Shown one piece after another: positions 1-37,632 of a stretch of 37,632 nucleotides of DNA (its first letter is position 1; each line of letters starts with the position of its first letter). This DNA comes from an uncultured Eubacteriales bacterium (GTDB lineage Bacteria; Bacillota; Clostridia; Christensenellales; CAG-138). Location: assembly GCA_902787375.1 (NCBI GenBank), contig CADAGD010000028.1:1-37632 (forward strand), written 5' to 3'. The notes under the pieces were generated by a model. The model was given only the letters and a program-made list of their open reading frames with translations, did not search any database and was not told the origin of the DNA. The position numbers and the translations under genes were made by a program.

Positions 1-146
1 TGCGGCGCGTACGCTTCCCTCGCAGCATAGCTGCTTCGGCGTTCCGTTAAAATCGCAACACTGTTGCGATTTCTTAACACTACACGCACGCGGCTCCCTC
101 TGGTCGCAATATCAATACTATCAGAGCTTTCTGATTTAATCAGCAT
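1..146 (-). other. open frame running off the left edge, unidentified
   Basis: Reading leftwards from an ATG at 146-144 there are 48 codons without a stop up to the window edge. The predicted peptide begins MLIKSESSDSIDIATRG and is rich in Arg and Ser further on. I do not recognise it. No Shine-Dalgarno sequence precedes the ATG, and the frame crosses a long palindrome at 46-78. It may be the start of a truncated gene or just a chance frame through a palindromic intergenic repeat. It lies just downstream of the gyrB terminator, on the same strand. Confidence 0.2.
46..78. repeat. 33-bp imperfect palindrome
   Basis: The core is a perfect inverted repeat with 11-base arms around a single base: AAATCGCAACA at 50-60 and TGTTGCGATTT at 62-72. 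GTTAA and TTAAC extend it on the outside. Smaller palindromes cluster nearby: GCAGC/GCTGC around 22-34, ATCAGA/TCTGAT at 120-135 and CTGATTTAATCAG at 131-143. No T-run follows, so it is not an obvious intrinsic terminator. It could be an interspersed palindromic element or a protein-binding site. Confidence 0.55.
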
Positions 147-177
147 TTACTATAACGGCTGCTTTTTTGCGTTATAA

Positions 178-216
178 AACAAGCGGGAAAACGCCTTGTG
201 CGTAAACCCGCTTGTT
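178..216 (-). terminator. gyrB terminator, probably bidirectional
   Basis: AACAAGCGGG (178-187) pairs perfectly with CCCGCTTGTT (207-216), and an inner ACGC/GCGT lies inside the loop. On the minus strand the stem follows the gyrB stop by about 20 bases and is trailed by a T-rich stretch. The plus strand also has a long T-run (to 225), so the hairpin can work both ways. Confidence 0.75.
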
Positions 217-234
217 TTGTTTTTTAAAAAAGAA

Positions 235-2190
235 TCAGATATCAAGCTTAGCTTTGCTTGTAAAGTTGTCATCCTTGTTGAAATCGGCAAATTCGGATAT
301 GTACTCCTTGCGCGGGGCGACTTTATCTCCCATGAGTAGGGTTACAAGATGCTCGACCGTTGCGGCATCCTCGATGCTGACGCGAACCATGGTTCTGTTC
401 TTTGGATCCATGGTCGTTTCCCAAAGCTGCTCAGGGTTCATCTCGCCAAGTCCCTTGTACCGCTGAAGCGTATAGCCGCGCATACCCTTTGTAACCTGCT
501 CAAGCTCGCGGTCATCCTGACAGTAAATAGCCTGATCGCCCTTCTGAACCTTATAAAGAGGGGGCTGACCGATGTATACATGGCCGTCGGTTATGAGTCC
601 CTTTGTGTATCGGTAGAAGAATGTGAGGAGCAGAGCCCTTATATGACCTCCGTCCTGATCGGCGTCGGATAGAATAACGACCTTATCGTACTTCAGATTA
701 TCTATATTGAAATCCTCGCCTATGCCCGTACCGAGAGCCGTTATTAGGCTTCTCAGCTCCTCATTCTCAAGTACCTGCTCGATGCGCTTTTTCTCAACAT
801 TCAGAACCTTTCCGCGCAGGGGAAGTATTGCCTGAAAACGCCTGTCACGCCCCTGTTTCGCGGAGCCTCCGGCGGAGTCGCCCTCGACTATGAAAAGCTC
901 ATTCTGTTTGGGATCGCGCCCCGTGCAGCTTGACAGCTTTCCTACAAGAGGAGCGTTCTCAAGCTTGGATTTTTCCCTCGCCATGGTCTTGGCTTTTCTT
1001 GCCGCCTCGCGTGCCTTTGCCGCCTTGATCGCCTTGTCGGCTATCATGCTTGAAAGCTGGGCATTCTTGAGGTCTTCAAGGATTGTGGGCAGGTATTCGG
1101 TCATCACCGCTTCGACGGCAGGACGCGCCTCGGTATTGCCGAGCTTGGTTTTAGTCTGACCTTCAAACTGTATGTTTTTCATTCTGAGAGAGATGACAGC
1201 CGTCAGACCCTCACGAAAATCCTCGCCTGAGAGGGAGGCGTCCTTGTCTTTAAGAAGCCCGACCCTGCGGCAATAATCGTTCATTATCTTGGTAAGCGCG
1301 GAGCGGAAGCCCGTTTCGTGAGTACCGCCCTCCGTCGTGGGTATGTTGTTGACATATGAAAAGACGTTTTCGGAATAACCGTCGCTGTGCTGCATGGCGA
1401 TTTCAACCACAATACCGTCTTTTTTTCCGAATATGTACAGCGGTTCATCATAGAGGGGAACCTTGTCATTGTTAAGGTATTTGACAAAATCGCAGATTCC
1501 GCCTTCAAAAAAATATTCGCGCTCCTTTGCGTTGCCGCGTTCGCGCTGGTCGAGGAGCTTGAAGCGAACATTCCTGTTCAGATATGCAAGCTCACGAAGA
1601 CGTCTGGATATTATCTCAAAGTTCATTTCAACTGTTTCAAAAACCCTCTTATCGGGCAAAAACATGACCTTTGTTCCCTGGCGTCGGGTACGTCCCTGCT
1701 CCTGAAGCGGCGCGTCGGGGATACCGGAGTGCATATTGCCTTCGGCATCCTCATAGCTCTTGAAGCTCATGGAATACAGCTTGCCGCCGGTTGCAACCTC
1801 GACCTTGACATACTCTGAGAGGGCATTGACGACGGACGCTCCAACGCCGTGCAGACCACCCGAATACCCATAGCTGTCATTGCCGAATTTTCCTCCGGCA
1901 TGGAGCTGGGTAAATACAACCTCGACGCCTGATACCCCAAGCTTTTCATGTATGCCGACGGGTATACCTCGACCGTTATCCTCAACGGATACGGAACCGT
2001 CCTTCTCCAATGTTACGCTGACGGAGTCGGCAAAGCCGTTTGCTGCCTCGTCAACGGAATTATCGACTATCTCCCAAAGAAGATGGTGAAGTCCGCGACT
2101 GCCCGTGCTTCCTATGTACATGCCGGGACGAACCCTGACAGCCTCCAAGCCTTCCATAACCTTTATATCGCTGACTGTATAATCGTGCAT
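235..2190 (-). CDS. gyrB: DNA gyrase subunit B (type II topoisomerase B subunit)
   Basis: A 651-residue ATPase subunit of a type II topoisomerase. The N-terminal GHKL ATPase region shows RPGMYIGSTGSRGLHHL, the Bergerat asparagine in EIVDNSVDEA, DNGRGIP and YSGGLHGVGASVVNALS. The Toprim part follows with FIVEGDSAGGSA, PLRGKVLNVE, a DADQDG metal site and LQRYKGLGEMNPEQLWETTM. The C-terminus ends LDI as in many GyrB proteins. The Toprim triad reads DADQDG where classical GyrB has DADVDG, so it could be a second paralogue or a ParE-like subunit. No gyrA or parC is adjacent. The start is supported by AAAGGAACGG just upstream. It has its own promoter at 2237-2264 and a terminator at 178-216, so it is probably monocistronic. 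Confidence 0.85.
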   Translation of the reverse strand: MHDYTVSDIKVMEGLEAVRVRPGMYIGSTGSRGLHHLLWEIVDNSVDEAANGFADSVSVTLEKDGSVSVEDNGRGIPVGIHEKLGVSGVEVVFTQLHAGGKFGNDSYGYSGGLHGVGASVVNALSEYVKVEVATGGKLYSMSFKSYEDAEGNMHSGIPDAPLQEQGRTRRQGTKVMFLPDKRVFETVEMNFEIISRRLRELAYLNRNVRFKLLDQRERGNAKEREYFFEGGICDFVKYLNNDKVPLYDEPLYIFGKKDGIVVEIAMQHSDGYSENVFSYVNNIPTTEGGTHETGFRSALTKIMNDYCRRVGLLKDKDASLSGEDFREGLTAVISLRMKNIQFEGQTKTKLGNTEARPAVEAVMTEYLPTILEDLKNAQLSSMIADKAIKAAKAREAARKAKTMAREKSKLENAPLVGKLSSCTGRDPKQNELFIVEGDSAGGSAKQGRDRRFQAILPLRGKVLNVEKKRIEQVLENEELRSLITALGTGIGEDFNIDNLKYDKVVILSDADQDGGHIRALLLTFFYRYTKGLITDGHVYIGQPPLYKVQKGDQAIYCQDDRELEQVTKGMRGYTLQRYKGLGEMNPEQLWETTMDPKNRTMVRVSIEDAATVEHLVTLLMGDKVAPRKEYISEFADFNKDDNFTSKAKLDI

Positions 2191-2236
2191 TTATAACCGT
2201 TCCTTTATTTTTCTATAGGCAAAAAACCACAAATAC

Positions 2237-2264
2237 ATTATATTGTTTTTTCTGCCGATGTCAA
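2237..2264 (-). promoter_or_regulatory. sigma-A promoter of gyrB
   Basis: Read on the minus strand: TTGACA (2264-2259), a 16-base spacer and TATAAT (2242-2237). It lies about 47 bases upstream of the gyrB start codon. Both hexamers match the consensus exactly. Confidence 0.8.
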
Positions 2265-2344
2265 TATTTCCGAGAAGCTTTCGGAAAGTTTGTACGATAA
2301 TTAATGCATATATATGCCATTTTTACTGTTTTGGCATTTAAAAT

Positions 2345-2373
2345 TTGACATATTATGCCATAGGTGATATAAT
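2345..2373 (+). promoter_or_regulatory. consensus sigma-A promoter of the VanY-like gene
   Basis: TTGACA (2345-2350), a 17-base spacer and TATAAT (2368-2373) lie 33 bases before the ATG at 2407. Both hexamers match the consensus exactly, which suggests strong constitutive transcription unless a repressor acts. Confidence 0.85.
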
Positions 2374-2406
2374 GTACAAGATATATTTCTGAAGCGGAGG
2401 CGCACT

Positions 2407-3393
2407 ATGCGTGGAAAATGGTTTAAGTATCTTCTGATTATTGTAGCTTTGGCGGTGGTGGTCTATTTTGTTTTTAAATTTATCGGATGTAATGGTATAA
2501 AGGATTATGTTGTAGTCCTGCCGAGAAAGCTTGCAGAGGCAACGCCGCTTCCGTATGTGCAGCCGACGCCGCTGCCCTATGCAAACAATACAACGGTCGA
2601 GAATACCCCGATTGTGACACAACTGCCGACACCTGTTCCGGATTGGCTGAAGGGATCATACAGTACAGAGCTTCCGCTTATCACAGAGGTTCCTTCTCCG
2701 ACGCTGCTTCCGGTCAGCGATACTCCGTTGCCAACATGGGATATTTATGCGCATTACACATATAATACCCCGGATACCGTCTCGCGGGATGGTTTTTTGA
2801 CCGAAGATGAAAAGATCATGCTTGTCAATTTCGAGCATCGTATTGACAGCGATTACATGCCGCATAATCTTATCAACGCGAAGGCGTTCTTTGGCGATGT
2901 CTGTAAAGTTGAGGATGAGCAAACATTGATACAGGTCGAGGTCGCAACAATGGCAAAGGAGATGTTCATTGATGCGGCGAACGAGGGCATAGATTGCAAA
3001 TTCATTATCAACAATGCTTTTAGAACGCAGGAATTCCAATGGTATATGTGGAACAAACATGTTCAGGAGGAGCCGGGCTATGGTATGAGTCCCTATACAA
3101 ATCCCGTCGGAACATTGCCGGGGGACGCAAGCGAGCATTGCGCGGGACTGGCCATTGATATATGCTCTACACATTATCCGTATTGCAATATGGGCTTTGG
3201 AGAAACATTGGAAGGAATGTGGATAAGCAAAAACGCGCACAGATATGGATTTGTTATCCGCTATCCCGCGTGCAAGGGTTATATAACCGGCATTTTCTAT
3301 GAGCCGTGGCATTTGCGCTATGTTGGCAAGTCGATTGCGGAGCAGCTCTATACAAGAAAAATATGCCTTGAAGAATACCTTGGCGACAGGTGA
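2407..3393 (+). CDS. VanY-like D-alanyl-D-alanine carboxypeptidase (peptidase M15B), membrane-anchored
   Basis: This 328-residue protein should trim the terminal D-Ala from peptidoglycan stem peptides outside the membrane. Residues 6-27 form an N-terminal transmembrane anchor. Residues about 40-115 are a Pro/Thr-rich linker with repeated PTPLPY-like motifs. The M15B domain covers about 130-325. Its zinc site is visible in DASEHCAGLAIDICS (H244, D251) and EPWHLRYVG (catalytic E299, zinc ligand H302), and NAFRTQEFQ corresponds to the substrate-binding YRS region. All key residues are present. The SD GGAGG lies 6 bases before the ATG. The gene is monocistronic, with its own promoter and a terminator at 3426-3466. 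Without vanA/vanH-type genes nearby, a housekeeping cell-wall role is more likely than glycopeptide resistance. Confidence 0.85.
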   Translation: MRGKWFKYLLIIVALAVVVYFVFKFIGCNGIKDYVVVLPRKLAEATPLPYVQPTPLPYANNTTVENTPIVTQLPTPVPDWLKGSYSTELPLITEVPSPTLLPVSDTPLPTWDIYAHYTYNTPDTVSRDGFLTEDEKIMLVNFEHRIDSDYMPHNLINAKAFFGDVCKVEDEQTLIQVEVATMAKEMFIDAANEGIDCKFIINNAFRTQEFQWYMWNKHVQEEPGYGMSPYTNPVGTLPGDASEHCAGLAIDICSTHYPYCNMGFGETLEGMWISKNAHRYGFVIRYPACKGYITGIFYEPWHLRYVGKSIAEQLYTRKICLEEYLGDR

Positions 3394-3425
3394 TGTAAAA
3401 TATTATGTAATTAATATGATTATGC

Positions 3426-3466
3426 AAGCGGTGCGCTACCCAAATAACGGGGACGCACCGCTTTTA
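3426..3466 (+). terminator. terminator after the VanY-like gene
   Basis: AAGCGGTGCG (3426-3435) pairs perfectly with CGCACCGCTT (3454-3463) across an 18-base loop. A short T-run (CTTTTAT) follows, 33 bases after the stop codon. Confidence 0.8.
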
Positions 3467-3509
3467 TGCCCTCTTATACCTCGAAAACGTACATCATGGC
3501 ATGAAAGCA

Positions 3510-3538
3510 TTGATTTATCCGGCAGTGCTCAGTACAAT
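3510..3538 (+). promoter_or_regulatory. promoter of the LytTR operon
   Basis: TTGATT (3510-3515), a 17-base spacer and TACAAT (3533-3538) lie about 50 bases before the LytTR gene start. Each hexamer is close to consensus. LytTR regulators often control their own operon, but I do not see an unambiguous pair of LytTR direct repeats here. Confidence 0.6.
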
Positions 3539-3588
3539 AGGTTTATGGAAACCGGCTTTCATTAACGATCAAACATTGGAGGTGGGAT

Positions 3589-4032
3589 ATGAGAATTTGC
3601 ATCCATGAGCAGTCGAAGGAATTGCAAATTGATATTTACTGTAAGCGCAAGGACGACTATGTTATGCGGCTAAAGCGGCATTTGGAGCTTTTTGAACATA
3701 AGCTCTGCGCAAAGAAGGGTGGTGAGACCTTCTATATTGAGGCGAGCGACGTCTATTACTTTGAAACGGTTGACGACAGAACTTTTCTGTATACTGCCAA
3801 TGACGTATTCGAGATAGGAATGCGCCTCTATGAGATAGACAGCTCCCTCGAAGAGTTTGGGTTTATGCGAATATCAAAATCAGTTATCGTGAATTTAAAC
3901 AGGGTTCACTCGCTGCGGCCACAGTTGAATCGCACGGTTATGGCTACAATGCAAAATGGCGAGAGGCTGATAGTTTCCCGCTCATACATTAAAAGGCTTC
4001 GCAATGTTTTGAAAATTCAGGAGGGAAAATGA
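3589..4032 (+). CDS. LytTR-domain DNA-binding transcriptional regulator
   Basis: A 147-residue regulator with no receiver domain. The C-terminal LytTR domain covers roughly residues 45-145. It shows the typical FYIEASDVYYFETVDDRTFLY segment with residues dropped here beyond a core, LEEFGFMRISKSVIVNLN and the final LIVSRSYIKRLRNVL. The N-terminal 40 residues carry a short basic segment usual in the stand-alone LytTR family paired with DUF3021 membrane proteins. The SD GGAGG lies 6 bases before the ATG. The stop overlaps the next start (ATGA at 4029-4032), so the two genes are translationally coupled. The expected role is regulation of its own membrane-protein operon, probably in response to membrane or envelope conditions; the signal is unknown. 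Confidence 0.85.
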   Translation: MRICIHEQSKELQIDIYCKRKDDYVMRLKRHLELFEHKLCAKKGGETFYIEASDVYYFETVDDRTFLYTANDVFEIGMRLYEIDSSLEEFGFMRISKSVIVNLNRVHSLRPQLNRTVMATMQNGERLIVSRSYIKRLRNVLKIQEGK

Positions 4033-4490
4033 GGTATTCAAAAGGCGATATAAAACTATTCTTCATATGGCTCAGGAACGGAATAGCTTTCTGTGTCACA
4101 TGGCTGCTGATACTCGGTATTTTAATCTGTCTTATAAACGGAATTGAATACGTTCCTTTGAGCGCACTCAATAAAATGTTCCTGTTTGCGTGCGGAGGAG
4201 TGCTGATATTCTGCATATGGTTCTCACCGTTACCGTTTAAAAAAATGCGCTTTATGGGGCGGCTGTCAGGCTTCTTCGCCTCATTTGCCTTATATGAGCT
4301 TGTATCCTTCTTCTTGTCAGGATTATTCACATTAAGTGAAACAACATTACCCCTGATGGCTGCATTCATCGGCATAATGCTTGTGCTGTACATAATGTGC
4401 ATTCTTATTGACAAATACGTTTATGCCAAACAGGACGTAATCTATACGGAAAAGCTTAGAGAGTATCAACGCAAAAGGGAAGGTGAATAG
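4029..4490 (+). CDS. DUF3021-like four-helix membrane protein
   Basis: A 153-residue integral membrane protein with four predicted helices, roughly at residues 17-37, 47-66, 79-100 and 105-128. It ends in a charged tail (TEKLREYQRKREGE). Size, topology and position directly after a LytTR gene match the DUF3021 family, whose members often accompany and probably antagonise or sense for LytTR regulators. Its start overlaps the LytTR stop by four bases, and its stop lies just before the next ATG, so it is the middle gene of a three-gene operon. Function beyond that is unknown. Confidence 0.7.
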   Translation: MRYSKGDIKLFFIWLRNGIAFCVTWLLILGILICLINGIEYVPLSALNKMFLFACGGVLIFCIWFSPLPFKKMRFMGRLSGFFASFALYELVSFFLSGLFTLSETTLPLMAAFIGIMLVLYIMCILIDKYVYAKQDVIYTEKLREYQRKREGE

Positions 4491-4491
4491 A

Positions 4492-5055
4492 ATGGAGAGC
4501 AATGTAAAGAATTGTCTACTTGCGGAAATGAGACGTGATTTAGCTCATAGCCAGAAAAAAGGTCTGCATTTTTTGTTATCAGCAGCTTTAATTTGGACAA
4601 CGGTTTTTCTTTTGCACACGTCGAAGCTGACGATTTCAACCAAGAATATTCTCACAATTGTTTGCAGCGCACCTATATTTATGATAGCAATGCTGTTTGC
4701 AAGGCTGATAAAGGTGAACTTCTTTGAAAGAAGCAATCCGCTGTCGATTCCGGGCATTATGTTTGCCATGAATCAGATACTATATATACCTATATCGGTG
4801 TGGATGTTTTACGAATGCCCGGAAAAAATGCTGATGGCATACGCGGTGGTAACAGGCGCGCATCTTTTCCCCTTCGCATGGCTTTACTGTTCAAATGTCT
4901 ACCTATTTTTTTCGGTAACAATAACCATTGCCGCAATAACGGTCGGATGGCTCTTCCCGTCTGCGGTGCTGGCAGCGGTAATGCTGCTTCTGTTCGTGGT
5001 ATTTTGCATTTGCTTATTTGCCGAGTACCGAAAGGACGAAAAGAAGCTTGATTAA
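4492..5055 (+). CDS. DUF7010-like membrane protein
   Basis: A 187-residue membrane protein with about six hydrophobic helices. The order of features resembles DUF7010 proteins as I know them: an N-terminal KKGLHFLLSAALIW segment, the NPLSIPGIMFAMNQILYIPI segment, then GAHLFPFAWLY and a charged C-terminus. I chose ATG 4492 because GGGAAGG sits 8 bases upstream; a GTG nine bases earlier has no usable SD. It is the last gene of the LytTR operon, and two hairpins follow. Function is unknown; operon membership suggests a membrane-stress or small-molecule response. Confidence 0.6.
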   Translation: MESNVKNCLLAEMRRDLAHSQKKGLHFLLSAALIWTTVFLLHTSKLTISTKNILTIVCSAPIFMIAMLFARLIKVNFFERSNPLSIPGIMFAMNQILYIPISVWMFYECPEKMLMAYAVVTGAHLFPFAWLYCSNVYLFFSVTITIAAITVGWLFPSAVLAAVMLLLFVVFCICLFAEYRKDEKKLD

Positions 5056-5065
5056 AAGTGTTTCA

Positions 5066-5147
5066 GACTACGGCAAAGCTTGCGATCTTGCTGGTTTTGT
5101 CCGTAGTCGAGTCCTGCAAGTTTAAGGCTTGCAGGATGATTTTATTT
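5066..5147 (+). terminator. paired hairpins ending the LytTR operon
   Basis: The first hairpin pairs GACTACGG (5066-5073) with CCGTAGTC (5101-5108). The second pairs TCCTGCAAG (5112-5120) with CTTGCAGGA (5128-5136) and is followed by TGATTTTATTT. The second is the likely intrinsic terminator. The gene after it is convergent and ends at 5152. Confidence 0.75.
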
Positions 5148-5151
5148 GGAG

Positions 5152-6270
5152 CTATCGGTAAACTTCAATGCTCTGTAAATATCTGCCCTCTCCGGCTTTG
5201 AACGGCGGTTTCGCAACAACGCCGGTACTGACGAGTATTTCATTCATACAGCCAAACAATATGTGCCAGCACTCGTTTGCGATTTCACCATTGGCAACGC
5301 CGTGCGATACAGCGGTGATTTTCAAAGCACTCAGGTCGGAAAGCCATTCGCCGATTGGACGGAGCAAAATGTCTTCCAAAAAGGATTCTATCGTACGGAT
5401 GGTATCGGAATCCTTTCGGCTGAATACAGGAACGCAGATATGCCCATTTTTCAGATAGCCGAAGGATTCCAATGACTGCGCTATCATAGGATCAACATGC
5501 TTTTTGTTCAAGATGTCACTCAAGCCGATGAGAAGATCGTCTTCACTCAAATCTGCCGCTGTCTCCTTTATTGAAGCAAACTCAGGCGGGAGGAGATTCT
5601 TTTCCCTTAATCGGAAAAACCGATAGCAATCCAGACGGCTCCCATTCGCATCACCGAAGGATTGCAATGCGCAAACATCATTCTGAATTCGATTGTAACT
5701 GCACAAGAGATTGTTTGAAAAGCGTTCGAGGACGGAGCATTTTTCGTAAATGACAGCCAGATAATCCAATCCTGATTTGTGCCATCGGCTATTCGACAAT
5801 ATGCCTGCTTCCGACAGCCTATCCAGAAACAGACCGTCGAAACACATTCCGCAGATTATGTGATAAAGATTAATCTGTGCCGAAAATCCGTTCTTTACAG
5901 CTCCGGCAAGCTCATATAGTTTTTGTTCCTTTTCTCTAATCAAACGCACAAAACGGGTTGCCGCGACAGAAAAGAATGAGGCAAGCTTTTCCGCGTCTTC
6001 AGATAAAAAAACAGGGGTATCAAAGAAAAGGACTTGATTATCCTTTCTCAGAATACCGCTGTCAATAAGCCGCGTAATCGAATCTTCACCAAACCTTTTA
6101 CAGGCGGCATGAAATGTTCGCCGCTCTGTCGGAGTATCGGCTGTCCACGAGAGTATGCTGTCAACAGACGCGTTCAGCAGGTTCCTTGGGTTAAGAGGAT
6201 TACCGGATTCCGCATGAGCATCAAAGCTTTCAAACAGAAAGCATGAGAAATGACGGTGATCATTTTCCAT
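5152..6270 (-). CDS. hypothetical protein, 372 residues
   Basis: I do not recognise this protein. It has no signal peptide or membrane helix and looks cytosolic and mostly helical. Segments such as RLIDSGILRKDNQVLFFDTP and LESFGYLKNGHICVPVF each read like the wing of a winged-helix unit, so tandem wHTH domains are possible. An ECWHILFG segment lies near residue 340. The ATG at 6270 is preferred: AGGGAAGGG lies 5-13 bases upstream, and it starts 6 bases beyond the stop of the zinc-ribbon gene. An upstream in-frame start would overlap that gene by 75 bases. The tight spacing indicates a two-gene operon with 6276-6938. Confidence 0.6.
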   Translation of the reverse strand: MENDHRHFSCFLFESFDAHAESGNPLNPRNLLNASVDSILSWTADTPTERRTFHAACKRFGEDSITRLIDSGILRKDNQVLFFDTPVFLSEDAEKLASFFSVAATRFVRLIREKEQKLYELAGAVKNGFSAQINLYHIICGMCFDGLFLDRLSEAGILSNSRWHKSGLDYLAVIYEKCSVLERFSNNLLCSYNRIQNDVCALQSFGDANGSRLDCYRFFRLREKNLLPPEFASIKETAADLSEDDLLIGLSDILNKKHVDPMIAQSLESFGYLKNGHICVPVFSRKDSDTIRTIESFLEDILLRPIGEWLSDLSALKITAVSHGVANGEIANECWHILFGCMNEILVSTGVVAKPPFKAGEGRYLQSIEVYR

Positions 6271-6275
6271 TAAGC

Positions 6276-6938
6276 TTACCCTTCCCTTATATCCATCAGA
6301 TACCAACCGAGGCTTGTGGAGGTCTGCAAAGCAATGCCGCAGTATTTGCATACCTTATCGCCGATTGTGGGAACCGGTGCGCCGCAGTTGGGGCATGTGA
6401 ACGTATGGATATTCTGCGAAAAATCATCATCCGAGGCGGCGATGTACTTGAGTATGAGCCTCTTTTGATTTCGGGTATCGGACGTGTCCATGTATTCGGC
6501 GGAAGCCTGATATGTGAGAATACGGTCATGCCCTAACTTGTTGTAAGCTGAAAGAGATGCCTTGTGGATGATTATATTCCCCTTGACGTCCTTGGGCAGT
6601 ATGAGATTTTCAAGCAGGGCGGTGGTTGTGTTATCCGAAAAAAGGACTTTGTTTTCGATTGCGCTTCTGTAGAATAATGCCGCATCGGCTTTCACCCTGT
6701 CTATCGCCGCTGCGACATTGAATTCGGGAAAATCGTTTAATAACTGGGGCATGACGAATTTTTCAACGGCTGAAAGTGATTTCGGAACGGTTGCCTCCTT
6801 CACCTGCGCGAGCTTTATCTGATTTATAAGGGATGAGGCTGAATTGCCCAAAAGATTGATCCAACGGACAATATGGATAACCGTCGCCAACACGCCAAGC
6901 GCAACTATTACTATTATCGCAATAACATACCAACTCAT
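6276..6938 (-). CDS. membrane-anchored protein with a Tim44-like middle region and C-terminal zinc ribbon
   Basis: A 220-residue protein. Residues 1-22 form a single N-terminal helix (MSWYVIAIIVIVALGVL) that anchors it with the rest in the cytosol. Residues about 55-160 resemble the Tim44-like fold of some clostridial proteins (LLNDFPEFNVAAAIDRV, then a beta-rich part). The C-terminus carries a zinc ribbon, CPNCGAPVP and CKYCGIAL. I chose ATG 6938 because GGAGGT lies 7 bases before it; the in-frame TTG at 6953 is itself part of that SD. It has its own promoter (6965-6993) and is followed at once by the hypothetical gene at 5152-6270. The function is unknown. Confidence 0.65.
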   Translation of the reverse strand: MSWYVIAIIVIVALGVLATVIHIVRWINLLGNSASSLINQIKLAQVKEATVPKSLSAVEKFVMPQLLNDFPEFNVAAAIDRVKADAALFYRSAIENKVLFSDNTTTALLENLILPKDVKGNIIIHKASLSAYNKLGHDRILTYQASAEYMDTSDTRNQKRLILKYIAASDDDFSQNIHTFTCPNCGAPVPTIGDKVCKYCGIALQTSTSLGWYLMDIREG

Positions 6939-6964
6939 GCTGCACACCTCCAAGTTCGTACTTC

Positions 6965-6993
6965 ATTATACATTTTGTTATCCCAAACGTCAA
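6965..6993 (-). promoter_or_regulatory. promoter of the zinc-ribbon operon
   Basis: Minus strand: TTGACG (6993-6988), a 17-base spacer and TATAAT (6970-6965), about 27 bases before the ATG at 6938. An inverted repeat, ATCCCAAAC (6980-6988) and GTTTTGGGAT (7019-7028), overlaps it and extends toward the divergent ddl promoter. Confidence 0.75.
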
Positions 6994-7035
6994 TATTATA
7001 TCATAATTATATAAGAATGTTTTGGGATGGTTTAA

Positions 7036-7064
7036 TTGCATAATTAAAGCATATCTGGTATAAT
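7036..7064 (+). promoter_or_regulatory. promoter of ddl-murF
   Basis: TTGCAT (7036-7041), a 17-base spacer and TATAAT (7059-7064) lie about 48 bases before the ddl ATG. Confidence 0.75.
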
Positions 7065-7112
7065 TATAATGGATTTATATGTTAAGTACAGGAAAGGGAT
7101 GTATTTTTGTTT

Positions 7113-8162
7113 ATGAATATTACTGTTCTTTGCGGCGGGAAAAGTCCTGAGAGGGATGTTTCCATATCAACAGGCACACAGGTTGCCAAGGCGTTGAGAT
7201 TGGCGGGACATAAGGTTGCGCTGGTTGATTCGGCGTTGGGACTGCATGATGATTATGAGCGCATGTTTACCTCAACGAGTGATGACAGCGTTGCGTCGAT
7301 AAGCGATACCGCGCCTGACATAAAGAAATTGCTTGAGAACCCTGAGTATTTTGGCGAAAACGTTCTGAACGTATGCCGCTGCTCCGATATGGTTTTCAAC
7401 GCTCTGCACGGAGGAGCGGGAGAGGATGGCACTGTTCAGGCGGCATTCGATTTGCTTGGCATCAAGTATACGGGGTCGGGCTCGAAGGCTTGTGCGGTTT
7501 CCATGGATAAGGTATTCACCAAGAAGATACTTGCGGGCGTCGAGGGCGTCACAATGTCCAAGGGCATTTCAATTTGCAGGGATGAGTATAGGAACAATAA
7601 GGATGGCATTATAAGCTCCGTTTTGGAGAATGTTGGACTGCCAATGGTTGTCAAGCCTGCCTGCGGAGGATCATCCGTAGGAGTATCCATTGTGACAAAT
7701 GAATCGGAGGTGGAGGGGGCGTTGAACCTTGCCCTTGGCTATGAGCCTAAGATAGTGGTTGAGCAGTATATAAAGGGACGTGAGTTTTCGGTTAGCATAC
7801 TTGGCGATATTGCGCTTCCCGCCATAGAGATTCGTCCCAAGACCGGATTCTATGATTATAAAAACAAGTATCAGCAGGGAATGACGGAGGAGATATGTCC
7901 CGCCGCTATTTCCGAGAATGCGCATAAGAAGATGCAGACAGCCGCTCTTGCCGTTCACCGCGAGCTGAAGCTGTCGGCATATTCAAGGACGGATTTCATT
8001 ATGACGGAAAACGAGGATGTGTATGCGCTTGAAGCCAATACCCTTCCGGGTATGACGCCCACGAGCCTCTTGCCGCAGGAAGCAGCGGCAGTCGGAATTG
8101 ATTTTCCGTCGTTGTGCCAGAAAATAATTGATGAAAGCATGAAGAAATATGATCAGGATTGA
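7113..8162 (+). CDS. ddl: D-alanine--D-alanine ligase
   Basis: An ATP-grasp ligase of 349 residues that joins two D-alanines for the peptidoglycan stem peptide. Visible motifs are VLCGGKSPERDVSISTG at the N-terminus, ALHGGAGEDGTVQA, VKPACGGSSVGVSIV (ATP-grasp loop), EQYIKGREFSVSI and the C-terminal ALEANTLPGMTPTSLLPQ metal-binding region. The omega-loop reads FYDYKNKY, the D-Ala-D-Ala type rather than the D-lactate type of VanA. Two starts are possible: ATG 7113, or TTG 7107, which sits at better spacing from AGGAAAGGG (7090-7098). The gene overlaps murF by 14 bases, so the two successive steps of precursor synthesis are coupled. Confidence 0.93.
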   Translation: MNITVLCGGKSPERDVSISTGTQVAKALRLAGHKVALVDSALGLHDDYERMFTSTSDDSVASISDTAPDIKKLLENPEYFGENVLNVCRCSDMVFNALHGGAGEDGTVQAAFDLLGIKYTGSGSKACAVSMDKVFTKKILAGVEGVTMSKGISICRDEYRNNKDGIISSVLENVGLPMVVKPACGGSSVGVSIVTNESEVEGALNLALGYEPKIVVEQYIKGREFSVSILGDIALPAIEIRPKTGFYDYKNKYQQGMTEEICPAAISENAHKKMQTAALAVHRELKLSAYSRTDFIMTENEDVYALEANTLPGMTPTSLLPQEAAAVGIDFPSLCQKIIDESMKKYDQD

Positions 8163-9498
8163 TTTGAAAGAGATTGTCGAAGCCGTTTCGGGAAGCGTTA
8201 AGGGAGAATTGCCTTCCGCGGACGTTAAAAGCATTGTAATCGACAGCCGTCAGGCAGAGGAGAACTCCGTGTTTATCGCGCTCGTCGGTGAGAAAGCGGA
8301 CGGACACAACTACATTGCGGGCATTGCGGACAGGATAAGCTGTGCCGTTGTAGAACATGAGGTGGATGTTGACGTTCCGCAGATAATTGTCCCATCCACA
8401 TATAAGGCGGTTGGTGCTATAGGAGCTTATATAAGAAAAAAGAGCGGAGTTACCGTTGTTGGCGTTACAGGTTCAGTCGGAAAAACCTCCGTCAAGGAGC
8501 TGACGGCAAGTGTCCTCTCGCAAGGCTTCAATGTCCTCAAGACGGAGAAGAACCATAATAACGAGCTTGGACTTCCTCTAACGCTGTTCAGGCTTACCGA
8601 GGAGCATCAGGCAGCCGTGCTTGAAATGGGCATCAGCTATTTCGGTGAGATGACAAGGGTTTCCGCTATAGCCATGCCGGATATTGCCATATTCACAAAC
8701 ATCGAGAATGTACATACGGAGAATCTCGTAGACCGTGACGGCGTCCTGAGAGCCAAAACCGAGCTTGTCGCCAACATGAGGGGGGATACGCTTATTCTCA
8801 ACGCCGAGGATGACAAGCTCGCGGGCTATAAGCTTCCCGATGGCAAAAAAGCTGTGTACTACGGCATTGACGGCCATGCGTTTGTAACCGCGTCCGACAT
8901 TGTTTATCATGGCATGGATTCGACGTCGTTTAAGCTCAGCATAGGCGATGAAAGCATTGACGTACTCCTTCCGGCATCGGGAAGGCATATGGTGCTTGAC
9001 AGCCTTGCCGCGGCGGCGGCAGGACATGTTCTGGGCTTGTCCATAGACAAAATAAAGAAAGGCATAGAAAGCTATGTCACAATAAGCGGACGCATGAGCC
9101 GCATCAATTACAGGGGAGCGGTTATAATAGATGACTGCTATAACGCAAGTCCCACGTCAATGACTGCAAGTCTGAATGTGCTTGCAAAGGCAGAGGGCCG
9201 CAAGATAGCTTTGCTTGGGGATATGCTTGAGCTTGGAGAAAGGTCGGATGAGCTTCACGAAAACGTCGGAAGAGCGGCGGCGGAATTGAAAATTGATTTG
9301 CTTATTACTGTCGGCAGCTCCGCAAAAAGGATTGCCGAAGCCGCAAGGGCTGCAGGGCTTGAGAATGTTTACAATGTTTCAAATGCCGAGGCAGCCGATC
9401 TGATAAAGCGCGAGCTGCGTGAAGGAGATACGCTCCTTGTAAAGGCGTCGAGGGGAATGGCACTTGAGAAGATAATCGAGGCGGTTACGAAAGAATAA
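8149..9498 (+). CDS. murF: UDP-N-acetylmuramoyl-tripeptide--D-alanyl-D-alanine ligase
   Basis: A 449-residue Mur ligase that adds the D-Ala-D-Ala made by Ddl to the UDP-MurNAc-tripeptide in the cytosol. The central ATPase P-loop GVTGSVGKTS lies at residues 105-114, with KTEKNHNNELGLPLTL next. EMGISYFGEM and FTNIENVHTENL follow, and the MurF signature DDCYNASPTSM is at 328-338. The final third is the usual Rossmann-like domain (LLGDMLELGERSDELHE). The start lies inside the end of ddl and has only a weak SD, consistent with translational coupling. Length fits the family. Confidence 0.93.
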   Translation: MIRIDLKEIVEAVSGSVKGELPSADVKSIVIDSRQAEENSVFIALVGEKADGHNYIAGIADRISCAVVEHEVDVDVPQIIVPSTYKAVGAIGAYIRKKSGVTVVGVTGSVGKTSVKELTASVLSQGFNVLKTEKNHNNELGLPLTLFRLTEEHQAAVLEMGISYFGEMTRVSAIAMPDIAIFTNIENVHTENLVDRDGVLRAKTELVANMRGDTLILNAEDDKLAGYKLPDGKKAVYYGIDGHAFVTASDIVYHGMDSTSFKLSIGDESIDVLLPASGRHMVLDSLAAAAAGHVLGLSIDKIKKGIESYVTISGRMSRINYRGAVIIDDCYNASPTSMTASLNVLAKAEGRKIALLGDMLELGERSDELHENVGRAAAELKIDLLITVGSSAKRIAEAARAAGLENVYNVSNAEAADLIKRELREGDTLLVKASRGMALEKIIEAVTKE

Positions 9499-9557
9499 CA
9501 TCAATACTGCATTGAATATGAGTTTTTATTTTGTATTGGTTTTACGGGAGGAGTAAT

Positions 9558-10679
9558 ATGCGCAAGCTCATTGACTTCAATAAGACATATGCCATTGCGC
9601 TCGGAGGCGGCGGAGCAAAGGGCGGCTATGAGGTTGGCGTCTGGAGATCGTTGCTTGAGGAAGGGCTCAAATACAATGCGGTAAGCGGTACTTCGGTCGG
9701 TGCGCTCAATGGAGCGATGATGGCGATGCGCGATTTGGATGGTGCGGAGGCACTCTGGAGAAACATACGCTTCTCGGATATAATGGACGTCGATGACGAG
9801 ATAATGAACAAGCTCTTTGAACATGAGGCTACGGCAAAGGAGATAAGGTCTTCTATCAGAAAGGCAATGAGCATAGTCAGGGGCGGAGGGCTTGACGTGA
9901 CGCCGTTAAGGGAAAACATGCACAGGATGATTGACCCGCTGAGAATCAAAAATGCCGACGTGGATTTTATTGTGGTAACGTACTCGCTTACCGACAAGAA
10001 GGGTCTGGATATAGACATGAGAACGCTTCCAACCGAGGAGATATGCGATATGCTCCTGGCGAGCGCATACTATCCCGCTTTCAAGAACGAGCCGCTGACG
10101 GACGGAAAGCGTTATACGGACGGTGGCTTTTCGGACAGTCTTCCCATTACTCCGCTCATAAAACGCGGTTATAAGGATATTATAGCAATACGCCTGTCCG
10201 GGGGTTTCGGCAGAGAGAAAAAGGTAAAAGCCGGCAAGGATGTTTCGATAGACTATATTGAGCCCAAAAGAAAGCTTGGGCAGACGATGAACTTTTCGCC
10301 GGTGCAGTCTGCCTATAATATCTCGCTCGGATACTATGACGCCAAACGCTATGTTTACGGACTCTTGGGCGATTTTTACTATATAGAGCGCACAATGACA
10401 GAGGATGAGGCTTATAAAGAGCTGATGTCACTTGTACGCGAGCAGGTTATACAGGCTGATCCGAATGCTTCACTCAGGCTGATACATGAGGAAATACTTC
10501 CGAGGATTGCCAAGAAGTATAATGCCTTTGGGGATTATTATGATATTCTCATACATTATCTTGAGCATACGGGTGAGGCTTTTAAGCTGCCGGAGTTCAG
10601 AATAGTCACGGATACTCAGCTCTTAAACGAAGTAAAGGGCTGTTTGACGGAGAAGAAAGCCGCCGGAGGGGAAAGCTGA
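9558..10679 (+). CDS. patatin-like phospholipase
   Basis: A 373-residue predicted lipid acyl hydrolase. The oxyanion-hole glycine loop ALGGGGAKGGYEVGV is at residues 14-28. The nucleophile elbow GTSVG is at 44-48 (Ser46) and the catalytic DGG is at 188-190, giving the Ser-Asp dyad of patatins. About 150 extra helical residues follow. No signal peptide is visible, so it should act in the cytosol or at the inner membrane face; the lipid substrate is unknown. GGAGGAG lies 4 bases before the ATG. Its stop overlaps the next start (ATGA at 10679), so it is coupled to the DUF2284 gene. Confidence 0.85.
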   Translation: MRKLIDFNKTYAIALGGGGAKGGYEVGVWRSLLEEGLKYNAVSGTSVGALNGAMMAMRDLDGAEALWRNIRFSDIMDVDDEIMNKLFEHEATAKEIRSSIRKAMSIVRGGGLDVTPLRENMHRMIDPLRIKNADVDFIVVTYSLTDKKGLDIDMRTLPTEEICDMLLASAYYPAFKNEPLTDGKRYTDGGFSDSLPITPLIKRGYKDIIAIRLSGGFGREKKVKAGKDVSIDYIEPKRKLGQTMNFSPVQSAYNISLGYYDAKRYVYGLLGDFYYIERTMTEDEAYKELMSLVREQVIQADPNASLRLIHEEILPRIAKKYNAFGDYYDILIHYLEHTGEAFKLPEFRIVTDTQLLNEVKGCLTEKKAAGGES

Positions 10680-11233
10680 TGAATACCGTAATTATAACAT
10701 TGAAAAAGGAGATCAGCCGTGCTGAGTTTGTTGCCGGGTATGTCGATATTCCCAAATTTGCCGGCTGCTGTATGAGGTGTAAGGGATATGGCAGGACATG
10801 GGCATGTCCTCCGTATGACTTTGACGTTTCGGATTTCTGGAACGACTGCTCATCTGTTTTGCTTTACGGTAAAAAGGTCATTGTGCCTCAGGAGATGCTC
10901 GATAAGGTCTATGAACCCGATGAGCTTAAAAAGGCGTACTACGGTCTGCTAAAGCCGGTAAAAAGGGACATGCTTGACGAGCTGTTTGATATGGAAAGGC
11001 AATACGAGGGCAGTACCGCGCTCTCGGCCGGCGGCTGTGACTTCTGCGAGAAATGCGCAAGGCTTTCCGATAAGCCGTGCGTTCATCCCGAAAAAAAGAG
11101 GTATTCCGTCGAATCCATAGGCGGAGATGTAGTCAAAAGCTTAAAGGAGCTTTTTAATGAGGAGGTAGTCTGGGCGTCCGATGGACGGCTGCCTGAGCAT
11201 TACATATTGCTTGGTGCGCTTTTGAAAAAATGA
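10679..11233 (+). CDS. DUF2284 predicted metal-binding protein
   Basis: A 184-residue protein of the DUF2284 family. It shows the N-terminal Cys cluster CCMRCKGYGRTWACPPYDF and a second cluster CDFCEKCARLSDKPCVHP, consistent with binding of an iron-sulfur cluster or zinc. Members are common in strict anaerobes but no reaction is established. The start overlaps the patatin stop codon by one base (TGATG), with GGAGGGG upstream, so both come from one transcript. It is the last gene before the convergent cwlD-like gene. Confidence 0.8.
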   Translation: MNTVIITLKKEISRAEFVAGYVDIPKFAGCCMRCKGYGRTWACPPYDFDVSDFWNDCSSVLLYGKKVIVPQEMLDKVYEPDELKKAYYGLLKPVKRDMLDELFDMERQYEGSTALSAGGCDFCEKCARLSDKPCVHPEKKRYSVESIGGDVVKSLKELFNEEVVWASDGRLPEHYILLGALLKK

Positions 11234-11242
11234 ATCCAATAT

Positions 11243-11291
11243 TGAAAAACATCGGCTTTTCCGAACTTCTGTATAGTGAGGGAAAGCCGAT
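11243..11291 (-). terminator. terminator of the cwlD-like gene
   Basis: A 12-bp stem, ATCGGCTTTTCC (11251-11262) with GGGAAAGCCGAT (11280-11291), has one G-U pair and a 17-base loop. On the minus strand it is followed by TGTTTTTC, giving a T-run at 11249-11243. It lies about 45 bases past the cwlD-like stop. Confidence 0.7.
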
Positions 11292-11336
11292 GCTGTTTAC
11301 GGGAATATGCGATAATACGGGCTTGCGGATTCTTCG

Positions 11337-12074
11337 CTATTCCGTATCACCGTTTTTTTCGTTTGCGAGAAAATCTGCGATGCCGTCTGCTATGCCTTTT
11401 ACAAGCTTTTGCTGATAATCGGTTGTCACAAGCAGGCTCTCATCTTCGGAGTTTGAAAGAAATCCGCATTCGACAAGTATTGACGGCGCCTTGGGAACTC
11501 TTAAAACGAACAGGTCTTCGGGGTTTGCCGCACGCTGTGGTCTGCCTGTTTTTTCGCAAATGGAGAAGATAACGCTTTCGGCGAGCAAACGCCCTCTGTC
11601 GGAACCCTTCATATAGAAAACCATGGGCCCTGACACCGTGCTGTCCTTGAACTTGTTCATATGGATACTGATGACGATATCAACTCTCTCAAGCTGCATA
11701 AGGGCTTTTCGCGCCTGCATATCTTTATTCTTGGTTTCACCTATGGCATCAGCATCCGACCTTGTCATTATAACGTAGCAGCCCCTCGAAGTCAGCTCGT
11801 TTTCAAGCTTCTTGGAAACCTCAAGATTGAGATCGGCCTCCACAACTCCGGTTTTTGATCCGACAGCACCGCCGTCAAATCCGCCGTGTCCGGCATCTAT
11901 CAGTATTACAAGCGCGTCCGACGGAATGTTTGAAAGGTCTTCAGCCGGCTCGGCGGAAACGGGGACGCTTTTGGTTCCCGTCAACCCAATCCAGGCAAGG
12001 CTGATCGTGCCGAATATGACAAGGAGTGTCAGCAGAAGATCGGATATTCCCCTAAGATTAATCCTTTTACGCAA
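11337..12074 (-). CDS. N-acetylmuramoyl-L-alanine amidase, CwlD-like (Amidase_3)
   Basis: A 245-residue zinc amidase. Residues 11-31 form an N-terminal membrane anchor or uncleaved signal, and the Amidase_3 domain fills about 55-240. Zinc ligands and catalytic residues are visible: IDAGHGGFDGG (H63), GVVEADLNLEV (E79), ISIHMNKF (H138) and ILVECGFLSN (E202). Size and layout match CwlD, which with a deacetylase makes muramic lactam in the spore cortex; a vegetative cell-wall amidase is the alternative. The start codon is TTG at 12074, fixed by GGGAGGTGA six bases upstream. That SD lies in the 3' arm of a 12-bp hairpin (12078-12116), so translation may be held down. It is probably co-transcribed with the S11-like gene upstream. 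Confidence 0.82.
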   Translation of the reverse strand: MRKRINLRGISDLLLTLLVIFGTISLAWIGLTGTKSVPVSAEPAEDLSNIPSDALVILIDAGHGGFDGGAVGSKTGVVEADLNLEVSKKLENELTSRGCYVIMTRSDADAIGETKNKDMQARKALMQLERVDIVISIHMNKFKDSTVSGPMVFYMKGSDRGRLLAESVIFSICEKTGRPQRAANPEDLFVLRVPKAPSILVECGFLSNSEDESLLVTTDYQQKLVKGIADGIADFLANEKNGDTE

Positions 12075-12077
12075 AAG

Positions 12078-12116
12078 AAGTCACCTCCCTCTTTAAAATT
12101 TTACGGGAGATGACTT
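12078..12116 (-). promoter_or_regulatory. hairpin that sequesters the SD of the cwlD-like gene
   Basis: On the minus strand AAGTCATCTCCC (12116-12105) pairs over 12 bp, with one U-G pair, with GGGAGGTGACTT (12089-12078). The second arm contains the whole Shine-Dalgarno sequence of the TTG-started amidase. The loop is 15 bases. CTTCTTTT around the stem's end could also allow partial termination. Confidence 0.6.
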
Positions 12117-12127
12117 TGTTTTATGCG

Positions 12128-14251
12128 TTATCCGCGCTTTATTATGATGACTATTGCGCAGATGAGTCCGGCGACGACTGCCATTCCAAGCACAAACCAC
12201 ACCCATATGGGGATGCTTCCCAAAGAAAAGCCTGATTCACCGCTCTCTTGAGTGGGCTGGGGAGAGAGGGCTTCAGCCGTTTGAACGGGCTCGGTTTGAT
12301 GCGAGCTGCTGACTGAAAGATTTTGGCTGAAAATGAGTTCTTCTGATGTGTCGGAGGACATTCCGTATAACTCAACGACGTACTCACCCGGAGCAAGCTC
12401 TATGGGCTGCTTGGATGTAAATGCGGATGCGTCAACGGTATTTGAATCGCAGGGGAATACATTTTCGTAAGTGCTGACGTCGTCTGCCAGTATTGCAAGC
12501 CTAATGGTAAGTATGCCGGCAGGGTTTTCTATGCTTCCCGAAAGACGCAATGAGCTGTCATAAGCCGCCTCGACAGAGGCATTCCAAGAGCTGATTCCCG
12601 CACTCCAAACCGCATAAAGGGTAAGCGAGTCATCGGATAGCACCTCGTCACCGGGATTATAGGTCATTCCCGTACCGTCGGGCATAGTGTTCCATCCGGA
12701 AAAAACGCACCCTGTTTTTGAAGGGACAGCTTGGGGAATGATTGTACTTCCGAAAAAGCATTCGCCGAGAGGGGCGTCCTGTCCCGAATTGGCGTTGTAG
12801 GAGATACAGCTTCCTCCCGTGCCGACCGCGAGTATGCTGACGTTTCGCTGATTTATTGTCACGCTTTCACAGCCGGGTATTGTGGCTGAAGCTTCAATAT
12901 CTAAGGTGCATGTGTATACGCCTTCCTGAATGGATATGCTTTTGAGATGTTCTGAAATGCCGGAGCTTCCAAGCTCGAAAGTTCCATGTATGCCGGGAGC
13001 CGCGCTGTCGGTAAAAACAGGGGTTCCGTCCGCAAAGGCAATCGTGAGCTTGACCGATTCTATTATGTGACGAGTGGATATAAAGGCGTTCGTTTCTATT
13101 TGCGCACCGGTATCAATTTCGCATGACAGCTCTGCTCCGTTTTCAATAAATATGTCGTTCACATAGGCGTTAAATGAAAGAGCCGCTGAATCCGCCCACA
13201 GATATCCCTCGCTGTCATTGACGCAGTAATAGACATTTCCGTTAAAATCGGTTGAACCGCAGACGTGGAGCTTTTCACCGGAAACAGCATTCCTTACCGG
13301 GCTTCCTCCCGGCTCGGACAGAAGAACGGTATCCGCTGTCACCGTAAAAATGACGTTTGTCGGAGAATATGAGCGCAGACCGCATTCAGTCATGTAAGAT
13401 GTGAAGCCTGCGGAAACAAGCCTTTCAACTATGCTGTAAGCGGAGGATTCGGAGGCGGCTTCAAGCACAACTGCGGAAAGTCGTGCGTCGCCTTCGATAT
13501 AACCGATTATTGCGCAATGCTCCTTTTCGCTGTCCTCGCCGGACTTTATTCCGAAACAATCTGGGGATTCCAAAGCCGTGTTTGAATTGTTGAGCAAAAT
13601 GCCGCGGCATCCCGATGAACAGGTGTAGCTTTGGCTTGAAACAACCTGTGCGAATATATCATGCTTCATGGCTTCTATCGTCAGATACGCCATATCGCGC
13701 GCGCACGAATAATGGGAGTTCGAGCCAAGTCCGAATCCGTTTTCAAAATGAGTGTTGTCCATTGAAAGCTCGATAGCTCGCGCGTTCATTGCGTCAACAA
13801 AAGCGGCTTCACTTCCGGAAACAAGCTCATAGGTGACATACGCCGCGTCCGCCGCGCCGCAGAGAAGCAGGGCGTTAAGAAGGTCGCGCCTCGTCGGGGT
13901 ATCGCCGATAGCCAGCCCCATCTGCGCACCGCGCTCGCTCCAGCTTGAATTGGTTTGTTTCAGCGCGTGTATCGGAGTATCCCAGTCACCGTCACGGGTG
14001 TTTTCAATGAGCAGGAGCGCGGTCATTATTGTTGTAAGCGAGCCGGGCTTTGCTTGCGCGCAGGCGTTTTTCTGGTAAAGCATGGCACCGCTGTCAACGT
14101 CAAAGAGCATGACCTTGGCATCTGACAGATCATCAAAGCCGTCGATGGAGGGAAAGCTTCCAATGGAGTTTGAGTACCCTTCGGCGTAAACGACGACAAA
14201 TGAAGTCAGCATGAGTAAAGCCGCAATAAGTATGCTTAGTATACGATTCAT
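12128..14251 (-). CDS. secreted S11-type D-Ala-D-Ala carboxypeptidase homologue with degenerate active site
   Basis: A 707-residue envelope protein. In order: signal peptide (1-23), an S11 penicillin-binding-protein-like domain (about 40-290), an SH3-like segment (about 301-360), a beta-rich region, an InlB/Listeria-Bacteroides-type repeat (about 480-549, FSGWNTMPDGTGMTYNPG), another beta domain, a Pro/Thr-rich linker and a C-terminal transmembrane helix (about 680-704) ending KRG. The domain keeps S11 landmarks such as THFENGFGLGSNSHYS and GIKSG (K236). However, the SxxK motif reads SLTT (71-74) with Thr for the catalytic Lys, and SxN reads CGA (131-133). It is therefore probably not an active peptidase and may bind peptidoglycan. 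The ATG at 14251 has GGAGG five bases upstream. Confidence 0.8.
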   Translation of the reverse strand: MNRILSILIAALLMLTSFVVVYAEGYSNSIGSFPSIDGFDDLSDAKVMLFDVDSGAMLYQKNACAQAKPGSLTTIMTALLLIENTRDGDWDTPIHALKQTNSSWSERGAQMGLAIGDTPTRRDLLNALLLCGAADAAYVTYELVSGSEAAFVDAMNARAIELSMDNTHFENGFGLGSNSHYSCARDMAYLTIEAMKHDIFAQVVSSQSYTCSSGCRGILLNNSNTALESPDCFGIKSGEDSEKEHCAIIGYIEGDARLSAVVLEAASESSAYSIVERLVSAGFTSYMTECGLRSYSPTNVIFTVTADTVLLSEPGGSPVRNAVSGEKLHVCGSTDFNGNVYYCVNDSEGYLWADSAALSFNAYVNDIFIENGAELSCEIDTGAQIETNAFISTRHIIESVKLTIAFADGTPVFTDSAAPGIHGTFELGSSGISEHLKSISIQEGVYTCTLDIEASATIPGCESVTINQRNVSILAVGTGGSCISYNANSGQDAPLGECFFGSTIIPQAVPSKTGCVFSGWNTMPDGTGMTYNPGDEVLSDDSLTLYAVWSAGISSWNASVEAAYDSSLRLSGSIENPAGILTIRLAILADDVSTYENVFPCDSNTVDASAFTSKQPIELAPGEYVVELYGMSSDTSEELIFSQNLSVSSSHQTEPVQTAEALSPQPTQESGESGFSLGSIPIWVWFVLGMAVVAGLICAIVIIIKRG

Positions 14252-14363
14252 TATTGCCTCCGAAAGAATTCTTTTTGTATTGTACTTCAAAGCAAGCTTT
14301 TTTTCAATGGGTTTTTGTTGAAAAAATGACGTACACCTTATGCCTTGCCGACATAATAAAAAC

Positions 14364-14387
14364 GGATCTGCCTTGAACAGCGGATCC
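14364..14387 (-). terminator. terminator of the small lipoprotein operon
   Basis: GGATCTGC (14364-14371) pairs with GCGGATCC (14380-14387) with one G-U pair and an 8-base loop. On the minus strand GTTTTTATT follows, so it ends the 14406-15013 transcript. The plus strand also has a T-run. Confidence 0.7.
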
Positions 14388-14405
14388 ATTTTTTAATGTA
14401 TTGTT

Positions 14406-14906
14406 TTATTGATTTCCTATACTGTCCTGTATCTCATACCAGTATTCGCTTATGGTTTCCAACAGCTCATCAGGACTGTCGTTGGATTGAAATTCACCAT
14501 GTATGGGTTTGCCGTCCGATTCATTAATATAAAGACAGCTTGCCCTTATGTTTTCGCTTTCCTCGATATCAAAGCCATCATAATCAATATAACGGATCGC
14601 ACGATTCAGGGAAACCTTATCGAAAACAACCAAAGTACCTATGGCAATATCCTTGACCTTTTCGCGAGCTTCCATCAACTGAACCGCATTGAGAAAGACA
14701 ATGTCATAGTCTTTCTTTTTTGCCTGCTCGATAACCTCTTCGCCGCTGAGGTTTTCATCCCAAAGTATTCGATATTGCAAACTGAAATTCGGTTTGGGTT
14801 GCATGGCTTCGTCTTGCTTACAGGAAGACATTATAGCTGTTGACAGAATAATTATTATGATTAAAGATACAATATGTGGTTTAACGATAAATGATATATT
14901 TTTCAT
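14406..14906 (-). CDS. putative lipoprotein, 166 residues
   Basis: A small predicted lipoprotein of unknown function. Residues 9-27 are a hydrophobic signal, followed by SSC with the lipidated Cys at 29. The mature part is acidic, has no Cys, and contains a segment (KKKDYDIVFLNAVQLMEARE) reminiscent of an alpha/beta fold such as a periplasmic binding-protein fragment. I recognise no family. The ATG at 14906 is favoured because GAGGG lies 8 bases upstream. An in-frame ATG at 14921 overlaps the stop of a 30-residue ORF (TAATG), so reinitiation at 14921 is an alternative. Confidence 0.6.
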   Translation of the reverse strand: MKNISFIVKPHIVSLIIIIILSTAIMSSCKQDEAMQPKPNFSLQYRILWDENLSGEEVIEQAKKKDYDIVFLNAVQLMEAREKVKDIAIGTLVVFDKVSLNRAIRYIDYDGFDIEESENIRASCLYINESDGKPIHGEFQSNDSPDELLETISEYWYEIQDSIGNQ

Positions 14907-14920
14907 TAATTTAACCCTCA

Positions 14921-15013
14921 TTATAGAGATAATTTATGTTTATTTTCCATTGAAGGGATGCTCGTTAAGAGCATAAAACCCAACAGTAAAAAAGATACAG
15001 ATTTTTTAAACAT
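14921..15013 (-). CDS. 30-residue small ORF with signal-peptide-like sequence
   Basis: An ATG at 15013 is preceded by AGGAGG at ideal spacing, one of the best SD sites in the window. The 30-residue peptide starts MFKKSVSFLLLGFMLLTSIP and ends in a basic, polar tail (KHKLSL). Its stop overlaps the in-frame ATG at 14921 of the lipoprotein gene (TAATG). It could be a secreted or membrane micropeptide, a leader peptide controlling the lipoprotein by translational coupling, or the remnant of a decayed gene. It is preceded by a good promoter at 15041-15069. Confidence 0.5.
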   Translation of the reverse strand: MFKKSVSFLLLGFMLLTSIPSMENKHKLSL

Positions 15014-15040
15014 TGTATTCCTCCTAAACAAGATACTCAT

Positions 15041-15076
15041 ATTATAAATGTTTTTCGTTCTTATGTAAACATTTAT
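15041..15076 (-). promoter_or_regulatory. promoter with overlapping inverted repeat
   Basis: Minus strand: TTTACA (15069-15064), a 17-base spacer and TATAAT (15046-15041). A perfect inverted repeat with 10-base arms, ATAAATGTTT (15044-15053) and AAACATTTAT (15067-15076), spans both hexamers and is a candidate operator. ACATTT/AAATGT repeats continue upstream. Confidence 0.6.
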
Positions 15077-15130
15077 AAAAATGTATTCATGCTATATTGA
15101 TTAAAAAATGTACAGATTTCTTAAATTTGC

Positions 15131-16465
15131 TCATCCGAGAATATTAATAGCCTCTTTTAAACTCCTCACGGTGGTCAATTTAAACCCGCTTAACGATTTT
15201 AGACTTGACGAGTACGGGGCAATTATATTGATATAGCCGCGTCTGACGCATTCCGAAACGCGGTTTGCCATTCTGTCCACGCTTCGTATCTCTCCCGTTA
15301 GGCTGACCTCGCCTATGACGGCGGTTCTTTCGGGGAGTTTCTTGTCGAATATGGAACCCGCGACTGCGAGTGTGACGGCTAAATCGCTGCCCCTGTCGTC
15401 AACACGGATGCCGCCCACAACATTTGTATAGACGTCCTTTTCTCCCGTCCTTATGCCGGCTCTGCGCTCAAGCACGGCAAGCAGGAGCATGAGGCGGTTG
15501 TTGTCCATGCCGGCAGCCATGCGGCGCGGATTCGCGTAAACGGTGGTTGAAAGCAGGGATTGAACCTCTATCAGTATGGGACGGTTGCCTTCCATGATAC
15601 ATGTAACGGCACATCCGGTATCGTTTGTTCCCGAAAGGAACATATCGGACGGGTCTGAAACCTCGACCATACCCGTACCGCTCATCTCAAATATTCCTAT
15701 CTCGTTTGTGGAACCAAAGCGGTTCTTGACAGCGCGAAGCAGACGGAATGCGTCATGCCTGTCGCCCTCAAAGTACAGCACGGTATCCACCATATGCTCA
15801 AGCATACGGGGGCCCGCTATCGCGCCCTCCTTGGTAACGTGACCGACAATGAATACCGCGCATCCGTTTAGCTTCGCAATGCGTGTCAGGGCGGCTGTCA
15901 CCTCCCTTATCTGGGTGATACTTCCCGCCGCTGATGAAACCTCGGTACATACCATTGTCTGGATGCTGTCGATTATAAGGAATGACGGCTTAATGCGCTC
16001 GACTTCGCTTTCGATGCTTGAAATATCCGTTTCGGTCATCACAAGCAGATCGCCTGTGACAGCGCAGCGCTGCGCACGGAGCTTTAACTGAGCTTTGGAT
16101 TCCTCACCTGAAACATAGAGGACGGGGGAGGATTGGAGAAGGTTGCTTGCCGCCTGCATGAGAAGGGTGCTTTTTCCGATGCCGGGATCGCCGCCTATGA
16201 GTATAACGGAACCCGCAACGACTCCGCCTCCAAGCACACGATCAAATTCGCCAATGCCCGTGCTTGTACGTGCGGCATCCTTGCCCTCAACGCTTGAAAG
16301 CTTGACAGCACCCGCTCCTGAGCCCATTGAGGAACGCTTGGGTGTGTCCTTGATTGTCATTTCCACAAGCGTGTTCCAGCTCCCGCATGAGGGGCATCTC
16401 CCGAACCATTTTACGGTTTCATAGCCGCACTCACCGCATACAAATTTAGTCTTATCTTTTGCCAT
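15131..16465 (-). CDS. radA: DNA repair protein RadA/Sms
   Basis: A 444-residue RecA-family ATPase that helps branch migration and processing of recombination intermediates. The N-terminal zinc finger has Cys at 10, 13, 24 and 27 (CGECGYE, CPSCGSWNT). The Walker A motif GGDPGIGKST is at 91-100, and the RadA-specific KNRFG is at 247-251. The C-terminal third is the Lon-protease-like domain (VGGIRVDDRGSDLAV, EVSLTGEIRSV). Length is normal. It follows the beta-propeller gene by 16 bases on the same strand and is probably co-transcribed with it. The SD is weak (AGGGT). Confidence 0.95.
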   Translation of the reverse strand: MAKDKTKFVCGECGYETVKWFGRCPSCGSWNTLVEMTIKDTPKRSSMGSGAGAVKLSSVEGKDAARTSTGIGEFDRVLGGGVVAGSVILIGGDPGIGKSTLLMQAASNLLQSSPVLYVSGEESKAQLKLRAQRCAVTGDLLVMTETDISSIESEVERIKPSFLIIDSIQTMVCTEVSSAAGSITQIREVTAALTRIAKLNGCAVFIVGHVTKEGAIAGPRMLEHMVDTVLYFEGDRHDAFRLLRAVKNRFGSTNEIGIFEMSGTGMVEVSDPSDMFLSGTNDTGCAVTCIMEGNRPILIEVQSLLSTTVYANPRRMAAGMDNNRLMLLLAVLERRAGIRTGEKDVYTNVVGGIRVDDRGSDLAVTLAVAGSIFDKKLPERTAVIGEVSLTGEIRSVDRMANRVSECVRRGYINIIAPYSSSLKSLSGFKLTTVRSLKEAINILG

Positions 16466-16481
16466 TATAAATACCCTGTTC

Positions 16482-17747
16482 TCATTCGCTCGGTATGGAT
16501 GAGTACTTCAAAACATCACGCTGGCGCGTTGTTACATCCATCCATATAGCGTGTCCTTCGGACGCTCCGAGAAGCTGAGCAAGCTCCCTTTCGGGGGTTA
16601 TCCTGAAGCTCTTTCCGGAATTAAAATAGAATACATAGATTGCTTCATCGACGCTGTAGATTACGAAATTTTCATCTATCGCGTAGTTTACAACGCCGCT
16701 TTCAATGGCGTGTGACTCAAGCTTATTATCATCCGTTACCTTGGCGTAATAGAGCGTTGAATCCTTACTGTAATGACCGTCAAGCCATACAAAATACTGT
16801 CCGTTGAACTGAGGATTATGAACATATGTGTCTACCTCATATTCCTTTATGCCGGAGCTGTTGAGGTCGATATGCTTTATCGTGCTTGCCATTCTATCGT
16901 CATCAAAATGACTTGTGCCGTCTGACGCCCAGATGAGGGTTCCGTCGAACATATACGGTGAGCTTGTTCCGTATGACGATGAGGAGAACATGGCAATTAC
17001 TGTGGATTCCTGGGTTTCAAGATCACATACAAAAAGCTTATCCTTGTTTGTACCCGTGCGCTCTATCCATGAAATATAGTGTCCGTCAAGCCTTATCTCA
17101 GGCTGCCCGACATAGACCGTCTTTATAATGATGGGATCGGAATTGTACTGCCCAACGCGGTATGCGCATATATCGCCGCCGCCTTTGGATTTTGCATCAA
17201 GATAAACAAGCCATTCGTCATTCTTGACGGGATAAATAAAATTGGCGTTCTTCGGCTTTATGGGCAGCTCGAATACAGCTCCGGATTCGGGATCATATTC
17301 AAGCAAAGCACACATCTGAACATTGCTTCCCACTATTTTACCCGCCGAAAAGAGGAGCTTGTTTGAGTTGAAGGACGGATCGCCAAACCAGAAATACTGC
17401 TGCTCTTGAGGAAGAACAACTTCCTTTTCCTCCTCCTGCGCGTTGTATTCATCCATGGGATGAGGTGTTGCAGTAGGCACGGGGGAATAGTAGGGCGTAG
17501 GAGTAACTATCAAAACGTCATCGGTTGTAAAGAGTTTGGATATGCCTGCGACGATTCCGTCCGGAGGGAGAGGAGTATCTACCTTGAACACGGCTTCGAG
17601 TATGAACATTATCAGTAAAACAAGCAGACCGATTGCGGCAAGTCCACCGAGTAAACATGACAAAAGTTTTATAATCGGCCCCCAGTTGCTTGAAGAAAGC
17701 GATCTGCGGCGACGACCGATTTTTTTTCTGCGATAATGCTTTTTCAA
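16482..17747 (-). CDS. membrane-anchored beta-propeller-like protein
   Basis: A 421-residue protein of unknown role. A strongly basic cytosolic N-terminus (MKKHYRRKKIGRRRRS) precedes one transmembrane helix at about 27-52. A Thr/Pro linker (about 80-95) leads to a large outer domain of repeated beta-strand units such as HYISWIERT, GTLIWASDGTSHF, QYFVWLDGHY and GHAIWMDV. This is the repeat style of TolB or DUF5050-like beta-propellers. The start codon is TTG at 17747, with AAAGGA about 9 bases upstream; no in-frame ATG precedes the basic segment. A -10-like TATAAT lies at about 17786-17791 on the minus strand without a clear -35. It lies directly upstream of radA. Confidence 0.65.
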   Translation of the reverse strand: MKKHYRRKKIGRRRRSLSSSNWGPIIKLLSCLLGGLAAIGLLVLLIMFILEAVFKVDTPLPPDGIVAGISKLFTTDDVLIVTPTPYYSPVPTATPHPMDEYNAQEEEKEVVLPQEQQYFWFGDPSFNSNKLLFSAGKIVGSNVQMCALLEYDPESGAVFELPIKPKNANFIYPVKNDEWLVYLDAKSKGGGDICAYRVGQYNSDPIIIKTVYVGQPEIRLDGHYISWIERTGTNKDKLFVCDLETQESTVIAMFSSSSYGTSSPYMFDGTLIWASDGTSHFDDDRMASTIKHIDLNSSGIKEYEVDTYVHNPQFNGQYFVWLDGHYSKDSTLYYAKVTDDNKLESHAIESGVVNYAIDENFVIYSVDEAIYVFYFNSGKSFRITPERELAQLLGASEGHAIWMDVTTRQRDVLKYSSIPSE

Positions 17748-17808
17748 CTGACGTTATCCTTTCCCCGTTATTTGTACGGGAGTAATTATAACACATTGGA
17801 CGAAAAAT

Positions 17809-17830
17809 AAAAAGGGGAAAACCCCTTTTT
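17809..17830 (-). terminator. terminator between the membrane-protein gene and the propeller gene
   Basis: A compact hairpin: AAAAAGGGG (17809-17817), a 4-base loop and CCCCTTTTT (17822-17830), with A/T tracts on both sides. It follows the stop of 17850-18779 by about 20 bases on the minus strand. Confidence 0.85.
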
Positions 17831-17849
17831 AAAAATTTTTTGTGGCATA

Positions 17850-18779
17850 TTATGAGCGGGAGAACAGAGCGCTGAAAAAGCCCTTTTTGTCCGGCGCGGA
17901 GCGCTGTCCTCGTTTTTCGCGGAACGCCTTGACAGCCAAGCTCGAAGACCAGAACATTGAAAGCGTGAAAAGCATGAGCGTTATCCAGAAGAAAATTGTG
18001 ATGTGGGAGTTTACTCCGAATATATACTTGAACGGTTCGTTGTCTATGCTGTCGGCGTATATGTAAAGCGAACACAAGCACCAAATCATTCCAACAAATG
18101 CGCCGAATGAGAATATAAGGCAGAGGGAACTCATCCTGCATGATACGCCTATAAACAGGGCTATCGCACCAATAAGAGCTATAAGCTCAATGCTTACCAT
18201 TCTCGTTTCCGCATACATCGCATAATTGCTGACGAAAAAGCTGTATACAGCGCGGTTTAAATTGTAATTCCTCTCAATGTTCCATGTTCCGCCATAGGAT
18301 GAATAGAGGGGAAAGAGCGTAACGATAATGAGTATCAGACCGGAGAATATCATCAACGCCTTGTACTCGCGCTTGAATGTTACGGTAAAAGGAGACAGAA
18401 TTGTTATGCAGCCAAATAGGAAAAGCGATATTATCGAGTGTATCGTAATGCCGGCGTATGTTGACAGTACGTTTGAAAACAATTCCGACCGAACAAGAAA
18501 TCTCGTATAAAGGCTTAAACCGATCAGCAAAAACATGACTATCAATCCCGTGAGCGAGGCAAATATACACGGAGTCTTTAATCGTATCAACGAAGATACG
18601 AATATTGTCAGCGCACAGATAAAAGGAATCAAATACATGGCGATCAGCCAGAAGCTTATTGCCAAGCCGTTATAAAAAGCGCGGAACACCTCAACAAAAA
18701 CAGGACCCCCCGAAAAACAAAAGAAGCTGCCACCGACGTCAGAAACGTATACAAGCGGAAACGCAACAAGGAAAAACAA
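17850..18779 (-). CDS. polytopic membrane protein of unknown function
   Basis: A 309-residue protein with eight or nine predicted transmembrane helices, spread from residue 1 to about 290, and a short basic cytosolic tail (KAFREKRGQRSAPDKKG). I recognise no family. The start is doubtful. The frame is open upstream only to about 18827, contains no ATG there, and the TTG at 18779 lacks an SD and begins in the middle of a hydrophobic run. A neighbouring frame offers an ATG at 18856 followed by another hydrophobic stretch, so a frameshift or an unusual start is possible. A terminator follows at 17809-17830. Confidence 0.55.
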   Translation of the reverse strand: MFFLVAFPLVYVSDVGGSFFCFSGGPVFVEVFRAFYNGLAISFWLIAMYLIPFICALTIFVSSLIRLKTPCIFASLTGLIVMFLLIGLSLYTRFLVRSELFSNVLSTYAGITIHSIISLFLFGCITILSPFTVTFKREYKALMIFSGLILIIVTLFPLYSSYGGTWNIERNYNLNRAVYSFFVSNYAMYAETRMVSIELIALIGAIALFIGVSCRMSSLCLIFSFGAFVGMIWCLCSLYIYADSIDNEPFKYIFGVNSHITIFFWITLMLFTLSMFWSSSLAVKAFREKRGQRSAPDKKGFFSALFSRS

Positions 18780-18913
18780 TAAAACGGCTGATAAATGGAA
18801 AAAGCAACGGGAAAAATAAATATATTATTTGCCGAAGGACAATGCTTTTTCGTCATAAAGCTGCGATGGAGCGAAGTGCTTTATAGAGTTAATCGGTATC
18901 AGCTTAATTGCGC

Positions 18914-18942
18914 TTGACATATGGTTGTTTTTACAATATAAT
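18914..18942 (+). promoter_or_regulatory. promoter of the lysine-fermentation operon
   Basis: TTGACA (18914-18919), a 17-base spacer and TATAAT (18937-18942), both exact consensus. Transcription should start near 18949, just at the 5' strand of riboswitch helix P1. The stretch from 18780 to 18913 holds no other feature I can support. Confidence 0.9.
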
Positions 18943-18949
18943 AGAGAAA

Positions 18950-19113
18950 AATAGAGGTGCGAGAGTTCAGGTAGTTCTTCACGCTTGACTGCGGGGTCGT
19001 TTGTGAGGGAGGAATGGGGCTTTTGCCGAAGGTGTGCTTTATCCGCTAAGGGCGCATCTGGGCGTGCGGCTTAGAGCTGCGCGACTGTCATTGCTCGTCA
19101 ATGGTGCGCTATT
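18950..19113 (+). ncRNA. lysine riboswitch (L-box) aptamer
   Basis: Conserved L-box blocks occur in order: ATAGAGGTGCGAGAG, AGGTAGT, GGGAGGAATGGGGC, GCCGAAGG, ATCTGGGCG and CGACTGTCA. Helices can be drawn by eye. P1 pairs AATAG (18950-18954) with CTATT (19109-19113). P2b pairs CTTCAC with GTGAGG. P3 pairs GGTGTGC with GCGCATC. P4 is an 8-bp stem CGTGCGGC/GCTGCGCG. P5 pairs CATTG with CAATG. The P2 loop GCGGG can kiss the P3 loop TCCGC, a hallmark of this class. It sits between the promoter and kal. The P1 3' strand is shared with the terminator stem at 19106-19149, implying that lysine turns the operon on. Confidence 0.92.
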
Positions 19114-19156
19114 GCTGTTGTTCTTTTTCGGGGCATTATACAATAGCGCCTTTTTT
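19106..19156 (+). terminator. riboswitch-controlled terminator (expression platform)
   Basis: GCGCTATTG (19106-19114) pairs perfectly with CAATAGCGC (19141-19149) and is followed by CTTTTTTG. The 5' arm includes the whole 3' strand of riboswitch P1 (19109-19113) plus the conserved junction bases before it. The two structures therefore exclude each other, with no separate antiterminator needed. Confidence 0.85.
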
Positions 19157-19185
19157 GAATAAAATATCACACGGAGGAAGTATTT

Positions 19186-19593
19186 ATGGAAAACAAGATC
19201 ACATCCACCATCCGTCTTCGCATGAGTGCGCAGGATGCTCATTACGGCGGGAATCTCGTTGACGGCGCACACATGCTTGCGCTGTTTGGTGATGTTGCCA
19301 CAGAGCTTCTTATAAAGCTTGATGGTGACGAAGGACTTTTCAAAGCTTATGATATGGTTGAGTTTATAGCTCCTGTATTTGCGGGCGACTATATCGAAGC
19401 ATATGGTGAAATCACACATATCGGCAATACCTCCCGCAAGATGGTTTTTGAGGCACGCAAGGTCATTCAGCCTCGTCCCGATATAAATGATTCCGCGTGT
19501 GACGTGCTGGCGGAGCCCATCGTTGTATGCAGAGCTTCCGGCACATGTGTTGTTCCCAAGGATAAGAAACGCGGAAATTATGACAACATCTGA
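19186..19593 (+). CDS. kal: 3-aminobutyryl-CoA ammonia-lyase
   Basis: A 135-residue hotdog-fold enzyme that removes ammonia from L-3-aminobutyryl-CoA to give crotonyl-CoA, the last dedicated step of lysine fermentation. The whole sequence reads like clostridial Kal: [19 protein letters not shown] near the start, [38 protein letters not shown] and [15 protein letters not shown], then [11 protein letters not shown] at the end. Length is normal. GGAGG lies 8 bases before the ATG. It is the first gene of the operon, downstream of the lysine riboswitch. In many lysine fermenters kal is near the end of the cluster instead. Confidence 0.92.
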
Positions 19594-19610
19594 TTGTACG
19601 AGGATTTAAA

Positions 19611-20438
19611 ATGGAAAAACTGATAATTACCGCCGCCATTTGCGGTGCCGAAGTTACCAAGACACACAATCCTGCGGTTCCCTATACCATTGAGGAGATG
19701 GTAAACGAGGCGAGGAGCGCATATAATGCGGGTGCTGCCATAATACATGTACATGTACGCGAGGATGATGGCACTCCGACTCAGAGCCGCGAGCGTTTCC
19801 GTGTTGTTATGGATGCGATACGTTCTGAGCTTCCGGACGTCATAATGATACCCTCAACGGGCGGAGCCACAGGCATGAGCCCGGAGGAGCGTCTTCAGCC
19901 CACGGAGCTTTTTCCTGAGATGGCAACACTCGACTGCGGAACATGCAATTTCGGTGATGAAATATTCGACAACACAATGCCCAACATGCGTGTATTCGGA
20001 AAGCGCATGATCGAAAACGGCATTAAGCCCGAATATGAGTGCTTTGAGATGGGACATATCGACACCATACTTGACATGGCACGCAAGGGCGAGGTTCCCG
20101 GAGATCCCATGCAGTTCAACTTCGTTCTCGGCGTAAAGGGCTGCACCCCCGCAACGGTTCAGAATCTCTGCTGGATGGTAAACGCCATTCCCGCAAACGC
20201 GACATGGACCAGCACGGGCGTAGGCAGAGCGGCATTCACGCTTGCTGCTCCCACTATCGTAATGGGCGGCAACGTGCGCGTCGGTTTCGAGGATAATATC
20301 TATCTTTCACGCGGAGTCAAGGCGGCGTCCAATGGCGAGCTGGTTGAAAAGGTAGTAAGGCTCTCCCGCGAGCTTGGCAGGGAGATAGCAAGTCCGGAGG
20401 AGGCAAGGCGTATACTGAGCCTCAAGCCCCTGAAATAG
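19611..20438 (+). CDS. kce: 3-keto-5-aminohexanoate cleavage enzyme (BKACE family)
   Basis: A 275-residue TIM-barrel enzyme that reacts 3-keto-5-aminohexanoate with acetyl-CoA, giving acetoacetate and 3-aminobutyryl-CoA. The metal-binding HVHVR is at residues 46-50 (H46, H48). MIPSTGGATGMSPEERL, TLDCGTCNFGDEIF and VMGGNVRVGFEDNIYLSRG are typical of the DUF849/BKACE family and of Kce in particular. Length is standard. CGAGGA lies about 7 bases upstream, and only 17 bases separate it from kal. Confidence 0.93.
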   Translation: MEKLIITAAICGAEVTKTHNPAVPYTIEEMVNEARSAYNAGAAIIHVHVREDDGTPTQSRERFRVVMDAIRSELPDVIMIPSTGGATGMSPEERLQPTELFPEMATLDCGTCNFGDEIFDNTMPNMRVFGKRMIENGIKPEYECFEMGHIDTILDMARKGEVPGDPMQFNFVLGVKGCTPATVQNLCWMVNAIPANATWTSTGVGRAAFTLAAPTIVMGGNVRVGFEDNIYLSRGVKAASNGELVEKVVRLSRELGREIASPEEARRILSLKPLK

Positions 20439-20520
20439 AATTTGCACCTTAAAACATAAAATGTCAAATACGCTGTAAGGCGTTTGAAAAACAAAAAAAT
20501 AAATCACGGAGGATTTTTCT

Positions 20521-21561
20521 ATGTCACTCAAAGGCAATAAGTACGGCACACACAGGGTTATCGAACCTCATGGCGTTCTCACACAGGCAGCTTGGAAGAT
20601 TGATAACGACATGACAAAGCGTTACTCCAACGAGATAATCTGCGATGTTATCTCCCTCAACATCGACTCCGCGTCATTCACTCAGATCGAGGAAGCCTGC
20701 GGCGGCGATGAGCAGAAGATCGGTGAGATGATAATGGGCATCGTCGCTGAGCGCGGCAAGCAGCAGAATCCCGTTACCGGTTCCGGCGGAATGTTTATCG
20801 GCAAGGTCGCTTATATAGGCGAGGATCTCGCGGATCGTGATCTGAAGGTTGGCGACAAGATAGCTTCCCTCGTTTCACTGTCCCTCACTCCTTTGAAGAT
20901 TGACAAGATACTTGCCATCCATAAGGATATTGACCGTGTTGATATAGTCGGTCAGGCGGTTCTCTTCGAGAGCGGCATATATGCCAAGCTTCCCGATGAT
21001 ATGAGCGAAACACTCGCTCTTGCAGCTCTTGACGTTGCCGGTGCGCCCGCTCAGGCACGCAAGCTCCCCAAGGAGGGCGACAGCGTTCTCATTCTCGGCG
21101 CAAACGGCAAGTCCGGCGTTCTCTGCGGCTATGAGGCAATGAAGAAGGTCGGCCCCAGCGGCAATGTTGTAGGCGTTGTAAGGAATCCCGCTCAGGTTCC
21201 CGCTCTTATGGAGCTTGGCGTTTATAACAAGGTCATCGTCGCTTCCGCAACGGAACCCATCGCTGTTCTTGAGGCGGCTCTTGAGGCAAATGGCGGCAAG
21301 GAATATGACATCTCTATCTGCTGCGTCAATGTTGAGTCCTGCGAGATGAGCGCGATACTTCCCGTTCGTGACGAAGGTATCGTTTACTTCTTCTCAATGG
21401 CAACCTCGTTCACAAAGGCCGCTCTCGGCGCAGAGGGTGTAGGCAAGGACGTCACAATGATAGTCGGCAACGGCTACACAAAGAATCATGCGGAGATAAC
21501 TCTGAATGTTCTTCGTGAGAATGAGAAGCTCCGCAAACTCTTCGACGAGAAGTATTGCTGA
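20521..21561 (+). CDS. kdd: L-erythro-3,5-diaminohexanoate dehydrogenase
   Basis: A 346-residue NAD(P)-dependent dehydrogenase that oxidatively deaminates 3,5-diaminohexanoate to 3-keto-5-aminohexanoate, feeding Kce. The N-terminal region (GTHRVIEPHGVLTQAAWKID) and the Rossmann segment ILGANGKSGVLCGYEAMKKVG are those of Kdd. Length matches the family (about 345). CGGAGG lies 9 bases before the ATG. The 82 bases after kce hold only a weak ACGC/GCGT hairpin. A stronger hairpin lies downstream (21578-21618), where the next operon gene is an unrelated lipoprotein. Confidence 0.93.
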   Translation: MSLKGNKYGTHRVIEPHGVLTQAAWKIDNDMTKRYSNEIICDVISLNIDSASFTQIEEACGGDEQKIGEMIMGIVAERGKQQNPVTGSGGMFIGKVAYIGEDLADRDLKVGDKIASLVSLSLTPLKIDKILAIHKDIDRVDIVGQAVLFESGIYAKLPDDMSETLALAALDVAGAPAQARKLPKEGDSVLILGANGKSGVLCGYEAMKKVGPSGNVVGVVRNPAQVPALMELGVYNKVIVASATEPIAVLEAALEANGGKEYDISICCVNVESCEMSAILPVRDEGIVYFFSMATSFTKAALGAEGVGKDVTMIVGNGYTKNHAEITLNVLRENEKLRKLFDEKYC

Positions 21562-21577
21562 TTAGAAAACAAATATT

Positions 21578-21618
21578 GCTCCCGTGCAGTTTGTTGTTGA
21601 AATATTCCGCACGGGGGC
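21578..21618 (+). terminator. hairpin after kdd, possible attenuator
   Basis: GCTCCCGTGC (21578-21587) pairs with GCACGGGGGC (21609-21618), with one G-U pair. It is followed only by ATTATTTA, so termination is likely partial. It may lower expression of the downstream genes or protect the upstream mRNA. Confidence 0.5.
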
Positions 21619-21679
21619 ATTATTTAACAAATGCCGTGCTGCGGACGCAGTACATGGGATTAAAAAGGAGTTTACAAAT

Positions 21680-22327
21680 ATGAAAAGGATAATATCATTT
21701 TCGCTTTGCCTACTGTTTTTGCTATCCGCGGCAGTTCTTTCGGGATGTGAAAAGGAAAAGGAATATGTCCCCGAAGGCCCGACGGATGTTGATTACGGCG
21801 AGGTTGCTTATTTGGATTTTGACGATGGTACTGCATTGAAATTCAAGTACCTTGATTGCTTCAAAAAGTCGGAGGATGAAACGGCATTCGTTTCAAAAAC
21901 GCCGGACAGCAAGGGCGTCCTGTCATATGATTTCTTTGAATCATATAAGGATTATGAAGCCATCAATGAAACATACAGGATACCCACCCGCAAATATGCC
22001 GAGATTGCTTCCTATACAGAAGATGAGGCAAGGGATTATATGGAGATATGTCTGGGGCTTTCGGTTCAGGACGCCAAGGTTACGGTTGACAGCTTTAATT
22101 TTGAGAAATTCGACAATTACGTCGTACTGAGTCTTGAGGAAACCGCGGAGTATAACACGACCGGGGAAATACAGAAGAACTGGATCGTCAAGTATGTCGT
22201 TGAAAACGAACGTGTATATACGATACAGGCTTTTGCTCCCGCAAGCCTTCAGGAGAAATACGGTGCTGCGTTCAAGGATGTTGTATTCGATATTGAAAAC
22301 GCATTGAAAAAACCGGATATGAACTAA
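21680..22327 (+). CDS. lipoprotein encoded inside the lysine operon
   Basis: A 215-residue predicted lipoprotein of unknown function. The signal sequence MKRIISFSLCLLFLLSAAV ends in LSGC with the lipidated Cys at residue 24. The mature part is acidic and beta-rich with a possible DUF-type fold (KYAEIASYTEDEARDYMEI, NWIVKYVVENERVYTIQAF), similar in style to PsbP/DUF1795-like lipoproteins. The start is ATG 21680 with AAAGGAG upstream; the longer frame beginning at 21584 has no SD. It lies between kdd and kamA and is followed by kamA after 25 bases. A link to lysine uptake is possible but unproven. Confidence 0.7.
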   Translation: MKRIISFSLCLLFLLSAAVLSGCEKEKEYVPEGPTDVDYGEVAYLDFDDGTALKFKYLDCFKKSEDETAFVSKTPDSKGVLSYDFFESYKDYEAINETYRIPTRKYAEIASYTEDEARDYMEICLGLSVQDAKVTVDSFNFEKFDNYVVLSLEETAEYNTTGEIQKNWIVKYVVENERVYTIQAFAPASLQEKYGAAFKDVVFDIENALKKPDMN

Positions 22328-22352
22328 AAAAAAATAATGAAAGGAAACAGTT

Positions 22353-23633
22353 ATGATAACCATTAATCAGAGCCGTGCATACGGACTTTTTAAGGACGTT
22401 CCCGATGAACTCTGGAATGATTGGAAGTGGCAGGTTGCCAACCGCATAGAAACACTTGACGACTTGAAAAAATACATAAAGCTGACTCCTGAGGAGGAGG
22501 ATGGCGTCAAGAAATGCCTTACAACGCTCCGCATGGCAATCACGCCTTATTATCTCTCCCTTATAAACCCCGACGATCCGTTCGATCCCGTAAGGCGTCA
22601 GGCTATCCCGAACGCGGCGGAGCTTTATCAGGCTCCCGAAGATCAGCTTGATCCTCTCCATGAGGATACGGATTCTCCCGTTCCCGGACTTACCCACAGG
22701 TATCCCGACCGCGTTCTGTTCCTTGTTACCGACCAATGTTCCATGTACTGTCGTCACTGCACAAGAAGACGCTTTGCCGGGCAGAATGATACAGCCGTTC
22801 CCGATTGTCAGGTAGAGGGCTGCCTCGATTACATCAGAAATCATCCCGAAGTACGCGACGTTCTGCTTTCAGGCGGCGACGCGCTGATGATCTCCGATGA
22901 AAAGCTTGAGTACATAATTTCCGAGCTTCGCAAGATACCCCATGTTGAGATAGTACGCATAGGCTCGCGCACGCCCGTCGTCTGCCCTCAGAGGATAACC
23001 CCCGCTCTTTGCAATATGCTCAAGAAGTATCATCCCATTTGGCTGAATACTCACTTCAATCATCCGAATGAGATAACCGAGGAATCAAGGCGCGCCTGCG
23101 CAATGCTGGCTGACGCCGGTATCCCGCTCGGCAACCAGACGGTTCTCCTGCATGGCGTAAACGACTGCGTACATGTTATGAAGAAGCTTGTTCAGGCACT
23201 TGTATACATAAGGGTGCGTCCGTACTACATCTATGTATGCGATTTATCCATGGGACTTACACATTTCCGCACACCCGTTTCAAAGGGTATCGAGATAATT
23301 GAGGGATTAAGGGGACATACTTCAGGTTATGCCATCCCAACATTCGTTGTCGATGCTCCCGGCGGCGGCGGCAAGACGCCGGTAATGCCCAACTATGTCA
23401 TAAGCCAGACTCCGAGAAAGACCATACTCAGAAACTTCGAGGGCGTTATAACAACTTATACCGAGCCTGAAAACTATGTTGAGGACTGCCATTGTGAGAC
23501 ATGCCGCAAGGCTCGTGAGGAACAGCCTGAGCTTGTGGGCGTGGCAGGTCTTGAGCAGGGTCGTAAGGACGGCTCCATAGCCCTTGAGCCGAAAGGACTT
23601 GCCCGTCTTGAAAGGGGCAGAAAGCATGAGTGA
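22353..23633 (+). CDS. kamA: lysine 2,3-aminomutase
   Basis: A 426-residue radical-SAM and PLP enzyme that converts L-lysine to L-beta-lysine, the entry step of the pathway. The iron-sulfur motif CSMYCRHC gives Cys at 129, 133 and 136. The PLP lysine is K341 in PGGGGKTPVMPNY. YYIYVCDLSMGLTHFRTPVS and the C-terminal zinc-type Cys pair CHCETC are as in the clostridial enzyme (416 residues). AAAGGAAA lies about 6 bases before the ATG. The stop overlaps the kamD start by 8 bases, so both aminomutases are coupled. Confidence 0.96.
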   Translation: MITINQSRAYGLFKDVPDELWNDWKWQVANRIETLDDLKKYIKLTPEEEDGVKKCLTTLRMAITPYYLSLINPDDPFDPVRRQAIPNAAELYQAPEDQLDPLHEDTDSPVPGLTHRYPDRVLFLVTDQCSMYCRHCTRRRFAGQNDTAVPDCQVEGCLDYIRNHPEVRDVLLSGGDALMISDEKLEYIISELRKIPHVEIVRIGSRTPVVCPQRITPALCNMLKKYHPIWLNTHFNHPNEITEESRRACAMLADAGIPLGNQTVLLHGVNDCVHVMKKLVQALVYIRVRPYYIYVCDLSMGLTHFRTPVSKGIEIIEGLRGHTSGYAIPTFVVDAPGGGGKTPVMPNYVISQTPRKTILRNFEGVITTYTEPENYVEDCHCETCRKAREEQPELVGVAGLEQGRKDGSIALEPKGLARLERGRKHE

Positions 23634-25179
23634 AAAGCTTCGTCTTAATCAGGATAACGTAAATAAGGCGCGTGAGTCGGCACGCAAAATCGCTGCCGAT
23701 ACACAGAGCTTTATTGACCTTCATACTACGGTTACTGTCGAGCGTACCGTATGCCGTCTGCTTGGAATAGACGGTGTAAACGCTCTTGATGTTCCGCTCC
23801 CCAATGTGGTCGTCGATCACATGACAGAAAAGGGAATACTTGGAATAGGCGCGGCATACCTCATTGGAAACGCCATTCTTGCAACGGGAAAGGATCCGCA
23901 GGGCGTTGCCGAGGCAATCGACGAGGGCAGCATTGATCTTTCAAATCTTCCGACGCATACGATAGAGGAGATAAGGGGCGTCATAATGCCCGTCGCGCAG
24001 GCTACCGTCGAGCGCGTCAGAAAAAATGTCGCCAAGCGTAACGAGTACCTTTCGGAGTATGGTGATAAAACAGACCCGTACCTGTACGTCATAGTCGCAA
24101 CCGGTAATATTTATGAGGATATAACACAGGCAAAGGCGGCGGCAAAGCAGGGCGCGGATATAATCGCCGTTATTCGTACAACGGGCCAGAGCCTTCTCGA
24201 CTATGTTCCTTACGGAGCAACGACGGAGGGCTTCGGCGGCACATACGCAACGCAGGAGAATTTCAGGCTCATGCGTGCCGCGCTTGACGAGGTAGGAGAG
24301 GAGCAGCATCGCTATATAAGGCTCTGTAACTATTGTTCGGGACTTTGTATGCCTGAGATAGCGGCAATGGGCGCGCTTGAAAGGCTTGACGTAATGCTTA
24401 ACGATGCTCTTTACGGAATCTTGTTCCGTGATATAAATCCTCAGCGTACCATAATCGACCAGTATATGAGCCGTGTAATAAACTCCTTTGCAGGCGTTAT
24501 AATCAATACCGGCGAGGACAACTATCTGACGACCGCTGACGCTGTTGAGGAGGCGCACACGGTGCTTGCTTCTCAGTTTCTGAACGAGCAGTTCGCGCTC
24601 GAAGCGGGACTTCCGGAGGAGCAGCAGGGCTTGGGTCATGCCTTCGAGATAAATCCCGACGTAAAAAACGGCTTTCTTTATGAGTTGGCGCAGGCGCAGA
24701 TGGCAAGGCAGATATTCCCCAAAGCGCCTTTGAAATACATGCCTCCGACCAAGTTCATGACGGGCAACATATTCCGCGGTCATGTACAGGATGCGCTGTT
24801 CAATATAGTCACGATACTCACAGGGCAGAAGCTTCACCTTCTGGGTATGCTTACCGAGGCGATTCATACTCCGTTCATGAGTGACCGCGCTCTATCCATC
24901 GAGAACGCTCAGTACATATTCAACACCATGCACGATCTGGGTGAGGATATAACATTCCGCGAGGGCGGCATAATGGAGAACAGAGCTAATGAAGTGCTTC
25001 AGAAGGCGACAGACCTGCTGGGCGAGATAGAGAAGATGGGATTGTTCGCCACGCTTGAAAAGGGAATCTTTGCGGATATTAAACGCTCGCGTGACGGCGG
25101 CAAGGGTCTTGCCGGAGTTACCCGCAAGGATACGGTCTACTTCAATCCATTCATTGAGCTTATGAAAAGGAGTCTGTAA
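23626..25179 (+). CDS. kamD: beta-lysine/D-lysine 5,6-aminomutase alpha subunit
   Basis: The 517-residue large subunit of the adenosylcobalamin- and PLP-dependent 5,6-aminomutase, which moves the terminal amino group of beta-lysine to give 3,5-diaminohexanoate. Sequence landmarks include PNVVVDHMTEKGILGIGAAY, GQSLLDYVPYGATTEGFGGT and LCNYCSGLCMPEIAAMGALE, and length equals the known enzyme (about 516). It forms the TIM barrel that binds PLP and the cofactor's adenosyl part. The ATG at 23626 overlaps the end of kamA, with AAAGGGG upstream. kamE follows after 3 bases, as expected for a heteromeric complex. Confidence 0.95.
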   Translation: MSEKLRLNQDNVNKARESARKIAADTQSFIDLHTTVTVERTVCRLLGIDGVNALDVPLPNVVVDHMTEKGILGIGAAYLIGNAILATGKDPQGVAEAIDEGSIDLSNLPTHTIEEIRGVIMPVAQATVERVRKNVAKRNEYLSEYGDKTDPYLYVIVATGNIYEDITQAKAAAKQGADIIAVIRTTGQSLLDYVPYGATTEGFGGTYATQENFRLMRAALDEVGEEQHRYIRLCNYCSGLCMPEIAAMGALERLDVMLNDALYGILFRDINPQRTIIDQYMSRVINSFAGVIINTGEDNYLTTADAVEEAHTVLASQFLNEQFALEAGLPEEQQGLGHAFEINPDVKNGFLYELAQAQMARQIFPKAPLKYMPPTKFMTGNIFRGHVQDALFNIVTILTGQKLHLLGMLTEAIHTPFMSDRALSIENAQYIFNTMHDLGEDITFREGGIMENRANEVLQKATDLLGEIEKMGLFATLEKGIFADIKRSRDGGKGLAGVTRKDTVYFNPFIELMKRSL

Positions 25180-25182
25180 GAT

Positions 25183-25971
25183 ATGTCAAGCGGATTATAT
25201 AACACGCATAAGGCGGATTTTGATACCAAGTTTGATCCGACGCGCGTCAAGGCGTATGGCGATACGATGAATGACGGCAAGGTACAGTTTTCATTTACTT
25301 TGCCGGTAAAGAATGATGAGCGTGGTGTAGAGGCTGCTCGTCAGCTCGTCCGTAAGATGGGCGTTGATGAACCCAACGTCGCATGTGCCAAGACGCTTGA
25401 CAAGGAGTTTACATTCTTTGTAGTATACGGCTCCGTCGTCCATTCCGTTGATTATGAGAATATTCACGTTCTCACGGTCGAGGAGGAAACAATGGGCATG
25501 GAGGAAACGAACGAGTACATCAAGGAGCATTTCGGGCGCAAGATAGTCATGATAGGCGCATCCACGGGTACGGATGCTCACACCGTCGGAATCGACGCAA
25601 TAATGAACCGCAAGGGCTTCGCCGGACATTACGGGCTTGAGCGTTACGAGATGATAGAGGCGATAAACCTCGGCGCACAGGTTCCGAATGAGGAGTTCGT
25701 CAAAAAGGCGATCGAGGTAAATGCGGATGTACTTCTGGTTTCCCAGACGGTCACACAAAAGGATGTTCATATCCAGAACCTTACCGAGCTTGTTGAGTAT
25801 CTTGAGGCAGAGGGTCTTCGCTCAAGATTCGTACTCTGCTGCGGTGGTGCGCGTATCACACATGAGCTTGCCAAGGAGCTTGGTTATGACGCAGGCTTCG
25901 GTGCGGGCAAGTATGCCGATGACGTCGCTACATTTGCAGTAACCGAGATGGTAAAGCGCGGAATGAAATAA
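25183..25971 (+). CDS. kamE: lysine 5,6-aminomutase beta subunit (B12-binding)
   Basis: The 262-residue partner of KamD. The C-terminal Rossmann-type domain binds cobalamin through DAHTVG (D131, H133, G136), where the histidine replaces the lower axial ligand. K144 in NRKGFAGHYG is the lysine that holds PLP in the resting enzyme, at the same residue number as in the characterised protein. The N-terminal 100 residues form the dimerisation part. AAAAGGAG lies about 10 bases upstream. No dedicated reactivation genes (kamB/kamC type) are visible here. Confidence 0.95.
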   Translation: MSSGLYNTHKADFDTKFDPTRVKAYGDTMNDGKVQFSFTLPVKNDERGVEAARQLVRKMGVDEPNVACAKTLDKEFTFFVVYGSVVHSVDYENIHVLTVEEETMGMEETNEYIKEHFGRKIVMIGASTGTDAHTVGIDAIMNRKGFAGHYGLERYEMIEAINLGAQVPNEEFVKKAIEVNADVLLVSQTVTQKDVHIQNLTELVEYLEAEGLRSRFVLCCGGARITHELAKELGYDAGFGAGKYADDVATFAVTEMVKRGMK

Positions 25972-25988
25972 TTCACAGGAGTAATATT

Positions 25989-26327
25989 ATGGCAAGATCT
26001 GAATTTATTCAGCCGTATAACGGTGATGCGGAAAAGGCAAGAGCCGTTGCCGAGAACTATCTTAATATGGAAAACTTTAAGCTCGTTGACTACAAGGGCG
26101 AAAAGGTGTATAAGCTTGGAACCGGAATGGCTCAGGCGATGCAGTTTTTGACGCTGAATTACGGAGCCAATGAGATTAAAATTGAGGCATGGGTGTGCGC
26201 GGGCGTTGCGTCTGCCACCATGAAGGAGATGAATCTCAAGGGTTTTTTAGGTATGATGCCCAAAAAACTGCTCGAAAAGCGCGTAAAAGCATTGATGGCA
26301 GAGCTTAACAGCGCGGTCGGAAAGTGA
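25989..26327 (+). CDS. 112-residue conserved-looking protein at the end of the lysine operon
   Basis: An unidentified soluble alpha/beta protein starting 17 bases after kamE, with an SD-like CAGGAG 9 bases before the ATG. The central part (FKLVDYKGEKVYKLGTGM, then EIKIEAWVCAG) is beta-rich and the C-terminal third is helical (KGFLGMMPKKLLEKRV). It has no Cys motif beyond one residue and no signal peptide. Similar short beta-alpha proteins occur in Clostridia, sometimes next to zinc ribbons, but I know no function. The terminator at 26387 follows, so it is the last gene of the riboswitch-controlled transcript. Confidence 0.65.
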   Translation: MARSEFIQPYNGDAEKARAVAENYLNMENFKLVDYKGEKVYKLGTGMAQAMQFLTLNYGANEIKIEAWVCAGVASATMKEMNLKGFLGMMPKKLLEKRVKALMAELNSAVGK

Positions 26328-26386
26328 TTCGGTTCAGTTGACAATTTGAAGGATTCATAATCCGTCCACCGAATTACAATGGTGCT

Positions 26387-26429
26387 AACAGGTTGTGAAG
26401 GTATGCTTTACCTGCTCAGCCTGTTTTTT
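26387..26429 (+). terminator. terminator of the lysine operon
   Basis: AACAGG (26387-26392) pairs with CCTGTT (26420-26425), and an inner AGGTA/TACCT extends the stem. A T-run to 26429 follows. It lies 60 bases after the last gene and immediately before the next promoter. Confidence 0.75.
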
Positions 26430-26434
26430 CATAA

Positions 26435-26462
26435 TTGACAAACAGAACAAATGTGCTATAAT
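26435..26462 (+). promoter_or_regulatory. promoter of the Y-family polymerase gene
   Basis: TTGACA (26435-26440), a 16-base spacer and TATAAT (26457-26462), both exact consensus. The expected transcription start (about 26469) coincides with an in-frame ATG, so the mRNA is likely leaderless or nearly so. Confidence 0.85.
26445..26456 (+). promoter_or_regulatory. candidate LexA (SOS) box
   Basis: GAACAAATGTGC matches the Gram-positive LexA core GAAC-N4-GTTC at seven of the eight fixed positions. It fills the spacer between -35 and -10, where a bound repressor would block RNA polymerase. The gene it controls encodes an error-prone polymerase, the classic SOS target. Confidence 0.55.
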
Positions 26463-26468
26463 ATGCTT

Positions 26469-28016
26469 ATGAAGCATATGGATGAAAAAGCTTATATATG
26501 TATAGACCTCAAATCCTTCTATGCGTCCGTCGAATGCGTTGACAGAGGGCTTGATCCTCTTGACACAAATCTTGTGGTTGCGGATCCATCACGGACTGAA
26601 AAGACGATATGCCTTGCCGTAACTCCATCTATGAAGCTGATGGGAATACCGGGCAGGGCAAGATTGTTTGAGGTAATAGCAAGGGTGAACGAGGTGAATA
26701 TTGAAAGAAAATCACGTTTGAAGAGCAGAAAGCTTGAAGGCTCCTCCTGTATTGCTTCGGAAATATCGGCTGATAATAAGCTTGCGGTGGATTACATAAC
26801 GGCAGCTCCGCGAATGGCAAGGTATATGGAGGTCAGCACTCAGATATATAACATATACTTGAAATACATAGCCCCTGAGGATATCCATATCTATTCCGTG
26901 GATGAGGTGTTTATTGATGTAACGAGGTATGGAAGGCTGTTTAAAGCTTCTCCGCGTGAGCTGGCAGTCCGAATGATAAATGATGTAATGAAAACCACGG
27001 GCATAACCGCTACGGTCGGTATAGGAACCAATCTGTATCTTGCCAAGGTCGCAATGGACATTGAAGCAAAGCATATGCCTCCCGATAAAAACGGAGCCAG
27101 AATAGCCGAGCTTGATGAGATGAGTTACAGAAGAAGGCTGTGGGAGCATGAGCCTATAACGGATTTCTGGAGGGTTGGCAGGGGAATAGCCGCAAGACTT
27201 GAGAAATACGGAATAAAAACCATGGGGGATATAGCCGCCGTGTCGGTCGCGGGGGACGGCAGCGTTCTCAACGAAGCATTCCTATATAAGCTGTTCGGTG
27301 TGAACGCGGAGCTTCTGATAGATCACGCATGGGGATGGGAGCCATGTACAATGGAGGATATAAAGTCATACCGTCCGAGAAATCACAGCTTGAGCGTCGG
27401 ACAGGTATTGTCAGTCCCGTATGATTTTGATATGGCTCGCTTGATAGTCAGGGAGATGGCGGACAGCCTTGCAATGGATATTTTCTCAAAGGGACTTGTA
27501 ACGGATCAGGTATGCCTGTCCGTAGGGTATGATGTGGAGAATATAAACGATCCGGAGATGCGCAGACGCTATCATGGCGATATTACAACGGACGCTTATG
27601 GAAGAAGGGTTCCCAAATCGTCACACGGTATCAGAAATATTGTTATACCGACATCATCGGTAAGCCGCATCACCGAATGTGCGGCGGCTCTGTTTAATGA
27701 TATAGCCGACAAAAGTCTGCTTGTTCGCAGGATAACCATAGCTGCAAACAATATTATGCCGAGGAATCTTGTCAAGACAGACGAGAGCTGTAAACAGCTT
27801 GATATGTTTTCGGATACCGCGGAGCAGGCGCGTGAGTTTGAATATGAGGTGATGTCTGCCGAGCGGGAGAACAGGCGTCAGGACGCCGTGCTTGCGATAA
27901 GGCGCAAATTCGGCAAGAACGCTATTTTAAGGGGAATGAATTTCGAGGAAGGGGCGACCGCTATTGAGAGGAACGCTCAGATAGGCGGACACAGGGCGGA
28001 CACGAAACAATATTAG
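26469..28016 (+). CDS. Y-family (UmuC/UvrX-like) translesion DNA polymerase
   Basis: A 515-residue error-prone polymerase predicted to bypass DNA damage. The palm carries AYICIDLKSFYASVEC (catalytic Asp about 13) and YSVDEVFIDVT (Asp-Glu pair). GIGTNLYLAKVAMDI and FWRVGRGIAARLEKYGI (helix-hairpin-helix) follow, then the little-finger domain. It lacks a beta-clamp motif I can name. The long N-terminal hydrophilic insert LKSRKLEGSSCIASEISADN is typical of the Bacillus UvrX/YqjW group. No SD precedes any start: ATG 26469 matches the predicted transcription start and ATG 26478 is the alternative. A YolD-like gene follows by 17 bases. Confidence 0.88.
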   Translation: MKHMDEKAYICIDLKSFYASVECVDRGLDPLDTNLVVADPSRTEKTICLAVTPSMKLMGIPGRARLFEVIARVNEVNIERKSRLKSRKLEGSSCIASEISADNKLAVDYITAAPRMARYMEVSTQIYNIYLKYIAPEDIHIYSVDEVFIDVTRYGRLFKASPRELAVRMINDVMKTTGITATVGIGTNLYLAKVAMDIEAKHMPPDKNGARIAELDEMSYRRRLWEHEPITDFWRVGRGIAARLEKYGIKTMGDIAAVSVAGDGSVLNEAFLYKLFGVNAELLIDHAWGWEPCTMEDIKSYRPRNHSLSVGQVLSVPYDFDMARLIVREMADSLAMDIFSKGLVTDQVCLSVGYDVENINDPEMRRRYHGDITTDAYGRRVPKSSHGIRNIVIPTSSVSRITECAAALFNDIADKSLLVRRITIAANNIMPRNLVKTDESCKQLDMFSDTAEQAREFEYEVMSAERENRRQDAVLAIRRKFGKNAILRGMNFEEGATAIERNAQIGGHRADTKQY

Positions 28017-28033
28017 CGAGGTGTTTATGCAAT

Positions 28034-28456
28034 ATGAAACATGGTGACGGATGCTACGCTTCCATAATCAATTCTCCAAGGCATGTTTCGGCTGACAGAC
28101 CGCATATGCCGAACCATGACAGGGCGGCTCAGTTTGCGCCTTTTGCGGCACTTACGGGGCTTGACAATGCTATGGAGGAAACCGCGCGCTTAACCTTGTC
28201 AAAGCCTGAGCTTGATGAGGAGGAGAAGTGTTTAATAGACATGATGTTGAGGTATGTAAAACAAAATATAAACGCCCATATGAATGTCAGCATAATCTGC
28301 TTTGTTCCCGATCTGATAAAGGACGGGGGCGAGCTTATTAAAATCAATGGAGTTGTAAGAACCATTGACGACTATACCCGCACGATTTTATTTGACGATG
28401 GCAGGCTTATAAATATTGATGATGTAACAGCCGTCGAGATTATCAAACAACCGTGA
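28034..28456 (+). CDS. YolD-like protein
   Basis: A 140-residue small protein of the YolD-like family, commonly encoded beside UvrX/YqjW-type Y-family polymerases in Bacillota. The family signature is visible as DRAAQFAPFAALTGLDNAM near residue 32 and the C-terminal beta-rich part INGVVRTIDDYTRTILFDDG. GAGGTG lies about 10 bases before the ATG. It shares the SOS-type promoter with the polymerase, so it probably modulates or stabilises it, though the family's biochemical role is not settled. Confidence 0.8.
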   Translation: MKHGDGCYASIINSPRHVSADRPHMPNHDRAAQFAPFAALTGLDNAMEETARLTLSKPELDEEEKCLIDMMLRYVKQNINAHMNVSIICFVPDLIKDGGELIKINGVVRTIDDYTRTILFDDGRLINIDDVTAVEIIKQP

Positions 28457-28504
28457 CGTTTACAGTTTGTACATGAGGAAGTAAAATATATTAAAGTCTC
28501 CGTG

Positions 28505-28532
28505 TTGAAATGGGAAAAAATAGTGATATTAT
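28505..28532 (+). promoter_or_regulatory. probable htpG promoter
   Basis: TTGAAA (28505-28510), a 16-base spacer and TATTAT (28527-28532) lie about 32 bases before the htpG ATG. I found no CIRCE element (TTAGCACTC-N9-GAGTGCTAA) here, so HrcA control is unlikely. Confidence 0.45.
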
Positions 28533-28564
28533 AAAGGTTGCAAATAAAAAAAGAGGTGATAAAA

Positions 28565-30466
28565 ATGGCAAAGAAACAGTTCAAAACGGAATCCAAAAAG
28601 CTTTTGGATATGATGATCAATTCCATATACACGCACAAGGAGATTTTTCTCCGCGAGCTTATATCAAACGCGAGTGACGCGATAGATAAGCTTTACTTCC
28701 GCTCATTGACGGATGGGAGCATAGGACTAAGCCGCGGTGATTATGAGATAAGGATAACTCCCGATAAAGAGGCGCGAACCCTTGAAATACGCGACAACGG
28801 CTGCGGCATGACAAAAGAGGAACTGGAGAACAATCTCGGTACGATAGCCAAGAGCGGATCATTTGATTTTAAAAATGAAGGCACTCAATCAGAGGGTGAG
28901 AGCAACATTGATATAATAGGACAGTTCGGAGTCGGCTTCTATTCGGCGTTCATGGTAAGCGACATGATAACGGTCGTCAGCCGCGCCTACGGAGCGGAAG
29001 AAGCGTACAAGTGGGAATCCTCCGGCGTGGATGGCTATACGATAGAAAAGACGGAATATGACAGCTTTGGAACGCTCGTCAGGATACATCTTCGTGAGGA
29101 TACAGAGGATGAGAAATACAGCGAATTCCTTGAGGAATATCGTATACGGAGCCTTGTCGGGAAGTATTCCGACTACATCCGCTATCCGATTCGCATGGAG
29201 GTAACGAAGTCGAGGCGCAAGGAAGGCTCGCCCGATGACAAGCCGGAATATGAGGATTACCGTGAGGATGAAACCCTGAACAGGATGATACCCCTGTGGA
29301 AGAAGAACCGCAGCGAGGTAACGGACGAGGAATACGCGGAGTTCTACAAGGAAAAATTCCGTGATTACGAGGAACCGTTAAGGGTAATAAGGCAGAAAAC
29401 GGAGGGCGTTTCAGATTATATCGCGCTGCTGTTCATACCCGCAAACGCGCCGTATAACTATTACAGCCGCGACTATGAAAAGGGCTTGCAGCTCTATTCG
29501 TCCGGCGTGCTGATAATGGATAAGTGCAAGGAGCTGCTCCCCGATTATTTCAGCTTTGTGCGCGGACTTGTTGACAGCGCCGACCTTTCGCTCAATATCT
29601 CCCGTGAGATGCTCCAGCATGACAGACAGCTCAAGTCGATAGCCAAGGCACTTGAGAATAAGATACACGATGAGCTGACAAATATGCTCGAAAATGACAG
29701 GGATAAGTATAAGACCTTCTTTAAGGCGTTCGGAACCCAGTTGAAGTACGGTCTTTACGCCGATTACGGAATGAACAGGGAAGTCCTTAAGGACCTTGTG
29801 ATGTTTGAATCGTCGGCGTCGGAGGAGCCCACGACCTTAAAGGAGTATGTTTCGCGCATGCCTGAGGGTCAGAAGAAAATCTATTACGCGGCAGGCGAGA
29901 GCAGGGAACAGACTGCGCTTCTGCCGCAGGTGGAAGCCGTTACAAAGAAGGGGTATGAGGTGCTGTATCTGCTGGAGGACGTCGATGAGTTCGCGCTTAT
30001 GATGCTCCATGAGTATGACGGTAAGGAGTTTGCCAACGTCACGGCCGATGAACTGGACATATCCTCCGATGAGGATAAGGAGAGCCTCAAGCTCGAAAAC
30101 GAAAAGAGCAAGGATATGTTCGACTTTATGAAGGAGAGCATAGGCGGTGATGTGTCAGCCGTCAGGTTCACCAACACGCTGTCGAACCATCCGGTCTGCA
30201 TATCGAGCGAGGGAGCGGTGTCCGCTTCCATGGAGAAAACGCTCGGACGTATGCCCGGAGCCGAGCAGAGCATAAAGGCGGAGAAGGTGCTTGAGATAAA
30301 TATGGAGCATCCCATAGCCTCTAAGCTCAAAATGCTCTTTATTGAGGATAAGGAAAAGCTTGCCGTGTTCAGCAAGATACTCTACGCAAATGCAAGGCTC
30401 ATATCGGGTCTTAACATAGAAAACCCTGCCGAGATTGGGGAGCTTGTAACGAACTTGATGTTATAA
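28565..30466 (+). CDS. htpG: molecular chaperone HtpG (Hsp90 family)
   Basis: A 633-residue cytosolic ATP-dependent chaperone. The N-terminal GHKL ATPase shows SIYTHKEIFLRELISNASDA (with the Mg-binding Asn), EIRDNGCGMTKEEL and GQFGVGFYSAFMVSD. The middle domain has the catalytic-loop region YSSGVLIMDKC and LSLNISREMLQHDRQ. The C-terminal dimerisation domain is complete, and length is normal. The ATG at 28565 has AGAGGTGA upstream; an in-frame TTG at 28538 has none. A perfect 12-bp hairpin follows. Confidence 0.96.
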   Translation: MAKKQFKTESKKLLDMMINSIYTHKEIFLRELISNASDAIDKLYFRSLTDGSIGLSRGDYEIRITPDKEARTLEIRDNGCGMTKEELENNLGTIAKSGSFDFKNEGTQSEGESNIDIIGQFGVGFYSAFMVSDMITVVSRAYGAEEAYKWESSGVDGYTIEKTEYDSFGTLVRIHLREDTEDEKYSEFLEEYRIRSLVGKYSDYIRYPIRMEVTKSRRKEGSPDDKPEYEDYREDETLNRMIPLWKKNRSEVTDEEYAEFYKEKFRDYEEPLRVIRQKTEGVSDYIALLFIPANAPYNYYSRDYEKGLQLYSSGVLIMDKCKELLPDYFSFVRGLVDSADLSLNISREMLQHDRQLKSIAKALENKIHDELTNMLENDRDKYKTFFKAFGTQLKYGLYADYGMNREVLKDLVMFESSASEEPTTLKEYVSRMPEGQKKIYYAAGESREQTALLPQVEAVTKKGYEVLYLLEDVDEFALMMLHEYDGKEFANVTADELDISSDEDKESLKLENEKSKDMFDFMKESIGGDVSAVRFTNTLSNHPVCISSEGAVSASMEKTLGRMPGAEQSIKAEKVLEINMEHPIASKLKMLFIEDKEKLAVFSKILYANARLISGLNIENPAEIGELVTNLML

Positions 30467-30482
30467 TAAAAACAAAATAAAG

Positions 30483-30527
30483 AGGGGATGCTGTAAAACG
30501 CACAAAAATGCAACAGCATCCCCTTTA
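30483..30527 (+). terminator. hairpin after htpG
   Basis: AGGGGATGCTGT (30483-30494) pairs perfectly over 12 bp with ACAGCATCCCCT (30513-30524). The T-run is short (TTT), but the stem is strong. It lies 17 bases past the htpG stop. Confidence 0.7.
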
Positions 30528-30557
30528 AAAAAACACAAATACAAGGGAGGTTTGGTT

Positions 30558-31232
30558 ATGAAAAAACAGTTGCTTACTTTAGGCTTTGCGGTGTTGCTTG
30601 CTGTTTTATGCATGGTTTCCTGCAACAAGGACGAAACCGCGAATCGGGAGCAGGAGCCTGAGAAAACGGCGCAGAGCATAGTTTCCTTTTCCGAAAAAGA
30701 TCTGACAAACACGAAGAAAGAAGTTCTGGATGCGGCTTACGGAAAGAGCGAAACAGCAAAGCCCACGGAGAAAAGCGATGATCCGATCGAGGATTTGCTA
30801 AACAAGCTTAACGAAACGGATGAAGAACCAACTGCTGAGAATCCGGTTATCAACAAAATAGTTGATAATGCCAGAATAGAGAAAGCCGAGATACAGGAGG
30901 ATGGCAAGGCAAGTGTTGTGGTATATGCACCGGATATGTCAAAAATCCTCAATGCTTTGCTCGAAAGGGATTATAGCGAACCGCTATCGTCTGATGAACT
31001 GGAATCCTATATACTCAGCTCGTTGGAGGATAAGGAGAATTATAAGAAATATGAGATAAAGGTCGGAACAATAGAGGCTGACGGAAAGCGCATACTTGAT
31101 TCTGCTGACGAGGAATTAAGGAATGCTTTGACCGGTGGCTTCCGTGACGCCTATATTGAGTTCTATAATAAGAGCGTTGAAGCATTGTTAGATGCTTTAT
31201 CAAGCATAAGCGGAGGTGAGAAGGATGATTAA
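30558..31232 (+). CDS. secreted lipoprotein, 224 residues
   Basis: A predicted lipoprotein of unknown function. The signal MKKQLLTLGFAVLLAVLCMV precedes SC with the lipidated Cys at 22. A charged low-complexity stretch (about 25-90, rich in Glu, Lys and Thr) links to a C-terminal alpha/beta domain (SVVVYAPDMSKILNALLERD, then YKKYEIKVGTIEADGKRI). GGGAGG lies 7 bases before the ATG. Its 3' end overlaps the start of the RCC1-repeat gene by 8 bases, so both are made together and may act at the same place on the cell surface. Confidence 0.75.
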   Translation: MKKQLLTLGFAVLLAVLCMVSCNKDETANREQEPEKTAQSIVSFSEKDLTNTKKEVLDAAYGKSETAKPTEKSDDPIEDLLNKLNETDEEPTAENPVINKIVDNARIEKAEIQEDGKASVVVYAPDMSKILNALLERDYSEPLSSDELESYILSSLEDKENYKKYEIKVGTIEADGKRILDSADEELRNALTGGFRDAYIEFYNKSVEALLDALSSISGGEKDD

Positions 31233-34200
31233 AAGGGCTATCTGCTTTTTAATGACGTTTATCATGGTTTTCGGCTTGATTCCTGTCAGTTCGTTGGCGG
31301 AAGAAGAGTTTATTTCCTATCCCGTTGAGCTGAAAACAAAGGATAGTGATTTTATTCGTAATTGCAAGCTTGAAGTCAAGTTTTCGGATTCCGGCATAGC
31401 AATGGCGAAGTTTGATGATCTTTGCGACTTGCTCGATCTTGAATCAAGAGTTGTTTCCGATCTCTACTATGTATGCAGGAAGAAGGGATTGGTAACCGGA
31501 ACTGAGCCTGAAAACCCCGTTGGTGATGAAGAAGACAGAGTTTTAAACAGATATCAACTTGTTTTTCTCGATGGTGCAAAGAATGCTGTTCAGCTGAACT
31601 GTATTTTTGGTTCTCAAGGTATACCCCTGATAGAAAGTCCTATGAAGATTAATGGCAGTCTGTATGTTCCTCTTGCTTCTTTTGTCAGATTGAATAACGG
31701 TTACGTCAGGGTTGACAATAATAAGATAATACTTACACAGCCGCATGAAACGGTTACAGACATACTGGGATGGGAAGAAAACAGAAGTCTGTGGGGCAAA
31801 TACTTCTTTGATCCAATAGAGTGTATTAAAGAAAAGAGTGAGTTTCTTGGTAAAAATCCTGCCAAGGTGGTGTATATTTGGGATGGAATATATGAGGCTT
31901 TTCATGACATTTTCGATGCGATCTTCACTTTAAACTTTAGTGGATTAGATGAAATCTATTCTGGTAATTATGCCATCTCATATGGGGAAGTAATGGCTCA
32001 GACAATTTGCTCAAAAACATCAGATGAGCTGGTGGGAATTGAAGAAAAAAAAGAGTTCGGAAAGCTTTCAATTGATGCAATGCAAGCATTCACGGATATG
32101 GTTGCTGAATCAAGTGGTGATGTGATTAAGGATTTGGAATTTAGATCCGAATACATTTTCAGCGAAATGCTTAATAAAAATATCGCAATGGAAAGCGGGT
32201 TTGATCAAATTGGTAAGCTTGCTGACAGAATTGGAAAGCAAAGGAGCGAACAGGCTTTCTATAAAGCTTTATCGAGTAAAGCGTTGATGCGAAGTGCAGG
32301 AGCAGCTTTTTGCATCTTCTCATCATATTGCTCAATAACAAATGAACTCGATAGGATTTCAAACTATGACATTGATGCTATGAGCAGGTATATAAGGATA
32401 AGCCAAAATAAGAATACCGAAATTGAGGCTGTAAAAGTACGAAAAGGGCTTGAAGATAAAGTTGAATGGCTTTCAAGTATGAGGTACAGCACTTTCTCGG
32501 ACAAGCTTACCGACGCTGTGGTCAATGAATTAGAGAGCCTTGCCTGGGATGATATTGGGAATAATGTTAGCATGGCAGTAAGTATGTTCCCTAAAGGTAA
32601 GGCACTATCGGGGGGGTTGACTTACAAAGCAATAGGTCTGTTATGGGACTTGGCTGATGTTGTAATAGATAATACCTTTGGTGATTTGGGGAAGGCTAAG
32701 ATTGCTATTAATCTATGTATGCTGATAGATAGTGTAAAACAAACATACTTAAAAGACGACAGTTCCGGTCAGGATAAATATGACAATCGTCTTGCACTAA
32801 TCTATGTCTACCTCAAGTCATGCTATGCTTCCCGTGATTTAATATTGGATGAATCTTATGCAAAGTTTAAAAGACATTGCCCCGGATGCAAAAATATATT
32901 GGCGTATAACGACGTAAAGTGCAGCAAATGTGGCAAGTGTGACAAAGAAACGGATTACCATAATGAAGATAGTGGGTATTACAATTTCTTTGCCGATGAT
33001 TTGGCAATAGAGGAAAAGCTCGGAGCTCTTCTTGGAAAACTGACAACAACTACCGATATGGGTACGGATCAAAAACTGATCGATGGACTGAAACCATTTG
33101 ATAGTTACTTTTCAAAGAAGCTGTCTGAAGTTGATTTAAATTCCGTTTCAGATTCAAATAATGCTGTTGTTGTTTCAGATGGTGCAAGTACATACGCGAT
33201 TAAAAACGACGGTACGCTCTGGGCATGGGGAGATAATGAATGTGGTCATCTTGGCGACGGTACCACAGAGGAAAGGCATTCCCCGGTAAAAATAATGGAA
33301 GACGTCAAATCGGTGGATTTCGGATGGTATAGTGTCTATGCTATAAAAAATGACGGTACGCTCTGGGCGTGGGGACGTAATGGAAATGGTCGGCTTGGCG
33401 ATGGTACCATGGAGGAAAGGCATTCTCCGGTAAAAATAATGGAGGATGTAGAATCGATTTCTGCTGACGATGCGGTATATGCGATTAAAAACGACGGTAC
33501 GCTCTGGGCATTTGGAAATAATGAATATGGTCAGCTTGGCGATGGCACCACAGAGGAAAGGCATTCCCCGGTAAAAATAATGGAAGATGTCAAATCGGTA
33601 GATTATGGAGGTTGGACTGCCTATGCGATTAAAAACGACGGTACGCTCTGGGCATGGGGATACAATGGAAAAGGTCAGCTTGGCGATGGAACCACAGAGG
33701 AAAGGCATTCCCCGGTAAAAATAATGGAAGATGTCAAATCGGTGGATTATGGAAAGTGGAATGCCTATGCGATTAAAAACGACGGTACGCTCTGGGCGTG
33801 GGGAGATAATGGACATGGTCAGCTTGGCGATGGAACCACAGAGGAAAGGCATTCTCCGGTAAAAATAATGGAAGGCGTCAAATCGGTAGATTGTGGAAGT
33901 TTTGCTGCCTATGCGATTAAAAACGACGGTACGCTCTGGGCGTGGGGAGATAATGGATTTGGTCGGCTTGGCGACGGTACCACAGAGGAAAGGCATTCCC
34001 CGGTAAAAATAATGGAAGACGTCAAATCGGTAGATGCATTTTTTGCTGCCTATGCGATTAAAAACGACGGTACGCTCTGGGCATGGGGATATAATGGAGA
34101 TGGTCAGCTTGGCGATGGAACCACAGAGGAAAGGCATTCCCCAGTAAAAATAATGGAAGACGTCAAACCGTTAGGTAGATATGATTATGCAATTAAAAAC

Positions 34201-34293
34201 GACGGTACGCTCTGGGGGGCAGCTTGGCGATGGAACCACAGAGGACAGGTATTCTCCCGTCTATATAATGAGCTTGACCGATTAAATAAATGA
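31225..34293 (+). CDS. large secreted protein with RCC1-type repeats, 3' end frameshifted
   Basis: A 1022-residue extracellular protein. The signal peptide covers 1-25 (cleavage after SLA). A copper-amine-oxidase-N-like stalk (about 110-175, SLYVPLASFVRLNNGYVRVD) follows, then a long helical AT-rich region (about 180-540). A zinc ribbon starts at about 552 (CPGCKN, CSKCGKC). Residues about 655-1000 hold eight RCC1/beta-propeller repeats of 48 residues (AIKNDGTLWAWGDN, GQLGDGTTEERHSPVKI). The last repeat lacks 20 bp, which leaves the repeat frame; the true end appears to be AWRWNHRGQVFSRLYNE-like unrelated sequence. GGAGGTGA lies 5 bases before ATG 31225. Partner and ligand are unknown. Confidence 0.8.
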   Translation: MIKRAICFLMTFIMVFGLIPVSSLAEEEFISYPVELKTKDSDFIRNCKLEVKFSDSGIAMAKFDDLCDLLDLESRVVSDLYYVCRKKGLVTGTEPENPVGDEEDRVLNRYQLVFLDGAKNAVQLNCIFGSQGIPLIESPMKINGSLYVPLASFVRLNNGYVRVDNNKIILTQPHETVTDILGWEENRSLWGKYFFDPIECIKEKSEFLGKNPAKVVYIWDGIYEAFHDIFDAIFTLNFSGLDEIYSGNYAISYGEVMAQTICSKTSDELVGIEEKKEFGKLSIDAMQAFTDMVAESSGDVIKDLEFRSEYIFSEMLNKNIAMESGFDQIGKLADRIGKQRSEQAFYKALSSKALMRSAGAAFCIFSSYCSITNELDRISNYDIDAMSRYIRISQNKNTEIEAVKVRKGLEDKVEWLSSMRYSTFSDKLTDAVVNELESLAWDDIGNNVSMAVSMFPKGKALSGGLTYKAIGLLWDLADVVIDNTFGDLGKAKIAINLCMLIDSVKQTYLKDDSSGQDKYDNRLALIYVYLKSCYASRDLILDESYAKFKRHCPGCKNILAYNDVKCSKCGKCDKETDYHNEDSGYYNFFADDLAIEEKLGALLGKLTTTTDMGTDQKLIDGLKPFDSYFSKKLSEVDLNSVSDSNNAVVVSDGASTYAIKNDGTLWAWGDNECGHLGDGTTEERHSPVKIMEDVKSVDFGWYSVYAIKNDGTLWAWGRNGNGRLGDGTMEERHSPVKIMEDVESISADDAVYAIKNDGTLWAFGNNEYGQLGDGTTEERHSPVKIMEDVKSVDYGGWTAYAIKNDGTLWAWGYNGKGQLGDGTTEERHSPVKIMEDVKSVDYGKWNAYAIKNDGTLWAWGDNGHGQLGDGTTEERHSPVKIMEGVKSVDCGSFAAYAIKNDGTLWAWGDNGFGRLGDGTTEERHSPVKIMEDVKSVDAFFAAYAIKNDGTLWAWGYNGDGQLGDGTTEERHSPVKIMEDVKPLGRYDYAIKNDGTLWGAAWRWNHRGQVFSRLYNELDRLNK
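33196..34260 (+). repeat. eight tandem 144-bp coding repeats
   Basis: Units start near 33196, 33340, 33481, 33625, 33769, 33913, 34054 and 34189, giving spacings of 144 (four times), 141 (twice) and 135. Long blocks such as ATTAAAAACGACGGTACGCT and GAGGAAAGGCATTCCCCGGT are identical in most units, and variation is confined to short windows. Such nucleotide identity points to recent duplication or gene conversion. The eighth unit carries a 20-bp deletion. Confidence 0.9.
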
Positions 34294-34838
34294 AGCAAAG
34301 AAATAGAACAAAAGTATTATCAATCACCCTTCCTGCCATGATGGCGGCTCTCGGCATTGCTGTCATGCTGCTCGGAGGAATATTCGGGGTAATGACCTAC
34401 ACCGCGCCGCTTATAGCATCGGCATTCCTGATACCGGTCATTGTCGAGCTTGGCGATAGGAGCGCGTGGCTGTGCTATGCCGCGACCGCCGTCATGGGGA
34501 TGGTGATACTGCCCGACAAGGAGCTTGCGTGCTTCTATCTGTTTGTGGGCTTTTATCCGATAGTGCGCCCGCTTTTCTATCGCATCCGAGCGGGCGTCTT
34601 GAGGGCGGCGGCAAAGCTTCTCTTTTTCGCGGTCTGCATTGCCGTCGATTACACCTGCCTGTGGTTTGTGTTCAGGCTTGAAGCGGTCATGGCTGATTTG
34701 AAGGAGGCGGGGGCAGTTATGAACGCGGTGTTCTTTGCCGCGCTGATACTGACAATGCTTCTGTTCGATACGGCTATAAGGGCGGCTGAGATGGTCTATA
34801 TGCGCCGCATACGCCCCAAGCTAATGGGCGTAAAATAA
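34290..34838 (+). CDS. small polytopic membrane protein
   Basis: A 182-residue membrane protein with five or six helices, beginning at about residue 13 (LPAMMAALGIAVMLLGGIFG). The layout resembles small ECF-transporter S-component-like or DUF2232-like proteins of Clostridia, including LPDKELACFYLFVGFYPIVR, but I cannot assign it. Its ATG overlaps the stop of the RCC1 gene (ATGA) and no SD is visible, so translation depends on the upstream gene unless the true start is elsewhere. Base composition returns here to the higher GC of the flanking genes. Confidence 0.6.
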   Translation: MKQRNRTKVLSITLPAMMAALGIAVMLLGGIFGVMTYTAPLIASAFLIPVIVELGDRSAWLCYAATAVMGMVILPDKELACFYLFVGFYPIVRPLFYRIRAGVLRAAAKLLFFAVCIAVDYTCLWFVFRLEAVMADLKEAGAVMNAVFFAALILTMLLFDTAIRAAEMVYMRRIRPKLMGVK

Positions 34839-34849
34839 CAAACATATAC

Positions 34850-34877
34850 TTGCAATACTGCCTCTGTTTGGTATAAT
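34850..34877 (+). promoter_or_regulatory. promoter of the MATE gene, embedded in a hairpin
   Basis: TTGCAA (34850-34855), a 16-base spacer and TATAAT (34872-34877). The -10 hexamer lies in the loop of the hairpin at 34858-34885, which also ends the upstream transcript. Confidence 0.65.
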
Positions 34878-34891
34878 AGAGGCAGATTTTT
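34858..34891 (+). terminator. terminator overlapping the MATE promoter
   Basis: CTGCCTC (34858-34864) pairs with GAGGCAG (34879-34885) over a 14-base loop, followed by ATTTTTG. It lies 19 bases after the stop of 34290-34838. Confidence 0.65.
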
Positions 34892-34909
34892 GTGCTTTTT
34901 GGAGAGATT

Positions 34910-36295
34910 ATGAGAAGGTTTTTCGGCGACAGGGCTTTTTACCGCAAGGTGTTTGCGATAATGCTGCCCATACTGATACAAAATGTTATAACAAACGGAG
35001 TTAGTCTGCTTGACAACATAATGGTCGGCAGGCTCGGAACCGAACCCATGAGCGGCGTTGCGATAGTCAATCAGCTCATGTTCGTATTCAACCTGTGTAT
35101 ATTCGGCGGCATATCGGGCGCGGGAATATTCACCACACAGTTTTATGGAAGCGGTGATGAGGCGGGCATCAGACATACGGTTCGTATGAAGCTCTATATC
35201 GTGATGGTTTCGGTCATTGTTTTCTTTACGGTTTTTCTTCTGTTTGGAGAAAGGCTTGTTGAGCTGTTCCTTCATGAAGGCGAGGAGAACCTCAATTTGG
35301 CTTTGACGCTTAATTACGGCATGGAGTATCTTGCATGGATGCTTGCTTCCATGCTACCCTTTGCCATATCTCAGGTATACGCAAGCACCTTGCGCGAAAC
35401 GGGGGAGACCTTTGTACCCATGATATCGGGTATAATCGCCATAGTGGTAAATCTCGGCCTTAACTATGTGTTTATTTTCGGAAAGCTCGGCATGCCGGCA
35501 ATGGGCGTTGCCGGAGCGGCGATAGGCACAATAACGGCAAAAGTAGTCGAGTGCGCTATTGTTGTTCTTTGGACGCATTTGCATACGGCTCGTTTCACAT
35601 ACGCCAAGGGCTTGTTTGCGTCGGCAAAGGTTCCCCAAAAGCTTCTTAAAAGCATATCAGTAAAGGGTTTACCCCTGCTCTTAAACGAGATGCTCTGGGC
35701 GAGCGGTATGACAATGCTGAATCAATGCTATTCCGTGCGCGGTCTTGAGGTGGTTTCCGCTGTAAACATATCGTCAACCGTTTCAAACCTTTTCTTCTGC
35801 TCGTTCTTTGCCATGGGAGCTACGGTTTCAATTATAATCGGACAGCTTCTGGGAGCGGAAAAGTTCGAGCAGGCTGTCGATGAGGACAGAAAGCTCATCA
35901 CACTCTCGGTTCTGCTGTGTTCGGCGGTTGGAGTGATAATGGCGGTAGTCGCGCCGTTCATACCGCAGATTTATAATACGACGGATTCGGTCAAGCTGCT
36001 TGCCTGTGACCTGCTCCTCGTTTCATCGGCTATGATGCCCGTTGACGCATTCACAAACGCAAGCTATTTTACGCTGCGCTCCGGCGGCAAGACTTTCATC
36101 ACATTCCTGTTTGACAGCGGATTTGTCTGGTGCGTATGCGTCACAACGGCTCTTGTGCTGTCAAGGCTTACAAATATCTCGATAATACCAATGTTTATAA
36201 TCATAAGGGCTCTTGATATTATCAAGTGTGTTATAGGCTATATACTCATCAAAAAGCGTAAATGGGTCAATAATCTGACGGTAAATCAGGCATAA
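34910..36295 (+). CDS. MATE-family efflux transporter
   Basis: A 461-residue membrane transporter with twelve predicted helices, typical of MATE (NorM/DinF-like) exporters that use an ion gradient to expel drugs or metabolites. Landmarks are LPILIQNVITNGVSLLDNIM and VGRLGTEPMSGVAIVNQLMF near the N-terminus, and the matching second-half helix with ASGMTMLNQCYSVRG. Length is normal. ATG 34910 is chosen because GGAGAG lies 5 bases upstream; a GTG at 34892 would add six residues but lacks an SD. Substrate unknown. The macro-domain gene follows by 21 bases. Confidence 0.88.
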   Translation: MRRFFGDRAFYRKVFAIMLPILIQNVITNGVSLLDNIMVGRLGTEPMSGVAIVNQLMFVFNLCIFGGISGAGIFTTQFYGSGDEAGIRHTVRMKLYIVMVSVIVFFTVFLLFGERLVELFLHEGEENLNLALTLNYGMEYLAWMLASMLPFAISQVYASTLRETGETFVPMISGIIAIVVNLGLNYVFIFGKLGMPAMGVAGAAIGTITAKVVECAIVVLWTHLHTARFTYAKGLFASAKVPQKLLKSISVKGLPLLLNEMLWASGMTMLNQCYSVRGLEVVSAVNISSTVSNLFFCSFFAMGATVSIIIGQLLGAEKFEQAVDEDRKLITLSVLLCSAVGVIMAVVAPFIPQIYNTTDSVKLLACDLLLVSSAMMPVDAFTNASYFTLRSGGKTFITFLFDSGFVWCVCVTTALVLSRLTNISIIPMFIIIRALDIIKCVIGYILIKKRKWVNNLTVNQA

Positions 36296-36316
36296 TTATT
36301 TGCGGGAGGACATGCT

Positions 36317-37186
36317 GTGACTTTTATAAGGGAGTTGTGGAAGGCTGTTGGAAGGGGTCTGTATTCCATCGGCGCGGCGTATTCGATATTCAATATTGTA
36401 AAGGCGTTGCTTGACGCCTCAATGGGGCGGAATAACCCCGTGAAATCATTCGAGGCGTGGATGGCTTATGTTCCCTTTGCGTTGGGATTCATATGGTATG
36501 TGCTGAAACTCTGCTTCAATATGTTCTTCAAAAAGCACGGCATTTCCGATAGCAGAAAGACCGTGGGAGTCCGCGTTTCGGATATACTGAAATGCAAAAG
36601 AGGCACTATACTTGTGGGAATGAACGATACCCTTTGCTGTGATATGTCCGTAATAGGTGATAACAGCATACAGTACCAGCTTCTTAAAAAGTACAGGAAG
36701 AAGTATGGAACGGAATGGATGGAGAGTGCCTGCGAAAAGGAAAGACGCAAGTTCAAGGAAGGTGAACACGTTCCGATGGGGTATACATTCACCGTGAAAA
36801 CCCCGGATAATAATATGGATATCCTGTTCATGGTGGTTGCGACGTTCGACGGAAACAATATGCCCGAATCCTCCGAGCAGGACGTGAGGAACGCGCTCAA
36901 AAAGCTCTTTGCCGCGTCTGATTTCAGATGCGTGAAAAACACGCTTTATATGCCCGTAATTGGTACGGGAAGGCTTGGCTTGCCCATATCGAAACAGAAA
37001 ACGGCGGAAAACATAGCGTTTGATTTTATCAAATCCGATTGCAGTACCAATAAGTCAAAGGCGATTTATGAGCTTATAATCACTATACATCCGGCATCAC
37101 TAAAGGATATAAACCTTTATAAACTGCATGAGAAAATAAAGCATTTTGCCCAATACTGCAACGATTGTCCGGAATATAAGGCTTAA
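36317..37186 (+). CDS. membrane macro-domain protein, ThsA_Macro (type II Thoeris effector)-like
   Basis: A 289-residue protein with two N-terminal transmembrane helices (about 12-33 and 48-71), then a macro-like domain (about 83-275). That domain carries VSDILKCKRGTILVGMNDT, the IPLIGTGR-like MPVIGTGRLGLP (G216-R219) and a C-terminal ELIITIHP strand. The layout, two helices plus macro, and these segments resemble the ThsA_Macro family, in which type II Thoeris effectors sense a TIR-made ADP-ribose signal and disrupt the membrane. No TIR protein is encoded in the window. GTG is the start, with GGGAGGA six bases upstream. It may share the MATE promoter. A terminator follows at 37191. Confidence 0.7.
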   Translation: MTFIRELWKAVGRGLYSIGAAYSIFNIVKALLDASMGRNNPVKSFEAWMAYVPFALGFIWYVLKLCFNMFFKKHGISDSRKTVGVRVSDILKCKRGTILVGMNDTLCCDMSVIGDNSIQYQLLKKYRKKYGTEWMESACEKERRKFKEGEHVPMGYTFTVKTPDNNMDILFMVVATFDGNNMPESSEQDVRNALKKLFAASDFRCVKNTLYMPVIGTGRLGLPISKQKTAENIAFDFIKSDCSTNKSKAIYELIITIHPASLKDINLYKLHEKIKHFAQYCNDCPEYKA

Positions 37187-37190
37187 AAAT

Positions 37191-37229
37191 TGTCCCCGCC
37201 ATTTCAAGTAAGCGGGGACATATTTTATT
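37191..37229 (+). terminator. terminator between convergent genes
   Basis: TGTCCCCGC (37191-37199) pairs perfectly with GCGGGGACA (37212-37220), followed by TATTTTATT. It can serve the macro gene and, in the other direction, the HerA-like gene ending at 37236. Confidence 0.8.
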
Positions 37230-37235
37230 GCGGCA

Positions 37236-37632
37236 TTATTTCTTGAATATTCCCAGAATACCGCGGAATATAGACCTTCCTATCTCGCGGCCTATGGAAT
37301 TGACGGCGGAGTTTGCCGCCTTGCCGAGTACGGAATTTTTCTTTTTGGCAGCTTTTTTCTTTTTGGCTTGCTCAAGCTCCTTTGCTTTGCGGGCTTCCTC
37401 CTTCGCGCGTTCCTTCTCCACCTGTGCCTTCTTCTTTTCCTCAAGAGCGGCTTGAGCGGCTTCCGCTTCCCTTTGCTTTTGCTCAACACGGTCGGCATTT
37501 ATAATCTCATAAGCGGATTCGTTGTCAACAACGCTGTCATATTTACCGTATATGTCCGAAGCTTCTATCTCCGCTTTTCGTCTTTCGTCATCTATTGCGC
37601 CCATCATTGACTGCGGGGGAAGTATTGTAACG
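37236..37632 (-). CDS. HerA-like ATPase (DUF853), C-terminal part, cut by the window edge
   Basis: Only the last 132 residues are present; the frame is open to the right edge, where it reads VTILPPQSMMGAIDDERR. That segment, DNESAYEIINA, a long charged coiled coil (Ala, Glu, Lys and Arg) and the final GREIGRSIFRGILG match the C-terminus of DUF853 HerA-type helicases/ATPases. The catalytic Walker motifs lie outside the window. An ATG at 37607 is internal, not the start. The full family is about 500 residues. These proteins are widespread and their exact role is not established. Confidence 0.75.
   Translation of the reverse strand, partial: VTILPPQSMMGAIDDERRKAEIEASDIYGKYDSVVDNESAYEIINADRVEQKQREAEAAQAALEEKKKAQVEKERAKEEARKAKELEQAKKKKAAKKKNSVLGKAANSAVNSIGREIGRSIFRGILGIFKK

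What the first reader, a model, noticed from the sequence alone, without database searches (positions are those of the whole stretch)
18950..19156. Lysine riboswitch wired as an ON switch for lysine fermentation
The L-box aptamer precedes a lysine-degrading operon. The 3' strand of P1 (CTATT, 19109-19113) is part of the 5' arm of the terminator (GCGCTATTG, 19106-19114, with CAATAGCGC at 19141-19149 and a T-run). Ligand-stabilised P1 (5 bp) and the terminator (9 bp) cannot coexist, so lysine should cause read-through. Most known L-boxes switch biosynthesis or transport genes off. Catabolic use of L-boxes may have been noted before in other genomes; I cannot check.
Basis: partly seen in the sequence, partly recalled or inferred. 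Interest (0 to 1): 0.88.

Follow-up and report, generated by a model that had tools for sequence, protein, structure and literature searches.

The report
Lysine-activated switch for lysine fermentation
This is a lysine-sensing RNA at the start of a lysine-eating operon, built so that lysine should turn the genes on; such switches were already predicted in other bacteria, but here the wiring is shown to recur in nearly all the related leaders examined.

Summary
RF00168 matches 18944-19119 (74 bits). P1 (18950-18954/19109-19113) and a 9-bp T-run terminator (19106-19114/19141-19149, T 19151-19156) share the P1 3' strand and cannot coexist. The operon is kal-kce-kdd-(unknown)-kamA-kamD-kamE, lysine fermentation. 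In 57 kal leaders the strongest terminator takes up the P1 3' strand in 50 (any terminator: 54), against 6 (any: 14) of 52 other L-boxes, and that strand covaries with both partners. So lysine most likely causes read-through. The genome has no lysA or dapA match: a probable lysine auxotroph whose one L-box is catabolic. The kind is not new: kal/kce L-boxes with positive control (PMC5584792) and ON lysine riboswitches that bury terminator pieces (PMC2258182) are in print. New here are the survey and, in relatives but not in the window, an unexpected variant: 18 of 57 kal leaders carry a second copy of the aptamer's 3' end just past terminator 1, as if one aptamer had two decision points. No ligand assay was possible.

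The parts
18914..18942 (+). sigma-70-like promoter TTGACA-17-TATAAT; start of transcription near 18949 (inferred)
   Evidence: 12 of 12 consensus matches
18944..19119 (+). lysine riboswitch aptamer (L-box, RF00168)
   Evidence: 74 bits, E 1.1e-17, full model
18950..18954 (+). P1 5' strand AATAG
   Evidence: alignment
19109..19113 (+). P1 3' strand CTATT, shared with the terminator
19106..19114 (+). terminator 5' arm GCGCTATTG (takes J5/1 and the P1 3' strand)
19141..19149 (+). terminator 3' arm CAATAGCGC
19151..19156 (+). T run of the terminator
19114..19147 (+). weaker register-shifted hairpin 19114-19121/19140-19147 that is compatible with P1; 3 nt off the T run
   Evidence: appears when P1 is enforced
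19173..19178 (+). Shine-Dalgarno-like GGAGGA before kal, outside the terminator
   Evidence: read
19186..19593 (+). kal, 3-aminobutyryl-CoA ammonia lyase
   Evidence: NF052388, 197.8 bits over cut-off 160
19611..20438 (+). kce, 3-keto-5-aminohexanoate cleavage enzyme
   Evidence: NF052387 over cut-off
20521..21561 (+). kdd, L-erythro-3,5-diaminohexanoate dehydrogenase
   Evidence: NF052381 over cut-off
21584..22327 (+). unknown 247-aa protein inside the operon
   Evidence: no NCBIfam or Pfam match
22353..23633 (+). kamA, lysine 2,3-aminomutase
   Evidence: TIGR03820 over cut-off
23584..25179 (+). kamD, lysine 5,6-aminomutase alpha subunit (start as listed mechanically, it may begin later)
   Evidence: NF052384 over cut-off
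25183..25971 (+). kamE, lysine 5,6-aminomutase beta subunit
   Evidence: NF052385 over cut-off

Best explanation
A transcriptional ON lysine riboswitch. The leader starts near 18949, so P1 is only about 5 bp. Shown by sequence and folding: the P1 3' strand is also the 5' arm of a T-run terminator, and the two folds exclude each other; without ligand the terminator fold is the stabler by 7.0 kcal/mol in the model. Inferred: lysine, bound before the terminator 3' arm is out of RNA polymerase, holds P1 and J5/1 long enough that the terminator 5' arm stays buried, polymerase passes the T run, and kal-kce-kdd-kamA-kamD-kamE are made; without lysine the terminator forms and transcription stops. It would let a probable lysine auxotroph ferment lysine only when there is enough of it.
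For: RF00168 match. Shared strand and exclusive folds; mean P1 pairing 0.47 at transcript end 19115, terminator 0.80 at 19148 and 0.98 at 19151. Downstream lysine fermentation genes. The strongest terminator takes 3 or more paired nt of the 6-nt P1 3' strand in 31 of 35 kal leaders against 6 of 52 other L-boxes (Fisher p 2e-13, relatedness ignored); 50 of 57 with the wider set, 54 of 57 counting any terminator, against 14 of 52. The P1 3' strand covaries with the P1 5' strand (291 of 324 cells paired; permuted 273.3, sd 3.6) and with the terminator 3' arm (295 of 324; permuted 265.6, sd 3.5) in the 54 leaders that have the overlap. No lysA or dapA match in the genome. The Shine-Dalgarno lies outside the terminator.
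Against: No binding or transcription data. Three of 57 kal leaders lack the overlap by my criterion (L039 with 2 nt, L118, L121); L118 and L121 are titled Clostridium ihumii and C. tunisiense and have a separate terminator. Within the window's own genus the covariation is weak (P1 p 0.54, terminator p 0.048, 11 leaders). A contiguous-helix test is less clean: 36 of 57 kal against 14 of 52 others, shuffles 425 of 2850 and 439 of 2600. A P1-compatible shifted hairpin (19114-19121/19140-19147) might terminate weakly even with lysine. In the ligand-free model P1 is mostly not formed once the transcript passes 19121 (0.01-0.19), so everything rests on the ligand.
Confidence: 0.87

Rival explanations
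1. An OFF switch as in lysC leaders: lysine-bound P1 would free an element that makes the terminator.
For: Of the 52 non-kal L-boxes in the sample, 44 have a strongest terminator that does not take 3 or more nt of the P1 3' strand, 6 have one that does and 2 showed no terminator. In 19 of 44 non-kal leaders with a terminator wholly separate from P1, the P1 3' strand can pair with that terminator's 5' arm, as an antiterminator would; in kal leaders 2 of 24.
Against: In the window one T-run terminator was found before kal and it uses the P1 3' strand itself (nT 1); no further element was seen that would invert the logic. The genes consume lysine.
Confidence: 0.05
2. The switch is ON but leaky: the register-shifted hairpin 19114-19121/19140-19147 still forms with P1 and stops part of the transcription, or instead traps the terminator 3' arm and helps read-through.
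For: It appears in the fold when P1 is enforced.
Against: It stands 3 nt off the T run and is a weaker helix; I did not look for it systematically in relatives.
Confidence: 0.15
3. The aptamer has decayed or senses something else, and the hairpin is a constitutive attenuator.
For: The stretch before P2a lacks two consensus positions in the Rfam alignment.
Against: 74 bits over the whole model; an aptamer stands before kal in 39 of the 40 genomes with kal over its cut-off by model and in the fortieth by eye, and P1 covaries.
Confidence: 0.05
4. Control of translation rather than termination.
For: Some L-boxes (E. coli lysC) act on translation and decay (passage in PMC5584792).
Against: GGAGGA at 19173-19178 lies outside the hairpin, which ends in a T run at 19156.
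Confidence: 0.03

Closest known systems
L-boxes before kal/kce in Clostridium sticklandii, Fusobacterium nucleatum and Thermoanaerobacter (PMC5584792; passages read)
   Same: Same aptamer class before the same lysine fermentation genes; described as positively regulated and activated at high lysine
   Different: A look-up of 'terminator' and 'overlap' in its main text gave 0 hits, so the mechanism is not spelled out in those words; the window operon runs on through kdd, kamA, kamD and kamE
ON lysine riboswitches as stated in PMC2258182, citing Rodionov 2003 (passages read; the 2003 paper is not held)
   Same: Metabolite-triggered fold buries pieces of the terminator stem
   Different: No kal survey in the passages read; the 2003 paper may already show this very arrangement in other species
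Adenine pbuE and glycine gcvT ON riboswitches (gene names recalled; glycine and adenine ON switches are named in PMC2258182)
   Same: Aptamer strand shared with the terminator
   Different: Other ligand and aptamer
L-boxes before biosynthesis and transport genes (52 of the 87 loci L001-L087)
   Same: Same aptamer class
   Different: Strongest terminator does not take 3 or more nt of the P1 3' strand in 44 of 52 (6 do, 2 without terminator)
Tandem riboswitches reviewed in PMC9481103 (passages read)
   Same: Two decision points in one leader, compared with the duplicated variant found in relatives
   Different: In the passages seen those repeat whole riboswitches or aptamers; the relatives here repeat only the 3' end of one aptamer

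Membership tests
Lysine riboswitch (RF00168) | Covariance-model match over the gathering score | tested here: met
   74 against 30 bits, model 1-182
Lysine riboswitch (RF00168) | Conserved junction strands and P1-P5 | tested here: met
   Alignment; two consensus positions missing before P2a
Lysine riboswitch (RF00168) | Binds L-lysine | not testable with these tools
   needs in-line probing or ITC
ON transcriptional riboswitch, direct P1/terminator competition | P1 3' strand is part of the terminator 5' arm, with a T run | tested here: met
ON transcriptional riboswitch, direct P1/terminator competition | No further antiterminator or second terminator that inverts the logic | tested here: met
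   one T-run terminator before kal (nT 1); shifted hairpin noted
ON transcriptional riboswitch, direct P1/terminator competition | Ligand increases read-through | not testable with these tools
   needs single-round transcription
Lysine fermentation operon | kal, kce, kdd, kamA, kamD, kamE | tested here: met
   all six over NCBIfam cut-offs
Tandem (multi-aptamer) riboswitch | Second aptamer in the same leader | tested here: not met
   one RF00168 match in window and genome; best second-copy score in the window leader 8 of 13 with shuffle p 0.22

The most novel reading that the evidence does not exclude
In relatives of this leader a new riboswitch design may exist: one lysine aptamer with two alternative 3' closing strands, each leading into its own terminator. 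Past terminator 1 lies a second copy of the P5 3' strand, J5/1 and P1 3' strand (17 of 57 kal leaders by score plus one by eye, 0 of 52 others). If terminator 1 forms and polymerase slips through, the same aptamer could close again on copy 2, test lysine a second time and block terminator 2: a two-checkpoint ON switch with one sensor.
Probability: 0.4. Interest if true: 0.7.

Novelty: new member of a known kind. Interest (0 to 1): 0.42.

Why it matters
It turns a handful of printed examples into a rule that can be tested: in the genomes examined, L-boxes before lysine fermentation genes share their P1 strand with the terminator, while those before biosynthesis and transport genes mostly do not. 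The window adds a striking setting, a probable lysine auxotroph whose one detected lysine riboswitch serves to burn lysine. The duplicated 3' end in relatives, if functional, would be a way to get two regulatory decisions from one aptamer, which I did not see in the passages read of the tandem-riboswitch review PMC9481103.

Tried and rejected
A longer P1 outward of the 5 bp was looked for and is not there. A translational mechanism is unlikely because the Shine-Dalgarno is outside the hairpin. A first terminator search over-extended stems and was replaced by a stricter one. A first P5 pairing test was off by one base and is discarded; one search is the corrected version. The antiterminator model for copy 2 (terminator 1 3' arm pairing with copy 2) is only partly supported: the longest helices run from 5 to 12 bp over 18 leaders, and some of them do not involve the arm's ATAGC at all. 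Specific pairing of the P1 5' strand with its own copy 2 was not found (93 of 108, permuted 92.3). An exact pattern for two copies found nothing in 391 genomes drawn from the class, so the duplicated form is not widespread there, or not with that exact spacing and sequence. Paper searches on the lysine side: (listings; PMC5584792, PMC2258182, PMC3766115 and PMC11477304 then looked up by passages). Paper searches for a single aptamer with two platforms: (listings), and passages of PMC9481103; none seen, but most subscription papers are not held.

Full report
What is there. The window carries one Rfam match at gathering scores, the lysine riboswitch RF00168 at 18944-19119 on the + strand, 74 bits, E 1.1e-17, full length. 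It is also the only RF00168 match in the assembly of 1.95 Mb, 93.64% complete. A 12-of-12 sigma-70-like promoter ends at 18942, so the transcript should begin near 18949 (inferred) and the P1 5' strand lies at its very 5' end. Outward extension of P1 is broken.

The operon. Downstream, kal, kce, kdd, kamA, kamD and kamE each exceed the NCBIfam cut-off for their lysine fermentation family; a 247-aa protein without a family match sits between kdd and kamA. The Shine-Dalgarno-like GGAGGA at 19173-19178 lies after the T run, which points to control of transcription. No match to lysA or dapA was found in this genome, while the controls rang in 13 and 14 of 14 genomes. In the genus, lysA reaches the cut-off in 0 of 13 genomes and has one weaker match, in G011. 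I infer a lysine auxotroph that ferments lysine; the assembly is incomplete and other routes to lysine were not searched, so this is likely and not proven.

Folding. For 18949-19156 the free fold (-77.7 kcal/mol) contains the terminator; enforcing P1 gives -70.7. The mean P1 pair probability is 0.47 when the transcript ends at 19115, 0.33 at 19118 and 0.01-0.19 from 19121 to 19142; the terminator rises to 0.80 at 19148 and 0.98 at 19151. With P1 enforced, a weaker hairpin in a shifted register (19114-19121/19140-19147) forms, 3 nt off the T run; it could leak or help, and is the main loose end in the window. A helix as long as the 9-bp one occurs in 5 of 2000 shuffles.

Relatives. Among 101 genomes (own plus 100 relatives), 75 have RF00168, with 87 matches (stricter filters). 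I fetched all 87. By tblastn, 35 of 87 lie before kal. The others were sorted by clustering of downstream ORFs: asd 22, aspartate kinase or dapA 8, lysA 2, NhaC-like antiporters 9, amino-acid ABC binding proteins 10, and one at a contig end. One representative of each cluster, plus one dapA, was checked by family. kal over its cut-off occurs in 40 of the 101 genomes: 35 of these had the L-box, four more appeared with the permissive scan, and the fortieth, L089, has one by eye only. Titles among the 28 include Clostridium ihumii, C. tunisiense, Clostridium sp. CS001, and Lachnospiraceae, Oscillospiraceae and Christensenella MAGs. Many of the 52 without are titled Bacteroidales or Bacteroidetes. 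Ten of the 28 have aptamers identical to ones already held and were dropped, leaving 18, so the working set is 35 + 4 + 18 = 57 kal leaders, all with distinct aptamers. L089 is not in it.

Architecture follows gene function. With one uniform terminator search, the strongest T-run hairpin takes at least 3 of the 6 nt of the P1 3' strand in 31 of 35 kal leaders and 6 of 52 others. On the larger set it is 50 of 57, or 54 of 57 if any terminator counts; for the 52 others any-terminator overlap is 14. The kal search stopped at the kal start and the search for the others ran to 220 nt, so the regions differ. The misses are L039 (2 nt), L118 and L121. In the last two the pairing on the P1 3' strand has no T run next to it and a separate terminator follows (by eye); their logic is open. 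A cruder contiguous-helix test separates less well: 36 of 57 against 14 of 52, with 425 of 2850 and 439 of 2600 shuffles. The P1 3' strand covaries with both partners over the 54 leaders: P1 291 of 324 paired cells against 273.3 (sd 3.6) when partners are permuted, terminator 295 of 324 against 265.6 (sd 3.5), no permutation of 3000 reaching either. Related sequences inflate such tests, the 54 were chosen for having the overlap, and inside the window's genus (11 leaders) the signal is weak (p 0.54 and 0.048).

Precedent. PMC5584792 (passages read) states that lysine riboswitches stand before kal and kce in C. sticklandii, before kal in F. [quoted passage not shown] PMC2258182 (passages read) states that certain lysine riboswitches with ON logic bury pieces of terminator stems on metabolite binding, citing Rodionov et al. 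2003, which is not held. So the window element is a new member of a known kind; I saw no experiment on a kal leader in the passages read.

An unexpected variant in relatives. In 17 of 57 kal leaders a 13-nt segment matching the leader's own P5 3' strand, J5/1 and P1 3' strand at 10 or more positions recurs 31-70 nt past the aptamer, after the T run of terminator 1; L088 adds one by eye (8 of 13 against its own copy 1). Of the 52 other L-boxes none reaches 10 (best 9); shuffles reach the scores of the 17 with p of 0.03 or less. The window leader does not have it (8 of 13, p 0.22). A hairpin starting in copy 2 was found in 18 of 18 (the search was made to start there), and 13 of 18 have 5 or more T in 7 at its end; L051, L052, L059, L064 and L065 do not by that measure. 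For L065 the program chose a long hairpin; a shorter one before GTTTTTC is there by eye. The copy-2 P5 strand pairs with the leader's own P5 5' strand at 84 of 90 cells against 73.0 (sd 2.5) when permuted, none of 5000 reaching it; within the window's family (13 leaders) 62 of 65 against 58.7 (sd 1.1), p 0.004. In the ten g14 loci seen copy 2 reads GGACGGAGCGCTAT throughout while copy 1 drifts, which argues against recent duplication; those loci were picked by a pattern that fixes part of copy 2, so part of this constancy is by selection. In L060 and L063 the GAC part is outside the terminator 2 stem. The exact pattern lies past an L-box in 22 of 103 family genomes by my reading of the places: 13 are kal leaders of the set, 7 more have kal downstream, and G500 and G501 were judged by sequence only; the other matches are scattered, and reversed-pattern controls also match. 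In the class the stricter pattern gave 0 of 391 genomes. Reading: after a failed first decision the aptamer may close on copy 2 and decide again. Against it: P1 outer pairs show no preference for their own copy 2 (93 of 108, permuted 92.3), a duplicate inherited from copy 1 also predicts P5 pairing, and some copies lack a T run. Passages of the tandem-riboswitch review PMC9481103 and the listings of two full-text searches showed no such design.

Verdict. Observation confirmed; interpretation supported in silico with high confidence; the kind is known. The new value lies in the survey and in the duplicated variant, which deserves its own test.

Noticed in passing
L103, L122, L099, L048, L063 and 13 other kal leaders (e.g. 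L063: copy 2 starts 31 nt past the aptamer): Second copy of the aptamer 3' end (P5 3' strand, J5/1, P1 3' strand) past terminator 1, in 13 of 18 starting a hairpin with a T run; 18 of 57 kal leaders (one by eye), 0 of 52 other L-boxes.
   Followed up: partly
whole genome of the window (G000): No lysA or dapA match although controls ring; probable lysine and diaminopimelate auxotrophy, which raises the question of what its peptidoglycan uses.
   Followed up: partly
window 21584-22327 +: 247-aa protein without Pfam or NCBIfam match between kdd and kamA; related sequences at 50-67% in seven same-genus loci and at 32% in L045.
   Followed up: no
L118, L121 (Clostridium ihumii, C. tunisiense): kal L-boxes whose P1 3' strand pairing lacks an adjoining T run, with a separate terminator downstream; switching logic unclear.
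   Followed up: no
window 31216-34293 +: 1025-aa protein with RCC1-like repeats (7 stretches), uncommon in bacteria by my recollection.
   Followed up: no
L089 (G021): A kal leader with a recognisable L-box by eye that the Rfam scan did not report at E up to 1.
   Followed up: no
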